Part shown: in pieces, positions 1 to 34,847 of the stretch
Layout: each line of letters begins with the position of its first letter
How positions within the stretch are numbered: the first letter of the stretch is position 1
Source: a virus
Direction: 5' to 3' (one strand)
Length of the DNA: 34,847 nucleotides
Virus record (IMG/VR): IMGVR_UViG_3300030380_001803
Span: 1-34,847 of that record
The notes under the pieces: generated by a model
What the model saw: only the letters and a program-made list of their open reading frames with translations
Told to the model about the DNA's origin: nothing
The model's database searches: none
Made by a program: the position numbers and the translations under genes

Positions 1-121
1 GGACAGATTTGGCAGCGATAAGCCAAAAGACTACCAAGTAATGCTTGGTTGGTACAAGGTTAAGAAAAAGCAGATTGAAACGGGCAATTTATCATCAATT
101 ACAGAGGAGATACCAATATGA
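1..121 (+). CDS. C-terminal fragment of annealing-like protein (second, divergent copy)
   Basis: The window opens inside this gene. The frame read from base 2 encodes about 39 residues (DRFGSDKPKDYQ... to ...TEEIPI) ending at TGA 119-121. It matches the end of the complete gene at 33965-34732 with a handful of substitutions (for example QVMLGW versus QEILGW, KKKQIE versus KKAQIK). As at the other end, its stop overlaps the ATG of the next gene (ATGA, 118-121). It is either the true continuation of the right-hand gene from another strain, or part of a neighbouring related phage copy. Confidence 0.8.
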   Translation, partial: DRFGSDKPKDYQVMLGWYKVKKKQIETGNLSSITEEIPI

Positions 122-438
122 GTAACAAACCCAGTAACAAACCACACTTGTCTGTCAGCAAGTTTATGATGGGCGAAAAAGAGTATCGCTTGTCTGGCTG
201 GTTTAGTCCCAACGGACTATGGAACGAAGAAAAAAGTAGGTTCGACCCTATATCGCAAGCGCAAGAAGCGACGATCCGCGAAGCGGTAAATATACTGGCA
301 AAGAACCAGATCAATTTACGCTGCACCATCCAGGCACGACAAGGCGACGACGTGCGTAACTTTCCAAACGTCGCAAAATTCACACTGTACCCAAATACAA
401 TCGAAGCAACTACGAGTATCGACGATGACTTCAGTTAA
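118..438 (+). CDS. Conserved small early phage protein, possibly ssDNA-binding
   Basis: This is a 106-residue protein translationally coupled to the annealing-like protein by an ATGA overlap. I recognise no named family. The middle is mixed alpha/beta (EYRLSGWFSP, then AQEATIREAVNILAKNQ, then VAKFTLYPN), and the protein ends in an acidic tail with a near-terminal Phe (SIDDDFS). Such tails are typical of phage and bacterial ssDNA-binding proteins, where they recruit partners. With an exonuclease and annealing protein just upstream, a role in recombination or ssDNA handling is a reasonable inference. A divergent copy of its first 39 codons lies at the window end. The N terminus here carries a 12-bp tandem duplication (SNKPSNKP) absent from that copy. 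Confidence 0.7.
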   Translation: MSNKPSNKPHLSVSKFMMGEKEYRLSGWFSPNGLWNEEKSRFDPISQAQEATIREAVNILAKNQINLRCTIQARQGDDVRNFPNVAKFTLYPNTIEATTSIDDDFS

Positions 439-664
439 TCTAGTACACCAAGTATTTTTGGACAAGCTAGTCTTTGATACCAAGGACGCTGCAAAAATTT
501 TGTTTGGTAAGGACGATGACAAAGCCAGACGTAAGGTTCGACGCTTGGTTACAAATGGTATATTGGAAAGCCACAGACGACCAACAGAATATGAAGGACC
601 ATCACGATCAAATATTTACATTTCAAAGCGATCATTGGAAAGATTTTTGAAATATGAAAGATGA
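425..664 (+). CDS. Excisionase-like winged-helix DNA-binding protein
   Basis: This 79-residue protein starts inside the end of the preceding gene (14-nt overlap) and overlaps the next start. It has the layout of MerR/excisionase-type helix-turn-helix proteins: a DTKDAAKILFG helix, a basic recognition segment (KARRKVRRLVTNGILESHRR), a short wing (SRSNIYISKR) and a last helix (SLERFLKYER). Such proteins commonly act as recombination directionality factors or small regulators. It is the only Xis-sized DNA-binding protein in the early operon, so I infer it may direct excision with the integrase, and it is the best candidate for binding the 10-bp GTCATA arrays. Neither role is shown by sequence alone. 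Confidence 0.7.
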   Translation: MTSVNLVHQVFLDKLVFDTKDAAKILFGKDDDKARRKVRRLVTNGILESHRRPTEYEGPSRSNIYISKRSLERFLKYER

Positions 665-872
665 TCCAGTCAACTTACCCGCGCATTATCGCAACGGCGA
701 CATCGAGTGTATCGACGCGATCCGCGCTGCCCTGGGCGATGCGTACCCCGATTACTGTCGTGGTAATGTAATGAAATATTTGTGGAGATATAAAAACAAA
801 AATGGCATTGAAGATCTATTGAAAGCACAATGGTATCTCAATGCCATGATTGCAGCGACCAGGATTACTTAA
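654..872 (+). CDS. DUF3310 family protein
   Basis: This 72-residue protein is the last gene of the early plus-strand operon. It closely follows the DUF3310 pattern: an N-terminal PAHYRNGDIECIDAIRAALG, then YCRGNVMKYLWRYKNKNGIEDLLKAQWYLN. This family is common in phages of many hosts and is often near nucleotide-metabolism or replication genes; its biochemical role is not established. The start overlaps the end of the HTH gene by 11 nt, suggesting coupled translation. Its stop overlaps the stop of the convergent small gene on the other strand by 8 bp, so the early and integrase operons meet tail to tail here with no space for a classical terminator. Confidence 0.9.
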   Translation: MKDDPVNLPAHYRNGDIECIDAIRAALGDAYPDYCRGNVMKYLWRYKNKNGIEDLLKAQWYLNAMIAATRIT

Positions 873-1026
873 ACTGGTCCTTTAGGTGCATAAGCAAATA
901 CTTTGCGTATGCTGTAAGAATTTCGTGACCCTCAAAAGTAAATTGCTCTTTACCTTCTGCCACGCATCTGTCGTACATAGCTTGCAGCTGCTGTACTTTT
1001 TCCCTGGTAAAACTGATCGTGTTCAT
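865..1026 (-). CDS. Small helical phage protein at the end of the int operon
   Basis: This 53-residue ORF (MNTISFTREKVQQLQ... to ...YLLMHLKDQFK) starts in the stop of the preceding gene (ATGA overlap at 1023-1026), a strong sign of translational coupling. It is predicted to be almost entirely alpha-helical, with alternating charged and hydrophobic residues and one Cys. No family is recognised. It is the distal gene of int / DUF3846-like / this ORF and could be a small accessory or regulatory protein. It converges with DUF3310. Confidence 0.65.
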   Translation of the reverse strand: MNTISFTREKVQQLQAMYDRCVAEGKEQFTFEGHEILTAYAKYLLMHLKDQFK

Positions 1027-1394
1027 GCCATGTCCTTTCGTATCAGCGGATGCTGGTGAAAGGTTAGACTATCGTTCAGATCTTCGATCGACATGGTGGG
1101 TGGCACGGTTTCGCCTTCTTCGTCGATGCCCGTCACCAATGCCATACCCGCAAGTTCCTTGCCTTCGGGATAATAGAGAGATTTGATTTTCCATAGAAAT
1201 ACAAACTTAGGTCTAAACAAACCTTCATCGTCGACCCATACGACGTGCTTGTCGTCCAGGTCAACAGCGTCAATGGTATTGCAGCGAATTGCCCTAGCTG
1301 TTTCCTGGTAATCACCAATGTACGAATACTTGATTTGCATCACAGCTTTCTTGATCGGGTCGATCAGATACGCTCTTGTGTCCATGTAATTCAT
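1023..1394 (-). CDS. DUF3846-like phage protein downstream of integrase
   Basis: This 123-residue protein has its ATG inside the integrase stop (ATGA at 1391-1394), so it is co-transcribed and coupled to int; an in-frame Met at 1385 is an alternative start. The order of segments (RAYLIDPIKKAVMQIKY, an AIRCNTIDAVDLDD stretch, VVWVDDEGLFRP, then LAGMALVTGIDEEGE) resembles the DUF3846-like proteins widespread in phages, whose function is unknown. It is acidic and appears soluble, with no signal peptide or membrane segment. The position behind int may only mean shared expression in lysogeny establishment. The family assignment is by eye and moderately secure. Confidence 0.65.
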   Translation of the reverse strand: MNYMDTRAYLIDPIKKAVMQIKYSYIGDYQETARAIRCNTIDAVDLDDKHVVWVDDEGLFRPKFVFLWKIKSLYYPEGKELAGMALVTGIDEEGETVPPTMSIEDLNDSLTFHQHPLIRKDMA

Positions 1395-2551
1395 TGTACT
1401 TGCTCCGCGATGTGTCCCAATCTTTCATTGAGTAAATCTTTTGCTGCAATTTTTTCGTCTTTGTTTTCAATCCAATGACCGTAAGTGTCGATGGTTGTTC
1501 TGATGCTTGCGTGACCGATGTACGTTTTAACTCTATTCCAATCGTTGCCGTACACCTTCAAAAACTGTGACGCACAGTAGTGTCTTAGATCGTGCCAGCG
1601 TATAGGGTTTACTCCAGCTTTTTTACACGCACTTTTCATAAGGGCAGAAAATCTAGTGTGTGACATAACTCTGCCAGTGCCAGATGGAAACACAAGTTTT
1701 TGGCTTCCGTATTGCAGCTTGTACTGTTTCATAAGAGTGCAAATAAAGCCAACCATAGGAACTTTACGCATCCCCGCTTTTGTTTTTGTTGATTGCTTCA
1801 AGTCAAAAGATACTGTTTGAAAATATTCACCAGTTTTTTTGTCACGCACATATTCACTTTTGTTGATAATACTTTTGTTGACTGTCACTTCTTCTTCTAC
1901 AAAATCAATATCGTCCCAGGTCAATGCACGAAGTTCACCTTGACGCAATCCAGTGTAGGCGGAAAACAAAACCATCGTCCTTCTATGTGTGGGCAGCACG
2001 TCTGCTATTTTGTGAATGATATCTTCTGATATTTTAACAAGATCTTTTCGCTCGCTGTCTTTAGTTCGTATTACAACCCCTTCTTTGAGATTGTTAAACG
2101 GGTTTTGTGATATCACGCTTTCTTCGATGGCAAATTCTAATGCTTGACGAAAGACCGCTATAAAACCCTGGACAGTTTTTCTTGCTCTACCATCCCTTAT
2201 CCCACGCACAAGGGTAGTAATATCACCAACAACAAACTCTGCAACTTTCATCTCTACCAGCGGTCTACCAGCAACTATGATGCTGCTAACAGTGCGTAAG
2301 GCACGTTCTTTGTTATGATGGTCTTTTCCGTACTTTTTTATTTCATCAAGAAATTTTTCAAAAAGAATGTGGAAGGTCCAATCTATATTATCTCTGCTCT
2401 CCTCTCGCACACCCTCTATTTGTCTACGAACTTTTTCCAGATGCTTTTCGGCTTTACTGATTGTTTCGAAATCTTTTCTGCCCATCCCTACAGATCTTAA
2501 ATCGACTTGGTATCTTGCGTTACCATGATTGTATACTTTTCTTATTTTCAT
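1391..2551 (-). CDS. int: Tyrosine-family site-specific integrase
   Basis: This 386-residue phage integrase catalyses strand exchange between phage and host attachment sites. Residues 1-55 are a small beta-rich, basic arm-binding-type domain (KIRKVYNHGNARYQVDLRS). Residues 60-150 fit the SAM-like core-binding domain, and residues 170-365 the catalytic domain. The active-site set is visible: R203 (TGLRQGELRAL), a Lys in the beta hairpin near 255-263, H320 and R323 (RWHDLRHYCAS), H347 (YIGHASI) and the nucleophile Y357 (TIDTYGHW). Length is normal and all residues are present, so it should be active. A GAGGATAAA ribosome site precedes the ATG. The upstream promoter is overlapped by a TTGACG palindrome (2569-2585), implying repressor control. 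The attachment region lies just upstream. Confidence 0.95.
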   Translation of the reverse strand: MKIRKVYNHGNARYQVDLRSVGMGRKDFETISKAEKHLEKVRRQIEGVREESRDNIDWTFHILFEKFLDEIKKYGKDHHNKERALRTVSSIIVAGRPLVEMKVAEFVVGDITTLVRGIRDGRARKTVQGFIAVFRQALEFAIEESVISQNPFNNLKEGVVIRTKDSERKDLVKISEDIIHKIADVLPTHRRTMVLFSAYTGLRQGELRALTWDDIDFVEEEVTVNKSIINKSEYVRDKKTGEYFQTVSFDLKQSTKTKAGMRKVPMVGFICTLMKQYKLQYGSQKLVFPSGTGRVMSHTRFSALMKSACKKAGVNPIRWHDLRHYCASQFLKVYGNDWNRVKTYIGHASIRTTIDTYGHWIENKDEKIAAKDLLNERLGHIAEQVQ

Positions 2552-2568
2552 TTTATCCTCGCATTTGA

Positions 2569-2585
2569 TTGACGTTATTCGTCAA
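2569..2585. promoter_or_regulatory. Operator palindrome at the int promoter
   Basis: The sequence TTGACG-TTATT-CGTCAA is a perfect 6-bp inverted repeat. It overlaps the presumed int transcription start, 18-34 nt upstream of the int ATG. It is the most symmetric of seven sites sharing TTGACG-N5-CG in the window. Confidence 0.7.
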
Positions 2586-2613
2586 ATATAGGGCGAAAAA
2601 AAACAAATTGCAA
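2585..2613 (-). promoter_or_regulatory. Likely int promoter
   Basis: On the minus strand, a -35-like TTGCAA (2613-2608) is followed after 17 bp by TATATT (2590-2585). The start point would fall at about 2578, inside the operator palindrome. Confidence 0.5.
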
Positions 2614-2733
2614 GTGGTAACAGGGCTGCAACCTGTACCCCGTCTGCCAAAAAAACACCAAAATTTGGCAGCAGACTTGGCAGCGGACGTCCAGTAGACA
2701 GTGTTAAGTTATTGATATATATAGGGAAAAGAG

Positions 2734-2765
2734 TGGTAGGGGGTACAGGACTCGAACCTATACCC
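2734..2765 (-). other. tRNA 3'-end-like sequence, candidate attP core
   Basis: Read on the minus strand it contains GGTTCGAGTCC, a 5-bp T stem, a 7-nt acceptor strand and an encoded CCA at 2736-2734. Upstream sequence does not form anticodon or D arms, so it is not a whole tRNA. The parent tRNA isotype cannot be told from this piece. Confidence 0.6.
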
Positions 2766-2770
2766 TGGGT

Positions 2771-2869
2771 GTCATACCTGGTCATAAAATGTCATAAAGT
2801 GTCATATTCATTAGGGTATGATGGTCATAAGTGGTCATACTTGGTCATATCTTTTCATACTTGGTCATA
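2771..2869. repeat. Helically phased GTCATA repeat array (attachment region)
   Basis: GTCATA starts at 2771, 2781, 2791 and 2801 (exact 10-bp period), then at 2824, 2834, 2844, 2854 (degenerate TTCATA) and 2864. The second block has consensus TTGGTCATAC. Same-face spacing suggests cooperative binding by a protein such as Int arm-binding domains or Xis. An 18-bp piece (2833-2850) is repeated exactly at 31301-31318. Confidence 0.85.
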
Positions 2870-2910
2870 CAAAAATTGGCATCGGGGTACAGGACTGCAA
2901 CCTGTACCCG

Positions 2911-3060
2911 CTATTGGTTTTGCCCATATATGACGGTCGATCGGCAATTGACCTTGTTCACCATTGGATCACGATACTGCTTCAGCACCTTGTCCCGATA
3001 GTAATAGCACACGTCTTTATTTGTAAATGCCATCCTTCGTAATTCGATTTGCTCTGTCAT
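2911..3060 (-). CDS. Small hypothetical protein, last gene of the late operon
   Basis: This 49-residue ORF (MTEQIELRRMAFTNKDVCYYYRDKVLKQYRD... to ...IYGQNQ) lies after the endolysin. A GTG start at 3105, overlapping the endolysin stop, would add 15 residues. The sequence is protein-like, basic and Tyr-rich, but no family is recognised and the ATG has no clear ribosome site. Its stop abuts the third attachment-type inverted repeat. Confidence 0.4.
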   Translation of the reverse strand: MTEQIELRRMAFTNKDVCYYYRDKVLKQYRDPMVNKVNCRSTVIYGQNQ

Positions 3061-3101
3061 TATATCGGTTACTAACAGAACATAGATTACATAAACTGTG
3101 G

Positions 3102-3572
3102 TCACGCAAAATTCATTATTTGATAGTGGGGACTATCGAGAAACCAAGATCTTTTTTGTGACTGTCGCAGCGCAACATATTCTTCACGCAGTTCCAACGC
3201 ACTCTTACTGTTATTTGTTAAATGTGTATGCCAGGCACACCCCCACTTCAGCGTCAATCCAACGTCCTCACTGGCTGCTTTGAACGCATCTGCGACACGA
3301 TCATAGATCGGCAGTTCCCAGCATACGTCCCCGTCAAGATAACAGACGACATCGACTGCGTGACTATAACCATCGTCTTGTGGTAAGTGATAGGACTTAA
3401 GCGTAGTAGATCGCCCAGCTGCCAAAAGTTTTTTCTGAGTTTCCATATCTCTCACACCGCACGTCACACCAAAATCAACGCTGCTTTTTTGCAGTGCCTT
3501 GTGTACGACTTCGACCAGTGATGGGTGTACCCCTTCCAGCCTGGTCTTGCTTCTGTTTGATAGCTTCCACAT
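3102..3572 (-). CDS. Endolysin, M15-type L-alanyl-D-glutamate peptidase
   Basis: This 156-residue zinc peptidase-type lysin is expected to cut peptide stems of host peptidoglycan at the end of infection. The sequence shows the M15 pattern: N-terminal SKTRLEGVHPSLVEVVHKAL, then VTCGVRDMETQKKLLAAGRST, then SYHLP...GYSHAVDVV (zinc ligands His and Asp), and a C-terminal WGCAWHTH with the last metal and catalytic histidines. There is no signal peptide, so release depends on the adjacent holin. The ATG at 3572 is preferred over an upstream start at 3614 because AAAGGAAGAAT lies just before it and the family starts here. It closes the lysis cassette. Confidence 0.88.
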   Translation of the reverse strand: MWKLSNRSKTRLEGVHPSLVEVVHKALQKSSVDFGVTCGVRDMETQKKLLAAGRSTTLKSYHLPQDDGYSHAVDVVCYLDGDVCWELPIYDRVADAFKAASEDVGLTLKWGCAWHTHLTNNSKSALELREEYVALRQSQKRSWFLDSPHYQIMNFA

Positions 3573-3753
3573 ATTCTTCCTTTCTAATGATGTAGTCGAT
3601 CCAATCGATGCCATGCTCGTAGGTCAACTCGCAGTGCTTGCAGCGATCTACAAACGATTGAAAACAAATATCGCAGATTAGCGACCGACTGCCTTTTGAC
3701 TGGCACGGTGTGCAGCTGTAAAGCTGGACCCCTTTTTCATGCGCTTCAACATG
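3475..3753 (-). other. Cys-rich zinc-ribbon-like open frame without a normal start
   Basis: This frame is open between the small gene at 3678-3851 and the endolysin and overlaps both. It encodes three CxxC pairs in about 30 residues (SCTPCQS, then LICDICFQ, then DRCKHCE), followed by a helical IDWIDYIIRKEEYVEAI stretch and a basic tail, ending at TGA 3475-3477. Three CxxC pairs suggest a real zinc-binding protein. No ATG, GTG or TTG occurs ahead of the cysteines. A -1 slip at G AAA AAG (about 3738-3732) in the upstream gene would join the two frames; alternatives are a rare start codon or a sequence error. Confidence 0.4.
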
Positions 3754-3851
3754 TCACGAATGTGCTTGCCAGTGTGATGTTCACCGTGACGCTTCATTGC
3801 TTGTTGTTGTCTTTTCGTAAGACTATCTACGTTGACACCTTTTACCTTCAT
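3678..3851 (-). CDS. Small conserved phage protein in the lysis cassette
   Basis: This 57-residue basic protein (MKVKGVNVDSLTKRQQQAMKRHGEHHTGKH... ending KAVGR) has the look of short proteins found beside lysis genes in marine phages; the function is unknown. His and Lys residues are abundant and there is no membrane segment. The ATG at 3851 is chosen over an upstream in-frame start because AAGGAAAA lies at proper distance, and because it overlaps the stop of the holin-like gene (3848). It contains the A-rich stretch where the zinc-ribbon frame could join by a -1 slip. Confidence 0.75.
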   Translation of the reverse strand: MKVKGVNVDSLTKRQQQAMKRHGEHHTGKHIRDMLKRMKKGSSFTAAHRASQKAVGR

Positions 3852-4204
3852 TTGTTTTTCCTTAGTTTTGAAAATGAACGCAATCCGAATGAACTTGCTA
3901 TGGATGCGTACATGCCGTACGTCACCCAGTCGGGGCATGTTTCAAGATTGGCGAACCCTTTTGCCATCAGTTCTTGTATGCCCCACAAAGGTATGAAGTT
4001 GGCAACAAGTATGGCTACAAACACGATGGTCCACAGTTCGTCTTTCCAGGAATTCTTTGTGGCTTCCATCGCAGCCACTTCCCAGGACAGTTCGCCCGAT
4101 GCAATCTTTAATTCTTTTTCTGCTCTTGCTTTCGCAATCGTTCCCTTGCTGTCCAGGTATGATGTACCTAGACCGACAACACTACTTAGGATCTGCGCTA
4201 TCAT
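3848..4204 (-). CDS. Holin-like protein of the GTA 3TM family
   Basis: This 118-residue protein shows the features of the 3TM holins first noted in gene transfer agents: an N-terminal hydrophobic stretch (IAQILSSVVGLG), a charged helix (KARAEKELKIASGELSWEVA), the SWKDELWTIVFVAILVANFIPLW segment and a C-terminal hydrophobic region (TYGMYASIASSFGLRSF) with a basic tail. It would sit in the inner membrane and time lysis by letting the endolysin out. It overlaps its neighbours at both ends (upstream holin-like gene at 4182, downstream small gene at 3851). Confidence 0.75.
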   Translation of the reverse strand: MIAQILSSVVGLGTSYLDSKGTIAKARAEKELKIASGELSWEVAAMEATKNSWKDELWTIVFVAILVANFIPLWGIQELMAKGFANLETCPDWVTYGMYASIASSFGLRSFSKLRKNK

Positions 4205-4409
4205 ATCTGCTTCCTTTGCTTTCTGCGTTTAAGAACAGTCCCAGGCTTCCAGTCATTGCCCCCGTGACGACCGATATTAGACCCGCTTCTTGCGTCGATA
4301 ATTCTGGCTGGCTCAACGCCCACTCGATGCAACGGATATACACACCCGTCATCACTAGCATCATTAGCCGTGGCACGATCTTCCACTTATCTAAATTTTC
4401 TGGTGTCAT
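4182..4409 (-). CDS. Small holin-like membrane protein
   Basis: This 75-residue protein (MTPENLDKWKIVPRLMMLVMTGVYIRCIEW...) has two hydrophobic segments, IVPRLMMLVMTGVYIRCIEW and AGLISVVTGAMTGSLGLFL, separated by a short polar turn. It resembles small phage holins starting with a DKWKIVPR-type motif. The ATG at 4409 is preferred; a TTG at 4427 would add six residues. With the 3TM protein immediately downstream, the pair could be holin and modulator, or two alternative holins. Confidence 0.65.
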   Translation of the reverse strand: MTPENLDKWKIVPRLMMLVMTGVYIRCIEWALSQPELSTQEAGLISVVTGAMTGSLGLFLNAESKGSRYDSADPK

Positions 4410-4657
4410 TCTATTTCTTTCGCGCAAGTGTTGTTGTTATTGAGTGTTACTTTTGTCTGACCATCCTGTGTGATGTAAACACAAAAAAATTCGTTGAGTG
4501 TTTGCCCAGGCGAATTATTTCTGATGGTGTTAATAAGAGTGTAAGTAGCTGGTCGATCGTGCGATTGCAGCTTAGTCTGTGAAGGTAATATACAAGATAA
4601 TAGCCACGACAACGACAGTACTACCACCGATAATGTAACCAAAAATTTTAAGATCAT
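4406..4657 (-). CDS. Putative outer-membrane lipoprotein (o-spanin-like), overlapping gene
   Basis: This 83-residue ORF begins with a hydrophobic signal (ILKFLVTLSVVVLSLSWLLSC) containing an LLSC lipobox, which predicts a mature lipoprotein of about 62 residues. The first 86 nt overlap the 3' end of the preceding gene in another frame, and that gene's overlapped part encodes its membrane segment. The mature part has two more cysteines (FFCVY, NNTCAKEIE). A short lipoprotein overlapping a membrane-anchored protein inside a lysis cassette recalls Rz/Rz1 spanins, although here the anchor is C-terminal. No similarity to a known Rz1 is recognised, so the function is inferred from context. Confidence 0.55.
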   Translation of the reverse strand: MILKFLVTLSVVVLSLSWLLSCILPSQTKLQSHDRPATYTLINTIRNNSPGQTLNEFFCVYITQDGQTKVTLNNNNTCAKEIE

Positions 4658-5051
4658 TTATTAATTCTTTGCGACGCTTTGCTTTTGCTGCAAGACGTTT
4701 GCGTTCTGCTTCGTTGAATTCTTTGATACGCTTTCTACGCTCTGCTTCGATGCCAGCAAACGTACCAAAGCCAAAACGATTATCGATAAGTAGTTTTATA
4801 GAATATAATTCTTCCTCTGCAAGCTTCGCATCTATGGTTTCTGACGCAATGGAACTTATAGAAAACTGCCCTGGCGCAGCCTTTTTGTTTTTAGCACGAT
4901 CAATCTTTGACTTGCTGTCGAGCAACACATCGATCTGTGATGCGATATCACGTACATCTTTTGCAGTGCCTATAGCTTTTTTGATGCCATCCACAGCAGC
5001 TTTGAAAGCTGTCGCAGCTGCGATAGCTTCGCCAACCCCAAACCCAAACAT
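4572..5051 (-). CDS. Coiled-coil protein with C-terminal membrane anchor, lysis region
   Basis: This 159-residue protein has an Ala-rich helical N terminus (GVGEAIAAATAFKAAVDGIKKAIGTAKDV), a central charged region and a long basic helix (EAERRKRIKEFNEAERKRLAAKAKRRKEL). A single C-terminal transmembrane segment follows (about residues 136-157, IFGYIIGGSTVVVVAIILYI) with a very short tail. Similar proteins occur next to lysis genes in marine podophages without an assigned role. Helical body plus one membrane anchor, with a lipoprotein encoded over its 3' end, makes an inner-membrane spanin-type partner possible. Confidence 0.65.
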   Translation of the reverse strand: MFGFGVGEAIAAATAFKAAVDGIKKAIGTAKDVRDIASQIDVLLDSKSKIDRAKNKKAAPGQFSISSIASETIDAKLAEEELYSIKLLIDNRFGFGTFAGIEAERRKRIKEFNEAERKRLAAKAKRRKELINDLKIFGYIIGGSTVVVVAIILYITFTD

Positions 5052-5068
5052 GCGTCCCCCAGGATAAT

Positions 5069-5227
5069 TTAATGTATTTGAAATAAAACTGTAATGAGCA
5101 TTGTCATAACAGCACCCATGCCACCGACCAGCACCATCTCTAGTCGCTTTAATCTGTAAAAGATTTCTTTAAACTGAATATGATTTTCAGTTTCTAATTT
5201 CGTTATACGTTCCGTGAGCTTTGTCAT
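5069..5227 (-). CDS. Small coiled-coil plus TM protein, XhlA-like
   Basis: This 52-residue ORF (MTKLTERITKLETENHIQF... to ...LITVLFQIH) has a heptad-like amphipathic helix (residues 3-30) followed by one transmembrane helix (about 31-50). This is the architecture of XhlA/haemolysin-type accessory proteins of lysis cassettes. The ATG overlaps the stop of the upstream oxygenase gene (ATGA, 5224-5227), indicating coupling. It probably assists holin or membrane localisation of lysis proteins; that role is inferred from position and layout. Confidence 0.7.
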   Translation of the reverse strand: MTKLTERITKLETENHIQFKEIFYRLKRLEMVLVGGMGAVMTMLITVLFQIH

Positions 5228-5820
5228 TCTACTGTGCTATTCCAAGAAATAGATATTCGTTTTTTCTCTTTATCTAAATTAGGCTCTACACTATGACTTA
5301 GCCAACTTGGAAAAATGTAAAGCTTCCCTGTTTCTGCTGGCATAATCCATGCTGAGTTTACTTTAGTATTGTCTTTTACTTCCATCGCGTAAGGCCACCA
5401 GTACCCGTCGATTTCACCTCTGTTTGGATTATTAAAAACAAGACCTCCACAATTCTCATGTGCTTGAACATAATACACTCCTGACAATATAGAACCAGGG
5501 TGTGTGTGTTCCTGATTAAAGTCTTTATATCCGTTTATGTTTATCCAAATGTTATTAATTTTAAGAAAGGGCATACCTAGTTCAGTTACAAATTCATTTA
5601 CAGTATCAGTAATAGTTATGAACAAATCATTTAAAGGATCATGTAATCCTTTCAAGTCTTCAGAGTGCCACCCTCCCATGTTAGATCTTTTAAGACTTTC
5701 TTGGTCTTGCATCATTTTTAAACAATACTCTGCCATTGCCTGATTATCTAAGCTTGGGTAATCTGCATGAATAGGGACACTGAAAAGATCAAATGTTTCT
5801 TTTATCTTTTGCTTAATCAA
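5224..5820 (-). CDS. Putative 2OG-Fe(II) oxygenase (TIGR02466/PF13759-like)
   Basis: This 198-residue protein matches the phage/marine 2-oxoglutarate- and iron-dependent dioxygenase pattern: WININGYKDFNQEHTHPGS (iron ligands), LSGVYYVQAHENCGGLVFNNPNRG, then KLYIFPSWLSHSVEPN with the distal His, and RISISWN with the Arg that binds 2-oxoglutarate. Such enzymes hydroxylate protein or small-molecule substrates; the substrate here is unknown. It overlaps a second, different oxygenase gene by 8 nt. The stretch from about 5.2 to 6.9 kb is clearly more AT-rich than the flanking virion genes in the lines I sampled (about 25-32% GC), suggesting separate acquisition. Confidence 0.85.
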   Translation of the reverse strand: MIKQKIKETFDLFSVPIHADYPSLDNQAMAEYCLKMMQDQESLKRSNMGGWHSEDLKGLHDPLNDLFITITDTVNEFVTELGMPFLKINNIWININGYKDFNQEHTHPGSILSGVYYVQAHENCGGLVFNNPNRGEIDGYWWPYAMEVKDNTKVNSAWIMPAETGKLYIFPSWLSHSVEPNLDKEKKRISISWNSTVE

Positions 5821-6406
5821 CTTTAATTTCTTCTGGCATTACAAAGCTATACCACCCTGTTGTTATATATTTATCACTGACGTTGTTTGTCACCCCTCTA
5901 TGAACATGCGTCCAACCAGCTGGCCATATAAGCGTTAATCCTTTCTTACATTCTGTAGTCAACTTTTGATAATAAAACTCTGTTCCAGCATTATCTAATG
6001 TATTTAAGTAAGTCATAAAAACTAAATGCCTTAAGATAAACGGATCTGGATGACCAGAGTTTTCCATGTGCATCGTATAATAACCTTCAGTTGGTGCATA
6101 ATGCTGTATTTTTATAGGCTCAATAATGCTGTAAGCATTTACATTATCGCACCATTCATATTTTTCTTTATATTTATCTAAGCACTCTTGAAGAAAAAAT
6201 AAGTATCTATCTAAATCTACAAAGTTTTCTGGATAAATTACTAAGTCTGTATTTTTTCGTACTTTGTGGTCTACTCCACCACCAGATATTCCATCAGTAT
6301 GTTGATCTTCTTTGCTATGATAATACTCAATCAAGCTATCACACAAATCTCCTGGCATAAACCAACCACCCATGAAACTACTTTCATCAAATTTGTATTG
6401 TTCCAT
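5813..6406 (-). CDS. Second 2OG-Fe(II) oxygenase, prolyl-hydroxylase-like
   Basis: This 197-residue protein belongs to a different branch from its neighbour. The segment YYTMHMENSGHPDPFILRHLVFM, then TYLNTLDNAGTEFYYQ, then LIWPAGWTHVHRGVTN and DKYITTGWYSFV follows the P4H-type double-stranded beta-helix order. The candidate distal iron ligand is in WTHVHRG, with a following Lys/Arg position for 2-oxoglutarate. Related genes occur in marine phages, often near tail genes. Possible targets include the adjacent Gly/Pro-containing tail proteins, but nothing in the sequence proves this. Its stop overlaps the start of the next oxygenase, so the two are made together. Confidence 0.8.
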   Translation of the reverse strand: MEQYKFDESSFMGGWFMPGDLCDSLIEYYHSKEDQHTDGISGGGVDHKVRKNTDLVIYPENFVDLDRYLFFLQECLDKYKEKYEWCDNVNAYSIIEPIKIQHYAPTEGYYTMHMENSGHPDPFILRHLVFMTYLNTLDNAGTEFYYQKLTTECKKGLTLIWPAGWTHVHRGVTNNVSDKYITTGWYSFVMPEEIKVD

Positions 6407-6420
6407 TATTTACCTACGTT

Positions 6421-6888
6421 TTATGATGCATCTGGAAAATCTTCTTCAGTAAGCACCCATCCCTTTGTGTTGTCAGATTGATATAAATCCTCATCCCAAT
6501 GATACGCTATTAATTTTTCTTCATTATCATTCTTTGCTCGTTGTTCTGCGGTAAGATTAGGTCTAGGAATAGGAGGATCAAATGTTGCAGTAGTTGTGTT
6601 AAGCGTCCAGCTAGGAAAATATTGATCGTCAGGATCATAAAAGATATTATGTGTTGCGTCATAAACCATACCTACGCCAGCGTATCTACCTCGTAAAGCT
6701 TTCGATTGATCTACGCTTTCTTCAGAAAAATCTTGATAATCTTTAGGCACATAATGTTTTCCATCATTCGTGTTATAACTTGTTTTGATATAACTATCTT
6801 TATCTGGTAATGAATTTATAAAATCAGATTTTGCGACAATTACTTCAGTAACAATATTATTGCTATCAATTTTTGCATAGTGTCCCAA
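6421..6888 (-). CDS. Conserved tail-region protein (marine phage type)
   Basis: This 155-residue protein is of a kind common beside tail fibres in marine phages. It opens GHYAKIDSNNIVTEVIVAKSDF, continues with DKDSYIKTSYNTNDGKHY and LRGRYAGVGMVYDATHNIFY, and ends with a Pro/Thr-rich part plus an acidic tail (LTEEDFPDAS). The pattern suggests a beta-rich virion-associated or chaperone-like protein. The function is not established. It begins 2 nt after the stop of the Gly-rich adhesin and shares the AT-rich composition of the oxygenase genes. Confidence 0.7.
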   Translation of the reverse strand: MGHYAKIDSNNIVTEVIVAKSDFINSLPDKDSYIKTSYNTNDGKHYVPKDYQDFSEESVDQSKALRGRYAGVGMVYDATHNIFYDPDDQYFPSWTLNTTTATFDPPIPRPNLTAEQRAKNDNEEKLIAYHWDEDLYQSDNTKGWVLTEEDFPDAS

Positions 6889-6890
6889 AT

Positions 6891-8018
6891 TTACGCTCCT
6901 GATGTTTGATACCTAACCATGACAATACCAGAACCGCCAGCAGCACCACGACGACGCGAAGCTGGTTGTTCCCCAAATTTTCCAGAGCCACCGCCACCGC
7001 CTCCACTTCCTCTATTTGCAGCACCAGTCGTTGCTGCGCTTCCATTACCTCTACCACCTCTGCCAGCACCACCAGCATTACTTGTGGCATTGCTAGATCC
7101 AGCGCGACCACCATACCCACCATTTTGGTTCCACATACCGCCACCGCCACCAGCACCTCTTACTTGGTTATTGTAATTTGCATTTCCAGTACTTGAGCCT
7201 GTGCCTCCATTCAGGCCATGACTATTATTATCTTTAGCACTTGCACCAACAGAGCCTTTTCCACCGCCTCCGCCACCGCCTCTTTGATACATGTTTGGGC
7301 TTACATTGCCTCTACCACCATCTTTACCTTGTGACGATGATGTTCTTTCTCCTCCAAAAGCTTGTGCTGCGCCACCACCGCCAGATCCTCCATTACTACC
7401 TTGTTGGAAAGTGCTGTTAGCGGGTTGTGCGCTTTGGCTAACACTTCCACCACCGCCTCCTCCTCCACCACCGCCAGTAGCGTTTCGGTTTGAAGAGTTT
7501 CCAGCCCCAGCACCTAATCGAGATTGTGTGCCACTTTTGTTTCCAGCGTTGTTATTGCTTGATGCACCACCACCAACTGTAACAGTTAAACTTCCAGTAG
7601 AACTTACATTGAATGAGCCAGTTATATAACCACCAGCACCGCCACCGCCACCTCCAGTAACCCATGTGCCACTTTCAGGGCCTCCCCATCCTCCAGCACC
7701 GCCACCGCCTATAACAATATAGTCCACTGTTGCTGAAGCTGAGCCAGCTGGTGTTTGTGTAATCTGAAGCGTTCCTGATGATGTGAAGTAACGATAAGTA
7801 TAGTTACCTGATACTGTTGGAGTTCCTCCAGTTGCTTGTATATACTTTAGAAATGCTTGTCCTAAGAACTCTTGAAAAGATGATGATGCTCCATCTCCTT
7901 TATCAATAATGCTTCTAATATCACTATCATTAAGTGAGCATGTAGTTCCAGTTGTACCACCGACTTCGACGTGCATCTGATCTAAACTGATTGAATTTCC
8001 TGAAGACGGTAAAACCAT
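6891..8018 (-). CDS. Glycine-rich tail adhesin-like protein
   Basis: This 375-residue protein has an N-terminal helical/polar part (residues 1-60, SLDQMHVEVGG... FQEFLGQAFLKYIQA), a beta segment (NYTYRYFTSSGTLQITQTPAG, then VDYIVIGGGGAGG), and about 240 residues dominated by runs of 4-9 glycines separated by Asn/Ser/Ala loops. It ends GIVMVRYQTSGA. This is the pattern of glycine-rich domains in phage tail tip proteins, where polyglycine helices can pack into a receptor-binding sandwich. Its start overlaps the tail fibre stop by one base, supporting a role as distal fibre component. The repetitive GGN codons make the locus prone to length change. Confidence 0.8.
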   Translation of the reverse strand: MVLPSSGNSISLDQMHVEVGGTTGTTCSLNDSDIRSIIDKGDGASSSFQEFLGQAFLKYIQATGGTPTVSGNYTYRYFTSSGTLQITQTPAGSASATVDYIVIGGGGAGGWGGPESGTWVTGGGGGGAGGYITGSFNVSSTGSLTVTVGGGASSNNNAGNKSGTQSRLGAGAGNSSNRNATGGGGGGGGGGSVSQSAQPANSTFQQGSNGGSGGGGAAQAFGGERTSSSQGKDGGRGNVSPNMYQRGGGGGGGKGSVGASAKDNNSHGLNGGTGSSTGNANYNNQVRGAGGGGGMWNQNGGYGGRAGSSNATSNAGGAGRGGRGNGSAATTGAANRGSGGGGGGSGKFGEQPASRRRGAAGGSGIVMVRYQTSGA

Positions 8019-10258
8019 TATGGACTCCCAAAGGCTGTTACGTTATCTGCTGACGTTACTGCACCATTCGATGCAAGCTTAAATACTGTTGTGCCGTTGT
8101 ACTTAAAATCTAAATCAGTTCCATCAAGAACTATTTCCCATGCGCTTGTGCCAAACTTAACAGATTGGCTACCCATTAATATATCATTACTGTTTGCATC
8201 TAAATCTCCACCTAATTGTGGAGAACTATCATTAGATAAATCTGTATTTACAGTTGCAAAAGATAATGTTCCAGATCCATCCGTCTTTAAAAACTGACCA
8301 GCAGACCCGTCGGCAGTTGGATGCGATAAACCATCAAGTATAACTTTACCAGATCCATTTGGTGTGATTGCTATGTTGCCATTCGATGCCGATATAATTG
8401 AGTTGCCATTTACATCCAAGTTGCCACCCAATTGCGGAGAACTATCAACAACCAGTGATGTCATCGCACCAGCAACAAAAGGATTAAAACTAGACCCATC
8501 AAAAAAATTTAAAGTATTATTAGATGTGTTGAATACCAAATCACCAGCATCATTATTGCTACTTGGAAGTGCAGTTTCGACACGATACCTAGCAGCAAAC
8601 GAATTTACAGTATCGATATTTGTTGCTACCGAATTTACATTTGCAATAGATGCTGCCGTTGTATTTACGTTTGCAATTGATGCACCAGTAAGATTGACAT
8701 TTGCGATAGATCCAGCCACCAAAGATACGTTACTATCTTTAACAGTAATCGTGTTACCCATAGCGTTGCCGTGGATATAACAATAATACCGCAATCCGCT
8801 ACTTGGTGCAGATGATGCTACTTCGATCTGGACTTTTCTATCACCAGATGATCGACCAGCGTTAAAGGTGGTGACATTGACAAAATTTGATTTTGTTGCT
8901 GATGCTCCATTTAAAAAATAAGTAACGCCAACATCATATTCAGCACTACCATTCTTAAACACTAATGGGTGTCCATCAACAGTACTATCGTTTAGATTGA
9001 ATATGTATGTATTACCGCGAAACATTTCTATGGCTGGATAGTTTACACCATCGAGCAGAAATACATTTACGCCACCAACATTTGCCACTGTGACTGTATA
9101 TGTTTTCTCAAGAGAATTTGCCAGGGACGTTACATCACTTGATATATTTGCAAGCGTCGTAATGTCAGATGATATTGGTCCTAATGATCCTATGTTAGAC
9201 GCTTGACCTGATACATTTGCCAGATGCGTGGTATTAAGTCCAGCAACTGTTGTCACGTCACTAGATATGCCAGCTACGGTGTTTATGTTTGTTTGCTCTG
9301 TACTCGTTGGCTTTACATCCTCAAAAGCAGATCCATTATAAACTTTTATGCCCGATGACGTATTGAAGTACAGATCACCAGCGTCTAAATTTGATGTCGG
9401 ATCAGAACTGGATGCACCATGATATTGATTTTGAAATGTTGTTAGTGAGTTTGCAGCTTGGGTAGCACTTGTAGCAGCTTCACTTGCTTTTGTTGTAGCC
9501 GTTGCAGCACTAGCAGCTGCATTTGTAGCACTTGTCGTTGCTGACGCTGCGTCGACAATAAGTGTATACTTTGCGCTATTCGCGTTGGTGGTAAGTGGTT
9601 GTGAACCAGAACTTGTATGCGCTTCATTGACGATGAAGATGTTGTTTGTGCTGGTATCTTTTACCAGGTCACGGACGGCATACGCTGTGCTTGCTGCAAA
9701 GTTGCCACGAAATGTACCCAGTTCTTGCGTGACTGCTAGATTACCAGAACTATCAAAAGCAAAGATCTTATTTGCACGATCTGTTGCTGACAGTGTAAAT
9801 GTTGCACCCGAAAACGTGTTACCCGTCGATGCTTTTATTGAGCGATCCACTTCTTCCTGGATCTGCTGCGTTACCATCGTCAAACGATCTAGTGCATCTT
9901 CGTGTGCTGCTGCTGGAAAAGGGTCGTTCTCAACGTAGTCTGTGCCTTGTGTCAGCGTAAGCTTACGTCGCATAATTACAGTGGTTGTGTTAGCTGGTCT
10001 GTGATCTGTCGATGCGTCATGGTGAGCGTTACTTGCGTCCGTTGTTGTAAATTTAAATAAAACATTACCACCGTTCGCGTTACCCGCACCCGTTACAATG
10101 TAGTTTGTGTCAAGAGTTTGGATTGTTTCTGTACCCGCAGTTGTTCTAACAATGACTTCTAGGTCAGATGCTGCAAATATTTTGAAGTCATAAGCAAAAC
10201 TGTGCTGCGTACCATTTGCCGATCGGCTGTTTTTTGTTGTGCTACTTGATACTGTCAT
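8018..10258 (-). CDS. T7-type tail fibre with internal cupredoxin-like domain
   Basis: This 746-residue protein begins with the podoviral tail-fibre attachment domain: residues 1-140 include a TQHSFAYDFKIF-type start, MRRKLTLTQGTDYVENDPFPA and EDALDRLTMVTQQIQEEVDRS. An Ala/Thr-rich coiled-coil-like stretch follows (about 235-270), then a repeated DAGDLxFNTS module (292 and 570). Residues 385-507 resemble a type-1 copper protein fold, with H430, C493, H496 and M500 (GHPLVF, YYCYIHGNAMGN). Three ASIANVN-type repeats follow (515-550), then two SSPQLGG(N/D)LD modules (606 and 678). It should form the trimeric fibre that bears the adhesin encoded next. Confidence 0.88.
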   Translation of the reverse strand: MTVSSSTTKNSRSANGTQHSFAYDFKIFAASDLEVIVRTTAGTETIQTLDTNYIVTGAGNANGGNVLFKFTTTDASNAHHDASTDHRPANTTTVIMRRKLTLTQGTDYVENDPFPAAAHEDALDRLTMVTQQIQEEVDRSIKASTGNTFSGATFTLSATDRANKIFAFDSSGNLAVTQELGTFRGNFAASTAYAVRDLVKDTSTNNIFIVNEAHTSSGSQPLTTNANSAKYTLIVDAASATTSATNAAASAATATTKASEAATSATQAANSLTTFQNQYHGASSSDPTSNLDAGDLYFNTSSGIKVYNGSAFEDVKPTSTEQTNINTVAGISSDVTTVAGLNTTHLANVSGQASNIGSLGPISSDITTLANISSDVTSLANSLEKTYTVTVANVGGVNVFLLDGVNYPAIEMFRGNTYIFNLNDSTVDGHPLVFKNGSAEYDVGVTYFLNGASATKSNFVNVTTFNAGRSSGDRKVQIEVASSAPSSGLRYYCYIHGNAMGNTITVKDSNVSLVAGSIANVNLTGASIANVNTTAASIANVNSVATNIDTVNSFAARYRVETALPSSNNDAGDLVFNTSNNTLNFFDGSSFNPFVAGAMTSLVVDSSPQLGGNLDVNGNSIISASNGNIAITPNGSGKVILDGLSHPTADGSAGQFLKTDGSGTLSFATVNTDLSNDSSPQLGGDLDANSNDILMGSQSVKFGTSAWEIVLDGTDLDFKYNGTTVFKLASNGAVTSADNVTAFGSP
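8738..9106 (-). other. Cupredoxin-like domain in the tail fibre
   Basis: This is residues ~385-507 of the fibre. It has beta-rich sequence with an FRGNTYIFNL strand, then GHPLVF (H430), and a C-terminal loop YYCYIHGNAMG with Cys, His and Met in the order of type-1 copper ligands (C-x2-H-x3-M). Confidence 0.6.
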
Positions 10259-10267
10259 GGTGTGTCC

Positions 10268-13240
10268 CTATCTCACTTCTTTCATCGCTGCTTTTGATTT
10301 CTCGTTAAAATCGTCTAATCGTTGTTTGAATTGCTTGCCTAACTCTGTTCTAAAAAACAAACCCCCGTACCCAAAACCTTGTATGTCGAGGATCGTGTCC
10401 CTGGCAGCGTTGATTTCGTAATTCAACTCACGCTCCATTCTTTCATAAGCAATCTTGTTGCCTGTTTCTAAATAAAGTTTTTTTCTTTCCTGGTATCGGC
10501 GCATCGTTGATTTTTTATTAAAGTATTTACGTAAACGTGTCAGCGTCATGTCGCCCATCAATCGGTGCAACAGATCACGTTCTTCGTGTGTCAAAGATAC
10601 TTCTTCGTGAATTTCCGTTGGTAACTCGCGTGGTCCGTACCCAATCGTTGCAAATTCTTTATCGAATTCATAGGCATCGTTAATATCTTCTTCTGTATTA
10701 AGATCGAATTTTCGACCTCCAATTTTTAATGTTTCTGGATCTATCGACGCTGTGTTTGGACCGACTGTATTAGAATACATTGGGCTAATAATGTCTGGAC
10801 CTAATGCACCTGAAAGAAACTCTGATTGTCCATATATATTTCTTTCTGGTGGCAGCGTTGACGATAACCCTGGGATCTGACTTTTTATTTCATCTATTAT
10901 AGAATTTGTTTGACGCACTGTAGGATCGACAATCCTTTCAACTTGCGATACGGCGCGAGGAACTAAACTACGGGCAAAATTAGCAATTACACCTTTTTGA
11001 TAACGTATAGGGTCTTGCATAAGCGACACGAAATTGCTGAACCCTTGCATAAATGTTTTGTCAGTTAATTGATTTGAAAAAGCTAGAATAGCCGCAGAAA
11101 CCATTTCTTCAGTTTTTGCGTTGCCTTTTCCGTAAACCATTAGTGTTTCTGACATATCAGCAGCCATTGATATTACCGACGCAAACGGCTCAAAACCAAG
11201 ATAGCTAACGTATTCGTCCCCGATCCGTACACTATAGGGTTCCCAATTTTGTCGTCTTAATGTTTTGTTATGTTCTCTGTCCGCTGGACCCGCGCCAGTT
11301 ATCCGTCCTTGCATGGTATACGCAGCAACAACCATTAGCGTCATAGATCCCATAGACATTCTTGCGACTGCCATATCTCTTGCTGCTTTTTGTTCGGGCG
11401 TAGCATTGGGTCGTGTACCAGCAGCTAATGTTTCACGCATGTTTGCACTTAAAACACCTAACGGTGTACGTTCCGCAAACGCATATTTGAAAGCGTTGTA
11501 CGGGGTCTTAAAGAACGGTATGAAGTAACGTAGCGATGGCACGTTGCGTATACCCTTCAGCTGCTTTCCAACAACGTCTACTTCTTGTTGTAGTGTTACA
11601 TATTGTGCGTGGGCATTTGCTATCATTTCTGCATTTTCTGGCGGGTTATGAACATAATTAGCTATGAACTCCGCACTGTCGTCGATACCTAGACCGCGCT
11701 GTTTAGACTGTCGATAGGCTTGTTGATATAACGACATACGCTGGGCAACGACTTTAAAGTATGTATCTTCAAACTCCAGCATACTTGTTGGGACACCACC
11801 TAATGTTGCAAACTTACCTAATGCAGCAACCGCGTTGCCCATAGTGCCACTTGCACCAGTTACATCCTGGGAAAACGCACTAGAATGACGCTGCCCTTTT
11901 GTCATTTCCATTTTAGAACCCAATATAGGTTTTTCACCAGTTTTGTAAGCAAGCCTTGCTATGGTCCATGCTTCTTTATATGCCATCACCGCACCAAACA
12001 AAGCTGCGTTTGCTTCGCCAAACTCTACACCACCCGTTTGCCCACGCAGCTTACGGCGCATAGCACCCATACCCGCAGCGACATACACTTCGGGTACATG
12101 ACCAAATGTTTGTAAAAAAGCACCAACCATATTCTTTGTGTGTGTAACTGGCGAACTTAGAAGCGCATTGATCCACACTTCGTATGCCATGTCTGCTACT
12201 TTGCCAAACACACCTTTACGACCCCTGGTAAACTGTGCTTTTGCTGATAGATTATCTTTGCCCAATTTAAGATAATTTTTTGCAATATCTTTGATAGCGT
12301 CACTACCGCCAAACTCATCAAGTAGCAGCGACGCATCTTGATTGCGTAATCTATTAAACTGCTCGTTTCGTGTTGGTATACGGAACTGCGCTAATGCCCT
12401 AGCTATTTCTGTTTGCGATCCCTTAATTTGTGCTTGCAGCTGCCCTACCAACTCAAACTGCTGGCGAAACGATATTAACGCTTGATCCCCGCCACTCGAT
12501 GCTAGTTCCGCTAATTCATCTAATTTTCTAATTTCTTCAACCATAAGTGTACGCGATGCCAGCATAACTTCTGACATTCCGAACCCTTTAACCGTAATCG
12601 CTTCGCCTTTTTTTCTACCTAAAATTCTTTTTTTTAGTGCGTTAGGGGCAAGTCCGACAAGATCCGCAAGCTCACCCACCACATCATCGTCCATCTTGCC
12701 ACGTTTTATGCGTTCTATTTCCGCACTTTGTGTCTTAGATATAGCTTCAATACTATTTAGAACCGACTGCTCGTCTGGTATTTTATCGTCGCCCTTCGAA
12801 CCCTGGACACGAAAATCTGTTAGTAAACCTTTTATAGGCTTCGCATCTGATAGACGTTCTTCTTGAAACTGTTGGAATTGTTCTTCTGTTGGCTTTGCTA
12901 GATCTGCTTTACCGCCAGCATCTTTATCTTCAACACCCCTTAAAAATTTTGGTATGGTGACAGCATCTTCTGCGTCTGCTTCGGGATCGAGAAACATATC
13001 TTCTAATTTAAGTGGTTCTCTCCGACCCTTTTTAAGATCCTCTAATATTTGTCTGCTTTTAAATAAGTCTTTGCCAAACAACATCCTTGTAAGCCATGTA
13101 CCAGCCTTACCACCAGCTTTACCAAACATCGCTAGTTCCACGGGTTTTTCTTCTGCACCTGGTTGTTCAGTCAATGGTTCTTCGACCCCACCAGTCAATA
13201 TTGATGAGATCGCAGTGTTTTCTGCGTCCGTTAATGCCAT
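10268..13240 (-). CDS. Large virion/polyvalent protein, putative ejection protein
   Basis: This 990-residue protein occupies the position of a large internal virion protein between the core proteins and tail fibre. The N-terminal third is charged and helical. The middle (about residues 345-745) holds a conserved block with SSPVTHTKNMVGAFLQTFGH, SLRYFIPFFKTPYNAFKYA and GRITGAGPADREHNKTLRRQ, then EPYSVRIGDEYVSYLGFEPF, recognisable from large polyvalent and virion proteins of marine podophages. Several Ala/Gly hydrophobic helices could contact membrane during DNA entry. No enzymatic motif is evident. A terminator hairpin lies directly before its start, so its expression depends on read-through. 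Confidence 0.7.
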   Translation of the reverse strand: MALTDAENTAISSILTGGVEEPLTEQPGAEEKPVELAMFGKAGGKAGTWLTRMLFGKDLFKSRQILEDLKKGRREPLKLEDMFLDPEADAEDAVTIPKFLRGVEDKDAGGKADLAKPTEEQFQQFQEERLSDAKPIKGLLTDFRVQGSKGDDKIPDEQSVLNSIEAISKTQSAEIERIKRGKMDDDVVGELADLVGLAPNALKKRILGRKKGEAITVKGFGMSEVMLASRTLMVEEIRKLDELAELASSGGDQALISFRQQFELVGQLQAQIKGSQTEIARALAQFRIPTRNEQFNRLRNQDASLLLDEFGGSDAIKDIAKNYLKLGKDNLSAKAQFTRGRKGVFGKVADMAYEVWINALLSSPVTHTKNMVGAFLQTFGHVPEVYVAAGMGAMRRKLRGQTGGVEFGEANAALFGAVMAYKEAWTIARLAYKTGEKPILGSKMEMTKGQRHSSAFSQDVTGASGTMGNAVAALGKFATLGGVPTSMLEFEDTYFKVVAQRMSLYQQAYRQSKQRGLGIDDSAEFIANYVHNPPENAEMIANAHAQYVTLQQEVDVVGKQLKGIRNVPSLRYFIPFFKTPYNAFKYAFAERTPLGVLSANMRETLAAGTRPNATPEQKAARDMAVARMSMGSMTLMVVAAYTMQGRITGAGPADREHNKTLRRQNWEPYSVRIGDEYVSYLGFEPFASVISMAADMSETLMVYGKGNAKTEEMVSAAILAFSNQLTDKTFMQGFSNFVSLMQDPIRYQKGVIANFARSLVPRAVSQVERIVDPTVRQTNSIIDEIKSQIPGLSSTLPPERNIYGQSEFLSGALGPDIISPMYSNTVGPNTASIDPETLKIGGRKFDLNTEEDINDAYEFDKEFATIGYGPRELPTEIHEEVSLTHEERDLLHRLMGDMTLTRLRKYFNKKSTMRRYQERKKLYLETGNKIAYERMERELNYEINAARDTILDIQGFGYGGLFFRTELGKQFKQRLDDFNEKSKAAMKEVR

Positions 13241-13249
13241 GATTTATCC

Positions 13250-13275
13250 AAAAAAAAAGCAGCGCGAACGGCTGC
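13250..13275 (-). terminator. Intrinsic terminator before the 990-residue virion gene
   Basis: On the minus strand GCAGC, a 7-nt loop and GCTGC (13275-13259) are followed by nine U residues (13258-13250). The U tract runs straight into GGATAAATC and the next ATG at 13240. The stem is short (5 bp), so termination is probably partial. Confidence 0.65.
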
Positions 13276-13320
13276 AATTATATAATATCTTATGTTATTT
13301 TTGTTACATTGGGAACAAAA

Positions 13321-16300
13321 TTATATCCCAGGTTCTGTATTTTCTTGTTGTGTCATTTGTGATCCCATGACCGCTGCGCCACCTCCAGCAAGTGAACCCA
13401 GTTCAAACAACGACATGCCTTGCTTAACGCTTTTACGCATTTCGTCTGATATAGGTATTATGAGCATATCGTTTCGCTCTTGTAGATCAACGCCATACAC
13501 TTCTTTCACTGCGTTATCTAACTCGTCGCTTATTTCTTCGACTGGTTTGTAAAAAACCTTTGCTTTCTTATCGAATTGCTTCAGCACTTTTTCTGCTGCG
13601 TTCGGCACTACTGTACCGTAATGCGTGTTAAAAGCGTCTGTGTAACTATCACCCCAGCGATCTATATGCACATCTGCACCCGCAACAACTATAAACTTGT
13701 GGTCCTCCTCAACTGCTCGACGGATCAGTGATTTTAGTTGTAGTTCGACAATATCATCACTTTTTTGCACAAACGGTCCTCTTGCAACCAACCCATATCT
13801 TTTCCTTGCTTCTAAAAAATTCTGGTTTTGCTGTAGCTTGGCACGTTCCGCAGTTACGTCTTGCATGTTACCTTTCATAAAATTTGATATTAGATCAGCA
13901 AAGGGACGTAGTTTTTCTCTTTCTTGTATGAGATTTCTTTTAATAAATGGACGAATGTTGCTTTCAGATAGTAAATTATCGCCCACTACTTTGCCTTGTG
14001 CTTTTTCTACATAAGCATTTGTAAACGCTTCAATCATTGGATTTGTTATCTTTTCAAAAATGTCATCGCTGACGGTTTGCTCATCAAAAACTTCCAACAT
14101 GTTTTTACGATACTGAAGCGGTTGTAGTATTTGCCGTGTATAATCTTCCATAAATTGATAGAAATCGTTAATTTCAATATCATCCAATACATCAACAATA
14201 GGTTGCTGCTCCATTTGCGCCAGATCGGGGGAATTTTTTCTACCATCATTTAAATCAGTGATAAATTGATTTAGCCTACTGTCATTATCTAGCATCAGTT
14301 TCATAGAATTTTTTACGTTATCAAAAAGCTGTACCGTGTTTTCAGTGATTGCGCCTGGCAATGTCCCACCGAGAAAACCCGTCAATAAATTATCCGCAGC
14401 TGCTACTGCTTCTCCAACTATTTCACCCGTTCTTTGCAAATCTGCTGCACGTTCTATGTTTTGTGGTGACGGCATAGCAGCACGTTTCTGTGACCAATCG
14501 GATTGCAACTCCTCGACAAACATAATTTTTTCGCCATCATTTGTCCGTCTGTCCGTTATACGCATGTGTCCAATGTCATTCTTTATAGAACCGTAATGTG
14601 TGCGTGGTCCCGCTTCTAGGGCAGCAACCCTATTTGATGCGTTGTATGGATTTTTTAAAGCATTATTGTCCATATTATATTTTACAAGCACTTCTTTTTT
14701 CTTCTGTAAAGCTGCGTTTACTGCAAGTTGCAAATTTACACGCTCACTTTTCATGGTTGCTTCGCTGGTGTTGTTTGTTCTCAAAAACTCTGGCTTCTCG
14801 CTTTCTGGTAAGATTTCGTATCTACTAATCATATTGTCGGCTTGGTCCCTTTGTAGCACCGTATTTTCTGCTTGCGTAATAACATCGCCCACTTCTTTAA
14901 GTATTGCGTCTTTATCAGGATCGCCCTGGAACGACGTATTTTCCAGCACAAGTTCTCTATAGTTTGACCCACCATCCAGCTTGTAAGACGCATGTAATGG
15001 CTGCCCAGCGTCCTTTGCTGGATCACCAGGTTGTTGCTCTACAGCACCCGCAATTGCATCTGCTTCGTCGGGATCTGTCATTAACAAATATCCCTGGTCA
15101 TACGCATCTTGCGTTGCCAAAACTTGTGCTTCGTTAAGCGAACTGGGATGTGCCGTAAGTGCAAATCCACGCGGATCATACACTGTAAAGCGATCGTCAT
15201 ATCTGTCATATTCAATCTTGTAATTCAGACCTAACGTATCAAACCCACTTCTATTTGGATTATTTAAGTATTCATTTCGCGCCAAGTCGTCAAAGAAATC
15301 GTTACGTTCAGACTGAAAATCTATTAGTTCACCGTCAAAATCCCTGAAGTTTGTGTACCCTTCTTCATACGCTTGATACAAAGCCTTTGAATTAAACACA
15401 TCTTTTTCTGTCATAGACGCTACTATAAAATCGTCTAACTGGTTATTTTCAAACGCTTCAACTTGTGATCGTGTGTGATAGCCAATAAGATTTGCTAAAC
15501 CGTCGTAAACACTATCTTCTATTCCTGAAGCAGCCCGACCCAGTTCAAATTCTTCGATCGCAGTATTTACATCAGAAGCATAATTATCGTATGTCGTATC
15601 ATCTGTTAAATTAAAACTAAGCTCGTTTACATCTGTAATATCAGCGTTATCACCAGTTGGCGATTGTTTGTAGCTATACTTGTTTTCACGGATCTTGACG
15701 TAGTTTTGCTTTACCGTGTCTATAAGTGTTTTCTTGTCGACCTTTTCATCATTGTCAAACTTATCTAGTCCCAGCCAGTACAGTTCTTTTTCTTTGACAT
15801 TAAACTGGTTTTTGATCTGATTGATGAACTGTTTGCCCGTGCCTTTTTCTTGCTTGACTTTGGTAAGTGCTTCTTCGGCTTTGCTGTAGAAACCAAACTC
15901 GTCCAAGTTTCGACCTGGTGGTGGACCTTCGCCACCGCCACCCATTCGACTAATAACTTCATCAGCGATCGGACCAATAGGATTAGAATACAGCGTCGTT
16001 CCCGATGCTCTTTCTTTAATCCGTGCCTTTGCACTTTCAGCACCTTTGTTGACAACACCTTTGACCGCATCTATTGCCAAGGGTGCAACATCCGCACCAA
16101 CCTTTGCAGTGCCGTACAACGCACCGCCGAACAATGCGCCACCACCCGCAGCTGTCAGACCTCGTACGGGATCATAACTTTCTTGACCGCCTTTTACCTC
16201 TGGACCCGCTTCAATAGCTACCTTTTGTCGAAAGAAATCATCAGATGCTGCGTATAATGCACCCTCATACATAGTAAGTGCTGCGGGATCTAAAGCTAGT

Positions 16301-17028
16301 CTTAACGCTTTTTTCAAGCCACCCTTACCCGCTTCTGAAGTAAATTTTTTACCCGATAGACCAATACCCAAAGTCGTCAATCCAGCGTAGGTCGATGGAT
16401 CTTTTAACACACCATTAAAAAAACGCTTTGTCCCGTTCCAGGTAAACATTGGTAATTTACCGTAAGTGTCGAGAAGATGTAAAAACGCATAGGCTGCTTT
16501 TGGGTTTTGCTTCACCACTCCAGGCAATTTCATTGACGCATAACCAAATGCTGGCAAGTTGTAGTTTAGCCAGCCAATATGCTCGATGCCCCATTGCCCA
16601 AACTCTTGTGGTGTTTCTGGTGCTTTTTTGTTCTTTAATTTTTCATAAAGCCTAGTTCGATAACTTTGACCAGCTGTAGGCAATTTATTTAGCTGCTGTT
16701 CTCGTTTCTCTTTTATGTCGTACGCATCGTATAAAGCCTTGCTTGCTGCTGCCCATGCCATGCCTTCCCTGGTGTTCGTATCCAGCAAAATATCTTCCGT
16801 GACGCTGCCGTCCTCTTTTTTGCTGATCGCTGGCAGTATGTCTGTATTCTGCTCGTTACCCGCATCATACGCATAGTCCAGGTCAATCAGTTGTGGATCA
16901 TATCCTTGTTCTTTTAGAAAGTCCGTTTTCATGCGCTTGTATCGGGTACGATTACCATTGACTTGAAACTCTTGTCCAAGTTGCTCAAAGTAATCCGTGA
17001 ATGGGTCAACTACTCTCATTTCAGTCAT
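13321..17028 (-). CDS. Very large virion-associated polyvalent protein
   Basis: This 1235-residue protein is the longest product in the window. The N terminus (DPFTDYFEQLGQEFQVNGNRTRY) begins a region with Gly/Ala hydrophobic segments (about 170-320), followed by a long acidic central region. A conserved block near residues 815-850 reads GSIKNDIGHMRITDRR...VEELQSDWSQKR. Another near 1110-1155 has VAGADVHIDRWGDSY, then GTVVPNAAEKVL. Both are recurring modules of large polyvalent proteins of phages, which may be delivered with DNA into the host. I see no metalloprotease or kinase motif. Position suggests the gp16-like large ejection component. It is followed by a terminator at 13250-13275. Confidence 0.7.
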   Translation of the reverse strand: MTEMRVVDPFTDYFEQLGQEFQVNGNRTRYKRMKTDFLKEQGYDPQLIDLDYAYDAGNEQNTDILPAISKKEDGSVTEDILLDTNTREGMAWAAASKALYDAYDIKEKREQQLNKLPTAGQSYRTRLYEKLKNKKAPETPQEFGQWGIEHIGWLNYNLPAFGYASMKLPGVVKQNPKAAYAFLHLLDTYGKLPMFTWNGTKRFFNGVLKDPSTYAGLTTLGIGLSGKKFTSEAGKGGLKKALRLALDPAALTMYEGALYAASDDFFRQKVAIEAGPEVKGGQESYDPVRGLTAAGGGALFGGALYGTAKVGADVAPLAIDAVKGVVNKGAESAKARIKERASGTTLYSNPIGPIADEVISRMGGGGEGPPPGRNLDEFGFYSKAEEALTKVKQEKGTGKQFINQIKNQFNVKEKELYWLGLDKFDNDEKVDKKTLIDTVKQNYVKIRENKYSYKQSPTGDNADITDVNELSFNLTDDTTYDNYASDVNTAIEEFELGRAASGIEDSVYDGLANLIGYHTRSQVEAFENNQLDDFIVASMTEKDVFNSKALYQAYEEGYTNFRDFDGELIDFQSERNDFFDDLARNEYLNNPNRSGFDTLGLNYKIEYDRYDDRFTVYDPRGFALTAHPSSLNEAQVLATQDAYDQGYLLMTDPDEADAIAGAVEQQPGDPAKDAGQPLHASYKLDGGSNYRELVLENTSFQGDPDKDAILKEVGDVITQAENTVLQRDQADNMISRYEILPESEKPEFLRTNNTSEATMKSERVNLQLAVNAALQKKKEVLVKYNMDNNALKNPYNASNRVAALEAGPRTHYGSIKNDIGHMRITDRRTNDGEKIMFVEELQSDWSQKRAAMPSPQNIERAADLQRTGEIVGEAVAAADNLLTGFLGGTLPGAITENTVQLFDNVKNSMKLMLDNDSRLNQFITDLNDGRKNSPDLAQMEQQPIVDVLDDIEINDFYQFMEDYTRQILQPLQYRKNMLEVFDEQTVSDDIFEKITNPMIEAFTNAYVEKAQGKVVGDNLLSESNIRPFIKRNLIQEREKLRPFADLISNFMKGNMQDVTAERAKLQQNQNFLEARKRYGLVARGPFVQKSDDIVELQLKSLIRRAVEEDHKFIVVAGADVHIDRWGDSYTDAFNTHYGTVVPNAAEKVLKQFDKKAKVFYKPVEEISDELDNAVKEVYGVDLQERNDMLIIPISDEMRKSVKQGMSLFELGSLAGGGAAVMGSQMTQQENTEPGI

Positions 17029-17031
17029 AAA

Positions 17032-18771
17032 TTAGCCCCCGAATATGCGTTGTAAAAAAGTGGGTTGATTGTCGTTGGTGTTAACTGGTGGCGCAGCTTG
17101 TTCATTGCTTTTAAATTTTTTGATAAGGTCTAAGGTTTCTAACTCCATGACTTGCATGTTTGGACCTAGACCGCTTGTGTTTATTTTTTGTTTTATCATG
17201 TTGTAGTTTTCAGTAGACATCGGACCCTTGGGCAAGTCATTGATGTCATTAAAAATAAATTGATTTGGTGCAAGTATTCCAATGTTTTCAAAGCTTTCAT
17301 TAAATATTGCTTGTTTTAAAAAATTCGACCCAATGTAATCTGCTGCTTCTCTTGGATTGACGTTATGCTTTTCAACCAAATCATCAAAAGATCGGATAGC
17401 GTCTGTCACGGCTAATTTTTGGGACACCACTAGATCTGGATCATCGAAACGACCGTTGACATCGACACCAAGCGTTCTGAGAAGATTACGTCTTTCGCGT
17501 TTGATTGCGATAGATTTTGGTGTGTTTGACAGCTGTGTTTTCATACGGTTTAGCAGAACGGTTGCATCGCCAGCCGTAAGCTGCTTATTTCGCATAAATG
17601 TCGGAATATCCTCGCGTATTTCGTCAAGATCTTCTTTGCTGTCAGCTAGATCTATTTTTTGATTTAATTCAAATAATGTCGACGCATCTGATTTTGTAAG
17701 ACCAGTTTCTAAGCGTGTTGATTTTAACGCTTCATATTGGGCGACTGTAAGTTCATTGTCATCAAGTGCTTCTTGCAGTTCTATCAGTGTTACTGGCTCA
17801 CCTTCAAAGTTTGGATTGTCGTTTTCCTGGCTCAAGCGTAGCGTGAAATCAGCATAATTTTCTTCTTGTTTTAGAGTTCGCTGTGCTTTGTTATAATCAA
17901 GCTGTTTCTTTTTTTTTGCTAGTTCGTCATCAGTCAAACTATCACGAAGCGTTATTGCTTTGTTTATCAATGTGTTTCGCGCAGATCCCGTTATATTTGG
18001 ATACTGGTCGGGGTTGGCTAGATTGTTGACTATCTGATCGGCATGATCGGGATTGCCCGACACCGCAGCTGCACTAAGATCCTGGTATATCTCACCGCTT
18101 TCTACTTCTATTCTTGTGTCGTTTTCTAATTCAACACGTTTAGCAGCAGAAATTAAGCCAAGGTTTTCCATCTGTTGAAACACACCAACCACTGCGGGCG
18201 ATCGAAATGCTGCGTCCCCAGTATCAACACCTGGTGAACCATACAACTCACGCAGTGCCTTCATACGCTCAAGAGAGTTTCCGTTGTACGCTTGCTTTTT
18301 AAGTGTATTTACTTTTTCAAGATGCGTCGCTAAAGACTGATCGATACGGTTTGCCCGTGCTTGCTTCATAATATTTAAACGACCAGCAAGTATATCGTTC
18401 GATGCACTCGCAATGAAACGACGACGCACTACTGGATCATCAATATCACGACCCAAATCATTGAGTGTTCTTTTTACATTCTCGTTCCAGTTGGTCATCA
18501 TGGACCTTGGGTTACGGTCGTCGATCGCTGCAAGACTGTGTTCTTGTAATCGCGCAGCAAACTGGTTTTCCAACGCTGCTAATTCTGTGGCACGTTGCAG
18601 CTTTGTTTCTTGCTCCAGAAACGTCATACTCGTCCGCTGCGCTTGTTGAAATAAATCACCTTGTGCCGATATTGCTTGCGTAGCTGCTCCGACATTTGCC
18701 TGGACACGCAGTGGTGTTTGCCCCGTACGATTGGTCACGTCGGACTGTGCTGTGTATGTAGGTACTTTCAT
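17032..18771 (-). CDS. Internal virion protein, gp15-like by position
   Basis: This 579-residue protein lies between the gp14-like protein and the largest virion protein, matching the T7 order gp14-gp15-gp16. It is mostly helical and highly charged, without membrane segments. The N terminus (YTAQSDVTNRTGQTPLRVQANVGAATQAISAQGDLFQQ) is like other marine podophage core proteins. It probably forms part of the ejected core/channel. Sequence similarity to T7 gp15 is not obvious by eye, so the assignment rests on synteny and composition. It shares one base with the upstream stop, and the next gene starts 4 nt after its stop. Confidence 0.65.
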   Translation of the reverse strand: MKVPTYTAQSDVTNRTGQTPLRVQANVGAATQAISAQGDLFQQAQRTSMTFLEQETKLQRATELAALENQFAARLQEHSLAAIDDRNPRSMMTNWNENVKRTLNDLGRDIDDPVVRRRFIASASNDILAGRLNIMKQARANRIDQSLATHLEKVNTLKKQAYNGNSLERMKALRELYGSPGVDTGDAAFRSPAVVGVFQQMENLGLISAAKRVELENDTRIEVESGEIYQDLSAAAVSGNPDHADQIVNNLANPDQYPNITGSARNTLINKAITLRDSLTDDELAKKKKQLDYNKAQRTLKQEENYADFTLRLSQENDNPNFEGEPVTLIELQEALDDNELTVAQYEALKSTRLETGLTKSDASTLFELNQKIDLADSKEDLDEIREDIPTFMRNKQLTAGDATVLLNRMKTQLSNTPKSIAIKRERRNLLRTLGVDVNGRFDDPDLVVSQKLAVTDAIRSFDDLVEKHNVNPREAADYIGSNFLKQAIFNESFENIGILAPNQFIFNDINDLPKGPMSTENYNMIKQKINTSGLGPNMQVMELETLDLIKKFKSNEQAAPPVNTNDNQPTFLQRIFGG

Positions 18772-19271
18772 TATGCGTTTCTATAAATATTATACATGTC
18801 TGATGCGCCACTAAGCAGCGATTGTCCCGCCCTCATAACACCCGCTGTTCGTGCCTGGTCGCCATACATTCTGTTGAGTTCGGCTTCCATACGCAGTGCT
18901 ACACCTTCTTCTTTTAATTCTTGTCGACCAACTCTTGCGTTGTAATCGCGTATGGCTATTTCTTCGTCCGCTTCTTGTGCGTTTGCCAGGGCAACCAGCA
19001 ACGGTGTACCACCATCAGCAATCCAACCATTGTAGCGAAAACCTTGCTTTGTCGCTGCTTGTAACTTACCAAACTCTTTGCGAAATTTTTGTATCTTCAG
19101 ACGTTCGGTTTGATACAGCTGTTCCGCTGCAACGTCAGCAACTTGTGCATTTCGTTCGTTTATCTTTGCGTTGTAATCATACACCGCTTCTTGTTGTCTG
19201 CCTTGTGCAACGGATGTCGCTGCGCTTGCAGCGGTCGATGCAACGGATAGTGCTACTTTAATTGGGTCCAT
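18771..19271 (-). CDS. Internal virion protein, gp14-like
   Basis: This 166-residue protein begins with a small-residue hydrophobic helix (IKVALSVASTAASAATSVA), followed by a long helical region with AVYDYNAKINERNAQVADVAAEQLYQTER, KFRKEFGKLQAATKQGFRYNG and a repeated YNARVGRQEL helix. This is the standard pattern of podoviral gp14-type proteins that form the outer-membrane channel after ejection. The start overlaps the acetyltransferase-like gene by 14 nt. Confidence 0.75.
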   Translation of the reverse strand: MDPIKVALSVASTAASAATSVAQGRQQEAVYDYNAKINERNAQVADVAAEQLYQTERLKIQKFRKEFGKLQAATKQGFRYNGWIADGGTPLLVALANAQEADEEIAIRDYNARVGRQELKEEGVALRMEAELNRMYGDQARTAGVMRAGQSLLSGASDMYNIYRNA

Positions 19272-19713
19272 GTCTTATATACGCATATCTAAAAAAATTA
19301 CTCTTATCGGGTCCGAATTTTTGCATCAAACCTTCGTTGGTAAATCCTAAAAAATCTAGGAACCGAATACCTTCTTCAAATTCCTGGTGAACGGTCGCTT
19401 GAATACGTTCATACTTTCTCCGGTCAGAAAGCATTTTATTCCATATTTTCAGTATCTTACGAGTTGTACCTAAACCAACACCTCGGTGTTTTGGCAGTAC
19501 CAGCCAGGCTTCCGCTAGATGCGGATAGATCTCGACCAGACCCCCTACACCAACAACATTGCCATCTTCGTATCCCGTGTACGCTGTCCAATGCTTATGC
19601 GTATTCTGCGTAAACTCGACAAAATTTTGCTGGTCGAATATTGATCCAAAATCTTCGCCACTTCTCATAATATCGTAAATATGATCCGTGTGAAAGGGTA
19701 CTACATAAATCAT
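19258..19713 (-). CDS. GNAT-fold protein at the gp13 position
   Basis: This 151-residue protein has the GNAT order: a beta strand (MIYVVPFHTDHIYDIM), a central WTAYTGYEDGNVVGVGGLVEI, a catalytic-strand region EAWLVLPKHRGVGLGTTRKILK (acetyl-CoA loop of the R/Q-x-x-G-x-G/A type), and a C-terminal FLGFTNEGLMQKFGPDKSNFFRY. T7-like phages encode a related protein (gp13) in this place, needed for core assembly rather than clearly enzymatic. An acetyltransferase activity remains possible. It overlaps the nozzle gene (4 nt) and the gp14-like gene (14 nt). Confidence 0.78.
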   Translation of the reverse strand: MIYVVPFHTDHIYDIMRSGEDFGSIFDQQNFVEFTQNTHKHWTAYTGYEDGNVVGVGGLVEIYPHLAEAWLVLPKHRGVGLGTTRKILKIWNKMLSDRRKYERIQATVHQEFEEGIRFLDFLGFTNEGLMQKFGPDKSNFFRYAYIRHGPN

Positions 19714-21998
19714 TCGTCAAACGTCGTGATCCGTGGATAGATCGACAAAACAGTCAATGGTAGTGCCTGGTCCTGAATAACAACTATGTGTCCATCTGTT
19801 TCATACCCACCATCAAACTCGACTTCTTTGTCGCCACTAAATAACGCAATGGGTTTGTCCATAGCGTTTGCTGATGAACGAAACGGTATTAGATCCGTTA
19901 CACTCTCGCTGCTGCCGACCTTTACACCGACACTTTTGTGCAATCGCACGGTTACATCATTTATTCGTTTTATCTTTGCCTGGGACGTGCCTTGCATGCC
20001 ACCCGCATCTATTCGCATTGTTTGCAGCGTACTTGTGTATGGCAATCCTATGTGTGCTTTTGTTGTTGCGCGATCAAGTGTTACAGCACCGCTGCTGACT
20101 ACTTTGTCGGCATGTGTTGCCCCGTTTGCTACAATGCGAACGGTTTGCCCTTCTAAATGCGTTAGACCCGATATAGTTGTTGCGGAGCTTCCGCTGTAGG
20201 TCAGACCACTATCAACGAAAAACGCATCCTCTATATTCGATCCAAAATCAATCGGCTTCAGTCTTTCTATATATCGCTTTGTTGCGCCACCTATGGTTCG
20301 TGCGACGACGATATAGACCTCATCTTCCGTACCAGTTGACGACGGTATTGTGGCTACGCTTTCAACAAAACCATAGTTGAATGTTGTACCGCTGTCCGTG
20401 AACGTGCCACCTATTTCGTGATCGTGCCAGGCGACAACCTCTTCTTCGCGTCTATACGTCATGCCAACAAACTTGCCGTTTTCCAGAACACACCACACAA
20501 TATTGTCGGGTTCTTGCTGCAACGCTATTTCTTTTATCAATCCTTCGGTAATATTCTCCGACAAGATCGTCAAATCGGGTGCAAAGTAACTGTCCGACCC
20601 AAAACTATAGACCAACTCGCGCAGCTTACGTTTTGCACGTTGCACAAATAGCACAACATTTGCCACGGCTACTGGCTGTATGTTTGCCGATCCGTAGCTG
20701 GCTTGTCGTAAGATCTGTGTGTTTGTTGGTGAAATAGGTTCATCACTCGATGCCCTCACAACAAACTCACCACCCGACGTACCTATCAGCAATGCTCTTG
20801 ATGCTGTCAGATAGCGAATAACATTTACCTGGTTAGACCCAATCGTGTAGGTCAGTGCCGATGAATTGAGTGTACCCGCGTTAAAATCCTCAAAGTCACC
20901 CGACACAGAAAAGAATATTGTCTGTGGTTGTGTTGCCGTATTTGCAAAAACCAAACGCTGCTCAAAGAACACAACAGTCGATGGAAAGCCAGTAGTTGTA
21001 GAAAATGCCCCTAGACTAAATTCTGATGTTGCACCAAGGTTTCCAGTGATTGTTACCGAAGCCCCAGCGTTGGCATCGACTAAATCATTACTTGGCGCAA
21101 ACAATATTGTGTCCGCTGTTACCTGTACGACAACTAAATTATTGTCGTTGTTACCACTGTTGCTGGCTCCGCTGATTGTCAGCGTTTGCCCGACCTTAAA
21201 TCCTTCAAGAATAAAGTTTGCGTTACTGTCTGTTATTCTGTCGTTATGCTCTAGTCCTGTAGAACTGGGATCGCCTTCAGCAAAAGCTATCGTGGTTGCC
21301 GTATAACTTGGCATTAACTCTGTGCGTAAATCCTCGTTTTCTTGCACGGTCGCTGTTACCGTTGTTGCGTTGGTAAACGCGGTAATCTTTGCAAACCCGT
21401 CGTAAAATTTTATTAGTCGACCAACATCTGTTGATGCAAACGTATCTGCTGATGCTGTAACTGTGATGCTGCCCGTACGACCACTAGCTGTAAGTGTCGT
21501 TGCTGTGGTGTTCTGATCGAGCATAGGACCACGGCGAAAGTCTACTTCCGTGATTGTCCAGGCTGTATGCCCTGTGCGTGATATCTTTCGTACCGCATGA
21601 TCGGGATGCACAACATACATAACATCCGCGCTTTGCGTAAATTTTATGTCGGCTAACTGTGCTGACGTGTAGGGTGTTGCAACTTCTACGGCAGATCCGC
21701 TGCTGACCACTTGCCCACCATCGCGATAAATACGAAAATACTGATTACCAAATTCAAGGATATACGTTTGCTCGACGTTGAACTCAAACGGTATTAAGCG
21801 TGTTGCGTTTGCGCTGGTTTTGACTTCGGCTATAAACTCTGTGCCTGGTCGACGTGTTGCTCCACCATGTGCGTGTACTAAAAAATTCTGTAGCTTCTTG
21901 CAGCCGTTTGCGTACTTGGCAATATCGGTGCGTCCATCCAGACGATCGGATAGTTGACCCGCTGTAAAATTCGTAAAAGCTGGTGACGCTTTTGCCAT
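19710..21998 (-). CDS. Tail nozzle protein (tail tubular protein B, gp12-like)
   Basis: This 762-residue protein is the podoviral tail nozzle. The opening PAFTNFTAGQLSDRLDGRTDIAKY, then GCKKLQNFLVHAHGGATRRPGTEFI, is the hallmark start of this family, followed by PFEFNVEQTYILEFGNQYFRIYRDGG. Beta-rich domains follow, including LTASGRTGSITVTASADTF, VVFFEQRLVFANTATQPQTI, and SSALTYTIGSNQVNVIRYL, then a long C-terminal beta domain. It builds the distal tube to which fibres bind. It starts one base before the adaptor's stop region. Length is typical of T7-like nozzles. Confidence 0.92.
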   Translation of the reverse strand: MAKASPAFTNFTAGQLSDRLDGRTDIAKYANGCKKLQNFLVHAHGGATRRPGTEFIAEVKTSANATRLIPFEFNVEQTYILEFGNQYFRIYRDGGQVVSSGSAVEVATPYTSAQLADIKFTQSADVMYVVHPDHAVRKISRTGHTAWTITEVDFRRGPMLDQNTTATTLTASGRTGSITVTASADTFASTDVGRLIKFYDGFAKITAFTNATTVTATVQENEDLRTELMPSYTATTIAFAEGDPSSTGLEHNDRITDSNANFILEGFKVGQTLTISGASNSGNNDNNLVVVQVTADTILFAPSNDLVDANAGASVTITGNLGATSEFSLGAFSTTTGFPSTVVFFEQRLVFANTATQPQTIFFSVSGDFEDFNAGTLNSSALTYTIGSNQVNVIRYLTASRALLIGTSGGEFVVRASSDEPISPTNTQILRQASYGSANIQPVAVANVVLFVQRAKRKLRELVYSFGSDSYFAPDLTILSENITEGLIKEIALQQEPDNIVWCVLENGKFVGMTYRREEEVVAWHDHEIGGTFTDSGTTFNYGFVESVATIPSSTGTEDEVYIVVARTIGGATKRYIERLKPIDFGSNIEDAFFVDSGLTYSGSSATTISGLTHLEGQTVRIVANGATHADKVVSSGAVTLDRATTKAHIGLPYTSTLQTMRIDAGGMQGTSQAKIKRINDVTVRLHKSVGVKVGSSESVTDLIPFRSSANAMDKPIALFSGDKEVEFDGGYETDGHIVVIQDQALPLTVLSIYPRITTFDE

Positions 21999-22589
21999 CT
22001 ATATTCTCGCATTAATAAATTCGTTTGCTTCCAATGTCATACGATCCGTGGCAGTTGTGCTGTTTGGTGATGCACCCTCGACCGCATCCATAAATCGTGC
22101 TTCGCTGACTGTTGTGTCATACTTGGCTTGCATCGCTTGTCCCAGGGACACAGAATTTGTCAACGGATACGCAAAGTCCGCAGCTAACGCGACGCTCAAT
22201 GTTTCGATCAAACCCGCATCATATTTATTTACATCAAGTTCCCTGGCTATGTAGACCAAGTTTAATGCGCTTTCGTCTGTCAAAATTTTTCGTCCTTCCA
22301 GGTTAAACACAATCGTGGTGCTATCCAGGTTTACGGGACGCAGACAAAAAGGATCGGTTGGCAGCGTAAATTGATTAGCAAACTCAAAAGCGGGTGCGGT
22401 TGCATCAGGTGTAAGCTGTACCCTGGTCAACAAACAATTCCAATTATGCGATCGAAACACACGATCACGAATGAAATCATACCGCTGGTTACACAATCGC
22501 GCAGCCTTACTATCTTCGGTAAAAGAGGTAATGTTGCTTGCGCCGATCATGTTCAACGCTGAATTACAAATATCTACTTCACTTGCCAT
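21999..22589 (-). CDS. Tail adaptor (tail tubular protein A, gp11-like)
   Basis: This 196-residue protein shows the gp11 adaptor pattern: SEVDICNSALNMIGASNITSFTEDSKAARLCNQRYDFIRDRV, then HNWNCLLTRVQL, PTDPFCLRPVNL and a helical C terminus (LIETLSVALAADFAYPLTNS...). It links the portal to the nozzle. The gene starts immediately after a strong intrinsic terminator whose U tract runs into GGAATTATT-ATG, so late expression past the capsid block should be reduced. Confidence 0.9.
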   Translation of the reverse strand: MASEVDICNSALNMIGASNITSFTEDSKAARLCNQRYDFIRDRVFRSHNWNCLLTRVQLTPDATAPAFEFANQFTLPTDPFCLRPVNLDSTTIVFNLEGRKILTDESALNLVYIARELDVNKYDAGLIETLSVALAADFAYPLTNSVSLGQAMQAKYDTTVSEARFMDAVEGASPNSTTATDRMTLEANEFINARI

Positions 22590-22598
22590 AATAATTCC

Positions 22599-22625
22599 AA
22601 AAAAAAAGAGGGGGTTGCCCCCCTC
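22599..22625 (-). terminator. Intrinsic terminator after the capsid block
   Basis: On the minus strand GAGGGGG-GCAA-CCCCCTC (22625-22608) is followed by nine U residues (22607-22599). It lies between the head protein and the tail adaptor, the same relative position as the terminator after the T7 capsid gene. Confidence 0.88.
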
Positions 22626-22631
22626 TCATTG

Positions 22632-23096
22632 TTAAGCTGTGACGTACATCATAGTCAGCGCAATAGTACCAGTGCCAGCTGCACCGCCCATTGTCACTGT
22701 GATTGTCTTGCCGTCCTCATTTGCATCAACTTCTTCACCGTTAAGTAAAGCCAAAGTCGCTGCAACGTCAACGATCTGTGCAGATGTCGATGCTGCTGCT
22801 GCTTTGTAAGCTGCTGCCGATGCGGATACGTCAGATCCCGCAGCGTCTTTGTGTGCTGCAAAACCAACGGACAAGGTTGTTGATGAACCCATTGCATCAT
22901 GTGCAAGAAAACCAGAGATTATTCTTGCGCCATCAGGTAATGCAAACATTTCGATTACATCACCAGATGCTAGTGAAGATGCTTCATAGGTTGCCCGCGC
23001 TACTCGTACTTCACCACCAATTTCGTTAGCCTTTACATGCTCCCTGGGGTCGTTCTGAGTAAGTTGGGTTTGTACGTCTGAGTATACAGTTGCCAT
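22632..23096 (-). CDS. Head-associated/decoration-like protein
   Basis: This 154-residue protein follows the capsid gene and precedes the terminator. The N terminus (ATVYSDVQTQLTQNDPREHVKANEIGGEVRVARATYEAS) and later GDVIEMFALPDGARIISGFLAHD, plus the Ala/Ser-rich beta C terminus (KTITVTMGGAAGTGTIALTMMYVTA), match small structural proteins encoded next to capsids in marine podophages. It probably decorates or stabilises the head. It has a clear ribosome site (GGAGGG) and sits 16 nt after the capsid stop, so it should be abundant. Confidence 0.72.
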   Translation of the reverse strand: MATVYSDVQTQLTQNDPREHVKANEIGGEVRVARATYEASSLASGDVIEMFALPDGARIISGFLAHDAMGSSTTLSVGFAAHKDAAGSDVSASAAAYKAAAASTSAQIVDVAATLALLNGEEVDANEDGKTITVTMGGAAGTGTIALTMMYVTA

Positions 23097-23112
23097 ATTT
23101 CAAACCCTCCTA

Positions 23113-23976
23113 TTAAGCTGACTCATCGCATAATATCTGAACTACTTTAGATTCCTCCATCCTGGTGGCTCCAAATGTAGCGCAGTAATATACTTGCGTT
23201 GAGTATGATTTATCGGCTCGTTCATCGATCCTAGCCATAACATCCTTACCAACAGCCATAGTGATGCCGTCGGATGCGAAAGCAAAGCATGTTCTGTTAT
23301 TACCAGACTTTGCTAATCTGTTAGAAACATGGAATGTCATGCCCATGTAGGATGTCAGCGATCCAGATACCAAGGCACGGACCGTATTAAAATCGCTCGA
23401 TGTTACCTGGGTAGTGTTCAACAGACTTTCGATCTGATCTGGACCTACAACGATGTGTAGTGGGATAGATGGATCGACACTTGCTTCACTGAACTTTTTT
23501 CGTGTTTCAATGAGTTTAGCAATAGTCATGTTGGCTGAACCCGCTGCTATTTGCTGTGCAGCTGGAAGTGTAGTGGATGTACCACCAGACTTACCCGTCT
23601 TGGCTGTGCCTGTTGCAGCTTCGATGATTGCGTCATCCATTGCACGACCAATAGCAAAACTTGCTGATTGTGCGTACACGTTGGTTGGATCGGCAAGCAT
23701 AGCTACCTTATCAGCGTCATCGATAAGGTCGCTCCATTCATAGCTGTCCATTGTAACCATTCGCCTGGAATGGGGTGTCTCAACGAGGGGGGTGTCCCCA
23801 TGTCTCGAAGTTCGCTTCACAGCAGCTGTGCTTCCCACCTGGTCAAAGAAAGCCTTCTCACCAGTAACGCTTTCCTGTCGAACTGCGCCACGGAGGATAG
23901 ACCCCTGTTGTTGTGACAACGTGGTAATATTAGCTGAAAACTGCTGCACGAACGCTGTAGTAATTTGATTACTCAT
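23113..23976 (-). CDS. Major capsid protein
   Basis: This 287-residue capsid subunit resembles the PF19821-type family: TTAFVQQFSANITTLSQQQGS, then LRGAVRQESVTGEKAFFDQVG, RHGDTPLVETPHSRRMVTMDSY and DLIDDADKVAMLADPTNVYAQ at the N terminus. A central Gly/Thr-rich loop follows (GTAKTGKSGGTSTTLPAA), then a helix, IPLHIVVGPDQIESLL, and a C-terminal beta domain ending RMEESKVVQILCDESA. HK97-type fold is expected. It lies between scaffold and decoration protein, with a 149-nt untranslated leader (23977-24125) in which I see only a weak CTAAC/GTTAG hairpin. Confidence 0.92.
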   Translation of the reverse strand: MSNQITTAFVQQFSANITTLSQQQGSILRGAVRQESVTGEKAFFDQVGSTAAVKRTSRHGDTPLVETPHSRRMVTMDSYEWSDLIDDADKVAMLADPTNVYAQSASFAIGRAMDDAIIEAATGTAKTGKSGGTSTTLPAAQQIAAGSANMTIAKLIETRKKFSEASVDPSIPLHIVVGPDQIESLLNTTQVTSSDFNTVRALVSGSLTSYMGMTFHVSNRLAKSGNNRTCFAFASDGITMAVGKDVMARIDERADKSYSTQVYYCATFGATRMEESKVVQILCDESA

Positions 23977-24125
23977 TTCGTACCTCTACGTTTAAAGTTA
24001 AAAGAAAATCGCTACCTAACGGAATGTTAGACGAAGGGTTTCAGTATTAGGTCTGCACCTACTGGACCGCGAACGGTTATCCAGGTTATGTATACACCAG
24101 CACTAATCGGGCGATTGCTTGTCGA

Positions 24126-24956
24126 TTATTCTTCTGGTGTAAGCATCTCTTGTAAGCGTAATGCTTCTGATACTGTCCATTCATGCTCTGGATCAGATCT
24201 ATTCCAGAACGGACCGTTTATTCGTTTTAGTTCTGCCAGCTTCGCGCGGACAACTTCGGGTGTCATACCGCCTTGTGTCTTTTCTCCATCAAGACTATCT
24301 TCACCTATTTGTCCCTGGATAAAATCACCAACACCCACAAACGCACGAATAAAATCAGGGTGATCACCTAGTGTCCGTCCATCTGCTAGTTTTAGCTGCG
24401 TAAGGTCCGCTGCGTTAAATTTAGCAATAGCTGCGTTACCAACCTTAACTTTGTCCTCAAACGCTGCGCCGTACTCTTTCATTATCTGTGTACGACCCTC
24501 GTTTGTAAGTTGTTCGGCAGCCACACTGCCCTGATTGACCTGGTCTGCGGTTGCCTTTTGATACTCATTGAGCATCGCTTGTGCTTGTCTGTTGTTCAAT
24601 CCCGCTTTGTGTGCGGTCCCTCTAAACCAATTAAGAAGCCCCTCATCAGCTGTTTGTCCTTCGGGCATCTTTACATCAAGTTTGTAGTCAGTGGCTTCTG
24701 TAGGCTTTCCCATGCGGGTATATACCTCATTCCACTGCTCATCGGATGCGTCGTTGCCTGGTACGGGTATTTTATCCGCACCAATCAAGGCTTGCTGGTG
24801 AGCATGACTTTTTAACAAAGATCCTAAATTCTTGTGTGTTTCAAAAACTTTGTTACCTCTGACTTCTTCTGGTATTTCATTTTTCCAATCGAATGTCGCT
24901 TCAGACGGAGTTGTCGACGCTTCTGTCGGCTCCGCTACCTGTACTTCTTCATTCAT
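24126..24956 (-). CDS. Capsid scaffolding protein
   Basis: This 276-residue acidic protein has the scaffold look of T7-like phages. It has a Thr/Glu/Pro-rich N terminus (EEVQVAEPTEASTTPSEATFDWKN), a conserved VFETHKNLGSLLKSHAHQQALIG block, the PGNDASDEQWNEVYTRMGKPTEATDYKL motif and a helical C-terminal half ending in a charged RLQEMLTPEE. It guides procapsid assembly and leaves before packaging. The start overlaps the Bbp19-like gene by 8 nt. Confidence 0.87.
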   Translation of the reverse strand: MNEEVQVAEPTEASTTPSEATFDWKNEIPEEVRGNKVFETHKNLGSLLKSHAHQQALIGADKIPVPGNDASDEQWNEVYTRMGKPTEATDYKLDVKMPEGQTADEGLLNWFRGTAHKAGLNNRQAQAMLNEYQKATADQVNQGSVAAEQLTNEGRTQIMKEYGAAFEDKVKVGNAAIAKFNAADLTQLKLADGRTLGDHPDFIRAFVGVGDFIQGQIGEDSLDGEKTQGGMTPEVVRAKLAELKRINGPFWNRSDPEHEWTVSEALRLQEMLTPEE

Positions 24957-25173
24957 CGTGTGCTATGTCCTCTCTATCGGGTTGATCTGCCAGCATATTA
25001 TGTAAAAACAGCAGTACAGATCGCTGACCTTCTCTGAACGCTGCTTCGTTGCTATCGGGTACATAGGTGCTTGATTTCATGTGAAAACGTATATCCATGT
25101 CGTCCAGGACTATCTTTCCATCTGCGTTATCAAACAATGTACGATAGGCTTGTCGTAAGTCATCTATTGTCAT
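24949..25173 (-). CDS. Bbp19-like phage protein
   Basis: This 74-residue protein matches the Bbp19 pattern: LRQAYRTLFDNADGKIVLDDMDIRFHM, then AFREGQRSVLLFLHNML. Members are found between portal and scaffold in T7-like phages; the role in the head is unknown. The start overlaps the portal stop (4 nt) and the end overlaps the scaffold start. Confidence 0.82.
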   Translation of the reverse strand: MTIDDLRQAYRTLFDNADGKIVLDDMDIRFHMKSSTYVPDSNEAAFREGQRSVLLFLHNMLADQPDREDIAHDE

Positions 25174-26768
25174 TTATTCACCGCAGCGACCATTGGTGCT
25201 GCTGCTCCTAGTGCTTCCGCTTGTTGTGCCAGCTGTTGCTGCTCCATCATCTGTTGTTGCTGCGCTGCACGTTCTTCGCGTGTTCGTGCTACCTCATCAT
25301 CGCCTTTAATGATGGTTGCGGGTATGCTCAATGTTTTTATCAAGTGCTTTGCCACACCATCAAAATCAACATAATCAAACACTTGCGGATTGATTTGACC
25401 AATCGGTCCCATGAGTTCCAGCATTTGTGTGAGCGATGTTACATCGACTTGACGCTGCGCTTTTGCCAGTGGCGATACATATTCTATCTCGACATCCGCT
25501 GTCCGTATCATTTCGGGTGCGGGCATGAATTTTTGATCGCGGGCAAGAATAGCATACACCCTGGTAATAAGTGGTTGTAGAAGTTCCGTTTGTATTCGAA
25601 ACATACTTGGTCCCAGCAAGCGCATCTTTTCTTCCGTACGCTGCACAACTTCTGTCGCCGTCATCTGTGGACCTTGTCCCATAATCAGCTGGTCAACATA
25701 GAACGCCGATCGTATTGCACCGCGCCGTTGTTCTTCCATATTCAGTCCCAGTGGGTTATTCGCACCTATATTCAAAGGTTCAATTCGATCCCGTGTTCCC
25801 GATCTGTAGAAGTTTAGCCCACTGGGTACTGTTTTTATTGGCAGTATAAAGCTATCATCAGGAACTAGCAGTGGCGGGTCGACTTGCTTTTGCGCTGCGC
25901 GAATAGTTGTTTCCGACATCTTGTTAAGCATCTTGATATCGGGCAATGCTGTCATGCTGGGTGATCGTCCATAGATCTCTGTGCTGCTCTTTTGGTAGCG
26001 TGGCACAACGTAGGGCAGTTCATCAAACCCGCCTTCGGACAATACAACCGTTTCTGTTGGTTCATAATAGACGGACGCAAATGGCTTATTTTCTTTTGTT
26101 GCCATCGTTACATCATAGTTATCGCGTGGATAGACGGCGTGTACCAGTTCGACCGCATCGTGTGGATATTCGTCTATTCTGTCTTGTAATTTTTTACTTA
26201 ATTTATCAACACCAAAGCGATCCCGTAGTGCGTGTCCTGGCATATTGAATACACGATATACCGTGTCTACACGCCCTCTTTTGTCCTCCGATATGTAACA
26301 TTCGCCTATATGTCGTGTCGAAAAATTTACATCGGTCATGCCGTCTTGCTCGACAAACATCACACTTGTGCCAAACGTAATTAGATCCAGGTACATTTCG
26401 TGTACTTGTTCCGAAAAATTACTGCGCTGAAACGTGCGATACATCACATCTTCGACCGATAGCAGCCATTCTCTAGCGGTATCATCACCATTTAGCATCG
26501 GATCGCGGTATTCCAACGTAAACCATTTTGTGGACATATTGGTCAACATACCGTGCAACGACGCTGCTAGAAGTTCGGCTGCGTGAATTGCTGTACCATC
26601 AAAGATCTGTGCGTTGCGCTTGTCGCCTTGTGTACGTTTTTTTGTAATATCCGCTTTTCGGGGTACTACAAAATCCGCTATTTCTTGCCAATGACTTTCC
26701 CAAGTGGTGCGTTTGTTTTGCAGCTGGGATAAGTGATCGTGAAGAATTTCTGCTATTTCATCTGACAT
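25170..26768 (-). CDS. Portal protein (head-tail connector, gp8-like)
   Basis: This 532-residue portal of the podoviral type forms the dodecameric channel for packaging and ejection. Diagnostic segments are TWESHWQEIADFVVPRKADIT, FDGTAIHAAELLAASLHGMLTN, WFTLEYRDP, LDLITFGTSVMFVEQ and RRGAIRSAFYVDQLIMGQGPQMTATEVVQRTEEKM, followed by a helical barrel and a Gln-rich C terminus (AAQQQQMMEQQQLAQQAEAL). Length is typical. It is directly downstream of the Pro-rich protein (start one base from that stop region) and coupled to the Bbp19-like gene. Confidence 0.94.
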   Translation of the reverse strand: MSDEIAEILHDHLSQLQNKRTTWESHWQEIADFVVPRKADITKKRTQGDKRNAQIFDGTAIHAAELLAASLHGMLTNMSTKWFTLEYRDPMLNGDDTAREWLLSVEDVMYRTFQRSNFSEQVHEMYLDLITFGTSVMFVEQDGMTDVNFSTRHIGECYISEDKRGRVDTVYRVFNMPGHALRDRFGVDKLSKKLQDRIDEYPHDAVELVHAVYPRDNYDVTMATKENKPFASVYYEPTETVVLSEGGFDELPYVVPRYQKSSTEIYGRSPSMTALPDIKMLNKMSETTIRAAQKQVDPPLLVPDDSFILPIKTVPSGLNFYRSGTRDRIEPLNIGANNPLGLNMEEQRRGAIRSAFYVDQLIMGQGPQMTATEVVQRTEEKMRLLGPSMFRIQTELLQPLITRVYAILARDQKFMPAPEMIRTADVEIEYVSPLAKAQRQVDVTSLTQMLELMGPIGQINPQVFDYVDFDGVAKHLIKTLSIPATIIKGDDEVARTREERAAQQQQMMEQQQLAQQAEALGAAAPMVAAVNK

Positions 26769-27050
26769 CTAGCCACCTAGTGTTGTTTTGTATGCCGTAC
26801 CCATGCTGCCCGTTAGCATGGGTCGACGTACGGGTGTCTGCCCTGATAGACCCCTTGCCCCTGTCAATGTGGTTCGTGATGCGTTGCCTGTGCCTTTATA
26901 TCCCCCACTAGCTGCCCCTACCGCTGCTTTTGGATCTACTGCTGCCTTTTCTACTTCTTTCGGCTCTACCTTTGGCTTTACGGGTTCGGGCGGTGGTGTT
27001 GGTGCGGGTTGTGGTGCTGGTGGTGGTGTTCGTGGTGCTGCTTTACCCAT
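26769..27050 (-). CDS. Pro-rich small protein (paralogue 1)
   Basis: This 93-residue protein has a Pro/Lys-rich, low-complexity N-terminal half (TPPPAPQPAPTPPPEPVKPK) and a C terminus with ASRTTLTGARGLSGQTP...MLTGSMG. The LTGxxGL element recurs in the protein at 27443-27673, and the two genes flank an acetyltransferase gene, suggesting duplication. Proteins like this sit between terminase and portal in marine podophages and could be minor head components; the function is unknown. It overlaps the acetyltransferase stop by 8 nt. Confidence 0.7.
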   Translation of the reverse strand: MGKAAPRTPPPAPQPAPTPPPEPVKPKVEPKEVEKAAVDPKAAVGAASGGYKGTGNASRTTLTGARGLSGQTPVRRPMLTGSMGTAYKTTLGG

Positions 27051-27462
27051 TGATTAACCTCATATCTTCTTTCAATAATCCATAGACCAGGGCATCTTCC
27101 GTTCCAAAGTATCGCCGTAGTCGTCCTTCTTGCTTAAATCCAACCCCAGTTATTAGTTTTCGGGATCGTAAATTGCTTTCGTTACAGAGTGCCGATACAC
27201 GCTGCACACCCATTATGGTGAAACAATAATCAAACATCTGCTTTATGTAGCGACGCTGAAAAATTTTTGGGTTTTCACTCACACAATACATATGCACGTC
27301 GTGTCCCGTGTACTCCGAAAACACAAATGCACCCACAATCTTACCATCTTTTGTAAATCCATAGGCTTGCGCTGCGTCCTCACCCTGGATTTTATCCAGC
27401 ATCAAACGATTTTTTAGCCAGGTAACGAAAGGTTTCGGATCATTAACTGTTAGTGTTACCAC
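27043..27462 (-). CDS. GNAT-type acetyltransferase
   Basis: This 139-residue protein has a GNAT fold of the RimJ/RimL-like type: KDGKIVGAFVFSEYTGHDVHMYCV strands, QRRYIKQMFDYCFTIMGVQRVSALCNESNLRSRKLITGVGFKQEG (acetyl-CoA helix and the NxxSxxLxxxxGF-like signature, here NLRSRKLITGVGF), and a C-terminal DALVYGLLKEDM strand. It differs from the gp13-position protein. It may acetylate a protein or small molecule, or act structurally. It overlaps both Pro-rich genes (8 and 20 nt). Confidence 0.82.
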   Translation of the reverse strand: MVTLTVNDPKPFVTWLKNRLMLDKIQGEDAAQAYGFTKDGKIVGAFVFSEYTGHDVHMYCVSENPKIFQRRYIKQMFDYCFTIMGVQRVSALCNESNLRSRKLITGVGFKQEGRLRRYFGTEDALVYGLLKEDMRLING

Positions 27463-27673
27463 TTAATAACCCCTTACCCGCTTTTGTTGTCGTTGTTCCC
27501 GTGCCTAGTCCTTGTGGACCCGTCAATACCGTTTGCTTTGGCCCTACCTTCTTCGGATCACGCATTTTTCTCTGCTCTTGTATGCGTACCGTTTTTTCTG
27601 GTTTTATTGCCTTCACGGGTGTTGGTGGCGGTGCGGGCGGTATAGGGGGCATCTGTGGTGCGTTTTTGCTCAT
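27443..27673 (-). CDS. Pro-rich small protein (paralogue 2)
   Basis: This 76-residue protein has a Pro-rich start (PQMPPIPPAPPPTPVKAIKP), a basic middle (RIQEQRKMRDPKKVGPKQ) and a TVLTGPQGLGTGTTTTK...KGLLSG tail. The layout and the LTGxxGL element match the protein at 26769-27050. It starts inside the terminase stop (4-nt overlap). It is probably a minor structural or packaging-associated protein; this is inferred from position only. Confidence 0.7.
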   Translation of the reverse strand: MSKNAPQMPPIPPAPPPTPVKAIKPEKTVRIQEQRKMRDPKKVGPKQTVLTGPQGLGTGTTTTKAGKGLLSGNTNS

Positions 27674-28953
27674 GCTACATAAGTTCCTAATGGATTATAT
27701 TGGTTGTCTGCCATTTCCTGGGGCGGTGTTATATGCTCGTCATACTCACGGTGTCCAACGGCTAGGTAGCGAAAAGCATCCGCAAAGTGACTTGCCCAGG
27801 AATGAACGGGTGTTGCCCTAAAAACTCTATTCTTTTCATTATACGCACGATGATAGTGTCTAAGCGCATCCAGCATTTGCTTACAGTGTCCACGATCAAA
27901 CCAACATCGGCTCAAAAATAACTTTGCTGCGTGTATCCCATCTTCAAGTGGTAGCTTTGGAACTACACGAAAATTCAGACCAAGATCATACGCTATCTCG
28001 CGCCTACTCTTTCCCGATCCTAGTTCCCTCACCTCAATATCGTGCGGGGCATTATGTGTCCCATACAAATATCCTTTTTGATCCAGGACACGACAATAAT
28101 GGGGCAGACCTTCTCCACGACTTTCATAACAATCAATTATGTGGATTGCGCGACCTACCGTTTGTGTGAAGATGATGACATTACTGTCCCCCACGCCTAG
28201 GTCCCACCAGGTATCCACCCTATAGTTCTCGTCATAGGGTACAGAACTTATCTGCCCCTTCTCCATAATCGTTTCTAATTCTTTCCCGTATATCGCGCCA
28301 GCGACATTAGCGGTCCAGCTGCACTCAAATTCCTGGTTGTACTGATCGGTCGACATTGCCGACTTTGCACTCTCCAGTTCTTCTTCGTCCAAGATCTTTG
28401 TTTCTGACGCTTTGTACGTCTTAACATACCAATACTTATCGGACTGTGCTGCTTCATAAAGCTCGTAGAACGCCGACATACCCCGTGGTGTGCCTATTAC
28501 TATGCCATAGCCCTTTCTATCTGATAGAGCGGGTCTTATGACCTCTGGGAACATACTCTCTGGCATATCTGCGTATTCGTCCATCACGCAGCCATCAAGA
28601 AAAATTCCACGAATACCATGAATATTTTCTGCACCCAGCAACATAATCCTTGCACCGTTCGGTAGATCACACCGCAATTCCGTTTCGTGAAAGCGAGCGT
28701 TCGGGATCGTACCCGCGAACTGCTTCAAATAATCCCAGGCAATCATCTTCGCCTGGCGATAGGTGGGTGCTATGTAGGCATAGCGTGGGTTAACTTGCGT
28801 ATTCAGTATGGCATCACGTAAAAGATGATTAATCGCCATCACCGTCTTGCCGAACCGTCTGTGCATCACCAGTACTGCCCATCTCTGCTTCTTCAGATCT
28901 GCGTGTAGCTTCTTTTGCAGCGGTCTGGGGGTATACGGTATTTTGATTTCCAT
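27670..28953 (-). CDS. terL: Terminase large subunit
   Basis: This 427-residue packaging motor and nuclease has an ATPase domain with HRRFGKT (31-37, Walker A), FLDGCVMDEYADMP with D124/E125 (Walker B) and VIGTPRG (151-157, coupling motif). The nuclease domain has acidic residues D250 (WWDLGVGDSN), D304 (APHDIEVRE) and D391 (HFADAFRYL). All key residues are present. The enzyme cuts concatemers and drives DNA into procapsids through the portal. AGAGAAG precedes the ATG. TerS lies upstream, separated by 344 bp that include a possible small gene and repeats. Confidence 0.95.
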   Translation of the reverse strand: MEIKIPYTPRPLQKKLHADLKKQRWAVLVMHRRFGKTVMAINHLLRDAILNTQVNPRYAYIAPTYRQAKMIAWDYLKQFAGTIPNARFHETELRCDLPNGARIMLLGAENIHGIRGIFLDGCVMDEYADMPESMFPEVIRPALSDRKGYGIVIGTPRGMSAFYELYEAAQSDKYWYVKTYKASETKILDEEELESAKSAMSTDQYNQEFECSWTANVAGAIYGKELETIMEKGQISSVPYDENYRVDTWWDLGVGDSNVIIFTQTVGRAIHIIDCYESRGEGLPHYCRVLDQKGYLYGTHNAPHDIEVRELGSGKSRREIAYDLGLNFRVVPKLPLEDGIHAAKLFLSRCWFDRGHCKQMLDALRHYHRAYNEKNRVFRATPVHSWASHFADAFRYLAVGHREYDEHITPPQEMADNQYNPLGTYVA

Positions 28954-29041
28954 GTTTCTGTGCTTCTCTGCGTATAAAGCGCAACGTGAAGTCCCTACGC
29001 TTACGTGCGTTTTCCTGGTTTTTTGTGTAGTTACTGGTCAT
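28829..29041 (-). CDS. Possible small basic protein overlapping the terL start
   Basis: This 70-residue ORF begins MTSNYTKNQENARKRRDFTLRFIRREAQKHGN. The N-terminal half is basic and protein-like, similar in style to small marine podophage proteins. The second half overlaps the terL 5' end by 125 nt in another frame. There is no clear ribosome site. Real coding is plausible but not certain. Confidence 0.4.
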   Translation of the reverse strand: MTSNYTKNQENARKRRDFTLRFIRREAQKHGNQNTVYPQTAAKEATRRSEEAEMGSTGDAQTVRQDGDGD

Positions 29042-29141
29042 TTCAAGTGTGTGTGGCAGACACTCTTGTGTTTGGTTATATACGTATAGCAACGGCGACC
29101 AGTTTTGGGGGGGTAAGGGGGTCGCTTTGCGCTGCAAAACA

Positions 29142-29297
29142 CGCAGTCACAGGTCTAGTTCCTGTACCCAACGCTAGAAAAAACAATGACTTACATAGTT
29201 TGCTGACAAATCTGCTGACAAAACCAAGCATCAATCGCAGCAAAAGCCAGGGCGGGGGGTCGCGTGTGCGAGCAGTGACACACAGACTGCATCAGCA
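29142..29297. other. terS-terL intergenic region with repeats
   Basis: It holds a direct repeat of TGCTGACAAA (29201-29210 and 29213-29222), a G-rich tract, and an inverted repeat ACAGG/CCTGT with TACCC (29149-29170) resembling the attachment-region elements. A packaging recognition (pac/cos) function is possible. No tRNA or gene is supported here. Confidence 0.35.
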
Positions 29298-29690
29298 CTA
29301 CTCATTCCATGATAACTGTATTGTCCCCGACACTGATGGCGACGCATCACTTGGATTGTTTCGTATACCACCTAGCGGTTGCAACTGTCGCTTCCTCTTG
29401 TCAAGTGCATCCACCTTCAATCGCTTGTACTGCACTGTTGCCATAGCGATCTTTGGATCACTAGGCAGCGGTTCATTGATGATGTCCATGATCTTGTCGT
29501 CGATGTCCTCACCTTGTATAGCTCTTGCCTTGCTGTAGGCTTCCCAGGCATCCTGGTCTTTCTGCACATGCCTATAGATTGTCCTCTTGTTGGGGAGATG
29601 CTCCGATGTATCACAGATCTGTGTCAAGCTCTCACCATCCATAAGACGATTACATATCTCGTCCATGTGCTTTTGTGTTACGCTGCTCAT
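29298..29690 (-). CDS. terS: Terminase small subunit
   Basis: This 130-residue protein is of the terminase-small-subunit-like type. It has an N-terminal helix-turn-helix (DEICNRLMDGESLTQICDTSEHLPNKRTIYRHVQKD), the AYSKARAIQGEDIDDKIMDI helix used for oligomerisation, and VDALDKRKRQLQPLGGI near the C-terminal end. It selects viral DNA for packaging. The gene overlaps the DUF5872-like gene by 4 nt and lies upstream of terL on the same transcript. Confidence 0.88.
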   Translation of the reverse strand: MSSVTQKHMDEICNRLMDGESLTQICDTSEHLPNKRTIYRHVQKDQDAWEAYSKARAIQGEDIDDKIMDIINEPLPSDPKIAMATVQYKRLKVDALDKRKRQLQPLGGIRNNPSDASPSVSGTIQLSWNE

Positions 29691-29920
29691 GCTCTTGCTC
29701 TTGTTTTCTTTGTGCGTTTCTTGCCACTAGCCGTTACTGACCAGTTGACACGCTTTGGTCCCGTCTTTTTCCGTGCTTCTGCCTTTGTTATTCTCTTTGC
29801 TACCTTTGCTGGTCGACACGCTGGATACGGTCGTGACTTCTTTTCCTTGCCCGATCTGCCACACTTCTTGCCTGTCTTGACATCTCGCCAATCCTCTTTG
29901 AACCACTTTGTCAGTGACAT
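29687..29920 (-). CDS. DUF5872-like small basic protein
   Basis: This 77-residue protein has the typical start SLTKWFKEDWRDVKTGKKCGRS and the PYPACRPAKV motif, followed by a long basic tail. It matches a conserved phage/marine small family (DUF5872-like) of unknown function. The two cysteines (KKCGRS, PACRP) are conserved features of the type. Its ATG overlaps the preceding gene's stop by one base and its stop overlaps the TerS start. Confidence 0.78.
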   Translation of the reverse strand: MSLTKWFKEDWRDVKTGKKCGRSGKEKKSRPYPACRPAKVAKRITKAEARKKTGPKRVNWSVTASGKKRTKKTRARA

Positions 29921-30096
29921 CAGCTTGGCTTCTTACCGCTGTACTTGCCACCACGCTTTTTGTACTCACGCACCAGCCACGCATTTGCATAGGCACTGGG
30001 ATACACAGCAAACTTACGCTTTGCAGCTGCTTTGACCCTGGAGTACAACGCTGGGTTTGTGGGTTTAGGACCGCTTGGTTTTTTTGCTTTTGCCAT
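29920..30096 (-). CDS. Small basic conserved phage protein
   Basis: This 58-residue ORF (MAKAKKPSGPKPTNPALYS..., then YPSAYANAWLVREYKKRGGKY) is highly basic with a Tyr-rich centre and resembles small proteins in marine phages near DUF5872. It overlaps the genes on both sides (32 nt with the 43-residue gene, 1 nt with DUF5872). No enzymatic motif is seen; nucleic-acid binding is possible from charge. Confidence 0.7.
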   Translation of the reverse strand: MAKAKKPSGPKPTNPALYSRVKAAAKRKFAVYPSAYANAWLVREYKKRGGKYSGKKPS

Positions 30097-30196
30097 TGGT
30101 TTTCTTTTTGCGCTTGGCTGCTGTAATTATATCGCCCCTGGTGATCTTGTTCTTGTCACCATACATAGCAGCGAGTTTCTTGTTTCGTGGCTTCAT
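30065..30196 (-). CDS. Small Lys-rich protein
   Basis: This 43-residue ORF (MKPRNKKLAAMYGDKNKITR..., then GDIITAAKRKKK) has an AAMYGDKNKITRGDIITAAK core of the kind found in marine podophages. It starts 1 nt after the stop of a 13-residue ORF and overlaps the next gene by 32 nt. The function is unknown. Confidence 0.6.
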   Translation of the reverse strand: MKPRNKKLAAMYGDKNKITRGDIITAAKRKKKTNGKSKKTKRS

Positions 30197-30197
30197 C

Positions 30198-30239
30198 TTA
30201 CTTCCTAGGCTTCTTTTTTTTCTTTATGTATCCTGGCAT
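30198..30239 (-). CDS. Possible 13-residue Lys-rich microprotein
   Basis: The ORF MPGYIKKKKKPRK fits exactly between the DUF6321 gene (stop 30243) and the next start (30196). It may be a coupled leader peptide or a remnant. It is too short to judge coding by composition. Confidence 0.3.
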   Translation of the reverse strand: MPGYIKKKKKPRK

Positions 30240-30242
30240 ATC

Positions 30243-30521
30243 TTACCCTTTCTTTTTTTTGTGACGGTTGGCAAAATTCCTGGCAGCTTCGACACTACCG
30301 AAACCCCAGGCTTTCAAAGCAAGTGCTTTGCGTGTCGGATCACCGTTTGGCTTTTTCATTGGACCTTTCATGCCAGCAAACCTAGCTGCAAAAGACACAC
30401 GTCTAGGCGATGTCCCCGTCTTCAGCGGTCGCTTGAGATTTGACCCTTCGGTACGCTTAAAATAGTCACGTCCCTTCTGGTTCAGACCACCTTTTTTGTT
30501 TTGATAAATTTTTTTGACCAT
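30243..30521 (-). CDS. DUF6321 family protein
   Basis: This 92-residue basic protein has the clear family pattern KKGGLNQKGRDYFKRTEGSNLKRP, then SPRRVSFAARFAGMKGPMKKPNGDPTRKALALKAWGFGS and a Lys-rich end. It is common in phages and mobile elements, with unknown function. The ATG at 30521 is chosen because the family starts at about this point; an upstream in-frame start at 30545 would add eight residues. Confidence 0.82.
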   Translation of the reverse strand: MVKKIYQNKKGGLNQKGRDYFKRTEGSNLKRPLKTGTSPRRVSFAARFAGMKGPMKKPNGDPTRKALALKAWGFGSVEAARNFANRHKKKKG

Positions 30522-30542
30522 GATGAAAAGGGTGCGAACCCC

Positions 30543-30710
30543 CACGTCAATCTGCGAGGATGTAACAAAGGGGTCCGCATACTTAGGAGGAAGGATATCA
30601 ATGAAAAAATAAGCCAGACACGTCTGACCGATTATACCAAATATACCGTCCTTCTTATGTCATTCATACCACAATTTGTAGAGATACCTAAATTTTCCTA
30701 TCGGGAAACG
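30543..30710. other. Intergenic region with orphan plus-strand leader
   Basis: This 168-bp gap contains a plus-strand ACGTCAATCTGCGAGGAT (30544-30561), like the leaders of int and the repressor, and later a near-ideal TAGGAGG ribosome site before ATG AAA AAA TAA (30600-30611). No longer plus-strand ORF follows, so it may be the remnant of a lost gene or a leader peptide. A TTGACG-N5-CG type site occurs at 30698-30714. Confidence 0.4.
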
Positions 30711-31127
30711 TCACAGCTTGTAATACAAGCGAATAAGAGCATCCGTATACTTACGACGCACTGTGCGATGATCGACACGCATTTTGCGTCCCAAAGCAGA
30801 CCAGCGAGGGCCACGTTCGTTGAACGCTGCGCTATGCGCTACTGCCCAAATCAGTCGTTTGTCGTCCGCATCCATGTTCGTATCGTTAAGTATATCCATA
30901 GCCAATTCAAATCGCGTGACTTGCTCTGGTGTTGCTTTTGGTAACGACGGTGTGAAATCATGCCAGCCATAACTTTCCCATGTTTTTACGTACTCCACCC
31001 AGCTTGACATCTTTTGTTTGCGAATAGCGGGTGGTAGCTTTCGTTCTGTTTCTGCTGCTTCAAGAAACAACGCATCAAGTGCTGCCATGTCACGCAGCCG
31101 TTCGTCATTCTTTTCCCTGACACTCAT
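30711..31127 (-). CDS. DUF6362-like protein with C-terminal HTH
   Basis: This 138-residue protein has a charged N-terminal half (ERLRDMAALDALFLEAAETERK...), a central WVEYVKTWESYGW motif, and a C-terminal helix-turn-helix: ADDKRLIWAVAHSAAFNERGPRWSALGRKMRVDHRTVRRKYTDAL. This matches the DUF6362-type proteins of alphaproteobacterial phages. A DNA-binding role, in regulation or packaging, is likely; it is the first gene after the strong late promoter at 31232-31261. Confidence 0.8.
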   Translation of the reverse strand: MSVREKNDERLRDMAALDALFLEAAETERKLPPAIRKQKMSSWVEYVKTWESYGWHDFTPSLPKATPEQVTRFELAMDILNDTNMDADDKRLIWAVAHSAAFNERGPRWSALGRKMRVDHRTVRRKYTDALIRLYYKL

Positions 31128-31231
31128 GCTTAGTCACGCTTAACTAGACACGCTTTGCGTGTAGTGTTTTTAGATACCAGTTTTGAGTGCAATACTTTGA
31201 GTGCATAGCTATGCCTTATGCGCCTTCGGCG

Positions 31232-31261
31232 ATTGTAACGACCGCCCAAAATTTCTGTCAA
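31232..31261 (-). promoter_or_regulatory. Strong sigma70-type late promoter
   Basis: On the minus strand a perfect -35 TTGACA (31261-31256), an 18-bp spacer and a -10 TACAAT (31237-31232) precede the DUF6362-terS-terL gene run. The start would be at about 31225, giving a ~100-nt leader that contains an ACACGC/GCGTGT hairpin (31148-31162) and a TTTGAGTGCA direct repeat (31182, 31196). Confidence 0.7.
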
Positions 31262-31281
31262 GAGTAAATCTTTGGGTCGTG

Positions 31282-31319
31282 GTCGCATAGTGTCATACAA
31301 GGTCATACTTGGTCATATA
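31282..31319. repeat. Phased GTCATA repeat array upstream of the late promoter
   Basis: GTCATA begins at 31292, 31302 and 31312, with a degenerate unit at 31282, all 10 bp apart. This is about 57-93 bp upstream of the inferred late start, on one face of the helix. It shares GGTCATACTTGGTCATAT exactly with the attachment-region array. Confidence 0.85.
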
Positions 31320-31495
31320 CCCAGTATTTTTTTTATCCAGCGTCGCCAGGCTGGTACAGTTTCGTCATCGTGCCAGAACTTCTGCTGAAACAAAACGTCT
31401 TCTGTTTTCTCTTCAACGGGCTGCTTGACCACTTTCTTTTTGGGTGCTGGTTTGGCTGCTTTGGTTTGGTCTTTCCTTGGTCTTCCTCTTGGCAT
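31313..31495 (-). CDS. Small AT-hook protein
   Basis: This 60-residue ORF begins with an AT-hook (MPRGRPRKDQ), then a Lys/Ala/Pro-rich stretch and a C-terminal amphipathic part (VPAWRRWIKKILGI). The ATG has a good ribosome site (AAGGTGA) although it lies inside the end of the nuclease gene (83-nt overlap in a different frame). AT-hooks bind the minor groove of AT-rich DNA, so this is probably a DNA-binding accessory protein. Its 3' end overlaps the GTCATA array. Confidence 0.65.
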   Translation of the reverse strand: MPRGRPRKDQTKAAKPAPKKKVVKQPVEEKTEDVLFQQKFWHDDETVPAWRRWIKKILGI

Positions 31496-31913
31496 CTATT
31501 TCACCTTGTAGTTGTTGCTCCACTTGCAGCATGATCCGTGCTTGTCCCTTTATCGTCAGTTCGATGTCAGCGTCGACACCCTCCAGGAACGCTTTTACGT
31601 CGGTAATCGATCGGCACAAACCATACTCATACCCCAAAGAAAGAAGCTGCTCACCAACGATGCGCTGCTGCTCTGTGGGATAATTCTTTGGCTGCTTTAA
31701 CTCAATGAACAATGGCATTGTCTTCGGCAGCATAATTATAAGATCGGGAAAGCCTGGCAATACACCCATCAGCTTTTGTTTATGGCGGTAATTAACGTGG
31801 TGTCGTCCTTCATTGGGACTGTGGTGGATCATGTACGGTTCTGGCAACACCAGGTCCAGCCACTTGACGACGTGCTTCTGCAAGTCATCTTCGGATGTAT
31901 ACACACGGATCAC
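31413..31913 (-). CDS. VRR-NUC domain nuclease
   Basis: This 166-residue protein is of the VRR-NUC/Holliday-junction-nuclease-like class: EDDLQKHVVKWLDLVLP, HHSPNEGRHH, then GVLPGFPDLIIMLP with the catalytic Asp, and PLFIELKQPKNYPTEQQR with Glu and Lys, followed by LLSLGYEYGLCRSITDVKAFL. The PD-(D/E)xK core is intact. The last ~60 residues form a charged tail. In phages such enzymes process branched DNA for recombination or packaging. The gene lies 3 nt after the Cro-like gene. Confidence 0.9.
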   Translation of the reverse strand: MIRVYTSEDDLQKHVVKWLDLVLPEPYMIHHSPNEGRHHVNYRHKQKLMGVLPGFPDLIIMLPKTMPLFIELKQPKNYPTEQQRIVGEQLLSLGYEYGLCRSITDVKAFLEGVDADIELTIKGQARIMLQVEQQLQGEIDAKRKTKERPNQSSQTSTQKESGQAAR

Positions 31914-31916
31914 GGA

Positions 31917-32129
31917 CTAGCCACGCTCGATAAAGAAGTCATTCGGCTGCACTTCCCCCTTTGTCAGTTCAATAATACGGGACATGTAACGCTGCCTGGG
32001 TACAAGCCTATCCTTATGATCCATAGGCAAGCACCAGCGTCTAGCCATCTGTGCGTGTCCCGCATCGAGCAGATGTGCCAGCTGACCATAAGACCAGTTT
32101 TTCATTTTTCTATAGTCGTCTAACGTCAA
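31917..32129 (-). CDS. Cro-like transcriptional regulator
   Basis: This 70-residue protein is divergent from the CI-like repressor. TLDDYRKMKNWSYGQLAHLLD, then GHAQMARRWCLP, forms a helix-turn-helix, and YMSRIIELTKGEVQPNDFF is the classic C-terminal end of small Cro-type phage regulators. The TTG start at 32129 is chosen because the family typically starts with a TL(D/E)xYR segment; an internal ATG at 32105 would remove part of helix 1. An operator-type site overlaps its first codons (32113-32129). It probably turns down repressor and early promoters during lytic growth. Confidence 0.82.
   Translation of the reverse strand: MTLDDYRKMKNWSYGQLAHLLDAGHAQMARRWCLPMDHKDRLVPRQRYMSRIIELTKGEVQPNDFFIERG
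32113..32129 (-). promoter_or_regulatory. Operator-like site at the cro start
   Basis: TTGACG-TTAGA-CGACTA on the minus strand overlaps the first codons of the Cro-like gene and has the TTGACG-N5-CG spacing of the other sites. Confidence 0.55.
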
Positions 32130-32171
32130 TTTTCAAAATCCTACGATTTTAGTCATGTTACCTAGTAACAC

Positions 32172-32207
32172 ATTATATCTTGACGTTTAACGTACAGTCA
32201 ATATAAG
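32172..32207. promoter_or_regulatory. Overlapping divergent promoters of the lysogeny switch
   Basis: Plus strand: TTGACG (32180-32185), 16 bp, TATAAG (32202-32207), driving the repressor. Minus strand: TTGACT (32201-32196), 18 bp, TATAAT (32177-32172), driving cro. The two overlap almost fully and share an operator-like site at 32180-32196, so occupancy by either RNA polymerase or regulator excludes the other. Confidence 0.75.
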
Positions 32208-32221
32208 GTAGTAAAAAAACC

Positions 32222-32238
32222 CTATCGAAAAACGTCAT
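32222..32238 (-). promoter_or_regulatory. Operator-like site in the repressor leader
   Basis: On the minus strand ATGACG-TTTTT-CGATAG, between the repressor promoter and its ATG. It shares the CGATAG end with the site at 30698-30714. Confidence 0.5.
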
Positions 32239-32252
32239 GCGAGGATATAACT

Positions 32253-32942
32253 ATGAACAAATTAGGACTTCAAAGGGTACTGCCCCTACAACTTATGGAC
32301 GATAGTATGTCTGGTGAACTTCTCCGTCGTGCGATCGAACGACGAGGTATAAAGAAAAAGCATGTAGCGCAGAAAAAAGGTATCGAGCAAGGTACGCTGT
32401 CGCGCCAGCTATCGGGTAAACACTCGCTTACACTCAAAGATCTGCGTGAGTATGCCGATATTCTGGAATGCGAATTCGAAGAATTAATCATTGATATACA
32501 GCCAATGGATATTATTGGCGATCATTCCGACGGAAACATTTATGTGGGCGACGTAACAGATAAAATAAGGCAAATCGTGCCACCCATGACTTTACCAGCT
32601 TCCTATAAATGTATATGGGAAGATCGTGGACCCCAGAACAACATGCTGCATATTTTCAATGGTAATCACATGCTGTCTGAAGGTTCAATAGATCAATCTT
32701 GTTTTACGCAGTTGTGCGTATACAAAGTCCCCCAAAACGAATTTTTACGATTGAAAAATTTAAACGATAGCTGGGTTTCTGTAATTAACATGGGGTATCT
32801 TTACCCCGAACCTAGCGGTAAATTTACCATTGGTTCTGCCGTTACACCAGGTCGTCAGCGACAAGGCATTGAAATTGTTTGGGCAGCACCAATCATTGCA
32901 TCTTTTCATTCTCCGCTAACATTAGGATGGCAGCTTAAATAA
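32253..32942 (+). CDS. CI-like phage repressor
   Basis: This 229-residue protein has an XRE-type helix-turn-helix (about residues 20-80: GELLRRAIERRGIKKKHVAQ, then EQGTLSRQLSGKHSLTLKDLREYADIL) and a beta-rich C-terminal half that may be a dimerisation or ligand domain (YKCIWEDRGPQNNMLHIFNGNHM... SWVSVINMGYLYPE). I do not see a clear LexA-type Ser-Lys cleavage pair, so RecA-dependent cleavage is not supported. GAGGA precedes the ATG. It opens the early plus-strand operon, but operators downstream separate it from the exonuclease genes. It is predicted to bind the TTGACG-N5-CG sites. Confidence 0.82.
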   Translation: MNKLGLQRVLPLQLMDDSMSGELLRRAIERRGIKKKHVAQKKGIEQGTLSRQLSGKHSLTLKDLREYADILECEFEELIIDIQPMDIIGDHSDGNIYVGDVTDKIRQIVPPMTLPASYKCIWEDRGPQNNMLHIFNGNHMLSEGSIDQSCFTQLCVYKVPQNEFLRLKNLNDSWVSVINMGYLYPEPSGKFTIGSAVTPGRQRQGIEIVWAAPIIASFHSPLTLGWQLK

Positions 32943-32947
32943 TTAAG

Positions 32948-32999
32948 TTGACGTTTCACGACAAAACTTGTTGACGCAAAACGTACATTAACTTAATCT
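32948..32999 (+). promoter_or_regulatory. Early promoter with two operator-like sites
   Basis: TTGACG-TTTCA-CGACAA (32948-32964) and TTGACG-CAAAA-CGTACA (32971-32987) lie between the repressor and the exonuclease. The second TTGACG (32971-32976) can serve as -35 with a weak -10 TAATCT (32994-32999, 17-bp spacing). Confidence 0.55.
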
Positions 33000-33027
33000 A
33001 AAACGTAAAACATTTTAGGATATTTTA

Positions 33028-33972
33028 ATGATTGATTCCGACGTACAATGGGCATCACGACACAGCTATTATCACCACAGTAATTACCGTAGACGCAGCA
33101 AGACAGATATATTCTTTGAGAAGTGCTACGTTCGACCGCTGGTAAACGATGCCTGGACGGTTATAAAATCAAATGAAGCAACACCCGAACAAAAAGCGGA
33201 TTGCTGGCGCATCATAAAAATACTGGACAAAAAGCAGAACGGCGACGATAACGCAGCGATGATGGCGGGACGTGTGGTCCAGGCGATCTGCGACATGGTG
33301 CTGCTTGATAACGTGGATATATCACAAGCTACAGCTGCGGGAATGGAACAAGCTATGGCATACGAACCGAACACCTGGCTCAAGAACGATAAAGAAAATA
33401 AAGATATGCAAGTGGACCACATACCCGACATAGCAAAGAACGCTATCGTCGGTCTGAAAGAAGCCATGCACAAAGCCAATAGGTATATTGGCGAACAAGA
33501 ACTATTTGGTGTACTACCAGGCAACAAGCTGCCCTACTCCACCTTGCCAGACTATGATGTACGGGGTGATCTCAAAGTCAAAACATACACAATAGCCAAT
33601 ACAAAATCGGGATACAAACGGGCATCGCTACCCACCAAACTGCGCGGAAGTCCGTGGCTTGAAAATAACTTATCCCAGGTGGCTGGAATGTGGGCATTGA
33701 ACAACCATAAGCCACCGTTCTTACTGTATGCCAGCAAAGATGATTATAGGCTGCTGACAGCCGAAAATTGCGACTGTCTGCACGAAGATAACCTACGCTT
33801 GTATGTCAGTGATGCCGTTGCAAAGAATATGGCGATCGAACTGAAGCTGCAAAAGGCAAACAACTTGAAAGAATTATTGGCAGACGAACTGCCAGATTTT
33901 CACGACTGGTTTAGAAAGCCACCCGAATATATCAAACATGCCGAAGAACTATGGAGGTCATATCATGGATGA
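33028..33972 (+). CDS. PD-(D/E)xK exonuclease-like recombination protein
   Basis: This 314-residue protein is probably a phage 5'-3' exonuclease paired with the annealing protein that follows. Visible elements are AGRVVQAICDMVLLD (residues 80-94, resembling the first motif of RecB/Cas4-type nucleases), PDYDVRGDLKVKTYTI (175-190, acidic residues followed by two lysines) and NLSQVAGMWALNN (a QxxxY-like helix, 214-226). The order fits the PD-(D/E)xK fold, though substitutions make it divergent. The N terminus is rich in His/Tyr/Arg. It overlaps the annealing-protein start by 8 nt. AGGA precedes the ATG. Confidence 0.7.
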   Translation: MIDSDVQWASRHSYYHHSNYRRRSKTDIFFEKCYVRPLVNDAWTVIKSNEATPEQKADCWRIIKILDKKQNGDDNAAMMAGRVVQAICDMVLLDNVDISQATAAGMEQAMAYEPNTWLKNDKENKDMQVDHIPDIAKNAIVGLKEAMHKANRYIGEQELFGVLPGNKLPYSTLPDYDVRGDLKVKTYTIANTKSGYKRASLPTKLRGSPWLENNLSQVAGMWALNNHKPPFLLYASKDDYRLLTAENCDCLHEDNLRLYVSDAVAKNMAIELKLQKANNLKELLADELPDFHDWFRKPPEYIKHAEELWRSYHG

Positions 33973-34732
33973 TGTCATCAAACAATTGATGAAAGATTTA
34001 GATTTAGATTTTAACGATAACACCTGGGAAGTTAAACACGGTGGCAGAAGCGTTACATGCGTAAAACATAAAGCATTGGAAAAAATTGCAGCGCATAAAC
34101 AAATTAGGTTCGATCCCCCCGCCATGATTGCCAACGATCCCGACAAAAGAGTGGCAGCGATGTGTGTGACGGGACACCTGGGCGATCGAGCAGAATGGGC
34201 GATAGGCGAAGCGTCACCAGGTAACAACAAAAATAATTATCCATACGCTATGGCAGAGAAACGTGCCAAAGATCGTGTGATACTCAAGCTGCTCAACATG
34301 GCTGGTGATTACTATTCGCAAGACGAAGCAGACGAATTTGAACAAGCTAAACCCTTAAACGTAGAACCACGCAAGAAAGATCCCGAACCCGAACCGCAGC
34401 CAGATCCCAAACCCGCAGCAGAAACAGAACCCGATGTCAAAGAACAAGTCCAGGAGTGGGCAAGCAAGGTTAACGAGGACGTGGAAAAGCCTAGCATGTA
34501 TAGTGCCGACCAACTTTTTATAGACCAGTTCAATAGACTGATGGAAGAACTAGATAACTGCAAACAACAGTCACATCTTAATGCCTGGAAAGAAGGTAAT
34601 AGACAATGGTTGGACAGATTTGGCAGCGATAAGCCAAAAGACTACCAAGAAATTCTTGGTTGGTACAAGGTTAAGAAAGCGCAGATTAAAACGGGCAATT
34701 TATCATCAATTAGAGAGGACATACCAATATGA
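33965..34732 (+). CDS. Single-strand annealing-like protein (ERF/Rad52-type)
   Basis: This 255-residue protein resembles phage ERF/Sak-like annealing proteins. The N-terminal domain has WEVKHGGRSVTCVKHKALEKIAAH, ANDPDKRVAAMCVTGHLGD and the NNYPYAMAEKRAKDRVILKLLNMAG block (about residues 91-114) with EADEF after it. A Pro/Glu linker (140-157) leads to a C-terminal domain with LDNCKQQSHLNAWKEGNRQWLDRFG and YQEILGWYKVKKAQI. It would pair with the exonuclease for recombination and concatemer formation. The ATG at 33965 (GGAGG eight bases upstream) is chosen over 33938. A divergent copy of its last codons opens the window. Confidence 0.68.
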   Translation: MDDVIKQLMKDLDLDFNDNTWEVKHGGRSVTCVKHKALEKIAAHKQIRFDPPAMIANDPDKRVAAMCVTGHLGDRAEWAIGEASPGNNKNNYPYAMAEKRAKDRVILKLLNMAGDYYSQDEADEFEQAKPLNVEPRKKDPEPEPQPDPKPAAETEPDVKEQVQEWASKVNEDVEKPSMYSADQLFIDQFNRLMEELDNCKQQSHLNAWKEGNRQWLDRFGSDKPKDYQEILGWYKVKKAQIKTGNLSSIREDIPI

Positions 34733-34847
34733 GTAACAAACCACACTTTTCCGTAAGCAAGTTCACGATGGGCGAAAAAGAGTATCGCTTGTCTGGCTGG
34801 TTAAGTCCCGCTGGTTTATGGAACGAAGATCAAAGTCGCTTTGATCG
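34612..34847. repeat. Imperfect direct repeat of the window start
   Basis: These 236 bases align with bases 1-248, including the end of the annealing gene and the start of the next gene. There are seven differences in the first ~126 aligned bases, then a 12-bp gap and further differences. Confidence 0.92.
34729..34847 (+). CDS. Start of small early protein, cut by the window end
   Basis: The first 39 codons (MSNKPHFSVSKFTMGEKEYRL..., then SGWLSPAGLWNEDQSRFD) of a divergent copy of the gene at 118-438, coupled by ATGA to the annealing protein. It lacks the 12-bp N-terminal duplication of the other copy and carries several substitutions, so it is not a simple assembly duplicate. Confidence 0.8.
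   Translation, partial: MSNKPHFSVSKFTMGEKEYRLSGWLSPAGLWNEDQSRFD

Follow-up and report, generated by a model that had tools for sequence, protein, structure and literature searches.

RDFs bind head-to-tail and cooperatively to repeats spaced one helical turn apart and bend att DNA (PMC7498355). The operators of coliphage 186 Apl are 6-bp direct repeats 10–11 bp apart, located at attP beside the Int sites and in a remote promoter region (PMC7498355). In phage P2, Cox shuts off transcription of the repressor gene; it is also reported to activate a late promoter of the satellite P4 (PMC5882170). Besides att, XisF4 of Pseudomonas Pf4 binds the promoter of the replication initiator and its own, but not those of PA0720 and PA0724 (PMC7379572), and RdfS of ICEMlSym R7A binds attP and several promoters, some of which it activates (PMC11963761). 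Head-to-tail binding to tandem repeats is also known for Pukovnik Xis and BldC (PMC7498355, PMC11963761).

The window analysed here is the whole 34,847-nucleotide stretch of a viral record (IMG/VR IMGVR_UViG_3300030380_001803, positions 1 to 34,847). It contains two arrays of the unit GTCATA in 10-bp steps, one beside a tRNA-like att core and one upstream of the late promoter. The explanation we favour, at a probability of about 0.62, is that one protein binds both arrays and regulates the late promoter, most likely by activating it. The features concerned are:

2734–2765, minus strand: tRNA 3'-end-like att core (T-arm and acceptor stem), read from the sequence
2771–2806, plus strand: block A of the att array, with four GTCATA units, all exact, one every 10 bp (sequence, shuffles)
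2824–2869, plus strand: block B of the att array, with five units, one every 10 bp, of which the fourth is degenerate (sequence, shuffles)
31282–31317, plus strand: late array, a degenerate GTCGCA and three exact GTCATA units in 10-bp steps (sequence, shuffles)
31232–31261, minus strand: late promoter TTGACA-N18-TACAAT at the head of the leftward virion operon (sequence, relatives)
425–664, plus strand: 79-residue winged-helix protein, proposed RDF/excisionase (Pfam, AlphaFold2, Foldseek)

As proposed, the winged-helix protein would resemble Apl in being a small DNA-binding excisionase with operator sets at attP and at a remote promoter (PMC7498355). The second set of Apl is situated between the early lytic promoter and the lysogenic one, both of which Apl represses, whereas that of the window lies upstream of the late promoter; moreover, Apl is the product of the first early gene, whereas the window gene is found further down the early operon. 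By analogy the protein may also be compared with Cox, a winged-helix excisionase that has several functions and whose repeated boxes occur both at attP and in promoters (PMC5882170), but the late promoter activated by Cox belongs to another element and its own sites are at the repressor/early switch. XisF4 binds att and activates a phage promoter, thereby tying excision to the lytic programme (PMC7379572), but it acts on the replication-initiator gene and on its own promoter. RdfS is a filament-forming winged-helix RDF acting at attP and promoters (PMC11963761); it belongs to a conjugative element and has no consensus motif, whereas the window presents a strict GTCATA code with exact spacing. 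The first-pass annotation had regarded a protein linking excision to late gene activation as an unusual control scheme. RDFs acting on remote promoters are already described (186 Apl, P2 Cox, Pf4 XisF4, RdfS), and the unusual part is narrower: no RDF array at a phage's own virion-operon promoter was described in the literature searched, the coverage of which was partial. Dual-site RDFs such as Apl, Cox and XisF4 are known; what would be new is a site at the promoter of the phage's own virion operon, the early switch having none.

The window has a GC content of about 0.40–0.47. Its ends overlap (positions 1–237 against 34612–34836, the first 237 and last 225 bases) with 86% identity, and an SSB-like gene looks complete at the start of the record and is cut at its end. 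In the relative L047 the homologue of gene 33938–34732 directly precedes the SSB-like gene, which is followed by the winged-helix gene. In view of this direct succession, we read the record as probably a circular genome closed across two strains, the overlapping ends of which carry strain variation; about 6.3 kb, including the early region, would then separate the two arrays. The large terminase subunit (TerL) is about 60% identical to that of HTVC010P-type pelagiphages, but the phage encodes an integrase and a CI-like repressor and has the tRNA-like att core. A search of INPHARED returned no near-identical phage. Further genes that frame the arrays are:

2911–31127, minus strand: leftward late operon (ORF list), its 3' end 42 bp past the att array
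32253–32942, plus strand: CI-like repressor gene (Pfam HTH_26/HTH_3; PHROG repressors)

The late operon begins with the gene of a DUF6362 protein (Pfam), followed by the small and large terminase subunits and by genes which we take to encode portal, capsid, tail and lysis functions.

The phased arrays are a real property of both places. Exact GTCATA units on the plus strand start at 2771, 2781, 2791, 2801, 2824, 2834, 2844 and 2864 in the att array, with a degenerate TTCATA at 2854, and at 31292, 31302 and 31312 in the late array, with a degenerate GTCGCA at 31282. The first-pass annotation had counted nine att units, one of them degenerate, in exact 10-bp steps; the number holds, and the step holds within each block only, since blocks A and B are 23 bp apart (2801 to 2824). 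It had also counted four late units, of which three are exact and the fourth (31282) is weak. The 18-bp segment that it had noticed at both loci is confirmed, with the same letters, GGTCATACTTGGTCATAT, at 2833–2850 and 31301–31318. Sixty first-order Markov shuffles of the window contained no array of at least three phased units. In a phased position-weight scan of the whole window the late array scored 40.9 and the att array 40.0, with only 2.4 at the next best position and a shuffle maximum of 10.7, so that nothing else in the window matches. The same scan revealed no phased units at the early switch (cI and early promoters), and the sole remote array is the one at the late promoter.

To follow the arrays in other phages, 2.9 million viral contigs were scanned for three phased GTCATA units. 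The scan yielded 52 stretches, of which 11 were relatives of the window phage by protein comparison. Both arrays, which the first-pass annotation had suggested looking for in related genomes, were present and phased, the late array in eight contigs and the att array in six, the window counted in each case. On a single contig both were found in L047 and the window only; the remainder of the L060 record contained no att region. In seven relatives and the window, the three exact late units lie 36, 46 and 56 bp from the start of the -35 element without exception. The att array of L017, L021, L025, L047 and L053 has the same two blocks and gap directly after the tRNA-like core, and in all five, block A is weak at its third unit and block B at its fourth. 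L021 and L047 are near-identical strains, as are L017 and L053, so that the att array is represented by four distinct sequences. A scan for relatives of the window Int returned none at close range. A scan of a genome collection with the terminase returned distant prophages only, with early and att genes at useful similarity in L094 only. CI was considered as the binder and is unlikely, its identity within the GTCATA clade spanning 47 to 100%.

Four other contigs (L034, L035, L038, L052) contain a phased repeat ATGTCATAAGTTGTCATAAGTTGTCATA, or a close variant, after ATGACAACAAA-type repeats, and three of them encode a DUF3310 homologue about 42% identical to that of the window. These repeats are possibly another att-type array.

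The late array is located about 57–92 bp upstream (-57 to -92) of the predicted start of the late promoter, a position that would suit upstream activation. The TTGACA-N18 promoter with its 18-bp spacer is kept in L007, L011, L014, L026, L033, L047, L051 and L060, and reads TTGACA-N18-TAAAAT in L061 and L062. The promoter is near-consensus, and such a promoter need not require an activator. Given binding, activation of the late genes is, judged by the position and the fixed spacing, somewhat better than an even guess. The opposite sign was considered as well: the same RDF might occupy both arrays and repress or delay the late genes, by blocking read-through from the VRR-nuclease/31313 operon or by covering the late promoter until the RDF falls. 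The late array indeed abuts the stop codon of the upstream leftward gene 31313–31495, between the VRR-nuclease/31313 operon and the late promoter, and Apl represses pR and pL and spreads to adjoining DNA (PMC7498355). The exact units, however, end about 30 bp short of the -35 element at an invariant spacing, which fits activation better than occlusion, and repression appears unlikely.

The leader of the late transcript (31128–31225, about 100 nt) is conserved and has direct repeats TTTGAGTGCA and a hairpin ACACGCTTTGCGTGT; it could contain a post-initiation control site.

The winged-helix protein had been put forward in the first-pass annotation as the best candidate for a single protein binding both loci. 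Its gene comes after the 33028, 33938 and SSB-like genes in the early operon. The protein matches Pfam HTH_17 at E 8e-4, under the curated cut-off. It had no PHROG match and no tblastn match in INPHARED, and a PDB sequence search with its alignment gave no credible match. Sister and distant homologues match the excisionase family 'excise' of NCBIfam, also under the cut-off. An AlphaFold2 model (pLDDT 73) has the order strand-helix-helix-strand-strand-helix, which is that of excisionases. The closest compact folds to this model in Foldseek were BldC and Pukovnik Xis (4j2n, 6ama, 6amk), with TM-scores by target length of 0.70–0.81 and E-values above 0.1; no match reached E 0.001. Sequence identity to these proteins is 15–22%, and the window model differs from them by a longer wing and an extra N-terminal helix. 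That the protein works like Apl and Cox is a stronger claim than that it is a member of their family, because the family cut-offs are not reached. The att arm has direct repeats one helical turn apart and distinct from the Int arm sites, as for an RDF. As for a dual-purpose regulator, one operator code is present at att and at a remote promoter (18-bp identity, phased code); unlike in 186 and P2, no remote operators are found at the early lytic and lysogenic promoters.

A further line of evidence comes from a sister clade (L061, L062, L063, L139, L141, L142, L147) with the gene order of the window. No GTCATA arrays were found in this clade, and the winged-helix protein at the matching locus, where the early region is covered, is about 25% identical to that of the window; in L063 it is encoded at 2450–2680. 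Its att arm reads TCACACCACA GGATTACAAC GTACCAGAAC GCATAAAAAC and its late region TCACACGAAG GGATAGCATC GAACAACAAC GGGTCAGAAG; the two have in common another code, likewise with a 10-bp period, the best of the periods 7–14 tried. The shared phased-information score between them was 6.6–6.9, against a shuffle mean of 3.9 and maximum of 5.75 (reached in 0 of 1000 shuffles). Random segments were taken from the same genomes with the true att and late regions masked, and none of 2000 matched the att arm as well as the clade's own late region did. In the reverse control, with random segments against the sister late region, 7–9 of 2000 reached the score, compared with 0 of 2000 on the att side. The late region of L060 scored 5.74 with the sister att arm, which none of 1000 shuffles reached. 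In the sister clade the late promoter retains the N18 spacer, and the array there starts within about 2 bases of the equivalent position. This comparison comprises one att sequence and two late variants, and its support is moderate. The code appears to have switched jointly at two distant sites as one small DNA-binding protein diverged; a joint switch together with winged-helix divergence is what one shared binder would predict. The conservation of the arrays at both loci in relatives and this joint switch argue that one protein probably serves both, and the divergence of the winged-helix protein at the locus where the motif switched supports its candidacy. Binding of both arrays by the winged-helix protein is in our judgement highly probable.

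In the more distant L065/L066 clade a winged-helix protein is encoded at the same position. The signal for a shared array was weak (9–13 of 1000) and the motif unconvincing, and the clade was left out of the count; the late site is not universal, because L065 and L066 lack a convincing shared array. The att arm of L066 (1500–2525) has GTTAAGGGAT units in 10-bp steps and an inverted copy, with no copy seen at the L066 late promoter; these units are perhaps the RDF sites of that clade.

Another conserved phage protein, such as the DUF6362 protein (30711–31127), the AT-hook-like protein (31313–31495) or the 31917–32129 protein, or else a host nucleoid protein, could bind both arrays instead. Host factors, IHF among them, have a general role at att sites. 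All three phage proteins are conserved in the clade, and the AT-hook-like protein has no match in the sister clade, where the motif differs. An AT-hook, however, is not expected to read a GTCATA code, and the DUF6362 protein is 77–78% conserved in the sister clade although the motif there has changed completely. Head-to-tail 6-bp direct repeats, one per helical turn, are moreover the reported binding mode of winged-helix RDFs (PMC7498355). A binder other than the winged-helix protein is consequently improbable.

The att region also bears on the N-terminal domain of the integrase, the second candidate of the first-pass annotation. The features on both sides of the core are:

1391–2551, minus strand: tyrosine integrase (Pfam PF00589, E 3e-23; PHROG integrase)
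2585–2613, minus strand: predicted int promoter TTGCAA-N17-TATATT (from sequence)
2642–2651: inverted copy GTCTGCCAAA of the putative Int arm repeat (from sequence)
2665–2688, plus strand: putative arm-type repeats for Int, TTGGCAGCAGAC / TTGGCAGCGGAC, on the side of the core that faces int
2876–2883: partial copy TTGGCATC of the putative Int arm repeat on the opposite side of the core

Of the two arms, the GTCATA array lies in the one opposite int, which becomes attR; there it is flanked by the core and the distal arm repeats. The Xis sites of lambda are likewise on the arm away from int, forming attR. Arm-type binding by the Int N-terminal domain would agree with an array that adjoins the att core and has phased repeats. 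In each relative, however, other repeats stand on both sides of the core, and these vary: TTGTCGTTA in L017/L053, TTGTCACCAA in L025, TGGCATTA in L047/L021, TTGGCAGC in the window and TGGCGAC in the sister contig L141. Outside their first 48 residues the Ints of L025 and L053 are 97% identical, within them 77%; the repeats beside the core are not the same (TTGTCACCAA in L025, TTGTCGTTA in L053), and the GTCATA arrays are nearly so. GTCATA is also the same in the five att-array relatives, whose Ints are 43–47% identical to that of the window and whose tRNA cores differ. Since the flanking repeats track the Int N-terminal domain and GTCATA stays constant, the variable repeats are likely the arm-type Int sites, and the GTCATA array would belong to something that stays fixed when Int changes. 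As binding by Int would also leave the late array unexplained, the integrase is a very improbable binder.

Several other elements were observed around the core. ARAGORN detected no complete tRNA in the window, and an Rfam search of it returned nothing. Three T-arm-like copies are present (2602–2640, 2727–2765, which is the core, and 2871–2909), the outer two partial and with inverted-repeat stems; the copy at 2880–2909 might also terminate the late transcript. Core-like pieces stand beside the core in relatives too, and the left piece of L047 resembles the core of L053 and not its own, as if these pieces were relics of earlier att cores. A complete tRNA-Asn (GTT) gene lies between the att arm and the lysis genes in L047 (7122–7196), L021 (1515–1589) and L141 (229–303); the window has none. 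An operator-like palindrome, TTGACGTTATTCGTCAA, is located just downstream of the predicted int promoter (2569–2585) and kept in relatives, with similar half-sites around cI and the early promoter (32117–32201, 32948–32990). The palindrome and half-sites are probable CI operators, which would hold int off in the lysogen.

That the two arrays are unrelated repeats or functionless duplication relics is scarcely credible: about 40 unrelated viral contigs also have three phased GTCATA units, so that such arrays do arise elsewhere (these contigs, apparently tandem repeats or other contexts, were set aside as evidence), but both places are conserved, with fixed spacing and a joint motif change in the sister clade.

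The arrays are thus best explained as head-to-tail sites for one phage protein, the winged-helix RDF encoded at 425–664; we infer the identity of the binder, its excisionase activity and the sign of its late effect as parts of this explanation. The protein would be produced from the early lytic operon after CI repression ends. At attP and attR, monomers would occupy the GTCATA units, which are spaced by 10 bp and separate the core from the distal Int arm sites, and the resulting bent filament would direct Int to excision, as in the case of Xis and Apl. At the late promoter the same protein would occupy the shorter upstream array, on a helical face that is fixed, and the filament would most likely stimulate RNA polymerase there. 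Excision and virion-gene expression would then answer to one protein.

From sequence alone, the comparison of relatives distinguishes RDF sites from the arm sites of Int, an approach that could be applied to other uncultured phages. The natural variants of the operator code, with matching diverged proteins, would allow direct swap tests of how filament-forming proteins read DNA. A tentative extension, for which the odds are somewhat below even, is that the excisionase of this phage group is also its late-gene activator, replacing dedicated late regulators, and that the operator code co-evolves with it. If the proposed explanation is true, this kind of temperate marine phage couples excision to late expression through one small protein, and needs no separate late regulator at this point.
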